This document shows positions 1 to 64,000 of a stretch of 64,000 nucleotides of DNA, one piece after another; the first letter of the stretch is position 1; the number at the start of each line of letters is the position of its first letter. The notes under the pieces are model-generated. The model had not been told where the DNA came from. It saw nothing but the letters and a program-made list of their open reading frames with translations, and made no database searches. The stretch covers positions 1 to 64,000 of the forward strand of contig NZ_RHNP01000004.1 of NCBI RefSeq assembly GCF_003950295.1, written 5' to 3'. The position numbers were made by a program, and so were the translations under genes. The DNA is from Loigolactobacillus iwatensis (GTDB lineage Bacteria > Bacillota > Bacilli > Lactobacillales > Lactobacillaceae).

Positions 1-18
1 CTTTAACAGAATATAAAA

Positions 19-57
19 GTGGTGAATCATAATTCCGTCGAATTATGATTCACCACT
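19..57. terminator. Perfect inverted repeat, probable terminator of the upstream operon
   Basis: Two 18-base arms (19-36 and 40-57) are perfectly complementary around a 3-base loop. The hairpin sits before the first gene of the window, where the preceding operon (often the ATP synthase operon in this gene order) would end. There is no clean T-run directly after it, so it could also serve as an mRNA 3'-end stabiliser. Confidence 0.6.
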
Positions 58-170
58 AATGTTAGTCAGTTTTTGTGTATCATTTATTAAGCTACTCAGT
101 TTATTTTTGGAGTTGTATCAAAATGACCTTTTTTGATGCAACTCTTTTTATTTTACTGTTGTATAAAATT

Positions 171-199
171 CTGACAGTACCAGTCGTCTATGTTAGAAT
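171..199 (+). promoter_or_regulatory. Promoter of the DUF1146-murA genes
   Basis: A -35 element CTGACA (171-176) and a -10 element TAGAAT (194-199) are separated by 17 bases. A TGT just before the -10 gives an extended -10. Transcription would start near 206, which excludes the ATG at 190 as the start of the following gene. Confidence 0.6.
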
Positions 200-228
200 T
201 AGACTTAAATGTAGTAGGGGGAATAGAT

Positions 229-462
229 TTGCAAAACATCGGGATTCAATCCGTTGTAACGTTAGTTTGCTATTTTATTTTTACCGGTGCCGCCTTTTGG
301 GCACTTCAAGCACTTCGGTTTGAAAAAATCATTCGACGTGATCACGTTCAACAAGCGCAATTATTAGTTGGTTTGTTAGCAATTGTGATTGGTTATTTGT
401 GTAGTACCTTTTTCTTGAATTTTATTGATAATGCACGTAACTTGATTTTTCTTTTTCGTTAG
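229..462 (+). CDS. DUF1146 family small membrane protein
   Basis: This gene encodes a small integral membrane protein of about 77 residues belonging to the DUF1146 (YwzB-like) family, whose function is unknown. Two hydrophobic segments are visible, one near residues 5-25 and one near 45-65, joined by a charged loop (FEKIIRRDH). I choose the TTG at 229 because a GGGGG ribosome-binding site lies seven bases upstream. The ATG at 190 overlaps the promoter and has no binding site. The gene precedes murA by about 40 bases, and this pairing is conserved in lactobacilli. The function is not inferred from the sequence. Confidence 0.75.
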   Translation: MQNIGIQSVVTLVCYFIFTGAAFWALQALRFEKIIRRDHVQQAQLLVGLLAIVIGYLCSTFFLNFIDNARNLIFLFR

Positions 463-504
463 TCAAGTTACGTAATAAAAAATTAATCGTGCGGAGGAAA
501 AATC

Positions 505-1830
505 ATGGTAGAAAAGTTGATCATTCATGGTGGACAAAGATTAAAAGGAACGGTGAACATTGAAGGTGCTAAGAATGCTGTTTTACCAATCTTGGCTGCA
601 AGCTTGTTGGCTTCTAGTGGCCAAACTGTTTTAGATAATGTTCCTATCTTGTCGGATGTTTTTACAATGAATGAAGTTCTCAATCGGTTGAATGTTAATT
701 TAGCTTTTGATCAACATAAAAAAACGATTACGTTGGATGCAAGCGGTGATCTTGCTTTTAATGCACCTTTTGAATACGTCTCAAAAATGCGGGCATCAAT
801 CGTTGTTTTAGGTCCGTTATTGGCGCGATTAGGACGGGCTCGTGTTGCCATGCCAGGAGGCTGTGCCATCGGTAGTCGGCCAATTGACCTTCATTTAAAA
901 GGCTTTGAGGCTCTGGGTGCAACAATTACACAGCATGACGGCTACATTGAAGCGGTGGCACCAAAATTAGTCGGGACACAAATTTACTTAGATTTTCCAA
1001 GTGTAGGTGCAACTCAGAACATTATGATGGCGGCAACTTTGGCTGAGGGAACAACTACAATCGATAACGTGGCGCGGGAACCTGAAATTGTTGACCTAGC
1101 AAACGCATTAAATAAAATGGGTGCACATGTTATTGGGGCTGGTACTGAAACCATTCGCATTGAAGGCGTAAAGGTTATGCACGGCTGTAAACATAGTATT
1201 ATTCAAGATCGAATTGAGGCCGGTACCTTTATGGTCGCCGCAGCCATTACTGGTGGAAATGTTCTGATTAAGAATGCTATTCCAGAACATAATAAGCCGC
1301 TCATTTCAAAGCTGGAAGAGATGGGGGTTAAGGTTGTCGAGTCTGATACCGGTGTTCGAATTATTGGGATGCCAACGCTCAAAGCAACTAGTGTTAAAAC
1401 ATTACCTTATCCAGGTTTTCCAACTGATATGCAGGCGCAAATGACCGTACTTCAATTGGCGGCACAAGGGACTAGTTTGTTGACGGAGACAGTTTTTGAA
1501 AATCGCTTTATGCATTTAGACGAACTACGACGAATGAACGCTGACTTTAGAATAGAGGGTCAATCTGTTCTGTTATACGGACCGACTGCGTTCAATGGTG
1601 CTGAAGTTGCGGCATCAGATCTTCGGGCTGCTGCTGCCTTAGTAATTGCTGGTTTGGTGGCAACAGGCTATACACAAGTGACTAATCTTAAATACTTAGA
1701 TCGTGGCTACTATAAATTCCATAAAAAATTATGTGGTTTGGGAGCTGAAGTTGTTCGGGTTGACACAGAAAAAGAAAATGAGGTTATCACACCTGATTCT
1801 TTTGCAACATTGTTGGCCCAACAAGCTTAA
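505..1830 (+). CDS. murA: UDP-N-acetylglucosamine 1-carboxyvinyltransferase (MurA)
   Basis: MurA catalyses the first committed step of peptidoglycan synthesis in the cytoplasm, transferring enolpyruvate from phosphoenolpyruvate to UDP-GlcNAc. The protein has 441 residues, slightly longer than the usual 420-430 because of a C-terminal tail. The substrate-binding Lys-Asn pair lies in GAKNAVLP near residue 22. The catalytic loop [11 protein letters not shown] carries the cysteine (about residue 120) that is attacked by fosfomycin. The ATG is preceded by a good GGAGG site. The gene follows DUF1146 and ends with its own terminator. Lactobacilli often carry two MurA paralogues, and which one this is cannot be decided here. 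Confidence 0.95.
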
Positions 1831-1839
1831 TTTTTTTGT

Positions 1840-1870
1840 AAGAAGTAGGTGCTTGACCTGCTTCTTTTTT
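1840..1870 (+). terminator. Intrinsic terminator of murA
   Basis: The arms AAGAAG-AGGT and ACCT-CTTCTT form a hairpin followed directly by a T-run. It lies ten bases after the murA stop codon. Confidence 0.8.
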
Positions 1871-1943
1871 CATGGAATAGCTTAAAAGATGGCTTTTATT
1901 CTGGCTTGACCTGAAGTCCACTATTTTCGTGGGCCGCATCTTA

Positions 1944-1952
1944 TGCTATAAT
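1944..1952 (+). promoter_or_regulatory. Extended -10 promoter of mbl
   Basis: TGCTATAAT is a consensus extended -10 element located 45 bases before the mbl start codon and after the murA terminator. No good -35 element is at the expected spacing. Confidence 0.55.
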
Positions 1953-1996
1953 TCAATATTGATTGAGTTACGTTTAGCGAGAGGAGCAAAACAAGA

Positions 1997-2986
1997 ATGG
2001 CAAAAGATATCGGTATTGACCTTGGTACTGCGAATGTCCTAATTCATGTTCAAGGTAAAGGTATCGTTTTGAACGAACCTTCTGTAGTCGCAATTGATAC
2101 AAAGACCGGGAAGGTGCTAGCAGTAGGATCGGATGCTTATAAAATGGTGGGTCGAACACCAGGCAATATTCGAGCAATTCGACCAATGAAAGATGGCGTA
2201 ATTGCGGATTTTGATATTACTGAAGCAATGCTATCTTATTTCATTAATAAATTAAATGTTAAAGGAATTTTATCCAAACCAAATATTTTAATCTGTTGTC
2301 CAACTAATATTACGTCAATTGAGCAAAAGGCAATCATTGAGGCTGCCGAAAAATCTGGTAGTGGTAAGGTTTATCTAGAAGAAGAGCCAAAGGTCGCCGC
2401 AGTTGGCGCCGGGATGGATATCTTCCAGCCACAAGGTAATATGGTAATCGATATTGGTGGTGGTACAAGTGATATCGCCGTATTATCAATGGGCGACATC
2501 GTCACCAGTCGATCGTTACGTTTGGCGGGCGATAAGATGGATAGCGAAATTTCGAGTTTTGTAAAAAATGAACATAACTTATTGATTGGTGAACACACCG
2601 CTGAAAAAATTAAAATTGAAATCGGTGAGGTTTACGGTAAAGATGAGGCAAAATCGCTTGATGTTCGAGGTCGTGATATGGTCACTGGTTTACCACGAAC
2701 GATCACGATTACGTCTAAAGAAGTTGAAAATGCCTTACATGATACAATGATGCAAATTGTTCAAGCGGCAAAAGATGTTCTGAACCAGACGCCACCTGAA
2801 TTATCCGCTGATATCATCGATCGAGGCGTTATGTTGACTGGTGGTGGAGCACTGCTTCATGGAATTGATCAACTTTTCTCCGATAATTTAAAGGTCCCGG
2901 TAATTGTTGCTGAAAGACCATTGGATGCTGTTGCTCTAGGAACTGGCGTACTGTTAGACAATATTAATAAAAGTAAACGTCGCTAA
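1997..2986 (+). CDS. mbl: MreB-like rod-shape actin (Mbl type)
   Basis: This is a bacterial actin of the MreB/Mbl family, which polymerises under the membrane and organises side-wall synthesis in rods. Its 329 residues match the family length. The nucleotide-binding signatures are present: DLGTANVLIH (phosphate 1) near residue 8, DIGGGTSDIAVLS (phosphate 2) near residue 152, and [11 protein letters not shown] (adenosine) near residue 277. Its position between murA and the EpuA-yidD-rodA genes, and a second MreB at 47986 in front of mreCD, support the Mbl assignment for this copy. The start is set by a GAGAGGAG site. Confidence 0.9.
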   Translation: MAKDIGIDLGTANVLIHVQGKGIVLNEPSVVAIDTKTGKVLAVGSDAYKMVGRTPGNIRAIRPMKDGVIADFDITEAMLSYFINKLNVKGILSKPNILICCPTNITSIEQKAIIEAAEKSGSGKVYLEEEPKVAAVGAGMDIFQPQGNMVIDIGGGTSDIAVLSMGDIVTSRSLRLAGDKMDSEISSFVKNEHNLLIGEHTAEKIKIEIGEVYGKDEAKSLDVRGRDMVTGLPRTITITSKEVENALHDTMMQIVQAAKDVLNQTPPELSADIIDRGVMLTGGGALLHGIDQLFSDNLKVPVIVAERPLDAVALGTGVLLDNINKSKRR

Positions 2987-3002
2987 ATTGAGGTGATTGG
3001 AA

Positions 3003-3188
3003 ATGCGTAATTCACGGCGCTTTGATGTTTTTGTGCGGCCGGTTTTATCAAAGATACTTTTAGTTGCAATTTTAATGTTAGTTACCTTAGTTCTAGGGAC
3101 AATGATCGGCTTTGCAATTGGTGGCGGGAACCCATTACGTGTCTTTTTACCGAGTACTTGGGGACATATGTTGGATTTTGTGCAGTAG
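3003..3188 (+). CDS. EpuA-like small protein (annotated as RNA polymerase subunit beta, DUF)
   Basis: This small membrane protein of about 61 residues belongs to the EpuA family, which databases often label 'DNA-directed RNA polymerase subunit beta' without evidence of such a role. A basic N-terminus (MRNSRRFDVFVRP) is followed by one hydrophobic segment near residues 15-40, so it is a single-pass protein with a short outside tail. The ATG at 3003 sits seven bases after an AGGTGA site, and an in-frame TTG at 2997 is less likely. It starts 16 bases after mbl and ends at a terminator, so the two are probably cotranscribed. Confidence 0.75.
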   Translation: MRNSRRFDVFVRPVLSKILLVAILMLVTLVLGTMIGFAIGGGNPLRVFLPSTWGHMLDFVQ

Positions 3189-3195
3189 TTGTTAA

Positions 3196-3228
3196 GAGAA
3201 GCTAAGGCAATTGCGTAGCTTCTTTTTT
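3196..3228 (+). terminator. Terminator of the mbl-EpuA unit
   Basis: AGAAGCTA and TAGCTTCT form a hairpin followed by six T residues, directly after the small gene. Confidence 0.75.
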
Positions 3229-3380
3229 GTCATATTTGGATAGAAAATTAGATCATTGTAAAATATGGCCCGTTAAAAAATATTCACTAGCAATGAATGC
3301 GTTTAGGCCGAAAGCACTGCGAACAGACTGGCTGATAGAATTGAGTGCTAAATGAGCTTTGTTAGGCAGGAGGTAGTTAA

Positions 3381-3671
3381 ATGAAACAATTATTGGTTCG
3401 ACTTATTCGGGTTTATCAGCGCTATTTATCTCCCGTCTTGCCAAAAAGTTGTCGTTACTACCCAACTTGTTCTCATTACGCAGTTGAAGCAATTGAGCAA
3501 TATGGTGTCTTTAAGGGATCATTAATGACAACCAGTCGGCTATTACGCTGTCAGCCATTTGCGGCTGGTGGTTTTGATCCTGTTCCCGGTAAATTTTCGA
3601 TCGGTCGTAATCATAATCAGCAGGAATTAGAGGAAGCGAAGGTAAAATATTATGGCGAAACAACCAAATAA
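3381..3671 (+). CDS. yidD: Membrane protein insertion efficiency factor YidD
   Basis: YidD is a small membrane-associated protein that helps the insertase YidC insert proteins into the membrane. The 96 residues carry the family signature: an amphipathic N-terminus, YQRYLSPVLPKSCRYYPTCS with its two conserved cysteines, HYAVEAIEQYG, and RLLRCQPFAAGGFDPVP. The C-terminal tail is charged and variable. An AGGAGG site precedes the ATG. The last 20 bases overlap the next gene (DUF2969), suggesting translational coupling. Family membership is clear, and the in vivo role is inferred from the family. Confidence 0.92.
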   Translation: MKQLLVRLIRVYQRYLSPVLPKSCRYYPTCSHYAVEAIEQYGVFKGSLMTTSRLLRCQPFAAGGFDPVPGKFSIGRNHNQQELEEAKVKYYGETTK

Positions 3672-3873
3672 AGTGGAACTGACAATTCAAGAGGAAACTC
3701 ACGGGACAAGCATTGTTAACGGCGTTTTTGATGGTAAAAAGCGGATTGGTGATATTGAAGAAATAGCTGAACATCAATTTCAAGTTAAACTGGCCGATGG
3801 GACTTCTTTTAATGCACGCAGCTATGAAGATGGGCTTAACGAATTAATTATGCAGTACCATCTACACAAATAA
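3652..3873 (+). CDS. DUF2969 family protein
   Basis: This gene encodes a soluble protein of 73 residues belonging to DUF2969, a family found in lactobacilli next to yidD and rodA. No catalytic motif or membrane segment is visible. The sequence is rich in charged residues and ends LNELIMQYHLHK. It overlaps the end of yidD by 20 bases and has an AAGG site, so it is probably translated from the same mRNA. The function is unknown, and the conserved neighbourhood suggests only a link to envelope growth. Confidence 0.75.
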   Translation: MAKQPNKVELTIQEETHGTSIVNGVFDGKKRIGDIEEIAEHQFQVKLADGTSFNARSYEDGLNELIMQYHLHK

Positions 3874-3978
3874 ATAAGCTAAGCTTTTGTAAAGTTGAAG
3901 GCTTTTTACTAGCGCTATTAATTAAGACAGTTATACTGACAATGAAGGAACTTAATTATAAGATAAAGGGGCAGTTTT

Positions 3979-5181
3979 ATGCGAGAAACAGCGCGTGAAG
4001 AGGCTGAGAATCCAAGAATTGATTATGGTATTATTTTTTCAGTCATGATGTTGGCGCTGATTGGTCTAGCGTCGATTTATGTTGCAGCAGTTCACGATAA
4101 GTCAACCACTAATGTGACGCGGACAGTAGCTGTGCAGATTTTATGGTATGCCATCGGGATCGCAATTGTTGCGATTGTGATGCAATTTGATTCCGAACAA
4201 CTTTGGCGGGTTGCACCATTGGCTTATGGTGTCGGAATTATTTTACTAGTAGCAGTTTTGTTTTTGTATAGTCGGTCTTACTACGTCAATACCGGTGCTA
4301 AGAGTTGGTTTGCCCTAGGGCCGTTCACTTTTCAACCCTCGGAAGTCATGAAGCCCGCGTTTATTTTGATGTTAGCGCGGGTTGTCATGACCCACAACAA
4401 TGAGTATCCAGTACATCAAGTTCAAAGTGACTTAATTTTAATTGGTAAGTTGGCCGCCTGGACACTTCCAGTTGCGATTTTATTGGAACTTCAGCATGAC
4501 TTTGGGACAATGTTGGTCTTTTTTGCCATTGTTGGTGGCGTTATGTTGGTATCCGGTGTTACTTGGAAGATCTTAGTCCCGTTGTTTTCATTTATTCTGG
4601 TGATCGGGGGGACGGCAATTACCTTTGTCGCGACCAGTTGGGGCCGAACGATTCTTGGTCACATTGGTTTTCAGAGTTATCAATTTTCGCGAATTGATAC
4701 TTGGTTACACCCAGCTAATGATACTAGTAATTCTGGGTACCAATTATGGCAGAGTATGAAGGCAATTGGTTCTGGACAGATTATGGGTAAGGGGTTTAAC
4801 CACACTGAAGTTTACGTTCCCGTTCGTGAATCAGATATGATCTTTTCGGTCATTGGCGAAAACTTTGGCTTTATCGGTTCAACAATTTTGATCTTACTTT
4901 ATTTTCTGTTAATTTATCAAATGATCCGTGTCACTTTTGATACGAAAAATGAATTTTATGCCTATATTTCAACCGGAGTTATCATGATGATCTTATTCCA
5001 TACCTTTGAAAATATTGGGATGAATATCGGATTACTACCATTGACCGGGATTCCGCTACCGTTTATCTCCCAAGGGGGGTCGGCGCTAATTGGTAATTTG
5101 ATTGGTGTCGGGTTAGTCATGTCGATGCGCTTCCACCATAAGAGTTATATGTTTAGCTCAGATAGTGAGGCTTTCAATTAA
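3979..5181 (+). CDS. rodA: RodA/FtsW/SpoVE family glycan polymerase (RodA type)
   Basis: This is a SEDS family peptidoglycan glycosyltransferase, which polymerises lipid II in the membrane. The 400-residue protein has about ten hydrophobic segments. Family signatures visible are GAKSWFALGPFTFQPSEVMKPA near residue 106, the LQHDFGTMLVF block near 171 with the conserved Asp, and the C-terminal LTGIPLPFISQGGSALIGN near 355. The neighbours (mbl, murA) favour RodA, the elongation enzyme, over FtsW, but the sequence alone does not separate the two. The start is preceded by a GGGG site. It stands about 105 bases after DUF2969 and may have its own promoter. Confidence 0.88.
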   Translation: MRETAREEAENPRIDYGIIFSVMMLALIGLASIYVAAVHDKSTTNVTRTVAVQILWYAIGIAIVAIVMQFDSEQLWRVAPLAYGVGIILLVAVLFLYSRSYYVNTGAKSWFALGPFTFQPSEVMKPAFILMLARVVMTHNNEYPVHQVQSDLILIGKLAAWTLPVAILLELQHDFGTMLVFFAIVGGVMLVSGVTWKILVPLFSFILVIGGTAITFVATSWGRTILGHIGFQSYQFSRIDTWLHPANDTSNSGYQLWQSMKAIGSGQIMGKGFNHTEVYVPVRESDMIFSVIGENFGFIGSTILILLYFLLIYQMIRVTFDTKNEFYAYISTGVIMMILFHTFENIGMNIGLLPLTGIPLPFISQGGSALIGNLIGVGLVMSMRFHHKSYMFSSDSEAFN

Positions 5182-5189
5182 ACTAATTT

Positions 5190-5238
5190 AGGGGTGCTTG
5201 AAAAGATATCTAGCAATCTGTTTTTTCAAATATGTTGA
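5190..5238 (+). terminator. Hairpin after rodA, probable terminator
   Basis: GCTTGAAAA (about 5195) and TTTTTTCAA (about 5227) pair across a short loop, and the T-rich arm can act as the terminator tail. A wider pair, ACTAATTTA and TAAATTAGT, encloses it. The arm words resemble those of the larger hairpin at 34532. Confidence 0.5.
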
Positions 5239-5331
5239 CACTAAATTAGTCCGGAAAAGATAAGTAAAATTATTTTCTAAACACGATCCAGAGTTCAGCG
5301 GATTAGTTTTCATTGGAATGCACTTATCTGC

Positions 5332-5360
5332 TTGACAGGAAATTATAATCTGTTTATAAT
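5332..5360 (+). promoter_or_regulatory. Consensus promoter of the metNIQ leader
   Basis: TTGACA (5332-5337) and TATAAT (5355-5360) are both perfect consensus hexamers with a 17-base spacer. The predicted start near 5367 begins the T-box RNA. Confidence 0.85.
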
Positions 5361-5366
5361 TAACCT

Positions 5367-5637
5367 CAATTGAATAGGACGCAATGAAAAGAAGAGCGAG
5401 GATTTAATTTGATCTAGCGACTTGTGATGGTGGAAGGCAAGCGAATTAACCTCAAAGATGATCTTGGAGCGTGTAGAGTTGATGTGACTCTAGCGGATTT
5501 GTACACGTTATTGTACTGAGTCGATTGACTCGATGAGATGGCCGAAGTGATTCAGTCATAAAACAAAGGTGGTAACACGATAATAACAAGCTTTTCGTCC
5601 TTTAGTATCAGGTGATACGGGATGAAAGGCTTTTTTT
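5367..5637 (+). promoter_or_regulatory. T-box riboswitch, Met specifier, upstream of metNIQ
   Basis: This leader has the T-box layout. Stem I includes a distal GATGGTGGAAGG loop region. An upper stem (GAGG..AATT with AATTAACCTC) leads into a specifier loop reading AAAG-ATG-A, so the specifier codon is ATG (5458-5460) followed by the usual purine. The antiterminator bulge AGGTGGTAACACG lies at 5568-5580, and its TGGT would pair with a tRNA ending ACCA, as expected for tRNA-Met. A terminator (about 5589-5637) ends in a T-run. Uncharged tRNA-Met would switch on the downstream methionine transporter. Confidence 0.9.
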
Positions 5638-5667
5638 ATTGATTTAGAATAAGGAGATGATGTACCT

Positions 5668-6699
5668 GTGATTGACATTAAAGGTGTCAGTAAGGTTTTC
5701 AAAGGAAAAAAAGAAATTACGGCCGTTGAAGACGTTAACTTACAAATCAATGATGGTGAGATCTATGGTATTGTCGGCTATTCAGGCGCAGGTAAGAGTA
5801 CTCTAGTACGAATGTTTAATGGCCTAGAAACACCAACTACTGGCACAGTAACGATCAATGACACAGTGATGAGTGACTTGCACGGTAAAGAGTTACGCGA
5901 AAAGCGCCAAAAAATGGGCATGATTTTCCAGTATTTTAATTTATTGTGGTCGCGGACTGTTTTGCAAAACGTTACTTTTCCGTTAGAGCTAACGCATGTT
6001 GCTAAGGAAGAACGACAAGCAAAAGCAGAAAAATTAATTGAAACGGTTGGGCTAAAAGGCCGGGAAAATGCCTATCCCAGTGAATTATCAGGTGGGCAGC
6101 AACAACGGGTGGCCATTGCCCGTGCACTGGCTAATGATCCCGAACTCTTATTGTCTGACGAGGCAACTAGTGGATTGGATCCCAAAACAACTGACGAGGT
6201 TCTGGAATTATTACTTAAGATTAACCGGGAATTGAACATCACAATTATTGTGATTACCCATGAAATGCACGTCATCCGTAAAATTTGTGATCGAATGGCA
6301 GTCATGGATGCTGGGCGAGTTGTTGAGGAAGGTAGCGTCTTTGATATTTTCCGACACCCACAAAAAGAAATTACCAAACAGTTTGTTTCCGAGGAAGAAA
6401 CACCGCAATTATCAGATACAAATGTTGTTATCAAAGAATTGTTAAAGCAAGTTCCAACTGGTAAAATTATCAAATTAACTTTTCACGGCGATCAGGCTAA
6501 ATTACCAATCATTTCTGAAATGTTACGTCAATTTCCTGAGATTGACCTCAATATTGTTGATGGCTCCATTCATCAAACTCAAGAAGGTTCAATCGGAACG
6601 CTTTACTTGCAACTTTTAGGTGATGGGCAAGAGATTGTTGATGCCCAAGATTATCTGCATAAAATGCGAGTTGAAACGGAGGTGATTCGCGGTGAGTAG
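5668..6699 (+). CDS. metN: Methionine ABC transporter ATP-binding protein MetN
   Basis: MetN is the ATPase of the methionine importer and works at the inner face of the membrane with MetI and MetQ. The Walker A motif GYSGAGKST is near residue 37, the Q-loop at FQYFNLL near 88, the signature LSGGQQQRVAIARA near 138, and the Walker B region ends LLSDEATSGLDP. Residues beyond about 265 form the C-terminal NIL domain that senses methionine, giving a typical length of 343. I use the GTG at 5668, since the nearby ATGs are out of frame. The AAGGAG site is slightly far at 11 bases. Expression is set by the Met T-box upstream. Confidence 0.94.
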   Translation: MIDIKGVSKVFKGKKEITAVEDVNLQINDGEIYGIVGYSGAGKSTLVRMFNGLETPTTGTVTINDTVMSDLHGKELREKRQKMGMIFQYFNLLWSRTVLQNVTFPLELTHVAKEERQAKAEKLIETVGLKGRENAYPSELSGGQQQRVAIARALANDPELLLSDEATSGLDPKTTDEVLELLLKINRELNITIIVITHEMHVIRKICDRMAVMDAGRVVEEGSVFDIFRHPQKEITKQFVSEEETPQLSDTNVVIKELLKQVPTGKIIKLTFHGDQAKLPIISEMLRQFPEIDLNIVDGSIHQTQEGSIGTLYLQLLGDGQEIVDAQDYLHKMRVETEVIRGE

Positions 6700-7390
6700 T
6701 ACAACAGGCTTTTCATCTTATTTCCATTTTTCGCAAGTGGATTGGGCAAGCATGTGGTCGGCCACAGGTGAAACAATTTGGATGACGGTTTTTTCATTAG
6801 TTTTGGTTGCTATTATCGGCATACTTTTAGGCCTACTTTTATTTGAAACAACGGATAGCCATAGTTTGTGGGCGCGATTACTTCATTGGTTGGCAGCAGT
6901 TTTCGTTAACGTTTTTCGTTCAATTCCGTTTATTATCTTAATTGTTTTACTATTACCGATTACTAAAAACTTAGTCGGAACGATTATCGGACCGAAAGCT
7001 GCGTTACCATCATTGATTATCTCCGCCGCGCCATTTTACGCACGAATGGTGGAATTGGCCTTTCACGAAATTGATCACGGTGTTATTGAGGCTGCTGAGT
7101 CAATGGGCGCAACGAACACACAGATTATTTTTAAGGTGTTATTACCTGAAAGTAGTCCGGCATTAGTGTCTGGTATTACGGTTACGGGCATTTCACTCAT
7201 TGGTTACACAGCAATGGCCGGTGTTATTGGCGCTGGTGGTCTGGGTAACTTGGCTTACTTGGATGGGTTCCAAGCAAGTAATAATACAATAACGCTGGTT
7301 GCGACGATTGTTATTCTTATTATTGTATTTATTTTTCAAACGATTGGCGACTTAACAGTTCGTCGAATTGATAAACGGATTACACGTTAA
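6692..7390 (+). CDS. metI: Methionine ABC transporter permease MetI
   Basis: MetI is the membrane-spanning part of the methionine importer. The 232 residues contain about five hydrophobic segments. The coupling helix block EAAESMGATNTQIIFKVLLPES near residue 131 contains the EAA motif that docks onto MetN. It begins at a GTG overlapping the end of metN by eight bases, with GGAGGTG upstream, so the two are translationally coupled. Length and composition match the family. Confidence 0.93.
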   Translation: MSSTTGFSSYFHFSQVDWASMWSATGETIWMTVFSLVLVAIIGILLGLLLFETTDSHSLWARLLHWLAAVFVNVFRSIPFIILIVLLLPITKNLVGTIIGPKAALPSLIISAAPFYARMVELAFHEIDHGVIEAAESMGATNTQIIFKVLLPESSPALVSGITVTGISLIGYTAMAGVIGAGGLGNLAYLDGFQASNNTITLVATIVILIIVFIFQTIGDLTVRRIDKRITR

Positions 7391-7426
7391 AAATTAGTCA
7401 GCATTCATTAGAGGGGGAGTTTAGTT

Positions 7427-8245
7427 ATGAAGAAACATCGTTTACTTAAATTAGCGACAGCTGCGGCCGTTTTATTATTGGGCGTTAGCGCTGTTGCTGG
7501 GCCAGCATCGGCCGCAACAACATTAAAGGTGGGGGCTACTAAAACACCGCATTCAATTATTTTGAATCACGTTAAGCCACAATTAAAAAAGGAAGGCGTT
7601 AACCTCAAAGTAACAGTTTTCCAGGACTATTCTTTAATTGATAAAGCCTTAGTGGCCAAGGACCTTGACGCAACTTACTTTGCACACAAACCATACGTTG
7701 ATCAAGAAGTAAAAAAGAATGGTTATAAGATTGCAATTGTAGGAGCCGTTCATTTGGAACCAATCAGCGCCTACTCAAAGAAAGTTAAAAAATTATCCCA
7801 GTTAAAAGATGGTTCAACAATTTTAGTTTCTAATAACCGTCCTGATTATGGTCGTGTTTTAACGATTCTAAGGGATGCTGGTCTAATCACAATTAAAAAG
7901 GGAACTAAGATTACGGACGCCGACTTTACGGATATTGCTAAAAATCCAAAACATCTGAAATTTAAGCACGATTATGATCCAAAATTGATGCCTTCACTTT
8001 ATAAGAATAACGAAGGCGACGTTCAATTCATTAACGCCAACTTTGCGGTTCAGGCTGGAATTAATCCAACTAAAAAGGCTATTGCAACTGAAAAGAAATC
8101 CTCACCATACGCGAATGTTGTTGAAGTTCGTAAAGGTGACCAAAACAAACCAGCCGTTAAGAAGTTGATGAAGGCTTTACAGTCAAAGTCAACTCAGGAC
8201 TGGATTGCTAAACGCTTTAATGGTGCAGTTTTACCAGTTAAATAA
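7427..8245 (+). CDS. metQ: Methionine-binding protein MetQ (NlpA family), without lipobox
   Basis: This is the solute-binding component of the metNIQ importer, with 272 residues of the NlpA/MetQ fold. Conserved stretches include LKVGATKTPHSIILNHV near residue 33, DYSLIDKALVAKDLDATYFAH and EGDVQFINANFAVQAGI. The N-terminus is a clear signal peptide ending in a type I signal peptidase site (GPASA-AT near residue 29). It contains no cysteine anywhere, so the usual lipobox of MetQ lipoproteins is missing. The protein may be free, or held by the transporter or the wall. GGGGG precedes the ATG. Confidence 0.9.
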   Translation: MKKHRLLKLATAAAVLLLGVSAVAGPASAATTLKVGATKTPHSIILNHVKPQLKKEGVNLKVTVFQDYSLIDKALVAKDLDATYFAHKPYVDQEVKKNGYKIAIVGAVHLEPISAYSKKVKKLSQLKDGSTILVSNNRPDYGRVLTILRDAGLITIKKGTKITDADFTDIAKNPKHLKFKHDYDPKLMPSLYKNNEGDVQFINANFAVQAGINPTKKAIATEKKSSPYANVVEVRKGDQNKPAVKKLMKALQSKSTQDWIAKRFNGAVLPVK

Positions 8246-8258
8246 ATAATCTAAGATT

Positions 8259-8307
8259 AGTTCTGATGTGAATCGATGGAAATCGATTAATATCAGAACT
8301 TTTTTTG
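8259..8307 (+). terminator. Terminator of metNIQ
   Basis: AGTTCTGAT and ATCAGAACT form the outer stem, AATCGAT and ATCGATT an inner stem, and seven T residues follow. Confidence 0.88.
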
Positions 8308-8324
8308 TTGACACTGAGAGTGAG

Positions 8325-8462
8325 GCTAAGGTGGAGCAGACTCCTTGGGACTTCGGTTTAATTTAGTCCGATCGACAACGTTAGTAAATGCTCGGAATCT
8401 GGCCGCTTTTTCAAACACTCTCGTAAGGCACATGAATCCAAAAGCGACTTTTGTCCCACTCC
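8325..8462 (-). repeat. Intergenic repeat R1, copy 1 (reverse orientation, diverged)
   Basis: Read on the minus strand this begins GGAGTGGGACAAAAGTCG and continues with a TTCATGTGCC block. Both words also occur in the plus-strand copies after pheA, gshF, valS and in front of tag. It also contains the word GCTTTTTCAAACACT found at 26839 and 34630. No ORF is present. Together with the terminator and the suf promoter it fills the 330-base gap between metQ and sufC. Confidence 0.6.
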
Positions 8463-8472
8463 CGATGTGTTA

Positions 8473-8501
8473 TTGAAAAAGGTTCTCAATTAGGCTAGAA
8501 T
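8473..8501 (+). promoter_or_regulatory. Promoter of the suf operon
   Basis: TTGAAA (8473-8478) and TAGAAT (8496-8501) are spaced by 17 bases, about 75 bases before sufC. Confidence 0.65.
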
Positions 8502-8575
8502 AGGATTGTTTACAACGAAAATATACCGATTATTAGCGAAGTTAGTAGTCGATTTTTAAGCTTGGAGGAGATCAG

Positions 8576-9370
8576 ATGGCAAGACTAGAAGTGAAAGACC
8601 TACATGTTTCTGTAACTGATGAAGATAAAGGTGTCGATAAAGAAATTTTAACGGGTGTTAATTTAATAATGAACACTGGTGAAATTCACGCCATTATGGG
8701 TCCCAATGGTACTGGTAAATCAACACTTTCTCAAGCTATTATGGGTAATCCGGCCTATAAAGTAACTCAAGGCGATATTTTACTTAATGGTGAAAGTATT
8801 TTAGGGATGCCCGTTGATGAACGTGCTCGCAAAGGGCTCTTTTTGGCGATGCAATATCCAGCCGAAATTGCTGGGGTAACCAACGTTGAATTTATGCGGG
8901 CTGCTATTAACGCGCGTCGAGCAGACGATGACCAAATGCCCGTTATGGAATTCATGAAATTATTAGACGAGAAACAAGAAATTCTAGACATGACGGACGA
9001 AATGTCAGAACGTTATTTAAATGAAGGTTTTTCCGGTGGTGAAAAGAAACGGAATGAAATCTTACAGTTAATGATGATTCAACCAAACTTTGCTATTTTA
9101 GATGAAATTGATTCTGGTCTTGATATTGATGCCTTAAAAGTTGTTTCAAAGGGTGTTAACGCAATGCGCGGTGATAACTTTGGTTCATTAATTATTACGC
9201 ATTATCAACGGCTATTAAATTATATTGTGCCCGATACTGTTCACGTCATGATGGGCGGCAGAATTGTTCAAAGTGGCGGTCCAGAATTAGCTGAGAAACT
9301 TGAAGATGAAGGCTATGCTGGTGTTCGGGACGAATTAGGCTTAGACGTTAAATTAACTGACGAGATTTAA
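8576..9370 (+). CDS. sufC: Fe-S cluster assembly ATPase SufC
   Basis: SufC is the ABC-type ATPase of the SufBCD scaffold, which builds iron-sulfur clusters in the cytoplasm. The 264 residues show Walker A (GPNGTGKST near residue 42), the SufC-type signature FSGGEKKRNEILQL near 149, and Walker B ending ILDEIDSGLD. The C-terminal YAGVRDELGLDV tail is longer than in many homologues. It is the first gene of the operon sufC-sufD-sufS-sufU-sufB, in the Gram-positive order, and starts after a GGAGGAG site. Confidence 0.95.
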   Translation: MARLEVKDLHVSVTDEDKGVDKEILTGVNLIMNTGEIHAIMGPNGTGKSTLSQAIMGNPAYKVTQGDILLNGESILGMPVDERARKGLFLAMQYPAEIAGVTNVEFMRAAINARRADDDQMPVMEFMKLLDEKQEILDMTDEMSERYLNEGFSGGEKKRNEILQLMMIQPNFAILDEIDSGLDIDALKVVSKGVNAMRGDNFGSLIITHYQRLLNYIVPDTVHVMMGGRIVQSGGPELAEKLEDEGYAGVRDELGLDVKLTDEI

Positions 9371-9382
9371 GGAGGGTTTAGC

Positions 9383-12372
<2,990 letters not shown>

Positions 12373-12405
12373 ATCGGCAGTAAACGCAAAGGAAGGGGCA
12401 AGACG

Positions 12406-13848
12406 ATGCCAGAAACTGAGAACACAAAAAATAATGAGGCTGCCGCAACTTCGATTCAAGATTTAAACTTGAGCGAAGATTACGATTTTGGTTTTCATGA
12501 TGATGTAACACCTGTATTTTCAACCGGCCATGGTTTAACGGAAGAGGTTGTGCGGGAAATTTCAAAGGAAAAAGATGAGCCTAAATGGATGCTTGATTTC
12601 CGTTTGAAATGTTACAAACTGTATAAAAAAATGCCAATGCCAGCGTACGGACCTGATTTATCAAAATTAGACCTTAAGAATATGTTGTATTACCAAAAGG
12701 CCACGGATAAAAAGTACCGTGATTGGGAAGATGTTCCTGAAGAAATAAAAAATACCTTTGATCGTTTAGGTGTGCCTCAGGCTGAGCGTCAATACTTGGC
12801 TGGTTCTTCAGCACAGTACGAGTCAGAAGTGGTTTACCACAACATGAAAGACGATTTTGATAAACTAGGGATTATTTTTACCGATACTGATACGGCCTTG
12901 AAAGAATACCCTGAATTATTTAAAAAGTGGTTTGGTAAATTAGTTCACCCAACTGATAATAAATTTGCGGCCTTAAATGGTGCCGTTTGGTCTGGTGGTT
13001 CGTTTATTTACGTTCCTAAAGGGGTTAAAACGGATATTCCGATTCAATCTTATTTCCGTTTAAATGCCGAAAATTCAGGTCAATTTGAACGGACCTTAAT
13101 TATTGTTGATGAGGGTGCCAGTGTTCAGTACGTTGAAGGCTGTACAGCGCCAAACTATTCATCAGATAGTTTGCACGCCGCCGTAGTTGAAGTGTACGTT
13201 GAAAAGGATGCTTACGCCCGCTATACGACGATTCAAAATTGGTCGAACAATGTTTATAGTTTGGAAACCAAACGTGCACGAGCAATGGAAAATAGCACGA
13301 TGGAGTGGGTTGATGGTAATCTTGGTTCTAAGATTACTATGAAGTACCCAAGCGTCTACCTAGATGGTGAAGGCGCAACAGGAACAATGTTGTCAATTGC
13401 CGTTGCTGGCCATAACGTGGACCAGGATGCTGGGGCGCGAATGATTCATAACGCTAAAAATACGTCCTCGTCGATTGTTTCTAAATCAATCTCTAAAGAT
13501 GGGGGTGCCGTTGATTACCGGGGAACAGTCCGCTTTGGTCGCCACTCTGATGGTTCAAAGGCCCACGTCGAGTGTGACACAATCATTATGGATGAAGAAT
13601 CAAGTTCCGATACGATTCCGTATAATGAAATTTTAAATGGGAACGTCTCAATGGAACATGAGGCTAAGGTTTCAAAAATTTCCGAAGAACAACTCTATTA
13701 TTTGATGAGCCGTGGTGTTTCTGAAGCCAAGGCAACTGAAATGATCATCATGGGCTTCGTGGAACCATTTACTAAAGAATTACCAATGGAATACGCCGTT
13801 GAATTAAATCGATTGATTGGTTACGAAATGGAAGGTACGGTTGGATAG
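12406..13848 (+). CDS. sufB: Fe-S cluster assembly protein SufB
   Basis: SufB is the main scaffold subunit of the SufBC2D complex, where the nascent cluster is assembled. The 480-residue length is typical. Conserved blocks are [21 protein letters not shown] near residue 58, [20 protein letters not shown] near 197, [21 protein letters not shown] near 244 (with the conserved cysteine), and [20 protein letters not shown] near 421. AAGGAAGGGG precedes the ATG. It is the last gene of the operon and is followed by a strong terminator. Confidence 0.96.
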
Positions 13849-13946
13849 TGCTTTAATACTGCGTTATAACGGGGTAAATTCACCACCTGCCACCAAAATT
13901 TTAAAAATAAAAGCGCTCTGTCAAATCTAGTTGATGGCTAGTTTTG

Positions 13947-13990
13947 GGACAGAATTAGAAGCTAGGCAACTTCTAATTCTGTCCTTTTAT
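13947..13990 (+). terminator. Terminator of the suf operon
   Basis: GGACAGAATTAGAAG and CTTCTAATTCTGTCC are perfect complementary arms followed by TTTTATTT. The hairpin lies about 100 bases after sufB. Confidence 0.88.
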
Positions 13991-14180
13991 TTAGTTCTGT
14001 TCTCATTTTTGGCGTGGATTATTTTGAAATCTTGGCTTTAATACTGAATGAAAATATTATCTAATTGTTGATAGGGGGCCATGGGCTTTTCCTATTCTTT
14101 AATGACGCTGTAGCGGGTGGATTTTTGTATATGGAGCCTGTGGTCTTTTTGTTTTACAAAAAAGTTGGAGTCTTTAAAAA
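13991..14180. other. Gene-free stretch between suf and csbD
   Basis: No ORF with a convincing start site or family resemblance was seen. A GGGGG site precedes a 10-codon ORF near 14080, which I do not consider supported. Confidence 0.4.
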
Positions 14181-14222
14181 GGCGGGAACGATAATTCATT
14201 TGTCTGAATTATCGTACCCGCC
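14181..14222 (-). terminator. Terminator of csbD (works on the minus strand)
   Basis: GGCGGGAACGATAATTCA and TGAATTATCGTACCCGCC form a long hairpin with one mismatch. On the minus strand it lies six bases after the csbD stop and is followed by a T-run. Confidence 0.85.
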
Positions 14223-14227
14223 TTAAT

Positions 14228-14461
14228 TTAATCAGAATTATTTTGGTCTTCACGTGCTTCTTTATGTGCTGCTTCACGCTTTTCTTGGGTGATTGTTTCA
14301 GCGTGTTTCTTCTTAATCTCGGCCTTATCTTCGGCCTTGTCCTTTAACTTGGCCTCTTTTTGATCGGCCTGACCCTTAGCCTGGAGTTCATCATTATTGA
14401 TGATTTCACCAGTTTTTTCTTTGATTTTACCTTTAAGTTTATCTAATTCACCAGCTGCCAT
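14228..14461 (-). CDS. CsbD-like stress protein
   Basis: This gene encodes a 77-residue highly charged, hydrophilic protein of the CsbD family. The family motif is visible near the N-terminus (LDKLKGKIKEKTGEIINND, then LQAKGQADQKEAK), followed by a Lys/Glu/Ala-rich helical tail. CsbD proteins are abundant general stress proteins of unknown biochemical role. The start has an AAGGGGGG site. It is a single-gene unit with its own terminator, convergent with the suf operon. Confidence 0.85.
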   Translation of the reverse strand: MAAGELDKLKGKIKEKTGEIINNDELQAKGQADQKEAKLKDKAEDKAEIKKKHAETITQEKREAAHKEAREDQNNSD

Positions 14462-14601
14462 TGAAATTCCCCCCTTAAATTGATTGCGACTTTTACTTCT
14501 TGATTTCAGTATGCCAAAAAAATTGGTGCAACGCGATAAATATGCTGTTAATTTATAAACTGGTGGGGGAATTGATTTGTAACCCGTTAATATAAAAATA
14601 A

Positions 14602-14648
14602 GCCAGACATTCCAGTAAAAACCTTTTTACTGGAATGTCTGGCCTTTT
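14602..14648. terminator. Bidirectional hairpin terminator
   Basis: GCCAGACATTCCAGTAAAAA and TTTTTACTGGAATGTCTGGC are perfect 20-base arms with a two-base loop, followed by a short T-run on the plus strand and an A/T-rich tail on the minus strand. Confidence 0.8.
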
Positions 14649-14656
14649 TATCCAAC

Positions 14657-14761
14657 TTAATTTTCGTCTTGTAAATGATGATCGTCATGGAATAGAGCAA
14701 GTAGTAAACCAACAACAATAACTGCGGCTTCAGCAAAGCTAACCGTAACATCACCCTCCAA
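14657..14761 (-). pseudogene. Possible holin-like toxin peptide or remnant
   Basis: On the minus strand a short frame reads VTVSFAEAAVIVVGLLLAL followed by FHDDHHLQDEN and a TAA stop, just before the terminator. A hydrophobic helix with a charged tail resembles the small holin-like toxins of lactic acid bacteria. A GGAGGG site lies at the expected place, but the ATG behind it (14751) is in a different frame, whose product is unlike any family I know. The good frame offers only a TTG at 14761 without a binding site, or a non-standard GTT. A one- or two-base loss at the start codon would explain this. I am unsure that it is expressed. Confidence 0.35.
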
Positions 14762-14842
14762 ATTATTTAGCTATCAAAACCACTATATATTATAGAACTA
14801 ATTTTAGAAAAAGTTAAATAATAAATGAATTCATAAAAAAGT

Positions 14843-14871
14843 TTGACAGTCTCACAATCATCTGTTATGAT
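14843..14871 (+). promoter_or_regulatory. Promoter of the aromatic amino-acid operon leader
   Basis: TTGACA (14843-14848) and TATGAT (14866-14871) are spaced by 17 bases. Transcription would start near 14878, just before the leader ORF's ribosome-binding site. Confidence 0.85.
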
Positions 14872-14901
14872 TTTGTTATCAAATTCTAAGGAGTTTTTAA
14901 T

Positions 14902-14973
14902 ATGACAGTCGTGAAAGAGCAAGTTATGACACAACTGAATAATCGATATTATTACTATTGGTTCTTTAACTAG
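14902..14973 (+). CDS. Leader peptide with Tyr-Tyr-Tyr-Tyr-Trp-Phe-Phe run (attenuator)
   Basis: This is a 23-codon ORF whose product begins MTVVKEQVMTQLNN and ends RYYYYWFFN. It has an AAGGAG site (14888-14893) eight bases before the ATG and lies about 25 bases after a near-consensus promoter. Seven consecutive aromatic codons directly before the stop are not expected by chance. Such a run is the hallmark of ribosome-mediated attenuation, in which slow decoding when charged tRNA is scarce changes the folding of downstream RNA. The operon behind it makes precursors of exactly these amino acids. The peptide itself probably has no function. The regulatory mechanism is inferred from sequence only. 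Confidence 0.85.
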   Translation: MTVVKEQVMTQLNNRYYYYWFFN

Positions 14974-15096
14974 TGTTTGCACTGGCAGTATAGGTGCAAA
15001 CACGACGTTTGTATCCTATGCGGGCCAATAGTTCTTAATCGTATGTATTAAAAACGGTAGCCACATAGAGATGAAATTAAAATTTCAGCTGTGTGG
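14974..15096 (+). promoter_or_regulatory. Aromatic operon attenuator: competing RNA hairpins
   Basis: Directly after the leader stop codon a series of exclusive pairings is possible. Pairing 1:2 is TGTTTGCAC (14974-14982) with GTGCAAACA (14994-15002). Pairing 2:3 is ATAGG/CAAAC (14990-15001) with GTTTG/CCTAT (15007-15019). Pairing 3:4 is CTATGCGG (15016-15023) with CCACATAG (15061-15068), with one mismatch. Segment 4 is also the 5' arm of the terminator. A ribosome stalled on the Tyr codons leaves 1:2 free to form, so 3:4 can form and block the terminator. A ribosome that reaches the stop covers segment 1, so 2:3 and the terminator form. In addition ACTATTGG in the leader (14954-14961) can pair with CCAATAGT (15025-15032). 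This model is my inference. Confidence 0.7.
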
Positions 15097-15102
15097 TTTT
15101 TT
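15061..15102 (+). terminator. Attenuator terminator
   Basis: CCACATAG and CTGTGTGG form the lower stem (with one G-U pair) and TGAAATT with AATTTCA the upper stem. Six T residues follow at 15097-15102. Confidence 0.8.
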
Positions 15103-15141
15103 CTTATCGATGACGCTATCAAAGTCTTTTGTTGATTACGG

Positions 15142-15177
15142 AGTCCCACAGCAGACAAACGCTGGGGGACTTTTTTT
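15142..15177 (+). terminator. Second intrinsic terminator before tkt
   Basis: AGTCCC-CAGC and GCTG-GGGACT (one unpaired base on each side) are followed by seven T residues. It ends only about 35 bases before the tkt start codon, so transcripts must read through two terminators to express the operon. Confidence 0.85.
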
Positions 15178-15210
15178 ATAACTTTAAACAAAATGATGGA
15201 GGAATTGATA

Positions 15211-17238
15211 ATGATAAAATTTGATGAAATTGATGAATTAGGCGTTAACGCAGTTCGGATGTTGAGTGTTGAGATGATCGAGGCAGCACAGTCAGGGCAT
15301 CCAGGCTTACCGTTAGGGGCAGCACCACTGGCCTACACGCTATTTACCCGACATTTAAAAATAGATCCAGAAAATCCAGAGTGGTTTGATCGTGATCGGT
15401 TTGTTCTATCGGCTGGGCACGGATCAGCAATGTTGTACAGTTTATTACACCTTTCCGGATTTAATCTAAGTATTGCCGATTTAAAACAATTTCGCCAATT
15501 AAATAGTCGAACACCAGGACACCCGGAACACGGTGTAGTCCCAGGTGTTGACGCAACTACCGGGCCACTTGGGCAAGGAATCGGAATGGCGGTTGGGATG
15601 GCAATGGCCGAAGCACATTTAGCAGCCATTTTTAATCAAGCGACCAAACTAGTTGATCATCATACATACGTCATTTGTGGTGATGGTGATTTGATGGAGG
15701 GTGTGTCTCATGAGGCTGCAAGTCTTGCCGGACACCTCAAATTGTCCAAGTTAATTGTTTTGTATGATTCAAATGATGTTTCGCTAGATGGCCCAGCTGA
15801 TCGTGCACTCACTGATAATGTTCAAAAGCGTTTTGAGAGTTACGGTTGGCATTACCAGCAGGTTGCCGATGGAAATGATTTAACCGCAATTGATCGGGCA
15901 ATTACACAGGCTGAGCAACAAGCAACGGCACCGACATTGATTGAAGTTAAGACGATTATTGGCTATGGCGCACCAAAGCAAGGAACTAATCAAGTTCATG
16001 GTAGTCCACTTGGGGCGGATGGTATTATTGCTTTGAGGAAAGCTCTGAATTGGCAAGAAGCAGAATTTACCGTTCCTAAACCTGTAACCAAACGTTTTAC
16101 GGAAACATTACGCCAAAATGGTGCTCATAAACGTCAGCTGTGGGAACAACAACGGCAAAGATTGAGTCCAAAGGTGGCACAACAGTTTAAACAGGCAATT
16201 GCGCAGGAATTACCGGCCAATTGGACTAATGAGTTACCAACTTATAAACTAGGTCAAAGTGAATCGGGTCGAGTCACTAGTCAAAGGATGATTCAAGCAA
16301 TTGCGAATAAAGTTCCGACGTTTTGGGGTGGATCGGCGGACCTTGCCACATCAAATAAAACCGATATTGCAGGAAGCAACTCGTTTACAGCATTAACCCC
16401 GGAACAGCGAAATATTTGTTTTGGTGTTCGTGAGTTTGCTGAAGCTACGGCCTTAAATGGCATTGCATTGCACGGTGGTAGCCACATCTTTGGTGGAACC
16501 TTCTTTACCTTTTCTGATTACATGCGTGGTGCCATTCGGCTGGCGGCCTTACAGAAACTACCCGTCACTTATATTTTCACCCATGATTCAATTGCTGTTG
16601 GGGAAGACGGCCCAACCCATGAGCCAGTTGAGCAGTTAATGAGTTTGCGGGCAATGCCAAACGTTTCAGTTATTCGCCCGGCAGATCCGAATGAGGCCGT
16701 TGCGGCTTGGAAATTAGCGCTGACTATTCATGATCGACCAACTGTTTTAGTTTTTACCCGCCAAGATTTGGCGGTTCTAAAGGGGACTCAGCAGCTAGTG
16801 AGTGGCGTTAGTCGCGGCGGTTACGTGCTGTCCGCCCAGCAAGGAACGCAACCAGAAGGGGTGTTGATTGCCAGTGGGTCCGAAGTAGCCTTAGCGCTAA
16901 CTGCTCAACAGGAATTATTGAAATTAAAGCATGATGTTGCGGTGGTATCCATGCCCTCTTTTGATCGGTTTGATCAGCAGTCCCGCCAATACCAAGAGCA
17001 AGTTTTACCGGGGGGAGTGCGCGATCGTCTTTCAATTGAAATGGGAGCAACTTTAGGTTGGGAGCGATACGTTGGGTTAGATGGTGTTAGTCTGGGAATT
17101 GATTCCTTTGGGGCCAGCGGTAAGGCCGCCGAAGTAATTAGTAAGTACGGTTTTTCAACCAAGGCCATTACTACTGCTTACTTAAAAATGTGGGAACAAA
17201 ATAATTTTTCACAAATTCCAAAACGGGAGGCCATTTAA
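15211..17238 (+). CDS. tkt: Transketolase
   Basis: Transketolase moves two-carbon units between sugar phosphates using thiamine diphosphate and can make erythrose-4-phosphate. From the ATG at 15211, eight bases after GGAGG, the protein has 675 residues, the usual length. Motifs include SGHPGLPLGAAPLAYTLF near residue 25, the cofactor block GDGDLMEGVSHEAASLAGHL near 155, HGGSHIFGGTFFTFSDYMR near 424, and THDSIAVGEDGPTHEPVEQL near 462. It is the first gene of an operon with aroE, aroF, aroB and pheA (two bases to aroE). This strongly suggests that its job here is to feed erythrose-4-phosphate to aromatic synthesis. A housekeeping copy elsewhere is possible. Confidence 0.93.
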   Translation: MIKFDEIDELGVNAVRMLSVEMIEAAQSGHPGLPLGAAPLAYTLFTRHLKIDPENPEWFDRDRFVLSAGHGSAMLYSLLHLSGFNLSIADLKQFRQLNSRTPGHPEHGVVPGVDATTGPLGQGIGMAVGMAMAEAHLAAIFNQATKLVDHHTYVICGDGDLMEGVSHEAASLAGHLKLSKLIVLYDSNDVSLDGPADRALTDNVQKRFESYGWHYQQVADGNDLTAIDRAITQAEQQATAPTLIEVKTIIGYGAPKQGTNQVHGSPLGADGIIALRKALNWQEAEFTVPKPVTKRFTETLRQNGAHKRQLWEQQRQRLSPKVAQQFKQAIAQELPANWTNELPTYKLGQSESGRVTSQRMIQAIANKVPTFWGGSADLATSNKTDIAGSNSFTALTPEQRNICFGVREFAEATALNGIALHGGSHIFGGTFFTFSDYMRGAIRLAALQKLPVTYIFTHDSIAVGEDGPTHEPVEQLMSLRAMPNVSVIRPADPNEAVAAWKLALTIHDRPTVLVFTRQDLAVLKGTQQLVSGVSRGGYVLSAQQGTQPEGVLIASGSEVALALTAQQELLKLKHDVAVVSMPSFDRFDQQSRQYQEQVLPGGVRDRLSIEMGATLGWERYVGLDGVSLGIDSFGASGKAAEVISKYGFSTKAITTAYLKMWEQNNFSQIPKREAI

Positions 17239-17239
17239 G

Positions 17240-18127
17240 ATGATTGCGATTGACGGACACACAAAATTATACGGATTCTTTGCACACCCAGCACACCATA
17301 GCTTGTCACCTTTAATGTATAATTTGAGTTTTCAGGCTCATGAAATTAACGCACGCTATTTAGCCTTTGATTTATCTAATGATTTTTCACAAGCGATTGC
17401 TGCTGTACGAACATTAGGCCTTGGGGGAATTAATCTTTCAATGCCGTATAAACTTAAGGTGTTGCCACTTCTTGATGAATTATCTACGACGGCCGAATTG
17501 GTTGGTGCCGTTAATACGGTTGTCAATGACCATGGTCGGCTTAGGGGTGAAAATACTGACGGTAAAGGGTTAATACTGGCCCTGCAGGCTGACGGAAGAA
17601 AGATTGCGGGTAAACAAATCGTTATTCTAGGTGCTGGTGGTGCCGGAATGTCAATTATTGCTGCGGCTGCCTTTGCTGGTGCGGCCAAGATTACGGTCTT
17701 TAAACGCCAAAATCAAACCTTTACCCAAGTGGCGCAGTGTTTGAATCAAATTGAAAAAGTGACCCAAGTTGCACTTGAATTATGTGATTACGCGGATGAA
17801 ACTGCGATGGCGCAAGCATTAGCAACAACCGATTATTTGATTAATACGACTAATATTGGTATGGGCCAGGGAAACAATGAGTTACCAGTACCTGCAAAAT
17901 TGATAACGAGCTTAGCGGCTAACGTAGTGGTCACGGATATCATCTATTTTCCACAGGAGACGGCCTTTTTAAAGTTAGCTAGACAAAATGGTAACCCGAC
18001 CTATAATGGTTTAGGAATGTTGATTTATCAGGGAGCTTTGGCTTTTCAAATTTGGACGGCTAAACAAATGCCGATTAAAACCGTTACGACAGCTCTAGAA
18101 CAGGCTTTGTACCAACCACAAAACTAA
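17240..18127 (+). CDS. aroE: Shikimate dehydrogenase AroE
   Basis: AroE reduces 3-dehydroshikimate to shikimate with NADPH. The 295 residues show the substrate site SLSPLMYN near residue 16, the GxNxxxPxK block GINLSMPYKL near 61 with the catalytic lysine, and the ENTDGKG block near 104 with the conserved Asp. The nucleotide-binding GAGGAGMS lies near 133. The start lies two bases after the tkt stop, with GGGAGG inside the end of tkt. Some family members act on quinate or other substrates (YdiB type). The operon context supports true AroE. Confidence 0.92.
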   Translation: MIAIDGHTKLYGFFAHPAHHSLSPLMYNLSFQAHEINARYLAFDLSNDFSQAIAAVRTLGLGGINLSMPYKLKVLPLLDELSTTAELVGAVNTVVNDHGRLRGENTDGKGLILALQADGRKIAGKQIVILGAGGAGMSIIAAAAFAGAAKITVFKRQNQTFTQVAQCLNQIEKVTQVALELCDYADETAMAQALATTDYLINTTNIGMGQGNNELPVPAKLITSLAANVVVTDIIYFPQETAFLKLARQNGNPTYNGLGMLIYQGALAFQIWTAKQMPIKTVTTALEQALYQPQN

Positions 18128-18142
18128 AGGGGATTATAAATT

Positions 18143-19147
18143 ATGATTATTCAATTAAACCAAACTGTAAACGAAGAAATTGTTGCTGCCTTACTTAAAC
18201 GTTTAGCGGCCACACCAGCTACTGTTATTCGAATTGGAACTCACGTTGCAGTACCCGAAGTAAAACAGGTAACGTTAACTACCGATGAAGCCGCGCAAGT
18301 TGCCGAAGTTATTGAAAAGACGCCGGCCGCAGTACTTGGTAGCCGATTATTCCAACCAGAAGATACGATTATTAAATTGCCCCACTCAACAATCGGAGGC
18401 AAAGGCAGTTTTACAATGATGGCCGGTCCTTGTTCTGTTGAATCAGAAGAACATGTTCGAAGAATGGCCAAGGTAGCTAAAGAAGGCGGGGCAACCTTAC
18501 TTCGTGGCGGAGCCTACAAGCCACGGACTTCACCATATTCTTTCCAAGGTTTAGGTGAAGATGGTTTGAAATATTTGCGCGCGGCGGCTGATGAAAACGG
18601 CATGGACGTGATTACAGAAGTGATGGACGAAACTCACGTGAATTTGATTGCTAAGTATACAGATGTTTTCCAGATTGGCGCCCGGAATATGCAAAACTTT
18701 TCTTTGTTAAAGGCAGTTGGTAAAACTAAGGTGCCGGTCGCTTTAAAACGGGGATTAGCTGGTACGATTGATGATTTATTAAACGCTTCAGAATACATAG
18801 CGGCCGGTGGTAACCACCAGATTATGCTGTTAGAACGGGGAATTCGGACTTTTGATAATAAATATACCCGCAATACTTTTGATTTGGCTGCCGTACCAGT
18901 TTTGCAAAAATTAACCCATTACCCAGTTATTGTTGACCCAAGCCACGCTGTTGGTGAATGGGATTTGGTAACGCCGATGGCCCATGCTGGTGTGGCTTCT
19001 GGGGCTTCTGGCATGATTGTTGAAATTCACGATGACCCAGAACACGCTTTTTCTGATGGTCCCCAAGCACTGAAACCAAAAACTTATTTAAAAATGACCA
19101 AAGAAGTTTTTGAACTAAAAGCATTAATGAATTCATGGGAGGCATAA
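18143..19147 (+). CDS. aroF: 3-deoxy-7-phosphoheptulonate (DAHP) synthase, type I beta
   Basis: DAHP synthase joins phosphoenolpyruvate and erythrose-4-phosphate in the first step of the shikimate pathway. The 334 residues consist of an N-terminal ferredoxin-like regulatory domain (about residues 1-75) and the catalytic barrel. The barrel motifs include AGPCSVES near residue 94 (metal-binding Cys), LRGGAYKPRTSPYSFQG near 117, ALKRGLAGT near 194 and IVDPSHAVGEWDLV near 263. The N-terminal domain is the type linked to feedback inhibition by Tyr or Phe. It is the third gene of the operon, 15 bases after aroE. Confidence 0.94.
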   Translation: MIIQLNQTVNEEIVAALLKRLAATPATVIRIGTHVAVPEVKQVTLTTDEAAQVAEVIEKTPAAVLGSRLFQPEDTIIKLPHSTIGGKGSFTMMAGPCSVESEEHVRRMAKVAKEGGATLLRGGAYKPRTSPYSFQGLGEDGLKYLRAAADENGMDVITEVMDETHVNLIAKYTDVFQIGARNMQNFSLLKAVGKTKVPVALKRGLAGTIDDLLNASEYIAAGGNHQIMLLERGIRTFDNKYTRNTFDLAAVPVLQKLTHYPVIVDPSHAVGEWDLVTPMAHAGVASGASGMIVEIHDDPEHAFSDGPQALKPKTYLKMTKEVFELKALMNSWEA

Positions 19148-19150
19148 TTT

Positions 19151-20215
19151 TTGAAAACAGTCACAGTTACTTTGCCTGCTAAAACTTATCAAATCAAAAT
19201 TGCAGCAGGTTTACTTACTCAAGTTGGAAATGAGGTGGCCAGCTTATGGTCACCACGAAAAATTGCTTTAGTAAGTGATAGTCACGTTGAACCCCTTTAT
19301 TGTGAGCAGGTGGAAACTTCTTTAATCGCTGCCGGTTTTACGGTTCACGTTTACCGTGTGCGCGCAGGTGAAGATTCAAAACAGCTAGGTGTTTTATCGT
19401 CACTTTACGAGGAATTGCTAGGCGATGACTTTGGTCGCTCTGACGGTGTTATTGCGTTGGGCGGTGGCGTTGTTGGGGACTTGGCTGGCTTTTTAGCATC
19501 AACTTACATGCGTGGTATCAGTTTCATTCAAATTCCAACGTCATTACTTGCCCAGGTTGATAGTAGCGTAGGTGGTAAAACAGGAGTTGACTTGAATACT
19601 GGTAAAAATCTGATTGGTACCTTTTATCAGCCGGACGTTGTTTTGATTGATCCAACCGTTTTACAAACGTTAAGTCAACGTTTCTTAGTTGAAGGCTATG
19701 CCGAAATTGTTAAAATGGCAGCTATTTCTTCGCTAGATTTTTGGCACTTAATTGAAAACATTAACCAACCTAAAGATATTCTAAAGCAGGCGCCAGCTCT
19801 AATTGAAGCGAGTGTTCGGTTTAAGGCCCAGATTGTTGAGGCTGATGAAAAAGAAGGCGGTTTGCGCCAAATCTTAAATTTTGGGCACACCTTAGGCCAC
19901 GCAATTGAATTATTGGCTGGCGGTCAGCTTGCACATGGTGAAGCAGTCAGTATTGGAATGGTGCAAATAACTCAAATTTTTGAAGACCGGGGGCTAACAC
20001 CCAGTGGAATAACGGCCCAACTAAAAAAGCAATTATTGGCTGTTGGTTTGCCAATTTCAAGCGATCTTATCGGTAGTCCGCAATTTTACGAGTTACTGAA
20101 ACACGATAAGAAAAACCATGGCGATCAGTTAACGTTAGTTTATTTAAAGGAACTGGGTACAGCAGATTTATACCCAGTGAAGCTAACTGCAATTCACAAT
20201 TTTCTGAACTTATGA
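19151..20215 (+). CDS. aroB: 3-dehydroquinate synthase AroB
   Basis: AroB cyclises DAHP to 3-dehydroquinate, using NAD and a divalent metal. The 354-residue protein has the NAD-binding block ALGGGVVGDLAGFLASTYMRG near residue 99, IPTSLLAQVDSSVGGKTGVD near 125, the metal ligands in GYAEIVKMAAI and LNFGHTLGHAIE near 241, and HGEAVSIGM. The start is a TTG at 19151, eight bases after GGAGG in the end of aroF, and no ATG fits. The stop overlaps the pheA start (ATGA). Confidence 0.94.
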   Translation: MKTVTVTLPAKTYQIKIAAGLLTQVGNEVASLWSPRKIALVSDSHVEPLYCEQVETSLIAAGFTVHVYRVRAGEDSKQLGVLSSLYEELLGDDFGRSDGVIALGGGVVGDLAGFLASTYMRGISFIQIPTSLLAQVDSSVGGKTGVDLNTGKNLIGTFYQPDVVLIDPTVLQTLSQRFLVEGYAEIVKMAAISSLDFWHLIENINQPKDILKQAPALIEASVRFKAQIVEADEKEGGLRQILNFGHTLGHAIELLAGGQLAHGEAVSIGMVQITQIFEDRGLTPSGITAQLKKQLLAVGLPISSDLIGSPQFYELLKHDKKNHGDQLTLVYLKELGTADLYPVKLTAIHNFLNL

Positions 20216-21066
20216 TTCGGCTTGCAGTTTTAGGGCCAGCTGGAACCTTTAGTGATGTGGCTGCCCGCCAGTATTTAAAAAAGCATCAACTCAATTACTC
20301 ACTGAACTATTACAATACCATTGAGCAGGTAGCGGTTGCCGCTTCCGAAACGGACCAACTAGCCCTGTTGCCGTTAGAAAATACCTTGGACGGTTATGTT
20401 CAAAATACGTTGGCCATTTTGGCAACGGGGCAGTTGAGAATTAACGGGGCAGTGATGGTGCCAGTTCGTTTTTCATTGGCTGCTAATGTGCTAGAGCTTA
20501 ATAAAATTAAGCGACTCTACGTTCAGTTTAAAACTAAGGGCCAGTGTACAAAAATAATTCAGCAACTACCTCAGGCAGAGTTATTAACTACGGAAAGTAA
20601 TATGCTTTCTTTTGCAAAATTAGAAAATTCAGTTGCTGGCGATGCTGCGATTATCCCGCAATTTCATTTACCGGAATTAAACCCGAAAAAATATTTGCTT
20701 GTTTCGGATGTTACGGATCAGTCGGATAATTTTACTCGTTTTATTGTGGTTGGGAAAAAGATAGAAATGGCCGCAATTGGTGCCACTAATCGGTTTCGTT
20801 ATACTTGCTATGTGACGCCAAAAAGTGATTATGCAGGATTGCTATACGATATTTTAGGCCATTTTGCAAAGGCACAGCTTAATTTGATTTCGTTAATATC
20901 ACGACCAACCAAAAAGAAAATGGGTCAATATAGTTTCTACATTGAGGTTAGTGGTGTGGGTGAGCAATTACCTAAATTACACCAAGTATTACAGCAATTA
21001 GGTAAGCATTATACGGTTCTTGACCTTGGCGTTTATCCAGCAACTGATTTAACCGAATCAGACTAA
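20212..21066 (+). CDS. pheA: Prephenate dehydratase PheA with ACT domain
   Basis: PheA converts prephenate to phenylpyruvate, the last pathway-specific step to phenylalanine. The 284 residues carry an N-terminal catalytic domain (GPAGTFSDVAA near residue 8, LLPLENTLDGYV near 53, and the NFTRF motif near 179 with the catalytic Thr) and a C-terminal ACT domain (about 200-280). The ACT domain contains LISLISRPTKKKMGQYSFYIEV, matching the region that binds Phe in other enzymes. It overlaps aroB by four bases and closes the operon. Chorismate mutase and tyrA are not in the window. Confidence 0.92.
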   Translation: MIRLAVLGPAGTFSDVAARQYLKKHQLNYSLNYYNTIEQVAVAASETDQLALLPLENTLDGYVQNTLAILATGQLRINGAVMVPVRFSLAANVLELNKIKRLYVQFKTKGQCTKIIQQLPQAELLTTESNMLSFAKLENSVAGDAAIIPQFHLPELNPKKYLLVSDVTDQSDNFTRFIVVGKKIEMAAIGATNRFRYTCYVTPKSDYAGLLYDILGHFAKAQLNLISLISRPTKKKMGQYSFYIEVSGVGEQLPKLHQVLQQLGKHYTVLDLGVYPATDLTESD

Positions 21067-21072
21067 AAGTAA

Positions 21073-21244
21073 GGAGTGGGATAAAAGTCGGTTTTGGGTT
21101 TACTGTGTAACGTAAGCTAATCCAATAACCGTATTATGGTTATTGAATTAGCTGTAGTTAGGCACGTGAACCCAGACTTTTGACGCACGTTCTAGAATAA
21201 TGTTCGAAAACAATAAGAGGCCAGGACTTTTGTCCCGGCCTCTA
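21073..21244 (+). repeat. Intergenic repeat R1, copy 2
   Basis: It begins GGAGTGGGATAAAAGTCGG and ends AAGAGGCCAGGACTTTTGTCCCG, with the shared central words GGCACGTGAACC and GCACGTTCTAGA. The two ends are complementary (GGGAYAAAAGTC with GACTTTTGTCCC), so the whole unit can fold back. An extra internal hairpin (CCAATAACC with GGTTATTG) is inserted. It lies between the convergent pheA and the PEBP gene and probably acts as a terminator. Confidence 0.65.
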
Positions 21245-21304
21245 CTTTTAATTTACTTTAAGCTAGTGTTCATAAAGCCTTTTGGTAGCTCTTTCCTAAT
21301 GTAT

Positions 21305-21814
21305 TTAAACACGTCCCTTAAGGACTAATTGTTCCGTTGCCAAGGTGTGCGCTTTACTTTGGTGTAGAAAATTGTTAAGCCAGTAACCTGATTTAAGTTC
21401 TAACTGCTGGTCTAATGCGTAGACCGTTAGTTGGTAATCATGATCCTTATCTGGTGGTGTTGGGCCGATATAATGTTCACTAGAAAGTGGATCTTTTTCA
21501 CCAATAAAGGGTGAGGCCAGACTATTCTTACCTTGAATAAAATTATCAGTTTGTTCTCGACTAGCATTTTCAGTCAATTGAAGTTCAGTTGCTGGAATGT
21601 TAGCCGCTATCCAGTGAATCCAAGGAAAACCACTGACAGACACAGCATCAAAGTCTAGTAACGTAAGTGCCCAAGTTTTTGTACCAGTTGGCAAGTCGGT
21701 AACTTGAACTGGAAAGGAAATAAAAGGATTCTTATTGTAATATTCTTTTTCAGTTGCGTGTTTACTGTAGCGATCGGCTAAATAACCATTTTCGGTTGGA
21801 ACCGTAATTTTCAT
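21305..21814 (-). CDS. YbhB/YbcL (PEBP, Raf kinase inhibitor-like) family protein
   Basis: This gene encodes a phosphatidylethanolamine-binding-protein fold protein of about 169 residues. Typical elements are NPFISFPVQVTDLPTGTKTWALTLLDFDAV near residue 28 with the conserved Asp, PWIHWIAANIPA near 62 with the conserved His, and YIGPTPPDKDHDYQLTVYALD near 112. The bacterial role is poorly understood, with ligand or regulatory roles proposed. The ATG (21814) lies eight bases after GAGGAGG. A TTG two codons further upstream is too close to that site. It is transcribed toward pheA. Confidence 0.85.
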   Translation of the reverse strand: MKITVPTENGYLADRYSKHATEKEYYNKNPFISFPVQVTDLPTGTKTWALTLLDFDAVSVSGFPWIHWIAANIPATELQLTENASREQTDNFIQGKNSLASPFIGEKDPLSSEHYIGPTPPDKDHDYQLTVYALDQQLELKSGYWLNNFLHQSKAHTLATEQLVLKGRV

Positions 21815-21950
21815 CAGCAAAACCTCCTCAATTAACTTTAGTATAAGCCAATTTTGCCAAAATAACTGCTTTGCTGCGTAAGTAAATGTACAGCTAAGAT
21901 GAGAGGTATGTTAGAATAGCATTAAATTTAAAATAGTTGGAGCGGGTGTC

Positions 21951-22775
21951 ATGAAACAATTACGGTCATTGAACGCACAACGCATTGTTGTGAAGGTTGG
22001 AACGAGCAGTTTAATTTACGCGAATAGTCAATTAAGGTTACGCACAATTAGTCGTTTGGCCATGGTTTTAAGTGACCTAAAAAATCAGGGTAAAGAAATC
22101 ATTCTGGTTTCTTCAGGTGCAATTGGTGTTGGAATGGGCAAGCTGGGCCTATCTAAACGCCCCACGGCTATTCCCGATCAGCAGGCGATTGCCGCAATTG
22201 GCCAAAGTGAATTGATGGCAGTTTACGATCGGGCATTTGCTAATTACGATAAGGCAGTGGCACAAATGTTGTTAACTCGGGATGTGATTACCTATCCGCA
22301 GAGTCACGCCAACGCACTGAATACATTTGAACGTTTATTAAAATTTAATGTTATACCAATTGTTAATGAGAACGATGTTGTTTCATTGGAAGAATTGGAT
22401 CATAAAACAAAATTTAGTGACAATGATCAACTTTCGGCAATTGTGACAAATATGGTTGCCGCTGATCTTTTAATTGTATTGTCAGATATTGATGGTTTCT
22501 ATGATGCCAATCCTAATAGCAATCCTGCGGCTAAATTATTACCTGAGATTGAGCAAATTAGTCCGGCAATTTTGCGGGCCGCTGGTGGTCACGGAAGTCA
22601 ATTTGGAACTGGCGGGATGGTCACTAAATTAAAAGCCGCGGAACGAGTTTTAGCCCACCACCAACAAATGGTACTGGCCAACGGTAAGGATCCGCAAATT
22701 ATTTACCAGATATTGGCCGGGGAACCTGTTGGAACACTATTTCGGCAGACAAACATAAAGGAGCAGGCGCAATGA
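21951..22775 (+). CDS. proB: Glutamate 5-kinase ProB
   Basis: ProB phosphorylates glutamate to glutamyl-5-phosphate, the first step of proline synthesis. The 274 residues cover only the amino-acid kinase domain: VVKVGTSSLIYAN near residue 12, LVSSGAIGVGMGKLGL near 51, NENDVVS near 139, SDNDQLSAIV and GGMVTKLKAAE. The C-terminal PUA domain of the longer E. coli enzyme is absent, as in several lactic acid bacteria. It overlaps proA by four bases. Confidence 0.94.
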   Translation: MKQLRSLNAQRIVVKVGTSSLIYANSQLRLRTISRLAMVLSDLKNQGKEIILVSSGAIGVGMGKLGLSKRPTAIPDQQAIAAIGQSELMAVYDRAFANYDKAVAQMLLTRDVITYPQSHANALNTFERLLKFNVIPIVNENDVVSLEELDHKTKFSDNDQLSAIVTNMVAADLLIVLSDIDGFYDANPNSNPAAKLLPEIEQISPAILRAAGGHGSQFGTGGMVTKLKAAERVLAHHQQMVLANGKDPQIIYQILAGEPVGTLFRQTNIKEQAQ

Positions 22776-24007
22776 ATTTAAATGAAATGGGAGTAGCGGC
22801 TAAACGAGCAGCTTTTACACTTGGCCAATTAGCCACATCTCGCAAAGACCAGGCCTTAAATGCCATGGCGGATGCCTTATTGGTAAATCAAACGCAGCTA
22901 CTGCGTGCCAACACTCAGGATATGGCCACCGCTAAAGTGAAACAACCAATGCTTGATCGTTTAAAATTAGACGAAGACCGAATTCAGGCAATGGCCACCG
23001 GATTACGCCAAGTTGCTAACTTACCGGATTCAATTGGTAACATTGATGGTGGATTTACAAATGAAGCGGGGTTAGTGATTAGTAAGCAGCGCGTACCCTT
23101 AGGTGTTATTGGGATGATTTATGAAGCACGGCCCAATGTGACAGTTGATGCTGCGGCGCTTTGTTTTAAATCAGGTAATGCGGTTATTTTACGTGGTGGT
23201 AAGGAAGCAATTCGGTCTAATCAGGCATTAACTAAGATTTTACAAAACGTTTTAAAGGCGCAGGGCTTACCAGAAGCAGCAATTCAATTAGTTAGTGATA
23301 CGAGCCATGAGACGGCCCGCGCGTTGATGCAGTTAAACGATTACTTAGATGTATTAATTCCGCGAGGTAGTGGTCCTTTTATTAAAATGGTCGTTCAAAC
23401 GGCAACGGTTCCAGTTATTGAAACCGGCGCTGGTAACTGTCATATTTACGTTGATGAGTCGGCGGACCTTGCCATGGCCGTGGGGATTATCGTAAATGCT
23501 AAGACCCAGCGGCCGTCAGTTTGTAATGCAATGGAAAAATTGATTATTAATGAAAAAGTAGCAAAGTCGTTTTTGCCTGCGATTGCGAAAGCACTGCAAC
23601 CTTATCAAGTTGAACTACGTGGTGATTCTACCGCACAAAAGATTTTACCGCTGATTACTCCAGCAACAGAGGCTGATTGGGGAATGGAATATAACGATTA
23701 TATTCTAGCAATAAAAGTAGTGCCAGATCTGGCAAGTGCGATTAGCCACATTAATCATTACAACACGCAGCATTCAGAGGCTATTATTACAAATAATTAT
23801 CAGCATAGTGTTCAGTTTACGCAACAAATTGATGCCGCCGTGGTTTACGTTAATGCGTCCACGCGTTTTACTGATGGTTTTGAGTTTGGTTTTGGGGCGG
23901 AGATTGGGATTAGCACGCAAAAGTTACACGCCCGTGGGCCAATGGGGTTACGGGAACTGACGACAACTAAGTACGTGGTTTTAGGAACAGGACAAATTCG
24001 CGAATAA
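22772..24007 (+). CDS. proA: Gamma-glutamyl phosphate reductase ProA
   Basis: ProA reduces glutamyl-5-phosphate with NADPH to glutamate semialdehyde, the second step of proline synthesis. The 411 residues belong to the aldehyde dehydrogenase superfamily. Visible motifs are VPLGVIGMIYEARPNVTVDAAALC near residue 108, the catalytic cysteine in AKTQRPSVCNAMEKL near 247, and the C-terminal STRFTDGFEFGFGAEIGISTQKLHARGPMGL block. The ATG overlaps proB (ATGA), with GGAGC upstream. ProC is not in the window. Confidence 0.95.
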   Translation: MNLNEMGVAAKRAAFTLGQLATSRKDQALNAMADALLVNQTQLLRANTQDMATAKVKQPMLDRLKLDEDRIQAMATGLRQVANLPDSIGNIDGGFTNEAGLVISKQRVPLGVIGMIYEARPNVTVDAAALCFKSGNAVILRGGKEAIRSNQALTKILQNVLKAQGLPEAAIQLVSDTSHETARALMQLNDYLDVLIPRGSGPFIKMVVQTATVPVIETGAGNCHIYVDESADLAMAVGIIVNAKTQRPSVCNAMEKLIINEKVAKSFLPAIAKALQPYQVELRGDSTAQKILPLITPATEADWGMEYNDYILAIKVVPDLASAISHINHYNTQHSEAIITNNYQHSVQFTQQIDAAVVYVNASTRFTDGFEFGFGAEIGISTQKLHARGPMGLRELTTTKYVVLGTGQIRE

Positions 24008-24031
24008 TTTGTAGCGAAGGCGTGGGTAAAG

Positions 24032-24117
24032 AAATAGCTCGCTGAGAAATAATCGTTTAAAGGTAAATGAATTAATCTACCTTTAAAAAATTTGACTCAG
24101 CGAACTATTTTTATTTT
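24032..24117 (+). terminator. Long hairpin terminator after proBA
   Basis: AAATAG-TCGCTGAG (from 24032) pairs with CTCAGCGA-CTATTT (to 24110), enclosing a second hairpin TAAAGGTA/TACCTTTA. A T-rich tail follows and overlaps the end of the convergent ybaK gene. Confidence 0.7.
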
Positions 24118-24620
24118 TAATCATCTTCGGTGATGTCAGCAAACTTAGCACCCAAAAAAGTAACCAGTTCCCTTGGCGCAACTTTGATTGATCGACCAAT
24201 TTTACCCGAAGAGACCAAAATTTCTGTTTGGTTCTGGGCACTATTTGAAAAAATAATGGGGTAATGGTGCGTTTGGTGGATGCCAATCGGCGTGTTGGCC
24301 CCGTGCTCGTAGCCCGTAGTCGCAACTAGATCCTTTAAGGGGACCATGCCAACCTTTCGATTACCAGTGATTTTGGCTAATTTTTTATAGCTGATTCGTT
24401 CATCTAAAGGAATGACACCGATAATTGGGCCAGATGTTTTGCCGGTTAAGGCCAAGGTTTTATAAATCATATGTTCGTTTAACGCTAGTTCGTCGAGCTT
24501 TAACTGCCGAACATCGCCTTCTTGTTGGGTTACCAATTCATATTGGGTGTACGGAATTTTGGCCTGATCCAATATTTTTTCAACCAACGTTTTAGCTAAT
24601 TTAGAATGTTTCTTACTCAT
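24117..24620 (-). CDS. ybaK: YbaK/EbsC family Cys-tRNA(Pro) deacylase
   Basis: YbaK-type proteins remove cysteine wrongly attached to tRNA-Pro, acting as a free-standing editing domain. The 167 residues match the family: VYKTL-like core IYKTLALTG near residue 53, GVIPLDERISYKKLAK near 68 with the conserved lysine, a GNRKVGMVPL block near 86 and HGANTPIGI near 105. The start has an AAGAGGCG site. It is transcribed toward proA. Related family members act on other tRNAs, so the substrate is inferred. Confidence 0.85.
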   Translation of the reverse strand: MSKKHSKLAKTLVEKILDQAKIPYTQYELVTQQEGDVRQLKLDELALNEHMIYKTLALTGKTSGPIIGVIPLDERISYKKLAKITGNRKVGMVPLKDLVATTGYEHGANTPIGIHQTHHYPIIFSNSAQNQTEILVSSGKIGRSIKVAPRELVTFLGAKFADITEDD

Positions 24621-24737
24621 TATGGTCGCCTCTTCTTAGCAGTTGTCCGTTTCAATATAGCATTTTTTAGTTGGAGATGCGAGTGAGCATGTGATTTCAT
24701 GTTAGAATGGAATCATGTTTATGAACGGAGTGTTGTT

Positions 24738-25712
24738 ATGACAAGTCAGGCAGTTACGAATACTAAACAAGCGTTGGTAAAACTACGCGAGCAATTAAGA
24801 ACGGGGGAACTTTACCAACATTTACCTGAAAAAATCGATCAAATTATTAATCAATTACCTCACGAAAAACGAACACCAGTTGTCCTACCAGAGGACGATG
24901 CTAAGGCAACAACAAAACTATTAACTTTAAGTGATGAGATTAAGAATAAGAAAAAACAGACAGTAACAGATGCGGATTTAGAGTTTATGTTGGCACATTT
25001 GGGTTCAACTAATCCAACGGTTCGTGACCGGGGTGTTTACTTTTTATTTCATGATTTAATTGAAATGAAAATTTTGACAACGGAGCAATTAAAACATGTT
25101 TTAGACCGATTATTGGACCCAAAGATGCTTTACGGACATATCTTGGAATCTCAAGGTAATGGCGTTTTTTTACGCTCTTTTAGTGTCATGCTTTTATCGT
25201 TAGTACTTTATGCTGATCGAACGCATTATCATTTTATTGAAACGGCGCAGTTGGAGGATATTTCACTGGCCATCGCAACTTATATTGTTTTAGAGACTGA
25301 TTGTCGTGGTTACGCTGGCAATAAAGGTTGGGTCCATGCTTATAGTCATATTGGCAATGTTTTAGATGAACTGACGGCTAGCACTAAGTTGAGTCGGGCG
25401 GACAAAATATTTTACTTGACGGCATTAGTAGAACGGTATAAATACCTTAATAAGCCATTGGTGTTTGGTGAAGATTACCGGTTGGCCGCGGTCATTGCAA
25501 ATTTAGTTAATAAGCACAAAATTTATGCCGATTATTTAACTTTACTGTTACATAAATGGCAGCAACAATTGATGGCCCAGCAACCAAAGGCAGACGAAGT
25601 ATTTTGGAATCGTTGGTATAATCGTAATCGATTGCTAGAGGCACTTTTAATTCGTGGCGATTTACCTGACAAGTTACAGCAGTATATCTTGCGGTTGGCC
25701 GATTTTTATTAA
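24738..25712 (+). CDS. DUF2785 domain-containing protein
   Basis: This gene encodes a soluble, mostly helical protein of 324 residues containing a DUF2785 domain in its C-terminal two-thirds (for example DRGVYFLFHDLIEM, FLRSFSVMLLSLVL, CRGYAGNKGWVHAYSHIGNVL). The function of this family is unknown. I place the start at 24738, where GGAG stands in front of the ATG, rather than at an upstream ATG. The sequence TGTTAGAATGG around 24699 looks like the -10 promoter element. It is followed 15 bases later by the HAD gene and is probably cotranscribed. Confidence 0.75.
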   Translation: MTSQAVTNTKQALVKLREQLRTGELYQHLPEKIDQIINQLPHEKRTPVVLPEDDAKATTKLLTLSDEIKNKKKQTVTDADLEFMLAHLGSTNPTVRDRGVYFLFHDLIEMKILTTEQLKHVLDRLLDPKMLYGHILESQGNGVFLRSFSVMLLSLVLYADRTHYHFIETAQLEDISLAIATYIVLETDCRGYAGNKGWVHAYSHIGNVLDELTASTKLSRADKIFYLTALVERYKYLNKPLVFGEDYRLAAVIANLVNKHKIYADYLTLLLHKWQQQLMAQQPKADEVFWNRWYNRNRLLEALLIRGDLPDKLQQYILRLADFY

Positions 25713-25727
25713 GGGGGAAAAGTACCG

Positions 25728-26384
25728 ATGCTTAAGGCGGTAATCTTTGATTTAGATGGCGTTCTGATTGATAGTGAGCCGTATTATTTTGAACAAAAAA
25801 TGGCCTACTTTAAGGAAATTGGCCTGGTCGTTGAAAAGAGTCAAATTAAAGCGATGTACGGCCGAAATTTACGGCATGAATGGCCACGGCTAGTACCTGG
25901 TAAGTCGCCGGAGATTTACACAAAATTACAAGCCGACTATACGCGCTTTAAGCAGCAACACCCAATGGATTACGTTAAACGAGTTAACCCACAGGCCAAG
26001 AAAACTTTAGTGGCCTTGAATCAATTAGGCTTAACTTGCGCCGTGGCTTCTGCTGGTGATTTTAATTCCATTAACGGTGTTTTAGACGCAACAGAATTAC
26101 AGTCGCTGTTTGCGTTGGTTGTTAGTGGGGAGAGCTTTGAACACAGTAAACCAGATCCGGCAATTTATAAGGCAACTTTGAAGCAATTAAAGATTGCCGC
26201 CAGTGAAGCATTGGCGGTGGAGGATTCTGCGATTGGTATTCAGGCTGCTAAGGCCGCTAAGATTAAAGTTGCAGCGTTGCGGCCACTCAGTCAGATGATA
26301 GCGATTGATCAAAGCCAGGCTGATGTTCGAATTTCAAAATTAGCCCAGGTTGTTGATCTTGCCAAAAAACAATTACAGGCTTAA
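25728..26384 (+). CDS. HAD family phosphatase, beta-phosphoglucomutase-like
   Basis: This is a 218-residue HAD hydrolase with a helical cap inserted after motif I. Motif I is FDLDGVLIDSEP near residue 8 (nucleophile Asp and acid/base Asp), motif II SAG near 108, motif III is the Lys in HSKPDPAIY near 140, and motif IV VEDSAIGIQAA near 165. The shape matches beta-phosphoglucomutases and small sugar-phosphate phosphatases, but the substrate cannot be read from the sequence. GGGGG precedes the ATG. The window holds a second such gene at 45967. Confidence 0.82.
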   Translation: MLKAVIFDLDGVLIDSEPYYFEQKMAYFKEIGLVVEKSQIKAMYGRNLRHEWPRLVPGKSPEIYTKLQADYTRFKQQHPMDYVKRVNPQAKKTLVALNQLGLTCAVASAGDFNSINGVLDATELQSLFALVVSGESFEHSKPDPAIYKATLKQLKIAASEALAVEDSAIGIQAAKAAKIKVAALRPLSQMIAIDQSQADVRISKLAQVVDLAKKQLQA

Positions 26385-26453
26385 TTGCTTTTTGGTTATT
26401 AATCTAGTACATCGTAACATTCATATTTAAATTATATTGCTATAAAAATAATG

Positions 26454-26699
26454 CTTATGCCGCTTGGCCACTGAGTTACACGTGGTCGGATTTGGTTAGG
26501 TTCCATTCCGGCGCTGGCGTATGGAACGCGTGGCGCGTCGACAAGCTAATTTTCTTTCCGATTAAACCCGTTCGGAAAAGAAAATGGATCTTGTCAATCA
26601 CGCAAGGTACTAAATGACCAAAATTCGGTCATCAAGTACCTTCGACACGGCTGATACGCCAGCGCCGAAATGAAACCTTGGCAGTGGTTGAGCCCTTAT
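26454..26699. other. Large palindromic element or structured RNA with three-way junction
   Basis: No ORF is present. GCTTGGCCACTG (26462-26473) pairs with 26682-26693, allowing three G-U pairs. The 25 bases from 26498 to 26522 pair with 26654-26678 with two mismatches. Inside are two more stems. The first is GCGTG/CACGC plus GACAAG/CTTGTC plus a 13-base stem at 549-561 with 572-585. The second is a hairpin AAGGTACT-ATGACC / GGTCAT-AGTACCTT at 604-642. The direct repeat CTTAT flanks both sides (26454, 26695), as a target-site duplication would. It may be a MITE-like element or a non-coding RNA, and I cannot decide. Confidence 0.6.
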
Positions 26700-26829
26700 T
26701 GATTAATTTAATTGTTTTAGTTAGTACAATTGAGTAAGAACCACGGCTTTACTGCTGTGCAACTTATCGGTGATCTTAGTCCAATCGACATCATCAGGGA
26801 AGTTAGTAATAATTCCCAATTGTGAAGTA

Positions 26830-26945
26830 GAATCTAATCGCTTTTTCAAACACTTCCGTTAGGCACATGAACCTAAACTTTTGACGTACCTTTTAGAGTA
26901 ATATCCGGAAATAGTAAGAGGTTAGGACTTTTGTCCGCCTTTTTT
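26830..26945 (+). repeat. Intergenic repeat R1, copy 3 (partial)
   Basis: It contains GCTTTTTCAAACACT, TTAGGCACATGAACC, ACTTTTGACGTACC and the end word GGTTAGGACTTTTGTCC before a T-run, matching the right half of the R1 family. The left end (GGAGTGGGACAAAAGTCG) is missing. It fills the gap before tag. Confidence 0.55.
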
Positions 26946-27037
26946 ATTTTGCAAATTTTTTAGCATTATTAGGGAAGATTTTAGCGCGTAAATAAACCTC
27001 CTTTACGTAGTTTTATACTGTAGAGGAGGTTACCAAG

Positions 27038-27661
27038 ATGATTATAAAACGACAACGATGTCCCTGGGCCGAGCAGGATCAGAATACCCGTTATTACCAT
27101 GATGTGGTTTGGGGAACACCAATTATTCAGGATGATGAAATTTTTAAACGTTTGGCACTTCAAGTGTTTCAATCGGGCCTAAATCAGCGTTTATTGTTGC
27201 GTAAGGAGCAAGCTCTAAATCAGGCCTTCAAAGCGTTTGCAAGCGATCAAGTTGCGTTATTTGGTGAACAAAAAGTTACGGAATTATTAACCGATGCAAC
27301 CTTGATTCGTAATCGGCAAAAAGTGCTGGCCATTATTGAAAATGCGCGTTTATTGGTGCAATTGCAGAAGCAGCAGATTTATTTAACAAATATTATTTGG
27401 GCAGAGGGTAACAGTGACCCGCAATTTAATGATCAGCGGGCTATTCCGGCCTTTACTAATCAATCCGTTAAACTAGCTACTGAGTTGCGTCAATTGGGTT
27501 TTCGATTTATGGGACCAACTAATTGTTATGCCCTGCTGGTCACTTGTGGCGTTATTAATGGGCATTTAACAACCTGTAGCCGGTATCAAGAAGTGGCCGC
27601 ACAACAAAAGGTAGCAGTGAAAAAGTTATTAGTTGCCGAGAAGCAAAGAATGATTGATTAG
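27038..27661 (+). CDS. tag: DNA-3-methyladenine glycosylase I-like protein (Tag), divergent active site
   Basis: This is a Tag family protein of 207 residues. Tag removes 3-methyladenine from alkylated DNA. The zinc-snap ligands are kept: Cys8 (RCPWAEQD), His21 (YYHDVVWG) and the C-terminal His and Cys in GHLTTCSRY. The helix that forms the base pocket reads LALQVFQSGLNQ where E. coli Tag has ICLEGQQAGLSW. By eye the catalytic Glu38 is replaced by Gln42 and Trp46 by Gln50. It may be inactive, or act on another base. GAGGAGG precedes the ATG. It follows an R1 repeat and stands alone. Confidence 0.78.
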   Translation: MIIKRQRCPWAEQDQNTRYYHDVVWGTPIIQDDEIFKRLALQVFQSGLNQRLLLRKEQALNQAFKAFASDQVALFGEQKVTELLTDATLIRNRQKVLAIIENARLLVQLQKQQIYLTNIIWAEGNSDPQFNDQRAIPAFTNQSVKLATELRQLGFRFMGPTNCYALLVTCGVINGHLTTCSRYQEVAAQQKVAVKKLLVAEKQRMID

Positions 27662-27755
27662 GGATTTTAAACCGCCGCATAAGGAAGTTCCAAAACGGAT
27701 CGCCATTAACTATTTGAATACGCTCGTGCCAGCAAAATAATTTGACTAACTTTAG

Positions 27756-28646
27756 TTAAATTTTATTTTGTTCTAGCTCATTTAGGACTTTAGTAAGTGC
27801 CTGTTTTTGGGTCGCACTTGTTTTGGGATAAGCTAGTGGAAGGGCACTTAACCGAGTATTAATAATGTTTGAAACGATTTTACGGGACTGCCATTTATTA
27901 TCTGCCGGAATAATGTACCAGGGATTTTGCCGACTAGCTGTTGCGGTAATAACATCGCCATAGACACGCTGATAAGTATCCCAGTAAGCACGCTCATGAA
28001 TATCCGAAGTCGAAAATTTCCAGGTCTTTTCCGGAATCTCAATCCGCCGCTCAAACCGCTTTTTCTGCTCGTCTTTAGAAATATGTAAGAAGAATTTTAA
28101 AACCTGGTAGCCACAATGATTTAGGTAAGTTTCAAATTGGTTTAAATCAGCGTAACGGGTTGTAAAAAATTCTGGTTGGATATCGGTCAGATGATTAATC
28201 TTTGGCAAATTTTCTTTTAATAAAAGTTTGGGATGGACTTGTGGGGCCAAGACGTCCTCATAGTAAGAACGATTAAAAACGCCAATGTGGCCCCGTTCAG
28301 GTAAGACTTGATGGATTCGCCATAAGAAGTCGTGGGCCAACTCTTTGCTGGAAGGTTGTTTAAAATTAACCACCGTGCAGCCTTGGGGATTCACTCCGCT
28401 AAGCACGTGGCGAATCATACTATCCTTGCCAGCGGCATCTAATGCTTGAAAGATAATGACGACGCCATAACGGTTTTGTGCGTATAATTGATCTTCTAAT
28501 TGGTTTAGTTGTTTAATGTTCTCTTGAATCGACGCTTTAATTTCTTTTTCGCTGTTTGGGATTGGGACAGCCGTTTTGATTGCAGTTAAATTGATCATTT
28601 TTTTGCCAGTATAACGATATAATTGTTCACTTGTTTTCTCCGTCAT
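27756..28646 (-). CDS. Polyphosphate kinase 2 family protein (polyphosphate:nucleotide phosphotransferase)
   Basis: This is a PPK2 family enzyme, which transfers phosphate between polyphosphate and nucleotides. The 296 residues contain Walker A (FQALDAAGKDSMI near residue 68), the Walker B/lid region RGHIGVFNRSYYEDVL near 117, and the arginine-rich lid DEQKKRFERRIEIPEKTWKFS near 198. The one-domain length fits class I or III PPK2, which phosphorylate ADP or AMP. The class is not decided here. The start follows GGAAG. It converges with tag. Confidence 0.88.
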   Translation of the reverse strand: MTEKTSEQLYRYTGKKMINLTAIKTAVPIPNSEKEIKASIQENIKQLNQLEDQLYAQNRYGVVIIFQALDAAGKDSMIRHVLSGVNPQGCTVVNFKQPSSKELAHDFLWRIHQVLPERGHIGVFNRSYYEDVLAPQVHPKLLLKENLPKINHLTDIQPEFFTTRYADLNQFETYLNHCGYQVLKFFLHISKDEQKKRFERRIEIPEKTWKFSTSDIHERAYWDTYQRVYGDVITATASRQNPWYIIPADNKWQSRKIVSNIINTRLSALPLAYPKTSATQKQALTKVLNELEQNKI

Positions 28647-28823
28647 TATGCCACTTCCTTATAAATTTACCCTAGCACTAATGAAATAAGGAAACAATAG
28701 TCACCAGTAAGCCAGGAATGGCCAACTTTCAAATACGGGCTAGCTTAAATTAGTTTTGGAAAAGTTGGCCTAATTTGTTGCATCTATTATCTAGAAGTCT
28801 TAGTGGGGCATTTAATTAGAGAC

Positions 28824-28927
28824 AAAAAAAGCCTGATTTAAAGGTAAGCTAAGTAAAATCTAATGACCAGATGAACTTCTGGATTCAGATTTAGCATACT
28901 TAAATACCTTATTGATCACGCTTTTTT
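28824..28927 (-). terminator. Long (about 100 nt) hairpin after usp
   Basis: On the minus strand AAAAAAGC-TGAT-AAGGTA-TAAGT-AAATCT-CCAGA pairs in order with TCTGG-AGATTT-ACTTA-TACCTT-ATCA-GCTTTTTT, with small internal loops. It begins 11 bases after the usp stop and ends in a T-run, so it is probably the operon terminator, though it is unusually long. Confidence 0.65.
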
Positions 28928-28938
28928 GTAAGTTATTG

Positions 28939-29436
28939 TTATTTTGCCTGAATACTAGATTTTTTGCCTGCTTGATTTAACGCTGGCTTATTATCGAGGT
29001 CAGTACGAACGACAAGAACGTCACAGACCGCTGCTCGAGTAACGTATTCAGTAACCGAGCCGATGAGTAAACGTTCGACGGCATTTAAACCTGTTGCGCC
29101 AATCATAATTAAATCAATATCATGTTCCTTAGGGACTTCCTTTGCGACAATTACTTTTGGTGCACCGTACTCAATACTGTAATTAACGTTATCTAAGCCA
29201 TTTTCCTTTGCGGTTGTAATGTACTGTTCCATTGTCTTTTTTGCCGTTTCAGTTACTTGTTCAACCATAGCTGAATCAAAACTGGAAACATTTTGGAAAG
29301 CTCGAGTATCAACGACATGGACGAGATAAAGTTCAGCGTCATTACGCTTAGCTACTTCAACGGCCTTACGGAAGGCAAGTTCAGCTTCATAAGAACCATC
29401 AATGGCAACTAAAATATGTTTGTATTGTTGTAACAT
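28939..29436 (-). CDS. Universal stress protein (UspA family)
   Basis: This is a cytoplasmic stress protein of 165 residues with the Usp fold. The N-terminal YKHILVAIDGSYEAELAFRKA strand-loop and the ATP-binding motif GATGLNAVERLLIGSVTEYV near residue 117 are both present, so nucleotide binding is likely. The ATG at 29436 follows GGGGTG by six bases, and a GTG three codons upstream is less suitable. It is the second gene of a unit that begins with the 6S-like RNA and a small membrane protein, an arrangement described for lactic acid bacteria. It ends at a long hairpin. Confidence 0.9.
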   Translation of the reverse strand: MLQQYKHILVAIDGSYEAELAFRKAVEVAKRNDAELYLVHVVDTRAFQNVSSFDSAMVEQVTETAKKTMEQYITTAKENGLDNVNYSIEYGAPKVIVAKEVPKEHDIDLIMIGATGLNAVERLLIGSVTEYVTRAAVCDVLVVRTDLDNKPALNQAGKKSSIQAK

Positions 29437-29511
29437 GATAATCACCCCAATTCATTTTCTAATTCTATTGTACGTTATTTGCTGGTCTAATGTAAATGAA
29501 AGCGGCTAATT

Positions 29512-29790
29512 TTACAAATGATTTGCTAAAGAAAGTGCAAAAATCGCGGCCAGGAGACACCCAAGGATTAATAATACGACCCAAAGCGTTACATTAGGAA
29601 TTAATAGGCTAATTAAGGTTAAGCCACCGACAATTCCAAAATAATTGCGGTAACGTTTAACGAAATCATGCAACTGCTTGTCCTGGGTTAGGTCGTGCAT
29701 TAAAAAAGTTCGGGTCAGATGACGATGTAAATAGTAAGCAAGTACCAATAATACAAGGGCGAAAAGTGCCATAGCCAATCTAATAAGCAT
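29512..29790 (-). CDS. Small membrane protein of the usp operon, unknown function
   Basis: This 92-residue protein of unknown function has three hydrophobic segments, near residues 3-20, 50-65 and 70-90, separated by a charged loop (HDLTQDKQLHDFVKRYRNYFG). It begins six bases after AAGGAGG and stands 75 bases before usp on the same strand. I do not recognise a named family. The position between the 6S-like RNA and usp matches the 'hypothetical gene' noted in the Lacto-usp RNA context. Confidence 0.75.
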   Translation of the reverse strand: MLIRLAMALFALVLLVLAYYLHRHLTRTFLMHDLTQDKQLHDFVKRYRNYFGIVGGLTLISLLIPNVTLWVVLLILGCLLAAIFALSLANHL

Positions 29791-29808
29791 GCTGAATCCT
29801 CCTTATGT

Positions 29809-30052
29809 AAAAAAAGAGGGCCGCTCGAAAGCGAACCCTCACAAAGTATCACTACTCTGTAGATAATCTGGTAGTGCCGTTGTTAATCCCTTCGGATTGA
29901 ACCCGCGAAAAGGCAGGTGGGCTCAGCTACCTAAAGATACTAGCTTCCTCGTGAAAAGGCATGCTTGATCTAAAGATTGAAAGCCGATCCCAAATTTAAT
30001 TACTTGATCGGTCAACACCATAATAGGAATAATCGAACACCTCAGAAAATCT
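29809..30052 (-). ncRNA. ssrS: 6S-like RNA (Lacto-usp motif candidate)
   Basis: This is a 240-nt non-coding transcript read on the minus strand between rarA and the usp genes. It has its own promoter and ends in a perfect terminator (GAGGG-CGCT-TTCG-AGCG-CCCTC then seven T). Between them are several hairpins: CCGATC/GATCGG, AATCC-GAA-GGGATT, and CACTAC/GTAGTG. 6S RNA genes of Firmicutes often lie beside rarA (yrvN), and the Lacto-usp motif lies before a small gene and usp, both as here. 6S RNA binds sigma-A RNA polymerase and mimics an open promoter. The identification rests on position and structure and was not tested against a covariance model. Confidence 0.75.
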
Positions 30053-30058
30053 ACATTT

Positions 30059-30087
30059 ATAGTAGCATAGCCGGAAGTTCAGTGCAA
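30059..30087 (-). promoter_or_regulatory. Promoter of the 6S-like RNA
   Basis: On the minus strand TTGCAC (30082-30087) and TACTAT (30059-30064) are separated by 17 bases and give a start near 30052. Confidence 0.65.
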
Positions 30088-30131
30088 ATTTTTGACTTAC
30101 GTTAAGCATGATTAGGCTAACAATGGAAGCG

Positions 30132-31406
30132 CTAATTTTTTTGTGCTTTTTCTAAACGTTCATATTGTTGCTTAAGGGCAGTTTCATATTTTCCATTAGC
30201 CTTAGGTTGATAATATTGGGCGTGTTTTAAACGGTTTGGTAAATATTGCTGCTTGACCCAATCGTTAGGGTAATCATGGGGAAATTTATAATCAACACCG
30301 TGGTTTAGTTTGGCGGCACCTTGGTAATGTGCGTCTTTGAGGTGATCAGGAATTTCGCCGGCCTTACCATCACGAATATCCGTTAATGCAGAATCGATTG
30401 CGTTAATACCAGAGTTGGATTTTGGTGATAAGCAAAGATCAATGACCGCGTCGGCAAGTGGGATTCTTGCTTCAGGTAAACCCAACTTTTCTGCAGCAGT
30501 AATGGCATTAACGGTTCGCGCGCAGGCCTGAGGATTACCCAGACCAACATCTTCGTAAGCAATGACTAGCAGGCGGCGCATGATACTTGGTAAATCACCA
30601 GCCTCAATTAAACGGCCCATGTAGTGAAGCGCAGCATTAACGTCACTACCACGAATGGATTTTTGTAAAGCCGAAATAACATCGTAATGTGCGTCACCGT
30701 TTTTGTCATTGGCTAAAGCTTTCTTTTGAATACATTCCTCAATGATTGGAAGTGTTAAATTAATTTCACCTTGTTGATCCTTAGGTGTTGATTTCACCGC
30801 TAACTCGAGACCATTTAAGGCGCTGCGCAAGTCACCGTTTGTTGCTTCGCCTAATAAATTAAGTGCCTTTTCGGATAGCTTTACTGGATATTCACCAAGT
30901 CCATTAGTTGAATCGGTTAATGCTCGATTAATTGCTATCTTGATATCACTTGGCGCCAATGGCTTGACTTCAAAGATTTGAGTGCGGCTTCGAATAGCAG
31001 GATTAATTGAAATGTAGGGATTTTCCGTTGTTGCACCAATTAAAATAATTCGGCCGTTTTCCAAGTGGGGTAAGAGAAAGTCTTGTTTGGTTTTATCTAA
31101 ACGGTGAATTTCATCTAATAGTAAAATAACTGTGCCACTCATTTTTGCTTCTTCAGCAACAATTTGTAAATCTTTTTTACTATCAGTTGCTGCATTTAAC
31201 ATTCGAAAAGCGTAATGAGTTGAACCAGCAATGGCACTTGCAATACTGGTTTTACCAGTACCAGGCGGACCGTATAAAATCATGGATGAGAGCATTTTTG
31301 CGTCAACCATACGGTGAATAATTTTACCGGGGCCAACGAGTTGTTGTTGACCAACCACTTCATCGATTGTTTTAGGCCGCATTCGGTAAGCTAAAGGCTG
31401 TTGCAT
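30132..31406 (-). CDS. rarA: Replication-associated recombination protein RarA (MgsA)
   Basis: RarA is a clamp-loader-like AAA+ ATPase acting at stalled replication forks. The N-terminal part shows PLAYRMRPKTIDEVVGQQQLVGPG, Walker A GPPGTGKTSIA near residue 46, Walker B LLLDEIHRLDKTKQDFLLP and sensor GATTENPYI near 127. The C-terminal tetramer domain includes KSIRGSDVNAALHYMGRLI, RRLLVIAYEDVGLGNP and YKFPHDYPNDWVKQQYLP. The ATG at 31406 follows AAGGAGGAA, and upstream in-frame starts lack a site. Length 424 is typical. It is divergent from the gshF-like gene. Confidence 0.94.
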   Translation of the reverse strand: MQQPLAYRMRPKTIDEVVGQQQLVGPGKIIHRMVDAKMLSSMILYGPPGTGKTSIASAIAGSTHYAFRMLNAATDSKKDLQIVAEEAKMSGTVILLLDEIHRLDKTKQDFLLPHLENGRIILIGATTENPYISINPAIRSRTQIFEVKPLAPSDIKIAINRALTDSTNGLGEYPVKLSEKALNLLGEATNGDLRSALNGLELAVKSTPKDQQGEINLTLPIIEECIQKKALANDKNGDAHYDVISALQKSIRGSDVNAALHYMGRLIEAGDLPSIMRRLLVIAYEDVGLGNPQACARTVNAITAAEKLGLPEARIPLADAVIDLCLSPKSNSGINAIDSALTDIRDGKAGEIPDHLKDAHYQGAAKLNHGVDYKFPHDYPNDWVKQQYLPNRLKHAQYYQPKANGKYETALKQQYERLEKAQKN

Positions 31407-31554
31407 AATTATCTTTCCTCCTTCACCTGATAATTGAACTTCACGAAGAACCATTATAACATTGTCGAATCCGGATTCGGTAATTACTGCCGCATAATGG
31501 TTAAATTCATGTATAATATTGGTAATTAACTTAAGAATAAGGAGTCTTTTAACT

Positions 31555-33828
31555 ATGTTAAATCATTTTGGAAAACAAATTCAGAAATTTCAGCGTTTTC
31601 CATTTCTTTATGAAGGCCAATTTGGACTTGAAAAAGAGGTTCAACGTGTTACAACGGCTGGTGAATTGGTGACGACAAAATATCCGGCCAGTTTGAGTTT
31701 GTCCCAAGGTCAGCCGTATTTAAAACCAAATTTTACCACGACTCAGATTAAAGTGGTCACTGATCGTTTTTCTTCGATTCACGAAATGTATCACCAATTA
31801 CAAGGACTGGACGATGTTTTGACCCAAAATTTAGCAACTGCTGAACGCTTATGGCCGCTGTCAATGCCGCCTAAATTGCCCGACGATCAGGCGATTAAGT
31901 TAACGACACAAGAACGTGCTCACTATAAACAACCAGTTTCTAAACGCAGTCTAAAATCGCAGATGATAGCGGCCATTCGGCTTAATTTTAGCCTACCAAC
32001 ACGGCTATTATTGGTGTTATATGAAGACCACTATCAGGATAAGTATGATTCTTATTTAGAATTTCATAATGCAGCGTACTTGAAAGTGGCACAAAATTAC
32101 CAACATTACCGGTATATTCTGACTTATTTATTTGGTGCTAGTCCACTGGCGGAGATGAATTTCTATCAATCTGGGCAAGCCAAACCGGCTAAATTAGTGC
32201 GTAGCTTGGCTAATAGTCAGAGGTATGGTTACGCTAATCAGACTGCTAGTCAAATTTCCTTTGCATCTTTGGCTCAGTATGTGCAAGATATTACGACCTG
32301 TGTTAAGCAGGAAAAGTTGGCCAATTCCCGTGAATTTAATGTACCTGTCTTGTTACAGGGTAGAGAGCTCAGTAAATTAACTAGTGAAGGCGTTACTCAT
32401 TTGGAATTGCGTAATTTAGAATTAGATCCCTTTGCTTTAGATGGAATTAGCGAAGACGATTTAGACTTTATGCAGGCCTTCGTTATTTATATGTTAATTT
32501 TACCAAGCATAGCCCAGCAAAAGGTAAGCTCAATTTTGCAAACAGCAGCCGAGCAAAATGAACAAGTTGCGTTGGAAGATCCAACCAGAGCTTCTGCATT
32601 GCAAGTGCCGTTGACTGAATTTATCCAGGGAATGCAAAAGTTTGTCGTAGATTTTGCTGCCCCGAAGCGTCTGCAAACTGCAGTTAATCGGATGGCGGAA
32701 CGAGTGATAGATTTCAAAAAAACGCCGGCCTATCTATTAAGCCAACAAGTGAGTCAACAGTCATTAAGTCACTTTGCCGTCAAACAGGCTAATACAACCT
32801 ATAACGACCAAACACAAGTGGTTTATCAATTGAGGGGTTATCAGGACCTTAGTTTATCAACGCAGGCACTTTTGCGTGCTGCCATTCAAGTTGGGTTACA
32901 TGTGGAAGTACTTGATCGCCAGGATAATTTAATCAGATTAAGTTATCAAAAACAGTCTGAAATTGTCAAACAGGGTAGTTTAACCAGTAAAGGTAATCAG
33001 TTAAGTGGGGAACTTAGCGCAAATAAAACGGTTCTAAAAAAGTTATTAGGTGAGGCCGGATTCGCTGTTCCAATGAGCGCTGAGTATCAAACACAAGCGG
33101 CCGCGTTAACTGATTTTTCGGATTACGCTAAACGTGGAATTGTTGTAAAACCTCGTTGTGGTCATAATGGGGCAGGCGTGACTGTTTTTAAGTTACCACC
33201 AAAGCGAGCTGCTTACGCGGCGGCCGTCAGTACGGCTTTTAAATTTGATCAAACAATTATGGTTGAGTCTTTTGTTGTTGGATCGCAGTACCGTTTCCTA
33301 GTAATTAGTGGCAAGGTTAAAGCAGTGCTTGAACAAACACCGGCAAATGTTGTGGGGGATGGTCGTTTAACTATTCAACAATTAATTGAAAAGAAGAACC
33401 TTACACGAGGTGAAAATCAAACTAAACCGCTGGAAAAAATACCATTAGATGGTCCAACAGCGGCCAATTTAACTCAACAGGGCCTGCAATTGACGACTAT
33501 TCCAGTTCGTGGTAATTTAGTTTATTTAGGTGATACTGCTAACCCTATAACTGGAGGGGATTCGGTTGATATGACGACGGATGTTGATGTCAGTTATTGT
33601 CATTTGGCAGAGCGTGTGGCCGCTGAATTGAAGTTAACCGTTGCTGGGATTGATCTGTTTATTGATAATCCGTATAAAGCAGTGACAGATGAACACCCAG
33701 AATTAGGGATGGTTTTAAGTGTCACAAATCAACCAAGCCTGATTGAACATCTTTTTCCTTATTATGGAGAGGCACAACCAGTGGCACAACAGTTGCTGCA
33801 GTCCTTATTTCCTAAGGCATTTCATTAA
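31555..33828 (+). CDS. gshF: GshF-like bifunctional glutathione synthesis protein with degenerate active sites
   Basis: This 757-residue protein has the layout of GshF: an N-terminal gamma-glutamylcysteine ligase domain (FGLEKEVQR near residue 26, LWPLSMPP, LELRNLELDPFA) and a C-terminal ATP-grasp domain (VVKPRCGHNGAGVTVF, ANVVGDGRLTI, GGDSVDMT). By eye several metal- or substrate-binding residues are changed. The usual TDF..LELIT reads PNF..IKVVT, SGIHFNF reads AAIRLNF, and the ATP-grasp IIE.NFNP reads VLSVTNQP. The frame is intact, so it is not a simple pseudogene. It may have lost or changed activity. The start follows AAGGAG. TATAAT at 31512-31517 is a probable -10. Confidence 0.8.
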   Translation: MLNHFGKQIQKFQRFPFLYEGQFGLEKEVQRVTTAGELVTTKYPASLSLSQGQPYLKPNFTTTQIKVVTDRFSSIHEMYHQLQGLDDVLTQNLATAERLWPLSMPPKLPDDQAIKLTTQERAHYKQPVSKRSLKSQMIAAIRLNFSLPTRLLLVLYEDHYQDKYDSYLEFHNAAYLKVAQNYQHYRYILTYLFGASPLAEMNFYQSGQAKPAKLVRSLANSQRYGYANQTASQISFASLAQYVQDITTCVKQEKLANSREFNVPVLLQGRELSKLTSEGVTHLELRNLELDPFALDGISEDDLDFMQAFVIYMLILPSIAQQKVSSILQTAAEQNEQVALEDPTRASALQVPLTEFIQGMQKFVVDFAAPKRLQTAVNRMAERVIDFKKTPAYLLSQQVSQQSLSHFAVKQANTTYNDQTQVVYQLRGYQDLSLSTQALLRAAIQVGLHVEVLDRQDNLIRLSYQKQSEIVKQGSLTSKGNQLSGELSANKTVLKKLLGEAGFAVPMSAEYQTQAAALTDFSDYAKRGIVVKPRCGHNGAGVTVFKLPPKRAAYAAAVSTAFKFDQTIMVESFVVGSQYRFLVISGKVKAVLEQTPANVVGDGRLTIQQLIEKKNLTRGENQTKPLEKIPLDGPTAANLTQQGLQLTTIPVRGNLVYLGDTANPITGGDSVDMTTDVDVSYCHLAERVAAELKLTVAGIDLFIDNPYKAVTDEHPELGMVLSVTNQPSLIEHLFPYYGEAQPVAQQLLQSLFPKAFH

Positions 33829-33842
33829 AAGCATTTAAAAAG

Positions 33843-33975
33843 GGTGGAAGTGGAACAAAAGTCGGTTTTGGATTGGCTGTAGTTAGATACGTGAACCTAA
33901 TTTTTGGTGCACGTTCTAAAGTAAGGTTCGGAAACAGTAAGCGGCTGGGACAAAAGTCCCAGCCGCTTACTGTTT
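33843..33975 (+). repeat. Intergenic repeat R1, copy 4, ending in a perfect terminator hairpin
   Basis: It starts GTGGAAGTGGAACAAAAGTCGG, has the central ACGTGAACC and GCACGTTCTAAA words, and ends in perfect 20-base arms (33932-33951 with 33956-33975) around an AAAA loop. It lies between the convergent gshF-like and yueI genes and would terminate both. Confidence 0.7.
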
Positions 33976-34019
33976 AAAATCCTTTTGTAATTTGATTTGC
34001 ATAATCCTTAGAACCTTGC

Positions 34020-34499
34020 TTAGTCATCATTGCGGTGAAATAGGTTGTCCAACAATGACGGACGTTTTTTAGCATTTGTTTCGGTGCTCGGCTTTTCGTA
34101 GTATTGAGTAATGGCAACCTCAGTAACGTTTACCGCTTGTGGTGCTACCAATAGTAAGCCGACCGCATCAGCATTTGTTTGTGCAGTCTCATCACTGATC
34201 ATGGTAAAGGGCAGGTTATTAGCTGCGGCAAAGCTCAGGTAGGGTTGTAAGCGACCCTGATCAAGCTTGCCATTTAGTAATAACTTTGTTTGTTTTGTGT
34301 CGTACTGTGGGACTATTTTTTTAAAGGCCGGTAGCGTTCGTTCATCGTTTATTTCAGCAACTGTTGCCAATAGGTAAACCCGCTCCCGTAATGAGCCGAG
34401 ATAACGCCGGCGCTCGTCTGGTTTAGTCTGTGGAGTGCCACTCATTCGATCCTTAAGAAAATCTTCAACGCCGTCACCATTTGATTGATTAGCAGCCAT
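34020..34499 (-). CDS. DUF1694 (YueI) family protein
   Basis: This soluble protein of 159 residues belongs to the YueI/DUF1694 family. The family motifs are RRRYLGSLRERVYLLATVAEI near residue 30, LLLNGKLDQGRLQPYLSFAAANNLPFTMI near 72, and GLLLVAPQAVNV near 114. The C-terminal tail is polar, with KKRPSLLDNLFHRND. The function is unknown. AAGGATG precedes the ATG. It converges with the gshF-like gene. Confidence 0.82.
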   Translation of the reverse strand: MAANQSNGDGVEDFLKDRMSGTPQTKPDERRRYLGSLRERVYLLATVAEINDERTLPAFKKIVPQYDTKQTKLLLNGKLDQGRLQPYLSFAAANNLPFTMISDETAQTNADAVGLLLVAPQAVNVTEVAITQYYEKPSTETNAKKRPSLLDNLFHRNDD

Positions 34500-34531
34500 T
34501 TTTAAACATCCTTTCTCTGGTATACTAGAGA

Positions 34532-34642
34532 GTGTTTGGAAAAGCGGTCAGATTCTGAGGATTAGCCTAGATTGACGAATTATCTGTGAAACAGATGATT
34601 TGGCGATCATAGCTAACCGCAGGAATCTGCTTTTTCAAGCAC
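34532..34642. repeat. Long imperfect hairpin element R2
   Basis: GTGTTTGGAAAAGC-AGATTC-TTAGC pairs with GCTAA-GAATCT-GCTTTTTCAAGCAC, and an inner hairpin ATCTGTGAAACAGAT sits at the tip. The right-hand word GAATCTGCTTTTTCAA recurs in shortened or diverged form at about 5215, 8397, 26829 and 35380. It occupies the gap between the divergent yueI and DUF1054 genes. Confidence 0.5.
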
Positions 34643-34706
34643 GTTTTGGTATATTGAGTATAGCATGGAAGCTTGCAGCTGAGAAGTTTGGTGCTAGGGG
34701 AGGAAA

Positions 34707-35330
34707 ATGAGTTTGGTATTTGAACAACGTGATTTTAGTGTCTTTGACGATCAAACGGTGGCTGGCCGAATGGCTGGTATCAAAAATAAACTTGATCCAA
34801 AATTTGAAGTGTTGGGCCAGGAACTGGCTGATCAATTGGCCAAGCAGAAGATGGTGACCTACGTTCAAGTGGCAAAGCATTTGCGGCGGCACGTCTACCT
34901 GGCACCAAATACTTGGTTTGCACTGGGCCCACATAAACGAGGGTATAAGATGTTGCCCCACATTGAAATTGGCTTTTGGAATGACCGTTTATTTGTCTGG
35001 CTTTGTTTATTGGAAAATATTCAAGATAACGATCGCTACGTGATGGTTATTAAGCAACAACGTCGCGCAATTTTAGCCTTAGCGAAAGAAGACAAAACTT
35101 GGCGACTTTCTGGTAATCATATGGCAAAGCCAACAACTGATTTAACCCAGGCTGCTTTAAAGGCACAAACAGCTCGTTTTGCCACCGTAAAAAAAGGTGA
35201 ATGGTTGCTAGGAAAGATTTGGTTGAAGGGTGATCCAATTTTTGAACACCCTGGGGCTGTTGAAGCGGAGATTAAACAGACCGTTTCGGAATTAGTACCG
35301 CTATACCAAGATTTATTGATGGTTTTGTAA
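34707..35330 (+). CDS. DUF1054 (YktB/UPF0637) family protein
   Basis: This soluble protein of 207 residues belongs to DUF1054 (UPF0637, YktB). Typical are the N-terminal FEQRDFSVFDDQTVAGRMAGI, VAKHLRRHVYLAPNTWFALGP near residue 50, and GYKMLPHIEIGFWNDRLFVW near 76. The biochemical function is unknown. The start follows GGGGAGG. It is a single gene converging on rpsD. Confidence 0.85.
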   Translation: MSLVFEQRDFSVFDDQTVAGRMAGIKNKLDPKFEVLGQELADQLAKQKMVTYVQVAKHLRRHVYLAPNTWFALGPHKRGYKMLPHIEIGFWNDRLFVWLCLLENIQDNDRYVMVIKQQRRAILALAKEDKTWRLSGNHMAKPTTDLTQAALKAQTARFATVKKGEWLLGKIWLKGDPIFEHPGAVEAEIKQTVSELVPLYQDLLMVL

Positions 35331-35410
35331 TTATTAATTTAATGATATGGGCCTTGATTAAGAATTATTTTTGTTGCGATTTTTTCAAACACTCGCTAAA
35401 TTTGGCCATA

Positions 35411-35442
35411 AAAAAAGCCCACCACAATGTGGTAGGCTTTTT
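35411..35442. terminator. Bidirectional terminator between DUF1054 and rpsD
   Basis: AAAAAAGCC-ACCAC and GTGGT-GGCTTTTT pair around a small loop. The arms provide a T-run in both directions. Confidence 0.85.
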
Positions 35443-35453
35443 GCTCGTGAAGA

Positions 35454-36065
35454 TTACAATAATTGGTTGTAGTATTCAACGACAAGGGTTTCATCGATAT
35501 CTGGTTCAAGTTCTTCACGTTCTGGAAGACGTGTTAATGAACCTTCAAGTTTGTCAGCGTCGAAGCTTACAAAAGCAGGACGACCAACAACAGCTTCAAT
35601 GGCACCTTGGATAATAACTAAGTTCTTTGATTTTTCGCGAACAGAGATAACTTGGCCAACTTCAACTCGGTATGAAGGAATATCAACGCGTTTGCCATCA
35701 ACCAAAATATGGCCGTGGTTTACTAATTGACGAGCTTGCGGACGAGTTGTTGCTAAACCTAAACGGAATACCATATTGTCTAAACGACGTTCAAGTAAGA
35801 TCATGAAGTTAACACCTTGTTTACCTTCTTTAATCTTACCAGCAGCCTCAAATAAGTTTGAGAATTGGCGTTCGTTTAAACCATACATGAACCGTAATTT
35901 TTGCTTTTCACGTAATTGAACACCATATTCGGATAACTTACGACGATTGTTAGGACCATGATCGCCAGGAGCATATGGCCGACGAGATAATTCTTTACCA
36001 GTGCCAGAAAGGGAGATTCCCAAACGACGTGATTTTTTCCACTTTGGACCTGTATAACGAGACAT
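35454..36065 (-). CDS. rpsD: 30S ribosomal protein S4
   Basis: S4 binds 16S rRNA first in assembly of the small subunit body. The 203 residues include the N-terminal [15 protein letters not shown], the zinc-free [18 protein letters not shown] block near residue 33, and the S4 RNA-binding domain ([35 protein letters not shown]) near 93-130. It is a single gene with its own promoter, a long leader and a terminator, as usual for rpsD in Firmicutes, where S4 often represses its own leader. Confidence 0.97.
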
Positions 36066-36270
36066 AAATGTAATCCTCCAATAAATAGTTTTGGAGTAAA
36101 ATAAGCTAAGTGCAAGCTCAGTATACGTGCAGTTTATTTTGCAATTTTCACCATTTGCAGCCGTAGGTTACTGATTGAACGAAAAGTAATAAACTGTTGA
36201 CGTGTTTACCGCTTGCTGCTGCGTATTTTACACAATGATCAGTATAGCTTAGCTGTTCAGTTAAAGTCAA
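36066..36270 (-). promoter_or_regulatory. rpsD promoter and leader
   Basis: On the minus strand TTGACT (36265-36270) and TATACT (36241-36246) are 18 bases apart, giving a start near 36234 and a leader of about 170 bases. Firmicute rpsD leaders can bind S4. I could not confirm a specific S4-binding fold by eye. Confidence 0.5.
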
Positions 36271-36280
36271 TGCCAATTGC

Positions 36281-36748
36281 TTAAATAGTGAGATGTTCCA
36301 TCAACGCCTGAGCAAATTCTTCTAAATCATTCTGTTCTTTAGAACTAAAGCGGTCGAATTCTAAAGAATCAAGGTCTAACACACCAATTGGTTGACCGTC
36401 TTTAATTAAAGGGACAACCATTTCGGAATTGGTTGCAGAGTCACAGGCAATGTGACCCGCAAATTGATGAACATCGGGTACAATTTGTGTTTGTTGTGTT
36501 GAAAAGGCAGTGCCGCAAACACCTTTGCCCAGAGCAATGTGCATACAGGCCACTTTGCCGGCGAAGGGGCCTAAGTAAAGATCATTTTGTTCATGATCGT
36601 ATAAATAAAAGCCGGCCCAACTGATATTTGGTAAACTATCCTTTAATAACGCGGCGGCATTAGCCAAGTTGGAAACGTTATGAGTTTCGTGATATAAGAG
36701 GGCGTCAACTTGTTGAGCAATGAGTGCTGTTTGATGTTTTTCTGACAT
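36281..36748 (-). CDS. msrC: Free methionine-(R)-sulfoxide reductase (GAF domain)
   Basis: This is a single GAF-domain protein of 155 residues matching fRMsr, which repairs free methionine-R-sulfoxide. The core signature WAGFYLYDHEQNDLYLGPF near residue 42 and the cysteines in KVACMHIALGKGVCGTA and HIACDSATNSEMVVPL are in the expected places. The C-terminal PIGVLDLDSLEFDRFSSKEQ is also typical. The ATG at 36748 follows GAAAGGAC, and an upstream in-frame start would add an unrelated stretch. Divergent from ezrA. Confidence 0.88.
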   Translation of the reverse strand: MSEKHQTALIAQQVDALLYHETHNVSNLANAAALLKDSLPNISWAGFYLYDHEQNDLYLGPFAGKVACMHIALGKGVCGTAFSTQQTQIVPDVHQFAGHIACDSATNSEMVVPLIKDGQPIGVLDLDSLEFDRFSSKEQNDLEEFAQALMEHLTI

Positions 36749-36816
36749 TTTATCTGTCCTTTCGTAGGGGAACTGTTCGAAAATTTTGCAATAGTAGTGA
36801 AGCAACCTCTTCACTA

Positions 36817-36825
36817 TGCTATAAT
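36817..36825 (+). promoter_or_regulatory. Extended -10 promoter of ezrA
   Basis: ATGCTATAAT contains a consensus -10 (36820-36825) with the upstream TG. It lies 80 bases before ezrA in the gap to the divergent msrC gene. Confidence 0.5.
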
Positions 36826-36905
36826 TTAGATTAGATTTTAGCCATAATTATTGGCAAATGCAAGACAAATAACTTTAATGGCGAAACGTGACGGGGGTTT
36901 TATTG

Positions 36906-38621
36906 ATGGAGTATATCTTGATAGGCATTATTATTATTGCGCTACTGGCTTACGTCAGTGTTATTTTATACCAGCGCCGTAATTCAAAAGCCATCGATCA
37001 ATTACAAACAAAGGAACAGTCATTAAATGATATTCCGGTGAAACAAACACTTAATGAAGTGCGTAAGATGAAGCTTGCAGGTCAGAGTATGACGGCTTTC
37101 CAGAAGTGGGAAAAGGCTTATCAGAAGCTAAGCCACGATTCGATTGCAAAGATGGACCAGAAATTATTGGCTGCCGAAACGGCCAATAATCACTACCACT
37201 TTTTTGAGGCACAAAAATTAATTAATGGTTTGAAACAAGAACTTGACGATCTGCGGCAACAGCTTAATGAAATTTTAGCAGGTTTTCAACAATTAAAGAA
37301 GCGCCAAGAAAAGAATCAAGAGCAAGAAAAAGCACTTGAGGCAACCTACCAAAAATTACGCAAACAATTATTAACTAAGAGTTTTGCGTTTGGAACGGCA
37401 ACCGAACAGCTAGAGGCTAAATTAAGCTATTTAGAGGACGCACACAATAAGTTTGCTAAATTGGCTAAGCATGGCGATCATGTTGAGGCTGAAGGTGTTT
37501 TGAAACAATTAGATAAAGATACAACTGAGCTTAATGATTTAATGACCCGTATCCCCCCGCGCTATAAAGAGATCAAGACAGAATTTCCCGATCAGCTTCG
37601 TGAGTTAAGAAGTGGTTACGAACAACTTGCACAACAGCGTTACGCCTTTTATGATATTAATATTCCGAATGAATTGGACCAGCTAGATCATGATATTAGT
37701 ACAACAAATGATGATTTTGCGACTTTAGATTTAACTAAGATTGAGGCCGGTAATAAAGCCATTGAACAGCGAATTGATCACCTTTATGATGTGATTGAGG
37801 CCGAAATGGCCGCGCGACAACAAGTGGAGAAGGATCAAGCTGATCTAGAGGAATTTATAATGCACGCCAAACGGCAGAGCCACGCATTACTAATTGAATT
37901 AGATCATTTGGATCAAAGTTATCATTTAACCCACAATGAAATTACTGACGCGGAAGATTTAAAGAAGCAGATTGATGAGATTGAGGTTAATTTTGCCGAA
38001 AACAGTCAAAAAATTTCCGATCATAAGGCTGTTTACTCAATGGTTGCAGATGATTTCAAAAATGCCTTTACTGTTCTAACTAACATTGAAGAGAAGCAAA
38101 AAGCGATTAATACCAGTGTTCAAGGATTACGTAAAGGGGAGCAGGAAGCACAAAAGAGTTTACAGTCCTTTGAATTTGAAATCCGAAATATTAAACGGCA
38201 AGTTGAAAAATTACGTTTGCCCGGGTTAGCAAAAGCATACTTAGATTTCTTCTTTGTTGTAACGGATGAGATAAATCAATTGGCCGATGACCTTAATCAG
38301 GTCAAAATTAATTTAGACGATATTACAAAACAATTAATTGCGACGCAAGAAGATCTTAATAAATTAAAAGAAGAAACCAACGATTTAATCGATAGCGCAC
38401 TACTTACAGAACAACTTTTACAATATTCAAATCGTTACCGGCATAGTCATGCCGAAGTTGCTCAGGCCGGTGACCAAGCATTTCAGATCTTTAATCAGCA
38501 GTATGATTACAAGCAGGCCTTAGAAACGATTGCAACTGAGTTAGAAAAAGTTGAGCCTGGTAGCTACAAGAAAGTTGAAGATAGTTATTACAGCAGCAAA
38601 CAAGACGATTTATTAGATTAA
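36906..38621 (+). CDS. ezrA: Septation ring formation regulator EzrA
   Basis: EzrA is a membrane-anchored coiled-coil protein that controls FtsZ ring placement in low-GC Gram-positives. From the ATG at 36906 it has 571 residues, the family length. One N-terminal membrane segment (residues 1-22, EYILIGIIIIALLAYVSVI) is followed by a long, highly charged helical domain with spectrin-like coiled coils. The QNW-like patch is not evident at the C-terminus (DSYYSSKQDDLLD). A GTG six codons upstream is possible, but the ATG has a GGGGG site at good distance. A clear terminator follows. Confidence 0.92.
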   Translation: MEYILIGIIIIALLAYVSVILYQRRNSKAIDQLQTKEQSLNDIPVKQTLNEVRKMKLAGQSMTAFQKWEKAYQKLSHDSIAKMDQKLLAAETANNHYHFFEAQKLINGLKQELDDLRQQLNEILAGFQQLKKRQEKNQEQEKALEATYQKLRKQLLTKSFAFGTATEQLEAKLSYLEDAHNKFAKLAKHGDHVEAEGVLKQLDKDTTELNDLMTRIPPRYKEIKTEFPDQLRELRSGYEQLAQQRYAFYDINIPNELDQLDHDISTTNDDFATLDLTKIEAGNKAIEQRIDHLYDVIEAEMAARQQVEKDQADLEEFIMHAKRQSHALLIELDHLDQSYHLTHNEITDAEDLKKQIDEIEVNFAENSQKISDHKAVYSMVADDFKNAFTVLTNIEEKQKAINTSVQGLRKGEQEAQKSLQSFEFEIRNIKRQVEKLRLPGLAKAYLDFFFVVTDEINQLADDLNQVKINLDDITKQLIATQEDLNKLKEETNDLIDSALLTEQLLQYSNRYRHSHAEVAQAGDQAFQIFNQQYDYKQALETIATELEKVEPGSYKKVEDSYYSSKQDDLLD

Positions 38622-38623
38622 AT

Positions 38624-38682
38624 AATGTGAGATAAGGAATAATTTTTGAGTGTGACTCATCAATTTACCCTTATCTCACATT
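38624..38682 (+). terminator. Terminator of ezrA
   Basis: AATGTGAGATAAGG and CCTTATCTCACATT are complementary over 14 bases and followed by a TTAATT tail. The loop is about 30 bases. Confidence 0.7.
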
Positions 38683-38744
38683 TTAATTGCCCATTTATCA
38701 CTGCGAATGGGAGCTTTAATGAATCACTTATTTTTAGTTAGCCG

Positions 38745-38772
38745 TTGTGCTTTAGGCTAATTCTGCTATAAT
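38745..38772 (+). promoter_or_regulatory. Promoter of the desulfurase-thiI unit
   Basis: TTGTGC (38745-38750) and TATAAT (38767-38772) are 16 bases apart, with TG before the -10. Confidence 0.6.
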
Positions 38773-38807
38773 GGGAAAGAATTTTGTTAAAAAGGAAGAG
38801 TGGCAAC

Positions 38808-39956
38808 ATGATATATTTTGATAATAGTGCAACAACGGCGGCTGCACCGGAAGTTTTGAAAACTTACCAAACTGTAAGTGAAGATTTTTTCGGCAATCCA
38901 TCAAGTTTGCATGCTATCGGCAATAAGGCTGATAATTTGCTGACCCAATCGCGTAAACAAATTGCTAGTTTAATGAATGTTAAACCAGATGAAATATATT
39001 TTACTAGTGGTGGTACCGAAGGCGACAATTGGGTGGTTAAAGGGACTGCAATCGAAAAGCATCAATTTGGTAAGCATTTAATTACAACTGAGATTGAACA
39101 TCCTGCCATTAAAAATTCAATGGCACAATTAGAAAAATTAGGTTTTGAGGTTACCTATTTGCCCGTAGATAAACGGGGCTTTATTAATCCGGCCGATTTA
39201 AAAGCTGCTATTCGTTCCGATACCATTTTAGTGTCAATAATGGCAGTTAATAACGAAATTGGCAGCATCCAACCAATCAAAGAAGCAGCCACAATTTTGG
39301 AAGATTACCCTAATATTCATTATCATGTTGATGCTGTGCAATCAATTGGCAAAGGGCTGGAAGCATTACTGCAAACGCCACGGATTGATTTCTTAACTTT
39401 TTCGGCACATAAATTTCATGGTCCACGGGGAACTGGCTTTATTTACGCCAAGAAAGGCCGCATGATCGCACCTTTACTTACTGGTGGTGGTCAAGAAAGC
39501 AATTGGCGAAGTGGCACCGAAAATTTACCCGCAATTGCTGGAATGGCGAAAGCCTTACGTCTGTTATTAACTAATGAGACGGCCAAGGTGGCCCAACAAC
39601 GTGCGATTAAGGAAAAGATTTATCAGCACGTTAAGCAGTTACCGAAAGTGACGCTTTTTTCAGAAGACGGTCAGGATTTTGCGCCACACATTCTTTGTTT
39701 TGGAATTGAGGGAGTTCGTGGCGAAACGGTTGTTCATGCCTTTGAAGATCATGATATCTATCTATCAACGACAAGCGCCTGCGCATCAAAAACTGGCGCC
39801 ATTTCGGGCACGTTGGCCGCAATGCACGTCCCAGAAAAGATTGCAACCAGTGCGGTTCGGGTTAGTTTAGATGAAAACAATACAATGGCGGAGGCTGACG
39901 CATTTATTCAAGCCTTTGACCAAATCTATCATCGTTTTGAAATTATAAATTCTTAA
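38808..39956 (+). CDS. Cysteine desulfurase (IscS/NifS-like), partner of ThiI
   Basis: This is a PLP-dependent cysteine desulfurase of group I, with about 382 residues. Motifs are YFDNSATTAAAPEV near residue 3, TSGGTEGDNWVVKG near 67, the PLP lysine in FSAHKFHGPRGTGFIY near 200, and the active-site cysteine in STTSACASKTG near 320. The ATG at 38808 follows AAGGAAG. It stands 21 bases before thiI. In Firmicutes such pairs deliver sulfur for 4-thiouridine in tRNA, so that role is inferred, not IscU-type cluster assembly (suf is present at 8.5 kb). Confidence 0.9.
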   Translation: MIYFDNSATTAAAPEVLKTYQTVSEDFFGNPSSLHAIGNKADNLLTQSRKQIASLMNVKPDEIYFTSGGTEGDNWVVKGTAIEKHQFGKHLITTEIEHPAIKNSMAQLEKLGFEVTYLPVDKRGFINPADLKAAIRSDTILVSIMAVNNEIGSIQPIKEAATILEDYPNIHYHVDAVQSIGKGLEALLQTPRIDFLTFSAHKFHGPRGTGFIYAKKGRMIAPLLTGGGQESNWRSGTENLPAIAGMAKALRLLLTNETAKVAQQRAIKEKIYQHVKQLPKVTLFSEDGQDFAPHILCFGIEGVRGETVVHAFEDHDIYLSTTSACASKTGAISGTLAAMHVPEKIATSAVRVSLDENNTMAEADAFIQAFDQIYHRFEIINS

Positions 39957-39977
39957 AAGTCTGAAAGGAAGAACATT

Positions 39978-41195
39978 ATGCAATATACAGAGATCATGGT
40001 TCGTTATGGCGAGTTGTCCACCAAAGGTAAAAACCGCCGTGATTTCATTAATCGGTTATTTGGTAACACGATGAAGGCACTTCAGGCATTTCCGGCATTA
40101 CAAATTCACGCTAAACGTGATCGGCTACACATCATTTTGAATGGTGAAGATAGTCAGGCAGTTATGGCAAAATTGGGTTTAGTTTTTGGTATTCAAAATT
40201 ATTCGCCAACGATTCGCGTTGAACGTGATATGAATGCAGTACGCCAAATGGCGATTGCCATGTTGAAAGAGCAAGTTCAGCCAGGTGCGACGTTTAAAGT
40301 TAATACTCGCCGGGCCGACCATAATTTTGAAATGGATACCAACGAAATTAACGCTGATTTAGGTGACGTTATCTTAAATGCAATTCCTGAATTAACGGTA
40401 AAAATGCATAAACCAGATATTACCTTGCGCGTTGAAGTTCGACTTGATGGTATTTACCTTTCAAGTCAGACAATCCTTGGTGCTGGTGGTTTACCAGTTG
40501 GAACGGCTGGCCGCGGCATGCTAATGCTATCTGGGGGGATTGATTCCCCAGTTGCTGGTTACCTAGCAATGAAGCGGGGCGTTGATTTGCAGATGGTTCA
40601 CTTCTTTAGTCCACCGTACACAAGTGAAAAGGCGTTGGCCAAGGCAAAAGAATTAACTGCTAAAATTGCACCTTATGCAGGAAGTATTCAGTTTATCGAA
40701 GTACCATTTACAAAGATTCAAGAAGAGATTAAAAATAAGGTACCAGAAGGTTATTTGATGACCATTCAGCGGCGAATGATGTTACGAATTACAGATAAGA
40801 TTCGCGAGATGCACCACGGTCTGGCCATCTTTAACGGTGAATCATTAGGTCAAGTGGCCTCGCAAACAATGCAGAGTATGGCCGCAATTAATGATGTGAC
40901 TACAACACCTATTTTACGGCCCGTTATTTCAATGGACAAAAATGAGATTATTAAGATTGCTGAGGACATTGACACCTTTGATTTGTCAGTTATGCCGTTT
41001 GAGGACTGCTGTACAATCTTTGCACCACCGGCACCAAAGACACACCCTAACATGGAAAAAACGAGAAACTATGAGAAATTAATCGATGTTGAAGGCTTAA
41101 TGGCGGATTCAATTGCTGGAATTAAAACTAGTGAAATCAGACCTGATCAGCATTTCTTGGAACAGGATCAGGCAGAGATTGCTGATTTACTTTAG
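39978..41195 (+). CDS. thiI: tRNA 4-thiouridine synthetase ThiI
   Basis: ThiI adenylates uridine 8 of tRNA and inserts sulfur to make 4-thiouridine. The 405 residues comprise the THUMP domain (about 60-165) and the PP-loop ATPase domain with [20 protein letters not shown] near residue 180. The cysteine-bearing [16 protein letters not shown] lies near 342. The C-terminal rhodanese domain of the E. coli protein is absent, normal for Gram-positives. The persulfide therefore probably comes directly from the adjacent desulfurase. A GAAAGGAAG site precedes the ATG. Confidence 0.94.
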
Positions 41196-41299
41196 GCAAG
41201 TCTGTGAATAAGCACAGAAAGTCGCTTTTTAAATACGATTGGTCTAATTTGGTTATGGCATACGAATCAAAATAGTTTTCCAACCCAGACTTATGGCTA

Positions 41300-41328
41300 T
41301 TGACCTGTTCATTAATTTTTGCTACAGT
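41300..41328 (+). promoter_or_regulatory. Promoter of the valS leader
   Basis: TTGACC (41300-41305) and TACAGT (41323-41328) are 17 bases apart, with TGC before the -10. Confidence 0.6.
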
Positions 41329-41334
41329 AACAAC

Positions 41335-41566
41335 AAAGCATTGAGCAAGAAAGTAACGTCTAAATTTGGGGCTAAGAGATAAAGTTCATTGGCTGAGAGA
41401 CTTTACCCACTTAAACGTGAAGGTAACTTGTGAGCTGTTAGATTGAAGTGAGTAGATCTAACCGGACAAGTAGTTCGTTAACGTGATGAAGTGGCGCAAT
41501 AGCGCAATTTAGGTGGTACCGCGAATTTAAGCATTCGTCCTATTAATTAGGATGAATGCTTTTTTG
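41335..41566 (+). promoter_or_regulatory. T-box riboswitch, Val specifier, upstream of valS
   Basis: The leader shows an AGTAA specifier-loop element, a distal GAGAGACTTTA loop, and a candidate specifier GTG followed by A (41417-41419, or the second GTG-A at 41448). The antiterminator bulge AGGTGGTACCGCG starts at 41511, and its TGGT fits a tRNA ending ACCA, as tRNA-Val. The terminator GCATTCGTCC/GGATGAATGC runs into a T-run. Uncharged tRNA-Val would raise valS expression. Which GTG is the true specifier was not resolved. Confidence 0.9.
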
Positions 41567-41593
41567 TTTGAGTTTTTAATTATCGAGGAGATG

Positions 41594-44263
41594 ATGGATT
41601 TGGCTGATAAAAAAGAAATGTCAACGAAGTATGATCCACAACAAGTTGAGCCTGGTCGGTACGATGAATGGCTCAGCGAAGATTTATTTAAACCATCTGG
41701 CAATCCAGATGCAAAACCTTACTCAATTGTCATTCCACCGCCAAATGTTACTGGAAAGCTACATCTTGGCCACGCTTGGGATACAACTTTACAGGATATG
41801 ATTATTCGCCAAAAGCGGATGCAAGGTTATGATGTGCTTTGGTTACCAGGAATGGATCACGCTGGCATTGCTACTCAGGCCAAGGTGGAAGCTCATTTAC
41901 GTGAAAAAGGTATCACCCGTTACGATCTTGGACGGGAAAAGTTTATTAAAGAAGTGTGGAACTGGGTTCATGAATATGGTGATATCATTCATCAACAGTG
42001 GGCCAAGTTAGGCATTTCCGTGGATTATTCCCGGGAACGCTTTACCTTGGATGATGGTTTATCCAAGGCTGTCCGTAAGGTCTTTGTTAATTTGTATAAA
42101 AAGGGCTTAATTTATCGTGGGGAATACATTATCAATTGGGATCCCCAGGCGCGGACCGCATTATCCGATATTGAAGTTATCCATAAGGACGATCAAGGGG
42201 CCTTCTACCACGTTAAATATCCATTTGTTGATCCTGAGTACACTTTTGCTGGCAAACACTACATTGAAATTGCAACCACACGTCCAGAAACAATGTTTGG
42301 AGATACTGCCGTTGCTGTAAATCCTAAAGATGAACGTTATAAGGATTTAGTAGGCCGTGAAGTTATTTTGCCGTTACAAGGCCGGCACATTCCAATTATT
42401 GCTGATCAATACGTTGATATGGATTTTGGAACTGGGATGGTTAAAATCACACCGGCACATGATCCCAACGATTTCTTAGTTGGTAATCGTCATGATTTAA
42501 AACGGATTAACACAATGAACGAAGATGCCAGCATGAATGAAAATGCTGGTAAGTATGAGGGGATGGATCGTTTTGAAGCACGCAAGGCAACGGTGGCCGA
42601 TCTAAAAGATCAGGACTACATGCTAAAGATTGACCCAATTGTTCATAGTGTTGGCCATTCAGAACGGACTGGTGTTCAAGTTGAGGCTCGTTTGTCCACG
42701 CAGTGGTTTGTTAAAATGAAACCATTAGCCGAGGCGGCCCTCAAGAATCAGACTGGGGATCAGAAGGTTAATTTTGTTCCCGAACGATTTGAACATACTT
42801 TTACCCAGTGGATGGATAACGTTCATGATTGGGTCATCTCACGCCAATTATGGTGGGGCCACCGAATTCCGGCTTGGTATAATAAGCAAACTGGTGAAAC
42901 ATACGTTGGGATGGACGCGCCAGAAGATGCCGAAAATTGGGAACAGGATCCTGATGTTTTAGATACTTGGTTTAGTAGCGCATTATGGCCATTTTCAACG
43001 ATGGGCTGGCCGGATACAGATGCCGCCGATTTTAAACGTTATTTTCCAACTAGTACTTTAGTGACCGGCTACGACATTATCTTTTTCTGGGTTTCCCGGA
43101 TGATTTTCCAAAGCCTCGAGTTTACAGGGCAACGGCCGTTTAAAAATGTTTTGATTCACGGCCTGATTCGTGATGAACAAGGTCGCAAGATGAGTAAGTC
43201 ATTAGGTAATGGGATTGATCCAATGGAAGTTATCGAGAAGTATGGCGCGGATGCTTTACGCTGGTTCTTAACCACTGGTTCAACACCAGGCCAGGACATT
43301 CGTTTTTCTTACGACAAAATGGATGCGGCCTGGAATTTCATTAATAAGATTTGGAATGCAAGTCGTTTTGTGATCATGAACCTTGGTGAGATGACTGTGC
43401 CAAGTTTGCCGGATAAGGCTGATCGTGATTTGGCTGATCGCTGGATTTTGAGTCGGCTAAATTCAACCATTAAAGATGTGACACGACTGTTTGACGATTT
43501 TGATTTTGGCGAAGCTGGTCGTTTGTTGTATAACTTTATTTGGAATGATCTTTGTGACTGGTACATTGAAATGAGTAAGGAAGTTCTTTACGGTACTGAT
43601 GAGGCTGCTAAATCTGCTAAACGGCACGCACTTGCTTATGTTCTCGACCAAACCTTAAAATTAATGCACCCAATTATGCCATTTGTTACTGAAGAATTAT
43701 GGCAGAACATGCCACATGATGGTGAGTCAATTGTTACTGCGGCCTATCCAGTGGAACACGCTGATTTGGCTGATGAAGCGGCCGTTAGTGAAATGTCACG
43801 GTTAATTGATTTAATCCGATCAGTTCGAAATATTCGTGCAGAAGTGAATGCACCGTTATCCAGCCCAATCGATGTCTTAATTAAGACTACCGATAAGGCC
43901 ACGGAACAAACTTATCAGGCCAATCGTGAGTATATTGAGCGTTTTGTTCATCCAAAGGAATTACAAATTGGGGACGACGTTAAATCGCCTAAATTGGCAA
44001 TGTCTGCGGTCATAACTGGCGCCGAAATCTACGTGCCACTTGCAGAATTGATCGATCTTGATCAAGAAATTGTCCGATTACAAGGCGAAGCCAAAAAATT
44101 ACAGGCCGAAGTTGATCGAGCCGATAAAAAATTGGGTAATGAGCGTTTTGTTCAAAGTGCTCCCGAAAAAGTTGTTAATGTGCAACGAGAAAAGCGCACT
44201 GATTATTTGAATAAATTAACTGCAACTAATGAGCGAATTAATGAATTGAAAGCAAATAAGTAA
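41594..44263 (+). CDS. valS: Valyl-tRNA synthetase
   Basis: ValS is a class I synthetase that charges tRNA-Val and edits threonine. The protein of about 889 residues shows [13 protein letters not shown] (HIGH motif) near residue 47, the editing domain with [15 protein letters not shown] near 230, DHAGIATQ near 81, and the KMSKS motif [11 protein letters not shown] near 535. A C-terminal coiled-coil tRNA arm is rich in Lys/Glu. The start is uncertain among ATG 41591, ATG 41594 and TTG 41600, all behind one GAGGAG site. The upstream Val T-box confirms the specificity. Confidence 0.96.
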
Positions 44264-44276
44264 TGCTTCTATTCAA

Positions 44277-44398
44277 GGGGTGGGACAAAAATCGGATTTG
44301 GGTTTACTGCGTAAGGCACGTGAACCTAGACTTTTGGCGCCCGTTCTAGCGTAATGCTCAGAAATAGTAGGAGGCCAGGACTTTTGTCCCAGCCTCTT
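44277..44398 (+). repeat. Intergenic repeat R1, copy 5
   Basis: It starts GGGGTGGGACAAAAATCGG and ends AGGAGGCCAGGACTTTTGTCCCAGCCTCTT, with the central GGCACGTGAACC block. It follows valS and can fold end to end. Its terminal half resembles a terminator. Confidence 0.68.
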
Positions 44399-44456
44399 AT
44401 ATTTTTTAAAATAACTTTTAATTATTTTATCGGCCAACTTCTTTAAATTTACGGCA

Positions 44457-44610
44457 GTGGGGCAAAAAGTCGGTTCTGGGGTTGCTGCGTTATATAGGCC
44501 AATTCAATAATCACACTATGGTTATTGGTGGCCGTGCACCAAGACTTTTGCTGCCCGTTCTAGCGTAATGCTCGGAAATAGTGAGCGGTTAGGACTTTTA
44601 TCTTGGCCTC
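44457..44610 (+). repeat. Intergenic repeat R1, copy 6 (tandem with copy 5)
   Basis: It starts GTGGGGCAAAAAGTCGG, contains an AATAACCA-like inner hairpin as in copy 2, then CCCGTTCTAGCGTAATGCTCGGAAATAG and GGTTAGGACTTTTATC. It is the second copy within one gap, 60 bases after copy 5. Confidence 0.6.
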
Positions 44611-44652
44611 GTGTTAAACTAAACTTAATTCAGAATTAGAGGAGCCAAAATA

Positions 44653-45954
44653 ATGTACGCAGAAACATACGAAGCGGCCTTAACTAAAATTCACAGTCGC
44701 CCCAAAATGCATAAAGAGGGTAGCTTAAAGCGAATTAAACGTGCTGTGGCCGCTTTTTCGCATCCTGAAGAGAAACTACGAGTGATCCACGTTGCCGGAA
44801 CAAACGGTAAAGGGTCAGTGGTTAATGATTTACGTTGTCTTTTAGAGGAACAAGGATTGACGGTTGGAACCTTTACATCACCATTTCTAATGCGTTTTAA
44901 TGAACGGATTAGTCTTAATGGCCAACCCATTAGTGATAAGGCACTTTTAGATTTGGTTAATTTAGTTGGTCCTAAAATAACTGAACTAGATGCCGTTGAT
45001 CCAACCAATCAAATCACTGAATTTGAATTTATTACGTTATTAATGCTGGTTTATTTTGCTGAAAAACAACCTGATATTGCGATCATTGAAGTTGGTATTG
45101 GCGGTCTGACTGATGCGACTAATGTTGTTAAACCAATTGTTTCAGTGATTACAACAATTGGTTATGATCATATGGCGTTGTTGGGGGATACACTCCCCAA
45201 AATTGCTAAGCATAAGGCTGGGATTATAAAAGAACGGCGGCCAGTCGTTGTTGGTGATATTGCGGCCGAACCGTTGGCAGTTATTAAGCAAAAAGCAGCT
45301 AGTTTGGCCAGCCCAATAAGTTGTTTGGGTGGTGACTTTAAAGCAATTAATCGCAACACATTACCAACCTGGGCGGAATCCTTTGACTTTATTAGCGATC
45401 AACAAGTAATCAAAAATTTAGTGTTGCCAATGCTAGGTGATTATCAAATTGATAATGCAGCAGTGGCAATTGCGGCATTTTTAATTTTCGCTAAAGAAAC
45501 TAATTTAAAAGTTACAGAGCGCAGTGTCCGGCACGGATTGGCCAAATCAATCTGGGCTGGCCGTTTAGAAAAAATTAATGATGAGCCGTTAATCATTTTA
45601 GATGGTGCCCATAACGAACCCGCAGTACGGGCCTTGGCCACAACTTTACGGCAGAATTTTGCCCGGCAAGAAATTTATTTAATTTTTGCTGCATTAAAGG
45701 ATAAAGATACCGTAACGATGCTTAAATTGCTAGAAGGGCTACCGAATGTGCACCTTGTTTTAACACAATTTCAAGGTGCACGAGTTGAAAGCGTGGCCGA
45801 ATTAGCCGTTGATAGTACCAAAGAAATACCGATTTTTGAACACTGGCAGGAGGCTTTTCAAGCAGTAGTTCAACAGTCATCCACGGACGATGTTATTTTA
45901 TTAACGGGCTCACTGTATTTTGTTTCAGAAGTTCGCCAGTATTTTAAAGTTTAA
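44653..45954 (+). CDS. folC: Folylpolyglutamate synthase / dihydrofolate synthase FolC
   Basis: FolC adds glutamate to folates (and may also make dihydrofolate from dihydropteroate). The 433 residues match the Mur-ligase-like family. The ATP-binding loop is HVAGTNGKGSVVNDL near residue 48. TSPFLMRFNERISLNG follows near 78, GGLTDATNVV near 152, and the C-terminal ILDGAHNEPAVRAL near 316. GAGGAG precedes the ATG. It follows two R1 repeats and is 12 bases before the HAD gene, probably one operon with radC. Confidence 0.93.
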   Translation: MYAETYEAALTKIHSRPKMHKEGSLKRIKRAVAAFSHPEEKLRVIHVAGTNGKGSVVNDLRCLLEEQGLTVGTFTSPFLMRFNERISLNGQPISDKALLDLVNLVGPKITELDAVDPTNQITEFEFITLLMLVYFAEKQPDIAIIEVGIGGLTDATNVVKPIVSVITTIGYDHMALLGDTLPKIAKHKAGIIKERRPVVVGDIAAEPLAVIKQKAASLASPISCLGGDFKAINRNTLPTWAESFDFISDQQVIKNLVLPMLGDYQIDNAAVAIAAFLIFAKETNLKVTERSVRHGLAKSIWAGRLEKINDEPLIILDGAHNEPAVRALATTLRQNFARQEIYLIFAALKDKDTVTMLKLLEGLPNVHLVLTQFQGARVESVAELAVDSTKEIPIFEHWQEAFQAVVQQSSTDDVILLTGSLYFVSEVRQYFKV

Positions 45955-45966
45955 AAGGAGGTTACT

Positions 45967-46626
45967 ATGGTAGTTCACGGAATTATTTTTGATATGGATG
46001 GTCTAATGTTTGATTCAGAAAAGCTTTATAATCAAGCAAATATAGAGGCGGCCAAGGAAATGAAGTTACCATTTCCTGATGATTATTATGAGCGGTTTAT
46101 CGGGGCATCTGATGATGACATGATGGCATTTTTTGATGAGGCCTTTGGCGGTAAAGAACAGACTGAACGTTTCATGGAACTAACGTATCAAAGAATAAAC
46201 GAATTAGTTCGCACCGGGCACCTAAAAAAGAAGCCCGGTTTAGACGACTTACTGGATTATTTAGATCAACAGAAAATTGCTAAAATTATTGCTTCCAGTA
46301 ACTTCAAATCTAAAATTAATGAATTTTTAGTTGCTGGCGGCATTAGTGACCGATTTTCAAAGATTGTTTCCGTTGATAAAGTTAAAGCTGGTAAGCCTGC
46401 ACCTGACCTATTTTTACAAGCCCAAACTGAGTTGGCGCTTCCTAAAGAACAAGTCTTGATCTTGGAAGATTCAGCGAACGGTTTGTTAGCAGCCAAGGCG
46501 GCAAGTATTGATTGTTTAATTGTTCCTGATTTGATTCAGCCAACTGATGAAATGAAGCGACAAGCCGTTGCAGTATTACCTAATTTAGGTGCGGTAAAAG
46601 ATTACCTTAAAAAAATAAACCGCTAA
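45967..46626 (+). CDS. HAD family phosphatase
   Basis: This is a HAD hydrolase of 219 residues with cap domain. Motif I is IFDMDGLMFDSEKL near residue 8, motif II is the Ser in IIASSNFKS near 105, motif III the Lys in AGKPAPDLF near 141, and motif IV ILEDSANGLLAAKAA near 165. It resembles beta-phosphoglucomutase-like phosphatases, and the substrate is not known. AAGGAGG precedes the ATG. It lies between folC and radC in one transcription unit. Confidence 0.83.
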   Translation: MVVHGIIFDMDGLMFDSEKLYNQANIEAAKEMKLPFPDDYYERFIGASDDDMMAFFDEAFGGKEQTERFMELTYQRINELVRTGHLKKKPGLDDLLDYLDQQKIAKIIASSNFKSKINEFLVAGGISDRFSKIVSVDKVKAGKPAPDLFLQAQTELALPKEQVLILEDSANGLLAAKAASIDCLIVPDLIQPTDEMKRQAVAVLPNLGAVKDYLKKINR

Positions 46627-46664
46627 GATTACGCACTTTACCTTTGTAGAAGGAGCGTGATCAA

Positions 46665-47333
46665 GTGTTAGTACAAACAGAATTAGAGGTTAGACCGCGA
46701 GAACAACTCTTGCAAACTAGTGCGGCTACTTTATCCAACCAGCAGTTATTGGCAATTTTATTAGGAACAGGGACGAAACAGCAGTCAGTGATGATGGTTG
46801 CCGCGACACTTTTGAGTCGTTACCCTAACTTAACTACTTTAACGTTGGCCACCCCGGCCGAATTACAAACGGTTACGGGTGTTGGGGTAACAAAGGCAGT
46901 TTTATTAAAGGCGGCAATTGAACTTGGTCAGCGGGTTTGTCAGGCGGCTACTTTTCGTTATGGAGTCATTGTTTCTAGTAGACAAATCGGTGAATTAATG
47001 ATTAAAAAATTAGCAGGAGTAACACAAGAGCGACTAATTGTTTTGTATTTAGATACTAAAAATCAAATCCTATTAGAAAAAACAATCTTTACGGGAACAT
47101 TAAATTCATCAGTTGCTCATCCTCGGGAAATTATGGCGCCGGCGCTTGATGTTTCGGCGGCTCGTTTTATCTTAGTACATAATCATCCCAGCGGGCAGAC
47201 AGAACCGTCCAGTTACGATATTAAGTTTAGCCAGCGAATGGCTCATTGTGGTCAGTTAATGGGAATTGAACTGCTTGATCACCTAATTGTGGGAAAAGAT
47301 TATTTAAGCCTGAAAGAACGGGGAGATCTTTAG
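46665..47333 (+). CDS. radC: RadC family JAB-domain protein
   Basis: RadC family proteins carry a JAB/MPN metal-binding domain. Their role in DNA repair is doubtful despite the name. The 222 residues have an N-terminal helix-hairpin-helix part (SNQQLLAILLGTGTKQQSV near residue 25, VTGVGVTKAVLLKAAIELG near 69) and the MPN motif FILVHNHPSGQTEPSSYD near 168 with the two His and Asp ligands. The start is a GTG at 46665 behind AAGGAG. It follows the HAD gene, and a stop precedes the csp promoter. Confidence 0.9.
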   Translation: MLVQTELEVRPREQLLQTSAATLSNQQLLAILLGTGTKQQSVMMVAATLLSRYPNLTTLTLATPAELQTVTGVGVTKAVLLKAAIELGQRVCQAATFRYGVIVSSRQIGELMIKKLAGVTQERLIVLYLDTKNQILLEKTIFTGTLNSSVAHPREIMAPALDVSAARFILVHNHPSGQTEPSSYDIKFSQRMAHCGQLMGIELLDHLIVGKDYLSLKERGDL

Positions 47334-47343
47334 TCGTGTTCGC

Positions 47344-47488
47344 TTGTTATTGTAAATTTGGCATGGTAAACTTAATTTGTATTCTTATTAGGTAGTGGAT
47401 CGAAGTTTCATTAGTAGGGCTTTCCCCATCGTACCAATCGGAATTACAAATTTATAGTGTCTTATTGGCACGAGGAGGATTTTATACT
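47344..47488 (+). promoter_or_regulatory. Promoter and long 5' leader of the cold-shock gene
   Basis: TTGTTA (47344-47349) and TAAACT (47367-47372) are 17 bases apart, giving a leader of about 110 bases. Long leaders that refold in the cold are common in csp mRNAs. I did not identify a defined cold box. Confidence 0.5.
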
Positions 47489-47689
47489 ATGGAACACGGT
47501 ACAGTTAAATGGTTCAATCCCGAGAAGGGCTTTGGTTTTATTTCACGAGAAGACGGCAGCGATGTATTCGTTCATTTCTCCGCCATTCAAGATGAAGGTT
47601 TTAAGACACTTGATGAAGGCCAAGCAGTAACTTTTGATGTTGAAGAAAGCGATCGCGGCCCACAAGCAGTTAACGTTGTTAAAGCATAA
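47489..47689 (+). CDS. Cold-shock protein (CspA family)
   Basis: This single cold-shock domain of 66 residues is an RNA chaperone that binds single-stranded RNA and DNA. The RNP1 motif KGFGFI near residue 14 and RNP2 VFVHFSAI near residue 26 are intact. The ATG at 47489 follows GAGGAGG and gives the standard [17 protein letters not shown] start. A GTG-like extension upstream is not supported. It ends with a strong terminator. Confidence 0.95.
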
Positions 47690-47701
47690 TGATGATTAGA
47701 T

Positions 47702-47738
47702 TAAGAGCTTGGGGTAAATCCTAGGCTCTTATTTTTTT
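47702..47738 (+). terminator. Terminator of csp
   Basis: TAAGAGC and GCTCTTA pair around a partly paired GGGG/CCTA interior and are followed by seven T residues. Confidence 0.85.
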
Positions 47739-47907
47739 AGGTGAAATTGCAAGTTGCTTTTCATGATTAGCACTAAATTTTAATCAATTTTTAAATGGCA
47801 GCGTTTGCTTTATCTAAAAAAGCTTTAAGTTTTGAAAAGGGCTTATCATTCTTACTAATATTCGGTATGATAGACCATAGGTGAAGAACCAATCGGTGGT
47901 TGAAGTG

Positions 47908-47916
47908 TGTTATAAT
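47908..47916 (+). promoter_or_regulatory. Extended -10 promoter of mreBCD
   Basis: TGTTATAAT (-10 at 47911-47916) lies 70 bases before mreB. The gap from 47739 to here shows no ORF or clear structure. Confidence 0.5.
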
Positions 47917-47985
47917 GCCACTAACTTATACTAAATTGATAATAATGAATGCACTAATTAAGCGATCATTGAAGGAGAGAATATT

Positions 47986-48990
47986 GTGTTCGGATTAGGA
48001 ACAAAAAATCTAGGGATCGACCTTGGTACTGCCAATACATTAGTTTACATTGACGGTAAAGGAATCGTACTCCGTGAACCGTCAGTCGTTGCTAAGAATA
48101 CAAAGACGGGCGATGTTGTTGCCGTTGGTACGGAAGCACGTGATATGATCGGTAGAACACCAGGCAGTATTGTTGCCATTCGGCCGATGAAAGATGGTGT
48201 CATTGCTGATTACGATACAACCGCAGCCATGATGAAATATTTTATGGAAAAGGCTTTAGGACGCTCAAATGGCAAGCCTTACGTGATGGTTTGTGTGCCA
48301 AGTGGCGTAACTGAGGTTGAAAAGCGGGCAGTGATCGATGCAACTCGCGTGGCTGGTGCCCGTGATGCCTATGTAATTGAAGAACCATTTGCCGCCGCAA
48401 TTGGGGCCGGGCTGCCAGTAATGGATCCAACTGGTAGTATGGTTGTCGATATTGGTGGTGGGACGACGGATGTTGCCACAATTTCTTTAGGCGGAATTGT
48501 TTCAAGTCGTTCGATTCGGATGGCTGGTGATAAAATTGATGAGGCCGTTATTTATTATATTCGGCAAAACTTTAATCTATTAGTTGGTGAACGAACTGCC
48601 GAAGATGTTAAGGTTCAAGTCGGCTCGGCTTCTGTTGAGAAGGCTGCCAAGGGTGATAATATTACTGTTCGAGGGCGCGATCTGATTTCTGGTTTGCCAA
48701 AGACAGTTGAAGTGAGCGCTGTTGATATTGCTAAGGCGATTCAAGAGGTTGTTGCAGAGATCATTGTGGCAATTAAAGAAACCCTAGAAGAGACTTCACC
48801 AGAAATTGCGGCGGACGTCATCGACCACGGCATTGTATTAACTGGTGGTGGGGCTTTATTGAAGCACTTGCCAGAAGTTATTGCTGATGAAACTAAGGTG
48901 CCAGTCTTTATTGCACAAGACCCATTGGATTGTGTTGCAATTGGAACCGGTGAATCACTTAAAAATATTGATGTGATGAAGAAACGTTAG
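47986..48990 (+). CDS. mreB: Rod-shape-determining protein MreB
   Basis: MreB is a bacterial actin that guides lateral wall synthesis. The 334 residues show [28 protein letters not shown] near residue 8, [18 protein letters not shown] near 161, and [18 protein letters not shown] near 284. The start is a GTG behind GGAGAG. It heads the mreBCD-minCD order common in lactobacilli. Together with mbl at 1997 the cell has at least two MreB paralogues. Confidence 0.95.
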
Positions 48991-48999
48991 CCGAAACTA

Positions 49000-49024
49000 G
49001 GCGGGAAAAGATTCCCGCCTTCTT
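49000..49024 (+). terminator. Hairpin between mreB and mreC
   Basis: GGCGGGAA and TTCCCGCC form a tight hairpin followed by TTCTT. It may partly terminate or protect mreB mRNA, lowering mreCD relative to mreB. Confidence 0.6.
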
Positions 49025-49050
49025 CATGTCGATTTTATGGGGGTAAACCA

Positions 49051-49911
49051 ATGCAGAAGTTTTTTTCAAACCGAAAATTAATTATTGTCATGATTGCAAT
49101 CATTATCAGTATGGGCCTCATGGCGTATTCGGTTACTGTTCGTAATAATCGGAAGACGCCACCCCTGGTTCAACAATTTGGGAATGATGTTGTTGGTGTT
49201 TTGGACCACGTTGTCGCGGTTCCAACTAATGGAATCAAGGACGGATTTACTTCGGTGGGAACATTAATTAATACTTATCAGGAAAATGCGCAATTAAAAA
49301 CGCAAGTTGATGATTTAGCGCAAACCAAAATTCAAAACCAAACGTTACAACACGAAAATAAAGAATTAAAAAAGCAGCTGAAACTTAATAAAACTTTGAC
49401 GGATTATAGCCAAATTTCCGCCGCCGTTTTAACACGTTCGCCAGCAAGTTGGCAAAACTACGTTATTATAAATCGTGGTCAAATTAATGGAATTAAAAAA
49501 GATATGCCAGTAATGGCGGGCTCAGGATTAATCGGTCGGGTAGTCGAAGTCAATAAAACTAATTCTAAGGTTCAACTGATTAGTACTGATAGTCAGACTT
49601 CTAATCGTTTTGCAGCTGAAATTACGACTAAAAATGGCGGGACAGTTAACGGTGTTATTTCTGGTTATAATGGTCGAACAAGACAAATTACGATGACCCA
49701 GTTGAATTCCAACGCAAAAGTCGCCAAGGGTGATACTGTCGAGACTTCTGGCTTAGGTGGTTTAACACCACGGGGGCTTTTCATTGGGAAGGTTAATTCG
49801 ATTAAGCATGATGATTATGGTCTAGCTTTGTCTGTTGGGATTGAACCAGCTACTAATTTAAATAATTTCACGGTTGTTACGGTTATTAATCGCCAGATTA
49901 AGGGGGATTAA
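49051..49911 (+). CDS. mreC: Rod-shape-determining protein MreC
   Basis: MreC is a bitopic membrane protein linking MreB to the wall enzymes outside the cell. The 286 residues have one N-terminal membrane segment (IIVMIAIIISMGLMAYSV, residues 12-30), a coiled coil near 75-115 (QLKTQVDDLAQ... LKKQLKLNK) and a beta-rich outer domain with AAVLTRSPASWQNYVIINRGQINGI. The GGGGG site fits the ATG. It stands two bases before mreD. Confidence 0.93.
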   Translation: MQKFFSNRKLIIVMIAIIISMGLMAYSVTVRNNRKTPPLVQQFGNDVVGVLDHVVAVPTNGIKDGFTSVGTLINTYQENAQLKTQVDDLAQTKIQNQTLQHENKELKKQLKLNKTLTDYSQISAAVLTRSPASWQNYVIINRGQINGIKKDMPVMAGSGLIGRVVEVNKTNSKVQLISTDSQTSNRFAAEITTKNGGTVNGVISGYNGRTRQITMTQLNSNAKVAKGDTVETSGLGGLTPRGLFIGKVNSIKHDDYGLALSVGIEPATNLNNFTVVTVINRQIKGD

Positions 49912-49913
49912 TA

Positions 49914-50438
49914 ATGCGATCAAAAATTCAGATTTGGGTACCAGTACTGCTTTTTGGATTGATGTTATTTGATGGTAGTTTGAGTACTATTTTTACTAGC
50001 CATTTTTATAATTACCCAGATGTTATGATTAGTCGGTTGGTATTATTAGGTTTAGTGTTAGTTTCCTTTTTCTTGCCGGATATGAAACATTTATTATTAT
50101 GGGCGTTTATTATCGGTTTGTTCTATGATAGTTTCTATACTGGTATTTTAGGCGTATATACGTTTTTATTTCCTTTAATTGTCTATCTAACACGACAAAT
50201 TCGGGTTTATTTTACACCTACAGCGATCGCAATTGGGGCTATTTATTTAATTGAATTAACGATTTTAGAAAGCTTTGTTTACGGTATGAACCGTTTCATG
50301 GGACTAACAACGGCTACTTTGGCTAACTTTATTCCGGATGTTTTAGGTCCAACTCTACTGCTAAATTTAGTGTACTTTGTAATTCTCTATTTTCCTTTAA
50401 GACAGTTATTGCTAAAATTAGGTGGAACAACAGTTTAA
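49914..50438 (+). CDS. mreD: Rod-shape-determining protein MreD
   Basis: MreD is an integral membrane partner of MreC, with 174 residues and five or six hydrophobic segments covering most of the chain. The mid-region LLWAFIIGLFYDSFYTGILGVYTF near residue 60 matches the conserved G-x-x-x-D motif of the family. It is placed two bases after mreC with GGGGG overlapping the stop. Poor conservation makes the sequence evidence modest, but the context is decisive. Confidence 0.88.
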   Translation: MRSKIQIWVPVLLFGLMLFDGSLSTIFTSHFYNYPDVMISRLVLLGLVLVSFFLPDMKHLLLWAFIIGLFYDSFYTGILGVYTFLFPLIVYLTRQIRVYFTPTAIAIGAIYLIELTILESFVYGMNRFMGLTTATLANFIPDVLGPTLLLNLVYFVILYFPLRQLLLKLGGTTV

Positions 50439-50496
50439 AGTTAAATTTGGAATTATTTGAAATCAAGAAAATTGTTTTAAAATGGGGAGTGGCAGG

Positions 50497-51168
50497 ATGC
50501 AAGATGTCATTTTAAAAGGCCGTCAGGATGGTTATCAGATTACGTTAAAACAAGATAGCGCAATTTCAGGGATTATGACGGAATTGACTGATTTATTTGT
50601 TCGTTTAAATCAGGAAAAAAAGGTACCAGATAATAAAATTATAAATTTTACGATTAAAACCGAAAATCGGTTGTTAACGGAAAAACAGCAACAGCAAATT
50701 TACGCCTTGATTGAACAGTACCCTCAATTTCAAGTAACAACAATTGAGGCCAGTGTTATGACACACCAGGCTGCACAAAATTGGAAACAACAAGATAACG
50801 TGCATTTAAATCGTGCAATTATTCGTAGTGGCCAAGAGGTTGACGTTGAAGGTGACGTGCTCTTTATTGGTCAGATACATAATGGCGGTATTTTAAAAGC
50901 AACTGGCAGTATTTTCCTGTTGGGTGTTTGTGAAGGTGTTGTTCAGGCGGGGTTCCCAGATAATGAAGATGCTTTGATTGTCGGAGATTTAACTGATGCT
51001 TTTCAGGTTCGTATTTCTGGTAGTGTGGGCATTATTGCGGATGAAGAACGACATTTTGATGGTCGTTCGGTTGCGTACATTAATGATTTACATTTGTTGG
51101 ACTATTCAACCTTGGATAATCTGAAAGCAATTCGACCACGACTGTACAATAAGATTGGGGAGGCATAA
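50497..51168 (+). CDS. minC: Septum site-determining protein MinC
   Basis: MinC inhibits FtsZ polymerisation away from midcell when recruited by MinD. From the ATG at 50497 it has about 223 residues, with an N-terminal FtsZ-binding domain and a C-terminal beta-helix dimer domain (HLNRAIIRSGQEVDVEGDVLFIGQIHNGGILKATGSIFLLG) near residues 105-200. GGGGAGTGGCAGG precedes the ATG, and an upstream in-frame start is less likely. It is two bases before minD. Confidence 0.9.
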   Translation: MQDVILKGRQDGYQITLKQDSAISGIMTELTDLFVRLNQEKKVPDNKIINFTIKTENRLLTEKQQQQIYALIEQYPQFQVTTIEASVMTHQAAQNWKQQDNVHLNRAIIRSGQEVDVEGDVLFIGQIHNGGILKATGSIFLLGVCEGVVQAGFPDNEDALIVGDLTDAFQVRISGSVGIIADEERHFDGRSVAYINDLHLLDYSTLDNLKAIRPRLYNKIGEA

Positions 51169-51170
51169 TT

Positions 51171-51977
51171 ATGGGAACGGCAATTGTAATCACATCAGGC
51201 AAAGGTGGTGTGGGTAAAACAACTTCCAGTGCTAATATCGGAACTGCTTTAGCATTGTTAGACAAGCGTGTTTGTTTAATGGATTTAGATATTGGGTTAC
51301 GTAACCTAGATGTTGTTTTGGGCCTAGAAAACCGAATTATTTATGATATTGTTGACGTTGCCCGTGGTCGTGCAAAGCTCCACCAGGCTTTAGTTAAGGA
51401 TAAACGGTTTGAGGATAATTTATATTTATTACCAGCCGCTCAAAACACGGATAAGGATGCATTATTACCCGATGAAGTTAAAGCAATAGTAGATGAATTA
51501 AAGGATGAGTTTGATTTCATTATTCTAGATTGCCCAGCCGGCATTGAACAGGGATTCCAAAATGCTATTGCCGGGGCTGATGGTGCCATTGTTGTAACGA
51601 CTCCCGAGATCTCAGCTGTGCGTGATGCTGATCGTGTGGTTGGCTTGTTGGAGCAAAAGGAAATGAAACAAGAACCACGATTGATTATCAATCGAATTCG
51701 GACACACATGATGGACGACGGAGAAGTTATGGATATTGATGAGATCACCAAACATTTATCAATTTCACTATTAGGAATTGTACTTGACGATGATGGTGTC
51801 ATTTCTAGCTCTAATCACGGGGACCCAGTTGTTTTAGATCCTAAGAATTTAGCCAGCAAGGGGTACCGCAATATTGCCCGACGAATTTTAGGGGAGACTG
51901 TTCCTTTGATGTCCATCAAAGAAGAGAAAGTTGGCTTCTGGCAACGATTATTTGGTCATAAAAAAAGTCACAATTAA
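51171..51977 (+). CDS. minD: Septum site-determining ATPase MinD
   Basis: MinD is a membrane-cycling ATPase that carries MinC to the poles. The 268 residues show the deviant Walker A SGKGGVGKTTSSANIG near residue 9, DLDIGLRNLDVVLGLENR near 39, the FIILDCPAGIEQGFQNA block near 116, and a C-terminal amphipathic membrane-targeting tail (KEEKVGFWQRLFGHKKSH). GGGGAGG precedes the ATG. MinE is not seen, as expected in Firmicutes, which use DivIVA. Confidence 0.96.
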   Translation: MGTAIVITSGKGGVGKTTSSANIGTALALLDKRVCLMDLDIGLRNLDVVLGLENRIIYDIVDVARGRAKLHQALVKDKRFEDNLYLLPAAQNTDKDALLPDEVKAIVDELKDEFDFIILDCPAGIEQGFQNAIAGADGAIVVTTPEISAVRDADRVVGLLEQKEMKQEPRLIINRIRTHMMDDGEVMDIDEITKHLSISLLGIVLDDDGVISSSNHGDPVVLDPKNLASKGYRNIARRILGETVPLMSIKEEKVGFWQRLFGHKKSHN

Positions 51978-51986
51978 TATTTTGAG

Positions 51987-52015
51987 TTGACAGTTAGATT
52001 AAATACTGCTAATGT
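51987..52015 (+). promoter_or_regulatory. Promoter of the amino-acid transporter leader
   Basis: TTGACA (51987-51992) and TAATGT (52010-52015) are separated by 17 bases, with TGC before the -10. Start near 52022. Confidence 0.65.
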
Positions 52016-52021
52016 TATTCT

Positions 52022-52290
52022 CATAATATAAAAACAGTGAACGGATAAGTAACCCTGATAGTTCTGTAGAGAGTTTCTGGTTGGTGTAAAGAAATGACTA
52101 TTGGTGGTGAAAACACATCTGGGAGTTTACCTGCTGAAGATAGTAAGCAAGTACGGGATAAGCCCGTTATAGCTGTAGTTACTAATAAACTACTTGAGGT
52201 AACTGGTGTGAGCTAGTTACGAACTTGAGGTGGAACCGCGATAATTTTCGTCCTCTTAGCATCGTTTGATGTTAAGGGGACTTTTTTATT
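52022..52290 (+). promoter_or_regulatory. T-box riboswitch (His CAC specifier likely) of the amino-acid ABC transporter
   Basis: Stem I has an AGTAA loop, an AGAGAG bulge with TTTCT/AGAAA tip, and an upper stem CC-GATAGT/ACTATTGG. Alignment with the Met T-box of this window places the specifier directly before ATCTGGGAG, giving CAC (His, 52114-52116) followed by A. AAC or ACA in other registers cannot be excluded. Stem III (GTAACT/AGTTAC) precedes the T-box bulge GAGGTGGAACCGCG (52227-52240), then the terminator GTCCTCTTAGCATC/GATGTTAAGGGGAC with a T-run. The TGGA bulge predicts a tRNA with U73, which is not expected for His. Confidence 0.85.
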
Positions 52291-52309
52291 TTTCAGTGTT
52301 TATTGGCAA

Positions 52310-52402
52310 CTATTTGAGGTGATTATTGTGAAGTAATCACGAATTGGGGTGGAATCGCGTTAACTCGTCCTCGAAAGCAGAGACTGTTTTCGAGGGCTTT
52401 TT
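52310..52402 (+). promoter_or_regulatory. Duplicated T-box stem III/antiterminator/terminator module
   Basis: This is a second copy of the 3' part of the upstream T-box: ACTATTTGAGGT, stem III GTGATT/AATCAC, bulge GGGGTGGAATCGCG (52346-52359), CGTCCTCGAAA and the terminator CCTCGAAA/TTTCGAGG with a T-run. It has no stem I or specifier of its own. The stem III arms differ from copy one (GTAACT/AGTTAC) by paired changes, so folding is preserved. Confidence 0.8.
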
Positions 52403-52432
52403 TATTACCGTTAATTATGAGGAGGGAATATT

Positions 52433-53092
52433 ATGAATTTAGCTGGTCAGTGGCACTACGCAATGCAAATCATGCCATCATTATTGTCAGGCGTTCAAAT
52501 GACATTATCAATTTTTATTTTTACCTTAATTGGGGCCATTCCGTTGGGGATTATTGTTGGATTAGGACGTGCTTCTCACTTTAAACCACTAAAGGATTTA
52601 CTGGGAATTTACGTTTGGATTATGCGGGGGACGCCGCTGTTATTACAGTTAATCGTTGTTTTCTACGGCCTACCAATTATTGGAATTGTTTTTCAACGTT
52701 ACAACGCGGCCTTATTCGCTTTTATCATTAATTACGCCGCCTACTTTGCCGAAATCTTTCGTGGTGGCCTTCAATCGATTGATCGTGGGCAGTATGAAAG
52801 CGCACGGGTTTTAAGGCTAACTTACTGGCAAACAATTCGAAAAATTGTCTTACCCCAAGTTATGAAGATTGTTTTACCATCTATTGGTAATGAAGTCATT
52901 AATTTAGTGAAAGATTCTTCGTTAGTTTACGTTATTGGACTGGGTGATTTACTCCGAGCAGGTAATGTTGCAACGTCGCGGGATGTTACCTTGTTACCGT
53001 TGCTTTTAGTTGGCATTATTTACTTATTGTTGACGGCAGTTTTAACGTTTATCCAACAACGAGTTGAGAATCACTACAGTTATTTTAAATAG
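52433..53092 (+). CDS. Amino-acid ABC transporter permease
   Basis: This is a polar amino-acid uptake permease of the HisM/GlnP type with 219 residues and five hydrophobic segments. The EAA-like docking loop is YESARVLRLTYWQTIRKIVLPQVMKIVLPSIGNEVINLVKDSSLV near residue 122. The N-terminal LLSGVQMTLSIFIFTLIGAIPLGIIVGLGR is typical. GAGGAGGG precedes the ATG. It starts the three-gene operon permease-ATPase-binding protein behind the duplicated T-box. Histidine is the likely substrate only if the CAC specifier is correct. Confidence 0.9.
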   Translation: MNLAGQWHYAMQIMPSLLSGVQMTLSIFIFTLIGAIPLGIIVGLGRASHFKPLKDLLGIYVWIMRGTPLLLQLIVVFYGLPIIGIVFQRYNAALFAFIINYAAYFAEIFRGGLQSIDRGQYESARVLRLTYWQTIRKIVLPQVMKIVLPSIGNEVINLVKDSSLVYVIGLGDLLRAGNVATSRDVTLLPLLLVGIIYLLLTAVLTFIQQRVENHYSYFK

Positions 53093-53104
53093 GGGGTGGC
53101 CTAA

Positions 53105-53737
53105 ATGTTAGAGCTTAAACAAGTATCAAAACGTTATGGACGAAAAACAATTTTAAATGATTTTAATTTAACAGTTAATCAAGGCGAAATCTTAGCAATT
53201 GTTGGTCCATCAGGTGCTGGTAAAACGACACTTTTACGTTGTATTAGTGGCCTAGAACGAATTGATTCTGGTGAAATACAGTTGGATGGTAAGCCATTTG
53301 ATCCCTACATCAATCGTGACAATGACAGTGTTACCGGGGTTGTTTTTCAGGACTTTCAGCTTTTCCCGAATTTAAACGTTTTAGAAAATATTACTTTGGC
53401 ACCAATGCTGGCCTTAAAAAAGGATAAGGATGCGGCACGTAAACAGGCGTTGGATTTGCTGAAGCGCTTGGGGTTAGACGGTAAAGAGCAGCTTTATCCT
53501 TATCAGTTATCTGGCGGCCAGAAACAACGAGTTGCGTTAGCACGAGCATTAGCAATGCAACCTCGAATTCTTTGTTATGACGAACCAACAAGTGCCTTAG
53601 ATCCTGATTTACGGCAAGAAGTCGAAAAGATGATTTTAGGATTGAAGACTGATGGGATGACACAATTAGTCGTTACCCATGATTTGGATTTTGCCAAGCA
53701 AATTGCTGATAATATTAAACGGGTTGAAGCACTATAG
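53105..53737 (+). CDS. Amino-acid ABC transporter ATP-binding protein
   Basis: This is the ATPase of the same importer, with 210 residues. It shows Walker A GPSGAGKTTL near residue 35, Q-loop FQDFQLFPNL near 83, signature LSGGQKQRVALARALAMQPR near 138, Walker B ILCYDEPTSALDP near 159, and the H-loop VVTHDLDFA near 194. It is slightly shorter than typical GlnQ-like ATPases because the C-terminal tail is trimmed. GGGGG in front of the ATG lies at the end of the permease gene. Confidence 0.92.
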   Translation: MLELKQVSKRYGRKTILNDFNLTVNQGEILAIVGPSGAGKTTLLRCISGLERIDSGEIQLDGKPFDPYINRDNDSVTGVVFQDFQLFPNLNVLENITLAPMLALKKDKDAARKQALDLLKRLGLDGKEQLYPYQLSGGQKQRVALARALAMQPRILCYDEPTSALDPDLRQEVEKMILGLKTDGMTQLVVTHDLDFAKQIADNIKRVEAL

Positions 53738-53749
53738 GAGGTAGGAGAT

Positions 53750-54592
53750 ATGCGTAAACGAGTAAGTATAGTTATCCTGGGTCTCCTGATGCTTTTTTCG
53801 TTGGCTGGTTTAAGTGGTTGTTCCCAAAAGAAAATGACAACTGATAGTTGGTCAACCATTAAACAAAACAAACGAGTTGTCGTTGGGCTTGATGATAGTT
53901 TTGTACCAATGGGTTTTCGGGCTAAGGATGGTCAACTAAAGGGCTTTGATATTGATTTGGCCCGGGCAGTTTTCAAACGTTACGGTATCAAAGTTGATTT
54001 TCAAACAATTGATTGGTCAATGAATGCCACTGAATTACGAAACCACACTATCGATTTAATCTGGAATGGTTACACCGTTACGCCAGAACGTAAACGTGTG
54101 GTGCGTTTTTCAGATGATTATTTGCAAAACAAGCAAATTCTTGTCACCTTGAAGAAAAATAATATCAATAGTTTTCAACAAATGAAGGAAAAAGAATTGG
54201 GTGTGCAAACGGGCTCATCTGGTTACAGTAGTCTTGAAAGTAATCCCAAACTATTAAAACAGTACATTCATAAGCAAACGCCAGTTTTGTACGATACCTT
54301 TAATGAGGCCTTTATTGATTTAAATGCTGGTCGAATTCAAGGTATGTTAATTGACCGCGTTTACGCTAATTATTATATTGCTCACCAAGCAAACCGAAAA
54401 GATTATCAAGTCACCCAAGGTAATTTTGCGCCGGAAAACTTTGCGGTAGGAATGCGTAAGTCTGATAAAACAATGCAAAAGAAAATTAACGCCTCACTGC
54501 GAGTTTTATATAAGGATGGGACAATCGCTAAGATTAGTCGTAAGTGGTTTGGCGAGGATGACACCATTAATCCTGCGAACTACGGTAATTAA
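53750..54592 (+). CDS. Amino-acid ABC transporter substrate-binding lipoprotein
   Basis: This is the binding protein of the importer, of the SBP_bac_3 family with 280 residues. The signal peptide (RKRVSIVILGLLMLFSLAGLSGCSQ) ends in a lipobox LSG-C near residue 24, so it is a membrane-anchored lipoprotein. Ligand-domain motifs are FVPMGFRAKDGQLKGFDIDLARAV near 55, IDLIWNGYTVTPERKRVVRFSD near 97 and LGVQTGSSGYSSLES near 144. AGGAGG precedes the ATG. The substrate is probably a polar or basic amino acid. Confidence 0.9.
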   Translation: MRKRVSIVILGLLMLFSLAGLSGCSQKKMTTDSWSTIKQNKRVVVGLDDSFVPMGFRAKDGQLKGFDIDLARAVFKRYGIKVDFQTIDWSMNATELRNHTIDLIWNGYTVTPERKRVVRFSDDYLQNKQILVTLKKNNINSFQQMKEKELGVQTGSSGYSSLESNPKLLKQYIHKQTPVLYDTFNEAFIDLNAGRIQGMLIDRVYANYYIAHQANRKDYQVTQGNFAPENFAVGMRKSDKTMQKKINASLRVLYKDGTIAKISRKWFGEDDTINPANYGN

Positions 54593-54618
54593 GAAACGAC
54601 CAAGTTTGTTTGCTAATT

Positions 54619-54665
54619 AAAAAGTGACTCTAAGACTGCTTATTGCAGCCTTAGGGTCACTTTTT
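54619..54665. terminator. Bidirectional terminator between the transporter and lysC
   Basis: AAAAAGTGAC-CTAAG-CTGC and GCAG-CTTAG-GTCACTTTTT pair around TTATT and give T-runs in both directions. Confidence 0.9.
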
Positions 54666-54673
54666 AATTGCTT

Positions 54674-56035
54674 TTATTTATCTGCTTTAAAGAATGTTTT
54701 GTATAAACCGCGAACAGTGTTCTGAGCGTCTTTTTCACGAACACCAAACATAATTGAAACGGGTGAAGCACCGTGGTCAAGGGTAACGATAGAGACCCCG
54801 GATTGAGCGATACTATTGGTTGCCTTGGCCATCATTCCGATATGATCCTGAATGCCTTCACCAACAATCATAACCAAAGCGTAGTTATGAATGATTCGTA
54901 GATCGTCTGGATGAATGGCTTCACGAATATCATGCAATACTTTTGGCTCAAGCTCCGGTGTCAGTTCACTTTCCCGAATGATGACGGTGAGATCATCAAT
55001 TCCAGAAGGGATATGTTCAAAACTGACGTGATGTTTGGCCAAGATTTGCAAAATAGTTGCAACAAAACCAACTTGTTTATTCATGAGGTATTTGCGAATA
55101 TAAATACCTAAAAATCCGGCGTCACTTGCAATTCCAGAAATTGGTTTTTTGGCATCATAGATTTTACGTGCGGAAATTAGCGTACCAGGTTTTGTTGGCT
55201 GATTCGTGTTCTTTACGCGTACGGAGATCCCACCTTCAATTGCAGGAATCAATGCTTCGTCGTGAAAAACAGAGAAGCCAGCGTAAGACAGTTCACGCAT
55301 TTCACGAAAGGTGAGATGATCAATTGGTTCAGGGTTCGGGACAATATGCGGATCTGCAGCATAAATTGCGTTAACGTCCGTAAAATTCTCGTACAACTCA
55401 GCCTTAAAGGCACGACTGAAGATGGCACCGGTAATATCGGAACCACCGCGTGAAAAAGTGCAGATATCACCGTTTTCGGTGTAACCAAAAAATCCGGGAA
55501 TAACAAGTGTTGTCTTGCTTTTTTTAAAAGTGGCTAGTTTTGCGTAGCTTTCTTCCAGCACTTGGGCATCCCCAGGCTGATCACTAACAACTAGACCAGA
55601 TTCACTTGGACTGAGGTAGTGACTAGGGACACCTAAATGGTTCAAAATGGCAGCAATCAATTTGGCGTTATTATCTTCACCGGCCGCTTTAAAGGCATCC
55701 AACAAGTAGGCATCATTTTTATAAGTTTGGTTGGGTAAATTTAAGATGTGCTCACTAATTGGCTGAAACTCACTTGCTGGTAAGTCAAAGCCAGTGGCAA
55801 TTTCTTGATAGCGGGCTAAGATTTGTTGCTGAACTTCAGTAACGGGCTCTTTTGCGAGAACCAACTGTGCGTATTTAATTAATAGATCGGTTACTTTTTG
55901 GTCACCAGAAAAACGTTTACCAGGCGCCGAAACAACAATTACCTTTCGTTTACTATCTGCCCGGATGATGTTAATGACTTTTTGGAGCTGCGTGCTTGTG
56001 GCTAGCGAGCTACCCCCAAATTTTGCGACTTTCAC
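54674..56035 (-). CDS. lysC: Aspartokinase (class III, ACT domains)
   Basis: Aspartokinase phosphorylates aspartate, the entry to lysine, threonine and methionine synthesis. The roughly 453-residue protein begins VKVAKFGGSSLA, shows IVVSAPG near residue 33, GDICTFSRGGSDITGAIFS near 188, and two ACT domains at about 305-450 (for example VGFVATILQILAKHHVSFEHIPSGIDDLTVI). The length fits monofunctional class III enzymes. The start is ambiguous between a TTG at 56041 and the GTG at 56035. I use the GTG because the site AAGAAGTGG is better placed. No T-box or lysine riboswitch was seen upstream. Confidence 0.93.
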   Translation of the reverse strand: MKVAKFGGSSLATSTQLQKVINIIRADSKRKVIVVSAPGKRFSGDQKVTDLLIKYAQLVLAKEPVTEVQQQILARYQEIATGFDLPASEFQPISEHILNLPNQTYKNDAYLLDAFKAAGEDNNAKLIAAILNHLGVPSHYLSPSESGLVVSDQPGDAQVLEESYAKLATFKKSKTTLVIPGFFGYTENGDICTFSRGGSDITGAIFSRAFKAELYENFTDVNAIYAADPHIVPNPEPIDHLTFREMRELSYAGFSVFHDEALIPAIEGGISVRVKNTNQPTKPGTLISARKIYDAKKPISGIASDAGFLGIYIRKYLMNKQVGFVATILQILAKHHVSFEHIPSGIDDLTVIIRESELTPELEPKVLHDIREAIHPDDLRIIHNYALVMIVGEGIQDHIGMMAKATNSIAQSGVSIVTLDHGASPVSIMFGVREKDAQNTVRGLYKTFFKADK

Positions 56036-56198
56036 AACCAATCCACTTCTTTCCCTAATGTTAAAATAAAATTAGTATTAGCATAGCAAAAACTCATAAG
56101 AAACGCAATTGGGATTAGAATCCGATTAGTTATTTTAGTTGACAAACGATCTGCTAAGCAATATCATAAAAGCGGTTTAATAATTAAATAAAGCAACA

Positions 56199-56330
56199 CC
56201 ACAGAGGGGAGCCTTTTTGGCTGAGAGTGATTCGTTCAGACCCTTAGAACCTGTTATGTTAGTACATGCGAAGGAATTTGTGGCTATTTGGTATCCCCCT
56301 CTTGTGGTTTGTTTTTTAATCTAAGGGAGG
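56199..56330 (+). promoter_or_regulatory. TPP riboswitch (thi box) controlling thiT
   Basis: The core elements GGGGAGCC, GGCTGAGAGTGA, ACCCTTAGAACCTG and ACATGCGAAGGAA are intact, with P1 formed by CCACA and TTTGTGG (56276-56282). Downstream, CCCCCTCTTGTGG (56295-56307) can pair either with the 5' strand CCACAGAGGGG (56199-56209) or with the thiT ribosome-binding site AAGGGAGG (56323-56330). This suggests translational control: without TPP the site is free, with TPP it is hidden. A T-rich stretch also allows a terminator role. Confidence 0.93.
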
Positions 56331-56338
56331 ATTTTTTT

Positions 56339-56938
56339 ATGTCAGATCGACGGTTACATATTTGGGTAGAAGGTGCGATTATTGCGGCAATGGCGATGGC
56401 CTTAGAGTATTTGCCACATTCTGTTGGACCTTGGGTTAATTTATCGTACGGTGTAATTCCAGTTGCAATTTTTAGCCTGCGTCGTGGGGCCAAAGCGGGA
56501 CTGGCAACAGGCTTAGTTTGGGGATTGTTAGATCTATTTTTACGGGGCTTTGGTGATGGTGGATTCTTGAACCCACTACAAGGCGTTTTAGAATACCCCG
56601 TTGCCTTTAGTGTTGTTGGCTTGATTGGTTTGGGAGCAGCGCCACTACGACGTGCCATTATTGCTCAGGCACATAATCGTATTATTGGTATTGCACTGGG
56701 GTACACGTTACTAGGTGTAATCATTAAGTATTTCTGTCATTTCTTAGCCGGTGTCATCTACTGGGGTTCATACGCACCTAAAGGAATGAATCCATGGCTT
56801 TACTCCTTGGCCGTTAATGGCGGAAGTGCTTTAGCCAACACAATTTTATCTGGTGTTTTAATTGTTCTATTGGCTAGGGCTTCAGCACGACTATTCTCAC
56901 CACGGGATACTTTTAAGGCTTTTACCGGTGCTAATTAA
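56339..56938 (+). CDS. thiT: Thiamine transporter ThiT (ECF S component)
   Basis: ThiT is the thiamine-binding membrane subunit that joins the shared ECF energising module. The 199 residues form about six membrane helices. The family stretch WVEGAIIAAMAMALEYLPHS near residue 8, FSLRRGAKAGLATGLVWGLLDLF near 47 and YPVAFSVVGLIGLG near 85 are visible, with the conserved aromatic and Glu residues used for thiamine. The ATG at 56339 follows GGGAGG. The TPP riboswitch directly upstream fixes the substrate. Confidence 0.95.
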   Translation: MSDRRLHIWVEGAIIAAMAMALEYLPHSVGPWVNLSYGVIPVAIFSLRRGAKAGLATGLVWGLLDLFLRGFGDGGFLNPLQGVLEYPVAFSVVGLIGLGAAPLRRAIIAQAHNRIIGIALGYTLLGVIIKYFCHFLAGVIYWGSYAPKGMNPWLYSLAVNGGSALANTILSGVLIVLLARASARLFSPRDTFKAFTGAN

Positions 56939-56986
56939 TCGTTATTACGTATTCGTTGTCATTTCAATTATTTGAAGGCACAAATT

Positions 56987-57026
56987 AAGGGATTACAGCA
57001 AGCGTTAACGCTTGCTGTAATCCCTT
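56987..57026. terminator. Perfect 40-base palindrome, bidirectional terminator
   Basis: The arms AAGGGATTACAGCAAGCGTT and its exact complement meet at 57006/57007, so the hairpin tip is GTTAAC. It lies between the convergent thiT and DUF4044/corA genes. T-tails are short on both strands. Confidence 0.65.
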
Positions 57027-57075
57027 TGCTGTACCACTTAAATCATTATTTTTAATCAGATAAACTAAAAGCTAA

Positions 57076-57192
57076 TTATAATAAGCCTAGTGAACCGACC
57101 GCGCCAAGAACGACACCGCCAACGGTTGCAAAAAGCATGATCCAAATAATAACTTTCGTCAACTTTGTAAATGTACTGGTTTCTTTTTTCAT
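57076..57192 (-). CDS. DUF4044 family small membrane protein
   Basis: This is a 38-residue protein beginning MKKETSTFTKLTK and continuing with one membrane segment (VIIWIMLFATVGGVVLGAV). That pattern, a Lys-rich start then a single hydrophobic helix with a Gly-Gly-Val-Val turn, matches the DUF4044 family common in lactobacilli. An AGGTGGGACC stretch containing a weak AGGTGG site precedes the ATG. The function is unknown. It is shorter than standard ORF cut-offs and easily missed. Confidence 0.75.
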   Translation of the reverse strand: MKKETSTFTKLTKVIIWIMLFATVGGVVLGAVGSLGLL

Positions 57193-57258
57193 TTAGGTCC
57201 CACCTCATAGCTTAATTTTACCAACAGTTTAACGTGTTTAGCCCTAGAATGCAATCGA

Positions 57259-58212
57259 TTAAAAGAAATTTCGCTTTCGTAGCCAATAGCCTGATAGCCA
57301 GCAAATGATTAAGGTAATCAGCATGATTAGGCTAAAGGCATGGGCAAAGGCGGCACCAGGAAGTTTAACGTTCATCCCATAAATACCACCGATTATTGTT
57401 GGAATTGTTAAGATAATTGTGATTGATGTTAAAACTTTCATAATAATATTGAGGTTATTGGAGACAACAGATGATACCATATTATTGTATTCATCGAGAA
57501 TGGATTTTTGACGGAAAGTCATCGTTTGGGCCTGATCGCTTTCAATCATAACGTCTTGGAGCAACTCTGAAAATGGATCACTTTCAAAATAGAAATTGGT
57601 TGTTTGTAGTTCATTTAATAAATGTTGATTACGTTTTAAGGCAATTTGAAATTGAATTAGACTCTTTTGCATGGCGGTTAGCTGGTAAAGCTCATTGTTA
57701 CCACTGGCAACTGATAGAGATTTTTCAAGGTGCGCCATTTCACTGCCAATTTGTTCTAAGTAACTAACGTAACTGTGACAGATATACCATAACAAATGTA
57801 GCGCAAAGTTTTCGTGTTCATTAGTATTAACGTGGTACGCCTTACGAACAATAAAGTCCTGGACAAATAACGCTGGACGATTAGTTACGGTAATTAGTGC
57901 TTGCGGCGTTAAAATGATTGCAAAAGGGTAGGTTGTTAGTTCACGGTAGCCTAAAGGGCTAATTGTTTCGTGGGGAAAATGGAGTAAGATTAAGGCTGGT
58001 TTTTCATCAGTTGCTTGGTCAATTCCCTCAGCACGGGGATTTTCACGGTCATCCAAAACGGCGGTTAAGTAATCGCGGGGGACGGAAAAGTGGTCAACTA
58101 AGCTTTCAACTTCTGCAGGTGTTGGCGCCTCAACGTGTAGCCAGCAGTTTTTTTGTAAAGTGGTGGTTGGTCTTAACGTGCCATCAGTGGCTGTATAAAA
58201 ACGTTCAATCAT
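57259..58212 (-). CDS. corA: CorA-like magnesium/divalent cation transporter
   Basis: This is a CorA family channel protein with 317 residues. An N-terminal cytoplasmic domain and a long helix lead to two C-terminal membrane segments (about residues 258-280 and 290-312). The selectivity motif GMN is present in IYGMNVKLPG near 281, and the chain ends LRKRNFF. It is likely a homopentameric Mg2+ channel, though some relatives transport other divalent cations or carry efflux. GGAGGG precedes the ATG. It stands alone on the minus strand, divergent from the dcw cluster. Confidence 0.9.
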   Translation of the reverse strand: MIERFYTATDGTLRPTTTLQKNCWLHVEAPTPAEVESLVDHFSVPRDYLTAVLDDRENPRAEGIDQATDEKPALILLHFPHETISPLGYRELTTYPFAIILTPQALITVTNRPALFVQDFIVRKAYHVNTNEHENFALHLLWYICHSYVSYLEQIGSEMAHLEKSLSVASGNNELYQLTAMQKSLIQFQIALKRNQHLLNELQTTNFYFESDPFSELLQDVMIESDQAQTMTFRQKSILDEYNNMVSSVVSNNLNIIMKVLTSITIILTIPTIIGGIYGMNVKLPGAAFAHAFSLIMLITLIICWLSGYWLRKRNFF

Positions 58213-58314
58213 TGGTAACCCTCCTTGGTTCTTTTTACCATTATAACTAACTATTCAAGAAAAGACTTTACGTTAAGAAAAACAACGGTAAAATTATAGC
58301 TAGAAAGTAGGTTG

Positions 58315-58656
58315 ATGATGGTAACAATAATTATTCTCATTTTGCCGGAAGTTGCCTTAATGTTCGGCTTGGTCGTTCACCACTTATTACCACAGGTACG
58401 GCTTAATCCGATTGATTTAATGACACCTTTCTTGTTAATAGCCTGTGAGCGAGTGATTAAGTTGCAACTAAATTACGCCGCCACTAGTTTAATTGTCATC
58501 TTGGTCATGTTGGTCGGCATTTTTGCGGCAATCTTTTTGGCTGTCCAGCGAGGCGAAATTATTTACCGAACTTTTTTTAAATTTTGGTGGCGCCTAGTGT
58601 TCGTTTTCGGTCTCATCGGCTATTTAGGTTGTCTAGTGTTATTACTAATAAGGTAA
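58315..58656 (+). CDS. DUF3397 family membrane protein
   Basis: This is a small membrane protein of about 113 residues with four hydrophobic segments, matching DUF3397. Families with this domain lie directly before mraZ in lactobacilli, as here. No enzymatic motif is visible and the function is unknown. The start is chosen among two adjacent ATGs after a weak AAGTAGG site. It ends in its own terminator, so it is not cotranscribed with mraZ by default. Confidence 0.75.
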   Translation: MMVTIIILILPEVALMFGLVVHHLLPQVRLNPIDLMTPFLLIACERVIKLQLNYAATSLIVILVMLVGIFAAIFLAVQRGEIIYRTFFKFWWRLVFVFGLIGYLGCLVLLLIR

Positions 58657-58666
58657 AACGTATTCA

Positions 58667-58707
58667 AATAAGATTCCCCGTGTTTTCAGCGGGGGTCTTA
58701 TTTTTTT
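58667..58707 (+). terminator. Terminator before the dcw cluster
   Basis: AATAAGA-CCCCG and CGGGG-TCTTATT form the stem, followed by a run of T residues. Confidence 0.85.
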
Positions 58708-58875
58708 AGGTTATTGAAAAGGCCAGTAAATGCTTTTTAGGCGTTTGTTAGTGGTGGGGGCAATGATTAAGTTTGCTAATTATTGCTTAAATTTGTTTAA
58801 AAAGAAGTTTTTATTTGGCCAAAAATGAGTGTTAGGCCCTATTAACAGTGGATTTAACAATTTTAGGTATGGGTA

Positions 58876-58904
58876 TGGTAGAAAGTGGGGGGATGTGGTA
58901 GACT
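58876..58904 (+). promoter_or_regulatory. mraZ promoter with MraZ-type 10-bp direct repeats
   Basis: TGG triplets occur at 58876, 58886 and 58896, exactly ten bases apart, in the units TATGGTAGAA, AGTGGGGGGA and TGTGGTAGAC. MraZ proteins bind such 10-bp-spaced repeats and repress their own operon. The third repeat contains the extended -10 TGGTAGACT (58896-58904), so binding would block RNA polymerase. The site assignment is inferred. Confidence 0.6.
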
Positions 58905-58933
58905 AAATTTGTGCACAAATAGAGGTGAAGGCA

Positions 58934-59365
58934 ATGTTCATGGGCGAATTTCATCATACGATTGATCAAAAGGGACGATTAATTATTCCAGCGAAATTTC
59001 GTGATGGTTTAGGGACAAATTTCATTCTTACACGTGGTATGGATGGTTGCCTATTTGGGTACCCAATGAATGAGTGGCAAATTTTAGAAGGAAAATTAGG
59101 AAAATTGCCATTAACTAAGAAAGATGCCCGTGCCTTTGTCCGTTTCCTCTATTCTGCAGCAACGGAATGTACACTTGATAAACAAGGCCGAATTAATATT
59201 CCGCAGGCGCTAACCAAGCATGCGGGCCTAACTAAGCAATGTGTTCTAATTGGAGTTTCTAACCGAATCGAAGTTTGGGATGAAACTAAGTGGGAACAGT
59301 TTAGTGATGACGCCGAAGAGAATTTTGATGATATTGCCGAGAATTTATTGGATTTTGACTTTTAA
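58934..59365 (+). CDS. mraZ: Transcriptional regulator MraZ
   Basis: MraZ is an AbrB-like DNA-binding protein at the head of the division and cell-wall cluster. The 143 residues contain two SpoVT-AbrB repeats: [24 protein letters not shown] at the start and [22 protein letters not shown] near 82, each with the DxxGR motif. The ATG at 58934 follows AGGTGA and gives the standard family start. A GTG three codons earlier is possible. The gene sits 18 bases before rsmH, with MraZ-type repeats in its promoter. Confidence 0.95.
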
Positions 59366-59383
59366 TTTTTAGGAGTAATTAGA

Positions 59384-60334
59384 ATGGCCTTTACGCATGA
59401 AACAGTTTTATTAAATGAAACGGTTGCTAGCCTGCAGCTTAAGCCCAATGGTGTTTACGTTGATGCAACGTTGGGCGGTGGCGGACACAGTGAATTGATT
59501 CTTTCTAAGTTAGCTAAGAACGGTCATTTATTTGCTTTTGATCAAGATGAAGAGGCCATTACCAATGGAAAAGAACGGTTGGCACCTTACGTTACCAGCG
59601 GTCAAGTAACTTTTATTAAGGATAATTTTCGTAATTTAGGTCCGGCCCTGGCCCAACATCAAGTAAAGCGGATTGATGGTATTATTTATGATTTAGGTGT
59701 TTCTTCACCACAATTTGATGAAGCTGCGCGGGGGTTTAGTTATAAGCTAACGGCGCCGTTAGATATGCGCATGGACCAAAGTGCCGCTTTAACGGCCCGC
59801 GAGATTGTTAATGATTGGCCTTACGCTGACTTAGAGCGAATCCTTTATCGTTACGGTGAGGACAAGTTTGCTAAGCGGGTTGCACGAGCAATTGAACGTG
59901 ATCGTACAGAGACGCCCATTGAAACAACCACTCAGCTGGCAGAAATTGTGAAACACGCAATTCCAGCCGCTGCTCGGCGAAAGGGTGGTCATCCAGCTAA
60001 GCGAACGTTTCAGGCAATCCGCATTGCTGTTAATGATGAGTTAGGTGCTGCTGAAGAATCACTTGAGGCAGCAATTAATCTGTTAAACGTTAATGGCCGG
60101 ATTGCGGTTATTACGTTCCAATCATTAGAAGATCGTTTGGTTAGAACCATTTTTCGTGATCATGCGCGGACACCAGAAATTCCTCGTGGCTTGCCAATTA
60201 TGGGTGCCGGGGAACAGGCCGAACTTAAAATCATTGCCAAAAAGCCAATCTTACCAACGGCCACGGAAATAGAAAAGAATCGGCGTTCAAGAAGTGCACA
60301 GTTGCGTGTAGCAGAAAAACAAGTACAAAAATAA
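59384..60334 (+). CDS. rsmH: 16S rRNA (cytosine-1402-N4) methyltransferase RsmH (MraW)
   Basis: RsmH methylates N4 of C1402 in 16S rRNA, using S-adenosylmethionine. The 316 residues show [13 protein letters not shown] at the start, the SAM site [15 protein letters not shown] near residue 26, FDQDEEAI near 50, [19 protein letters not shown] near 104, and [14 protein letters not shown] near 124. The C-terminal [12 protein letters not shown]-like block reads [24 protein letters not shown] precedes the ATG. Second gene of the dcw cluster. Confidence 0.96.
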
Positions 60335-60357
60335 ACGAATTTGAATCAAGGATGTGG

Positions 60358-60762
60358 ATGAGTATGGCAGATGAAAGTGCAGCAAGAGATTTCTCTTCAT
60401 TAGCGGACCCGGTAGCCCCAAGTGTGACCCAACCAGATATACATATACAAGAAACACCACAGGTACAGCCAGTTGCCACGCCAGCGAGTCACGTCGCCAT
60501 TTCCGCTTTTGAGCGGACTTTGATGGTTACGTTAGGCATCGTCTTGGTATCGCTTTGTACAATGATTGTTTCTAGTAAAATTGCAGTGTCTACAGCACAA
60601 CAGCACTTGCAAGATATTGGTCAGTCGGTTACGGCACTCCAATTACAAAATACAAATTATAAGCAAGAAATTAATGAGTTAATGCAGTCTAATCATTTAA
60701 ATGATGTTGCTGCACGTGATGGTTTGTCCTTAAATGAAGCAAATATAAGGAATGTTAAATAG
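60358..60762 (+). CDS. ftsL: Cell division protein FtsL
   Basis: FtsL is a small bitopic divisome protein, with about 134 residues. A polar cytoplasmic N-terminus (Ser/Pro/Val-rich) leads to one membrane segment (LMVTLGIVLVSLCTMIVSSKIAVS near residues 55-78), then a short coiled coil (LQLQNTNYKQEINELMQ). That order defines FtsL. Three in-frame ATGs start close together (60352, 60358, 60364), and I choose 60358 for its spacing from AAGG. It abuts the pbp gene (ATG right after the stop). Confidence 0.88.
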   Translation: MSMADESAARDFSSLADPVAPSVTQPDIHIQETPQVQPVATPASHVAISAFERTLMVTLGIVLVSLCTMIVSSKIAVSTAQQHLQDIGQSVTALQLQNTNYKQEINELMQSNHLNDVAARDGLSLNEANIRNVK

Positions 60763-62934
60763 ATGAAGTCTTCCAAAAATAAACGATTGATAAATAAAAG
60801 GAATCCACGCCGTAACCGCCAAATCATTGGTGGTGCGTTTCTTTTCGCCGTGGTAGGCATCTTCCTTTTATTTATCTTTCGTTTTTCTTATATCGTAGCA
60901 AACGGCAAAATTGATGATCAAAATTTGACCAAAAAGGCTGAGGCGCTTTACCAAGATGACAGTGTCCTCAAGGCAAATCGCGGGACTATTTTTGATGCCA
61001 TGGGTAACCCGATTGCGGAGGATTCAACCTCTTATTCCATTTATGCTGTTATTGATCACCGGTATACGGGGTCAAATGATAAGAAGTTGTATGTAACCAA
61101 TAAGAATAAAGTAGCAACTGTTTTAAGCCAGTACTTGCCCATGAGTAAAAAAGATATTTTAAAAACTTTGAATCCACAAAATAAAAAAACGTTCCAAGTG
61201 GAGTTTGGGACCGCGGGTCAGGGGTTATCCTTGGCTATTAAGCAAGAAATTGAAAATCATAACTTGCGGGGTGTCTATTTTACCGAAACACCGGCACGCT
61301 TATACCCTAATGGTACCTTTGCGTCGCACCAAATTGGATTGGCACAGCAAAGTACGACCACTAAAGCAGGATCCAGTACAACTGCGTTAACGGGTGTAAT
61401 GGGAATCGAAAAAAGTTATAATAAAATTCTTAGTGGTACGAATGGGGTTAAGCAAGTTAAGAAAGATTCTTACGGTTACCAGCTACCCAATACTAAGGTT
61501 AAACAAAAGGCCGCCAAAAATGGTAGTGATGTTTATTTAACGATCGATTCGCGCTTGCAATCATATTTGGAAACACTATTGACTAAGGCCCAAACTAAAT
61601 ATGATGCTAAAGGGTTTAACGCCATTTTAATGAATCCCAAAACTGGTCAGATTCTGGCCGCTTCCCAACGACCAACGTTTAATCCGCAAACTGGCGCTAG
61701 TCTCGGAAGTTTTTGGCGGGATACACTTACTGAAGATGCTTACGAACCTGGTTCAGTTATGAAGGTCTTTACGTTGGCATCGATTATTGATGCTGGTAAG
61801 TACCCACCTAATTCGTACTATACTTCTGGTCAAGTGCAAGTTGGTGGAAGTACCATACATGATTGGAACACAACTGGTTGGGGCTCAATTCCTTATTCCC
61901 AAGCATTTCCACGTTCAAGTAACGTTGGTTTTGTCCATCTAGAACAAATTCTTGGAGAAAAAGAGTGGTTGGAGTACATCAAAAAATTCAAATTCTTACA
62001 ATCAACCAATTCTGGTTTGTCAGGTGAATCTTCAGGGAGCATTCAGTTTAAGAGCGCTTCTGATCAAGCAATCACGTCATTTGGTCAAGGAATTAATGTA
62101 ACAGCGATGCAAATGATGCAAGGCTATTCAGCAATTGCTAATAATGGTAAAGAGATGAAGCCACAGATAATCGATAAGGTTGTTAATCCGGCAACTGGTA
62201 AAACGACAAAGTATAAGCCAGTGACGGTGGGCCATCCAGTTAAAAAGAGTACCACGAAGCAAGTTTTACAAGATATGCAGGATGTTGTTTATAAAAATTA
62301 TGGGACTGGTGCAGTTTATAAAATACCTGGTTACCGAATTGCAGCAAAAACTGGGACCGCCCAGATTAGCGCTGGTAACGGTGGGGGTTACCTAACGGGA
62401 GATAATAACTACATCTTTTCTGTTGTTGGAATGGCACCGGCAAAGAATCCGCAATATGTACTTTACATTACGATGAAACAGCCGCAAAATATGACAGAGT
62501 CGCCTGAAAAAATCTTGTCGGAAATTTTTAATCCAATGATGAAGCGAGCACTGGAATATAATCAAGGCAAGACAACTAAAACGGACCAGGCAACCATGCC
62601 GAAGGTTAGCGGTGAAACCGTAAGTACTAGTGTATCTGCTTTGACCAAGGCCCAGTTAAAACTTGTTCAGATTGGGACTGGAAATACAGTTGTGCAACAA
62701 TTACCACAAGCTGGTGAAAAGGTTTTGAGCAATCAACATGTTTTTGTCATGACTAATGGTGCCATGACGATGCCAGACATGACTGGTTGGTCTAAAAGCG
62801 ATGTTCTAAAATTTGCGGAAATTACGGGTAAATCGGTAAAAATCAGTGGAACAGGCTACGTTACCAAACAAGATCTAGCTGCAAAAAGTCTACTAGATTC
62901 GACTAAGGAAATTACAGTTACACTACAACCATGA
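60763..62934 (+). CDS. Penicillin-binding protein 2x/FtsI-like with PASTA domains
   Basis: This is the division-specific transpeptidase of the dcw cluster, with 723 residues. A basic N-terminus and a membrane segment (IIGGAFLFAVVGIFLLFIF, about 21-40) precede a dimerisation domain (ANRGTIFDAMGNPIAED). The transpeptidase domain has SxxK in YEPGSVMKVFTLASI near residue 330, SSN near 386 and KTGTAQIS near 530. Two PASTA repeats (TMPKVSGETV, TMPDMTGWSKSD) fill the C-terminus. It is therefore Pbp2x/PBP2b-like class B. The start overlaps the end of ftsL. Confidence 0.93.
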   Translation: MKSSKNKRLINKRNPRRNRQIIGGAFLFAVVGIFLLFIFRFSYIVANGKIDDQNLTKKAEALYQDDSVLKANRGTIFDAMGNPIAEDSTSYSIYAVIDHRYTGSNDKKLYVTNKNKVATVLSQYLPMSKKDILKTLNPQNKKTFQVEFGTAGQGLSLAIKQEIENHNLRGVYFTETPARLYPNGTFASHQIGLAQQSTTTKAGSSTTALTGVMGIEKSYNKILSGTNGVKQVKKDSYGYQLPNTKVKQKAAKNGSDVYLTIDSRLQSYLETLLTKAQTKYDAKGFNAILMNPKTGQILAASQRPTFNPQTGASLGSFWRDTLTEDAYEPGSVMKVFTLASIIDAGKYPPNSYYTSGQVQVGGSTIHDWNTTGWGSIPYSQAFPRSSNVGFVHLEQILGEKEWLEYIKKFKFLQSTNSGLSGESSGSIQFKSASDQAITSFGQGINVTAMQMMQGYSAIANNGKEMKPQIIDKVVNPATGKTTKYKPVTVGHPVKKSTTKQVLQDMQDVVYKNYGTGAVYKIPGYRIAAKTGTAQISAGNGGGYLTGDNNYIFSVVGMAPAKNPQYVLYITMKQPQNMTESPEKILSEIFNPMMKRALEYNQGKTTKTDQATMPKVSGETVSTSVSALTKAQLKLVQIGTGNTVVQQLPQAGEKVLSNQHVFVMTNGAMTMPDMTGWSKSDVLKFAEITGKSVKISGTGYVTKQDLAAKSLLDSTKEITVTLQP

Positions 62935-62957
62935 TAAATTAGGGAGTTTTAAAACGT

Positions 62958-63923
62958 ATGCAATTTACAAAGATGTTAATACCAGTTGTCAGTAGTTTTG
63001 CGTTAACTTTCATTGTAATGCCGTTATTTATTGGCTATTTTAGAATGAAAAAAGAGGGTCAAGTTATTCGGGAAGAGGGCCCCTCTTGGCACGAAAAGAA
63101 ATCAGGGACACCAACTATGGGTGGCCTTGTTTTCTTAATTGCAAGTGTTATCTCAACAATTTGGGTTAGTTTATGGCAGCATCAAATGACCTTGAGCAGT
63201 TGGATTACCTTGTTTATTCTTGTTTTATATGGCAGTCTGGGTTTTATGGACGATTCAATTAAGCTTTTTGAAAAGCGTAATTTAGGGTTGCGCGCTTGGC
63301 AAAAATTGTTGGGACAGATTATTGGCGGCGTTATTTTTCTGATTGTCTATGTTCACGAAGGCTTTCCACTATCGATAAACGTTCTTGGACTTGGATCATT
63401 ACACTTAGGGGTCTTATATTTACTCTTCGTCCTATTTTGGTTAGTCGGATTTTCTAACGCGGTTAATTTAACTGATGGTCTAGATGGCTTAGTGGCAGGG
63501 ACAGCGGCGATTGCCTTTGCAACCTACGCAATTATCGCACAGCATGAGGGCCGAACCGATATTCTTATTTTCTGTTTAACAATTTTAGGCGGTTTAATTG
63601 CGTTTTTCTGGTTTAATCATAAACCGGCCAAAATATTTATGGGGGATGTTGGCTCGCTTGCATTAGGTGGCGCGCTTGCTGCTGTATCAATCCTGTTACA
63701 CCGCGAATTGTCCTTATTACTTATTGGCCTGATTTTTGTGATTGAAACGGCTAGCGTCATGATTCAAGTCTCAGTCTTTCACTTAACGGGTAAGCGTGTC
63801 TTTAAAATGACGCCAATTCATCATCATTTTGAAATGTTAGGTTGGTCAGAATGGCGTGTTGTTTTAACGTTCTGGGCTTTTAGTCTCGTTTGTTCAATTC
63901 TGTACTTAAGTTTGTTCTTATAA
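62958..63923 (+). CDS. mraY: Phospho-N-acetylmuramoyl-pentapeptide transferase MraY
   Basis: MraY makes lipid I by moving phospho-MurNAc-pentapeptide from UDP to undecaprenyl phosphate in the membrane. The 321 residues have about ten membrane helices. The catalytic loops are visible: [13 protein letters not shown] near residue 49, [31 protein letters not shown] near 90 (the DD motif), [21 protein letters not shown] near 167, [23 protein letters not shown] near 214, and the His-rich [15 protein letters not shown] near 285. GGGAG precedes the ATG. It is followed by murD. Confidence 0.97.
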
Positions 63924-63950
63924 TTAAAATGTAAAAAGGGAGTCTTAATT

Positions 63951-64000
63951 TTGAAACGTGTAACGGACTATCAAAACAAAAAAGTCCTTGTCTTAGGATT
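63951..64000 (+). CDS. murD: UDP-N-acetylmuramoylalanine-D-glutamate ligase MurD (partial, 5' end)
   Basis: The gene is cut by the window end after 16 codons. They read MKRVTDYQNKKVLVLG, with a TTG start behind an AAAGGGAG site. The N-terminal KVLVLG is the start of the Rossmann-like nucleotide domain, and murD follows mraY in this cluster. MurD adds D-glutamate to UDP-MurNAc-alanine in the cytoplasm. Confidence 0.85.
   Translation, partial: MKRVTDYQNKKVLVLG

Follow-up and report, generated by a model that had tools for sequence, protein, structure and literature searches.

Leader attenuators of the enterobacterial trp, phe and his systems combine a peptide rich in the regulated amino acid with mutually exclusive hairpins and an intrinsic terminator, and a stalled ribosome leads to readthrough. 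In Lactobacillales, T-boxes are common.

Leader-peptide attenuators with His codons have been described in Firmicutes (PMC9413887 and PMC2965389, in their accessible parts). A putative attenuator with a Phe-codon uORF before aroF, uORFC-13-1, is attributed in the accessible part of PMC8632094 to Acholeplasma and environmental DNA only. Two catalogued RNA families are closer to the locus studied here. The trpB motif (SRC-39-1; RF04312) has more than 900 published representatives in Firmicutes and Fusobacteria and was ranked as a strong riboswitch candidate. Its description comprises a hairpin P1, a terminator and an antiterminator in the right shoulder of P1, and its authors leave a classic attenuator possible (PMC11109978, accessible part). 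The second family, RF02863 or 'Enterococcus sRNA 2410', stems by its name from the E. faecium transcript sRNA_2410, for which the accessible part of PMC5593968 gives 195 nt by RNA-seq and two transcripts by Northern blot. Our literature search, which had most subscription journals outside it and in part reached only portions of papers, found no published description of the leaders reported below.

Here we analyse a leader in front of an aromatic amino-acid operon in a 64-kb window, that is, the whole stretch of DNA under study. We consider it very probable that this element is a ribosome-mediated transcription attenuator and that it senses how far Tyr, Trp and Phe tRNAs are charged. It is likely, though we hold this less firmly, that it belongs to one modular family of attenuators sensing tRNA charging. 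Its members would share a constant RNA ladder, exchange the codon cassette (Trp; Tyr/Phe; Tyr+Trp+Phe; Ile) and, across Lactobacillales, control the synthesis and transport of aromatic amino acids and isoleucine. Such a family would explain both the trpB 'riboswitch candidate' and 'sRNA 2410', and its codons would predict which TrpX-like transporters carry Tyr/Phe and which carry Trp.

Leader peptide and operon

The locus has a near-consensus promoter, an RBS and a short ORF whose last eight codons are Tyr-Tyr-Tyr-Tyr-Trp-Phe-Phe-Asn. The initial annotation had pointed to this promoter and to a 23-codon ORF with seven consecutive aromatic codons just before its stop, and both are confirmed in the sequence:

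14843-14871, + strand: sigma-70-type promoter, TTGACA-17-TATGAT, 11/12 matches, extended -10 (TG before the -10 box)
14888-14893, + strand: leader RBS, AAGGAG
14902-14973, + strand: leader peptide ORF of 23 codons, MTVVKEQVMTQLNNRYYYYWFFN-stop (ATG at 14902, stop codon TAG at 14971-14973), with comparable leaders in relatives
14947-14967, + strand: regulatory codons Tyr-Tyr-Tyr-Tyr-Trp-Phe-Phe (TAT TAT TAC TAT TGG TTC TTT)
15211-17238, + strand: tkt, transketolase, first gene of the operon, over the curated cut-off
17240-18127, + strand: aroE, shikimate dehydrogenase, over the curated cut-off
18143-19147, + strand: aroF, DAHP synthase (B. subtilis type), over the curated cut-off
19151-20215, + strand: aroB, 3-dehydroquinate synthase, over the curated cut-off
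20212-21066, + strand: pheA, prephenate dehydratase, recognised but below the curated cut-off

The operon tkt-aroE-aroF-aroB-pheA proposed at first thus holds firmly for its first four genes and at a lower score for pheA. Similar promoter boxes (TTGAC..TATACT) lie 5' of the leader in the relatives L003-L007, and the AAGGAG recurs in L002-L006 at equal spacing, give or take one base, with aaggat in L007.

We searched for aromatic leaders defined by an ATG, an RBS pattern, 8-40 codons and at least six aromatic residues among the last nine. The studied leader is the sole such ORF on both strands of the window, and 1.2 Mb of simulated first-order Markov sequence modelled on 14600-15190 contained none on its + strand. 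A set of 80 aroF loci (1.09 Mb), drawn from many phyla, yielded three ORFs of this kind (L199, L205 and L238), all of them 5' of aroF or its operon. The one in L238, from a Clostridium MAG (2907-2975), is an unrelated-looking aromatic leader (..VYYYFSLGYF) with a terminator-like hairpin before aroF; the covariance model R1, introduced below, does not match it.

A ladder of exclusive pairings

Folding located all of the exclusive pairings drawn in the initial annotation (1:2, 2:3, 3:4 and 4:terminator), as well as the terminator after them. The chain is longer than the five-segment switch then proposed. It runs codons (segment 0), stop, A, B, C, C', D, E, F, G, with the pairings 0:C', A:B, B:C, C:D, D:E, E:F and F:G:

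14954-14964, + strand: segment 0, codon stretch ACTATTGGTTC, 11 pairs with 15022-15032, found in the MFE fold, as a duplex and through compensatory changes in L003 and L009
14974-14983, + strand: segment A (initially segment 1), directly after the stop codon, partner of B
14990-15001, + strand: segment B (initially segment 2), partner of A or C
15007-15021, + strand: segment C (initially segment 3), partner of B, or of D as antiterminator
15022-15032, + strand: segment C', GGGCCAATAGT, partner of the codon stretch (segment 0)
15059-15077, + strand: segment D (initially segment 4), 5' arm of terminator 1
15082-15104, + strand: segment E, 3' arm of terminator 1, with U-run
15140-15177, + strand: segments F and G, second intrinsic terminator with U-run

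Within these segments, A:B joins 14975-14982 with 14994-15001, B:C joins 14990-15001 with 15007-15019, C:D joins 15008-15020 with part of 15059-15077 (9 pairs, -7.9 kcal/mol), and D:E joins 15059-15077 with 15082-15098; the E:F complementarity amounts to 8 pairs (-11.5 kcal/mol). The fold is far more stable than shuffled sequence, with z of -5.5 for 14875-15190 and -4.2 for 14970-15110. By sequence, two intrinsic terminators precede the first gene, at 15059-15104 and 15140-15177, neither of which was listed by a simple terminator scan of the sequence. The initial annotation contained neither the second of these, which lies beyond its interval of 14843-15102, nor the 11 pairs between the aromatic codons and 15022-15032, the right shoulder of its segment 3. 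Given that the aromatic codons pair with C', folding predicts that the switch is OFF when no ribosome is present.

We regard it as extremely unlikely that the terminators are controlled mainly by a protein (TRAP-like or other) or by a T-box. T-boxes do occur elsewhere in the window, at 41332-41545 and 52028-52258, before valS and an amino-acid ABC transporter (genes named by inspection), and trpX of S. suis is under T-box control according to the accessible part of PMC9382623. However, the T-box family RF00230 has no Rfam match in 14780-15220 at E up to 5, and neither the codon:C' pairing nor the position of segment A next to the stop is easily accounted for unless a ribosome takes part. Among other RNAs, the window carries a TPP riboswitch at 56195-56294 and a 6S RNA at 29861-30051 on the minus strand.

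Conservation in relatives

The leader that we read as a ribosome-mediated attenuator stands before the same operon in six of the seven other genomes of the genus; the seventh, G001, gave no AroF match. In other genera the flanks differ, with leaders before aroE-aroF-aroB (G009) or an aminotransferase (G015), and in another family (G051) a leader lies before a TrpX-like binding protein.

R1, a covariance model made from nine leaders of the studied type, has matches in 143 of 350 family genomes (E <= 0.01) and in 24 of 40 genera. We read 62 of the matches: the top 22 that lie outside the first-known set, plus 40 selected among the remaining ones. When only RBS and start codon decide the choice of ORF, all 62 have an aromatic-run ORF at the expected place, a count that is biased towards such ORFs because R1 contains the aromatic codons. 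A typical ending is RFYYYWF, before tkt, aroF or aroE; the start is ATG in 61 and an RBS pattern is present in 59.

Among seven Lactobacillales loci chosen by AroF, R1 matches six (Lentilactobacillus otakiensis, Lentilactobacillus sp. Marseille-Q4993, Secundilactobacillus hailunensis, S. paracollinoides, Enterococcus canintestini and Ligilactobacillus ruminis) and has no match at the AroF locus of S. collinoides; since L. otakiensis and L. ruminis are themselves part of R1 (L199 and L205 are among the R1-matched loci in the model), the independent count is four of five. A scan for at least five aromatics in seven residues found leaders in three of these seven loci, and the leader of L203 lacks an RBS pattern. 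In L. ruminis DSM 20403, the leader and the operon are present together with a pair of terminator-like hairpins. R1, built without enterococcal sequence, matches the E. canintestini locus, which is of RF02863 type, at E 1e-5. It has no match (E <= 1) at the Acholeplasmataceae aroF loci L211, L216 and L228. The search of relatives suggested by the initial annotation, for an aromatic-run ORF before tkt-aro genes, thus finds the run, the ladder and the target conserved.

The trpB motif and sRNA 2410 as probable relatives

At gathering thresholds, Rfam has no match at the studied locus. Matches below threshold pointed to RF04312 (21.1 bits, cut-off 59) and RF02863 (15.8 bits, cut-off 61), and both families look like relatives of the studied attenuator. 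The leader is no isolated oddity and belongs to an order-wide set of leaders, part of which is catalogued as two Rfam families without a leader peptide.

RF04312 matches 151 of 246 genomes of the order (E <= 0.01), 47 above the cut-off. Its model starts at segment B and so holds no leader, yet a Trp leader lies just 5' in 54 of the 58 loci read. All 30 of the 30 loci above the cut-off have one, ending WQSWRR, WQNWRR, WQSR or similar; the 28 picked weaker loci comprise 24 with a Trp leader, two with Tyr/Phe, one mixed and one with none, a Trp share that is overstated because at least four further low-scoring matches (G122:C2, G110:C52, G174:C1 and G150:C17) coincide with RF02863 and were not read as RF04312. 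The matches with Tyr/Phe or mixed leaders are L151, L152 and L164, and the one with no leader, L145, was left out of the set of 162 leaders used below. In L164, a mixed Trp/Tyr leader precedes an uncharacterised 187-aa protein that has no NCBIfam match. More than one Trp codon is present in 31 of the 54 Trp leaders and a single one in 23.

In the initial reading of loci from both Rfam families, the ORF was chosen partly by aromatic content. When the choice is made by ATG and RBS alone, ignoring aromatics, the RF04312 loci still give a Trp leader in 52 of 58 (Phe/Tyr in three, no ORF in three), and the same rule applied 400-800 bases downstream gives one of 10. As bridges between the models, loci in G249 and G192 match both RF04312 and R1, and several loci match both RF04312 and RF02863. 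A phylum-wide RF04312 search (299 genomes, E <= 0.001) returned three matches outside the order, which have no such leader and look like chance terminators; we therefore confine our claim to Lactobacillales.

These counts bear on the published view of the trpB motif, under which the element would be a metabolite-binding riboswitch with B:C (P1) as part of the aptamer and the ORF as incidental. The motif was indeed classed as a strong candidate on the basis of P1, the terminator and the antiterminator in the right shoulder of P1, in a paper that itself leaves a classic attenuator possible (PMC11109978, accessible part). An incidental ORF fits poorly with a Trp leader in 54 of 58 loci of a model that starts 3' of it, with the 52 of 58 obtained by ATG and RBS alone against one of 10 downstream, or with codon identity that shifts together with the target gene, Ile included. 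We thus judge a riboswitch very unlikely. The leader switch seems instead to explain RF04312, a published candidate riboswitch without a known ligand.

RF02863 matches 132 of 246 genomes of the order (E <= 0.01), 60 above the cut-off. Among 95 loci read, 90 have a Phe/Tyr leader (e.g., QLNNYYFSYFR), four an Ile leader and one, L195 (E 0.46, outside the set of 162), none; by ATG and RBS alone, 69 of 76 have a Phe/Tyr leader, one an Ile leader and six no ORF. Given that RF02863 and R1 include leader nucleotides, leader counts from these two models are biased by the search, which is not so for RF04312.

Codon identity and target genes

The set of 162 leaders includes 159 with a readable first gene; these genes were grouped by BLAST, with NCBIfam names for representatives only. 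Trp leaders precede TrpX-like binding proteins (47) and trpB (4, which are all of the trpB genes), and in L036 the gene after a Trp leader and its trpB-motif terminator encodes a group II intron reverse transcriptase (identified by inspection). Behind Phe/Tyr leaders, some of which include Trp, lie TrpX-like binding proteins (60), aroE (23), tkt-aro (7) and, more rarely, aminotransferases (2), aroF (2), pheA (2), aroC and others. Four leaders (L137, L191, L198 and L183) carry Ile codons, as IISIIR or IIISIIIR, on the same nucleotide scaffold, and their targets are the branched-chain aminotransferase ilvE (2), the threonine ammonia-lyase ilvA and a branched-chain binding protein (below cut-off). 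These Ile leaders are an apparent natural swap of specificity, and the codon cassette is apparently interchangeable on the attenuator scaffold.

The binding proteins form two clades that follow leader class: the tree requires a single change, compared with a mean of 35 after shuffling. A single ancient duplication may underlie this split, and we do not count it as separate evidence of specificity. The curated TrpX cut-off is reached by all three Trp-class proteins tested but by none of the six from the Phe/Tyr class. Among solved structures, 6hni is closest to the one Phe/Tyr-class protein compared and 3lft to the one Trp-class protein; we take 6hni to bind Tyr and 3lft to bind Trp.

Several leaders deserve mention in their own right. 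The studied genome also carries L141 (G000:C4:42110-42208), a Trp-only leader, MKTSNRQKLNRQFWQSQH, before a TrpX equivalog, and two related switches thus coexist there. Aromatic leaders in L343, L345, L347 and L312 precede MFS-like or other membrane proteins (by inspection), which are candidate aromatic amino-acid transporters. Phe/Tyr leaders in L095, L101, L117-L119, L121-L123 and others are three codons longer (..RxxL); this places the stop inside segment A, and the timing may therefore differ.

The peptide might also have a function of its own, as a small protein or as an arrest peptide sensing free amino acid in the exit tunnel, in which case stalling would not be caused by uncharged tRNA. 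A QLN motif 5' of the regulatory run, found in 88 of 224 leaders and in all aromatic classes, is not explained by tRNA sensing, and the 23 of 54 Trp leaders with one Trp codon only could be read in the same way. However, peptide length and N-terminus are variable, and similar scaffolds carry entirely different regulatory codons (Tyr/Phe, Trp or Ile) that change along with the targets. We consider a peptide function of this kind very unlikely and retain the sensing of tRNA charging by a translating ribosome.

Covariation of the pairings

The pairings on which this attenuator would depend covary. In 0:C', clear compensation is seen between ACTATTGG:CCAATAGT in the studied leader, CTTTTGG:CCAAAAG in L003 and CTTTCGTT:AACGAAAG in L009. 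Across nine sequences of the studied type, 90.2% of cells are paired, compared with 36-45% when slid, 12 pairs are changed on both sides, and 0 of 500 shuffles are as good on four of five measures, with the reservation that related sequences in the alignments share pairs by descent. One measure, further pair types, shows no excess over shuffles in the nine-sequence alignment or in the B:C test on 28 sequences. These 28 were picked from the 108 of the Phe/Tyr class, and in them 0:C' and A:B are 93.0% paired (30-45% when slid), with nine double-changed pairs and 0 of 500 shuffles as good; as the RF02863 model includes 0:C' and A:B, both are partly selected for in this test. B:C is changed on both sides at one of 12 pairs in the 28-sequence alignment and at six of 10 in the nine-sequence one. 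Covariation of the exclusive pairings, a check proposed at the outset, is accordingly supported, more weakly for B:C in the larger alignment.

Segments also bind the partner from their own locus better than partners from other loci, for codon:C in 106, A:B in 99, B:C in 84 and C:D in 76 of the 108 Phe/Tyr leaders, and the advantage for 0:C, A:B, B:C and C:D is present in both the Phe/Tyr and the Trp class. For E:F it is seen in 98 of 108 leaders of the Phe/Tyr class and in 33 of 54 of the Trp class, the latter not convincing. In this test an automatic, energy-based choice set D, E, F and G, with a U-run bonus for F:G; the figures for D:E and F:G themselves therefore carry no weight as evidence. 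Among the 108 Phe/Tyr leaders, 26 have a U-run after D:E and 101 have one after F:G, where the U-run bonus had been applied; the studied leader has one after both.

Ribosome position and the proposed switch

In masked folding, the nascent RNA to the end of D was folded with the ribosome footprint removed. For the studied leader, 7-15 C:D pairs are predicted with the A site at codons -9 to -3 from the stop. The number drops below one for codon -2 up to the stop and is 0.0 if no ribosome is present. The predicted ON window (-9 to -3) takes in Tyr1-Tyr4, Trp and Phe1, and its edge shifts by about one codon with the assumed footprint (footprints 10-16). The initial suggestion that Tyr would dominate sensing is thus only partly right, as the Tyr codons share the predicted window with Trp and Phe1. 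Its expectation that a stall at the last Phe codon would cover segment 1 agrees well with the model, in which 9.9 antiterminator pairs are predicted for the first Phe and 0.7 for the second.

Averaged over the 108 Phe/Tyr leaders, predicted C:D amounts to 7.9-11.4 pairs at -9 to -3, drops to 6.5 at -2 and to 4.9 at the stop, and is 1.8 when no ribosome is present. C:D is higher at codon -5 than at the stop in 96 of these 108 and in 47 of 54 Trp leaders. The aromatic (regulatory) codons lie mainly at -8 to -2, which puts the last one at the edge of the ON window: an aromatic codon occupies -2 in 81% of Phe/Tyr-class leaders, where predicted C:D already declines (6.5 pairs). For L141, the Trp leader of the same genome, masked folding with automatically chosen segments did not show the predicted ON window.

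When folding is extended to F, a ribosome at codon -5 gives more E:F than one at the stop in 87 of 108 leaders and less in 21. In the studied leader, E:F is near zero in equilibrium folding, with a gain of at most 2.2 pairs at any ribosome position. Equilibrium folding does not favour E:F switching in L003 either, and in L004 E:F forms even without a ribosome (9.5 pairs). In the studied leader, the second stage may be just a back-up terminator. The terminator is expected to win at equilibrium once E has emerged, and the switch would therefore have to be kinetic.

From these predictions we infer stalling, its dependence on amino acids and its effect on transcription. Without a ribosome, the aromatic codons would pair with C' and B with C, so that D remains available for the terminator (OFF). 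If a ribosome paused, its A site empty, on Tyr1-Tyr4, Trp or Phe1, it would cover the codon stretch and keep segment A free. A would then take B, the freed C would pair with D, no terminator would form, and tkt-aroE-aroF-aroB-pheA would be transcribed (ON). A ribosome at the stop codon would cover A as well, so that B:C and the terminator form (OFF), and the second terminator would back up the first. In the initial annotation, a stall had been proposed to give 1:2, 3:4 and readthrough, and completion to give 2:3 and the terminator; conservation, covariation and masked folding are in agreement with this scheme.

Comparison with known systems

Compared with the trpB motif, the studied leader has the same hairpin B:C with an antiterminator in its right shoulder and the same terminator D:E, and the motif too lies 5' of amino-acid transporters and trpB, with a Trp leader ORF in 54 of 58 loci read. 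It differs in that the motif was published without the ORF and segment A, and in that most of its loci read have Trp-only codons. Our analysis offers a mechanism, open to direct test, for an RNA motif with more than 900 published representatives whose status is that of a candidate riboswitch, ligand unknown.

The sRNA_2410 family shares the leader-stop-A-B-C layout, most of its leaders end in YFSYFR or similar, and the loci read lie 5' of aroE, aroF, pheA, aroC or a TrpX-like binding protein. It is catalogued as an sRNA, whereas we would reinterpret the enterococcal RNA as a terminated leader; its D:E is mostly without a U-run, and termination seems left to F:G.

With uORFC-13-1 the studied leader has in common an aromatic-codon uORF before aroF. 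The His attenuators of Firmicutes also act by leader-peptide attenuation but, from the accessible parts of PMC9413887 and PMC2965389, use His codons in other lineages and apparently another scaffold.

The T-box (RF00230) is likewise a Gram-positive sensor of tRNA charging with a swappable specificity codon, but it reads the tRNA directly, without translation, and has no match at the studied locus. Our results suggest that, for aromatic amino acids, lactic acid bacteria have a reprogrammable analogue of the T-box that works through translation, and that a swap of its codons accompanies a change of target pathway. One prediction is that the TrpX-like binding-protein clade behind Phe/Tyr leaders should carry Tyr/Phe.

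The enterobacterial attenuators show the same features as the studied leader, namely an amino-acid-rich peptide, exclusive hairpins, an intrinsic terminator and readthrough on stalling. In contrast to them, the regulatory codons here precede the first hairpin and themselves form pairs with the distal shoulder of the second one, this codon pairing adds a segment and predicts an OFF state by default, and related scaffolds carry Trp, Tyr/Phe, all three or Ile codons. What is distinctive of the studied leader is thus the codon pairing that predicts default OFF, a stall site 5' of the first hairpin and codon sets that track the target genes.
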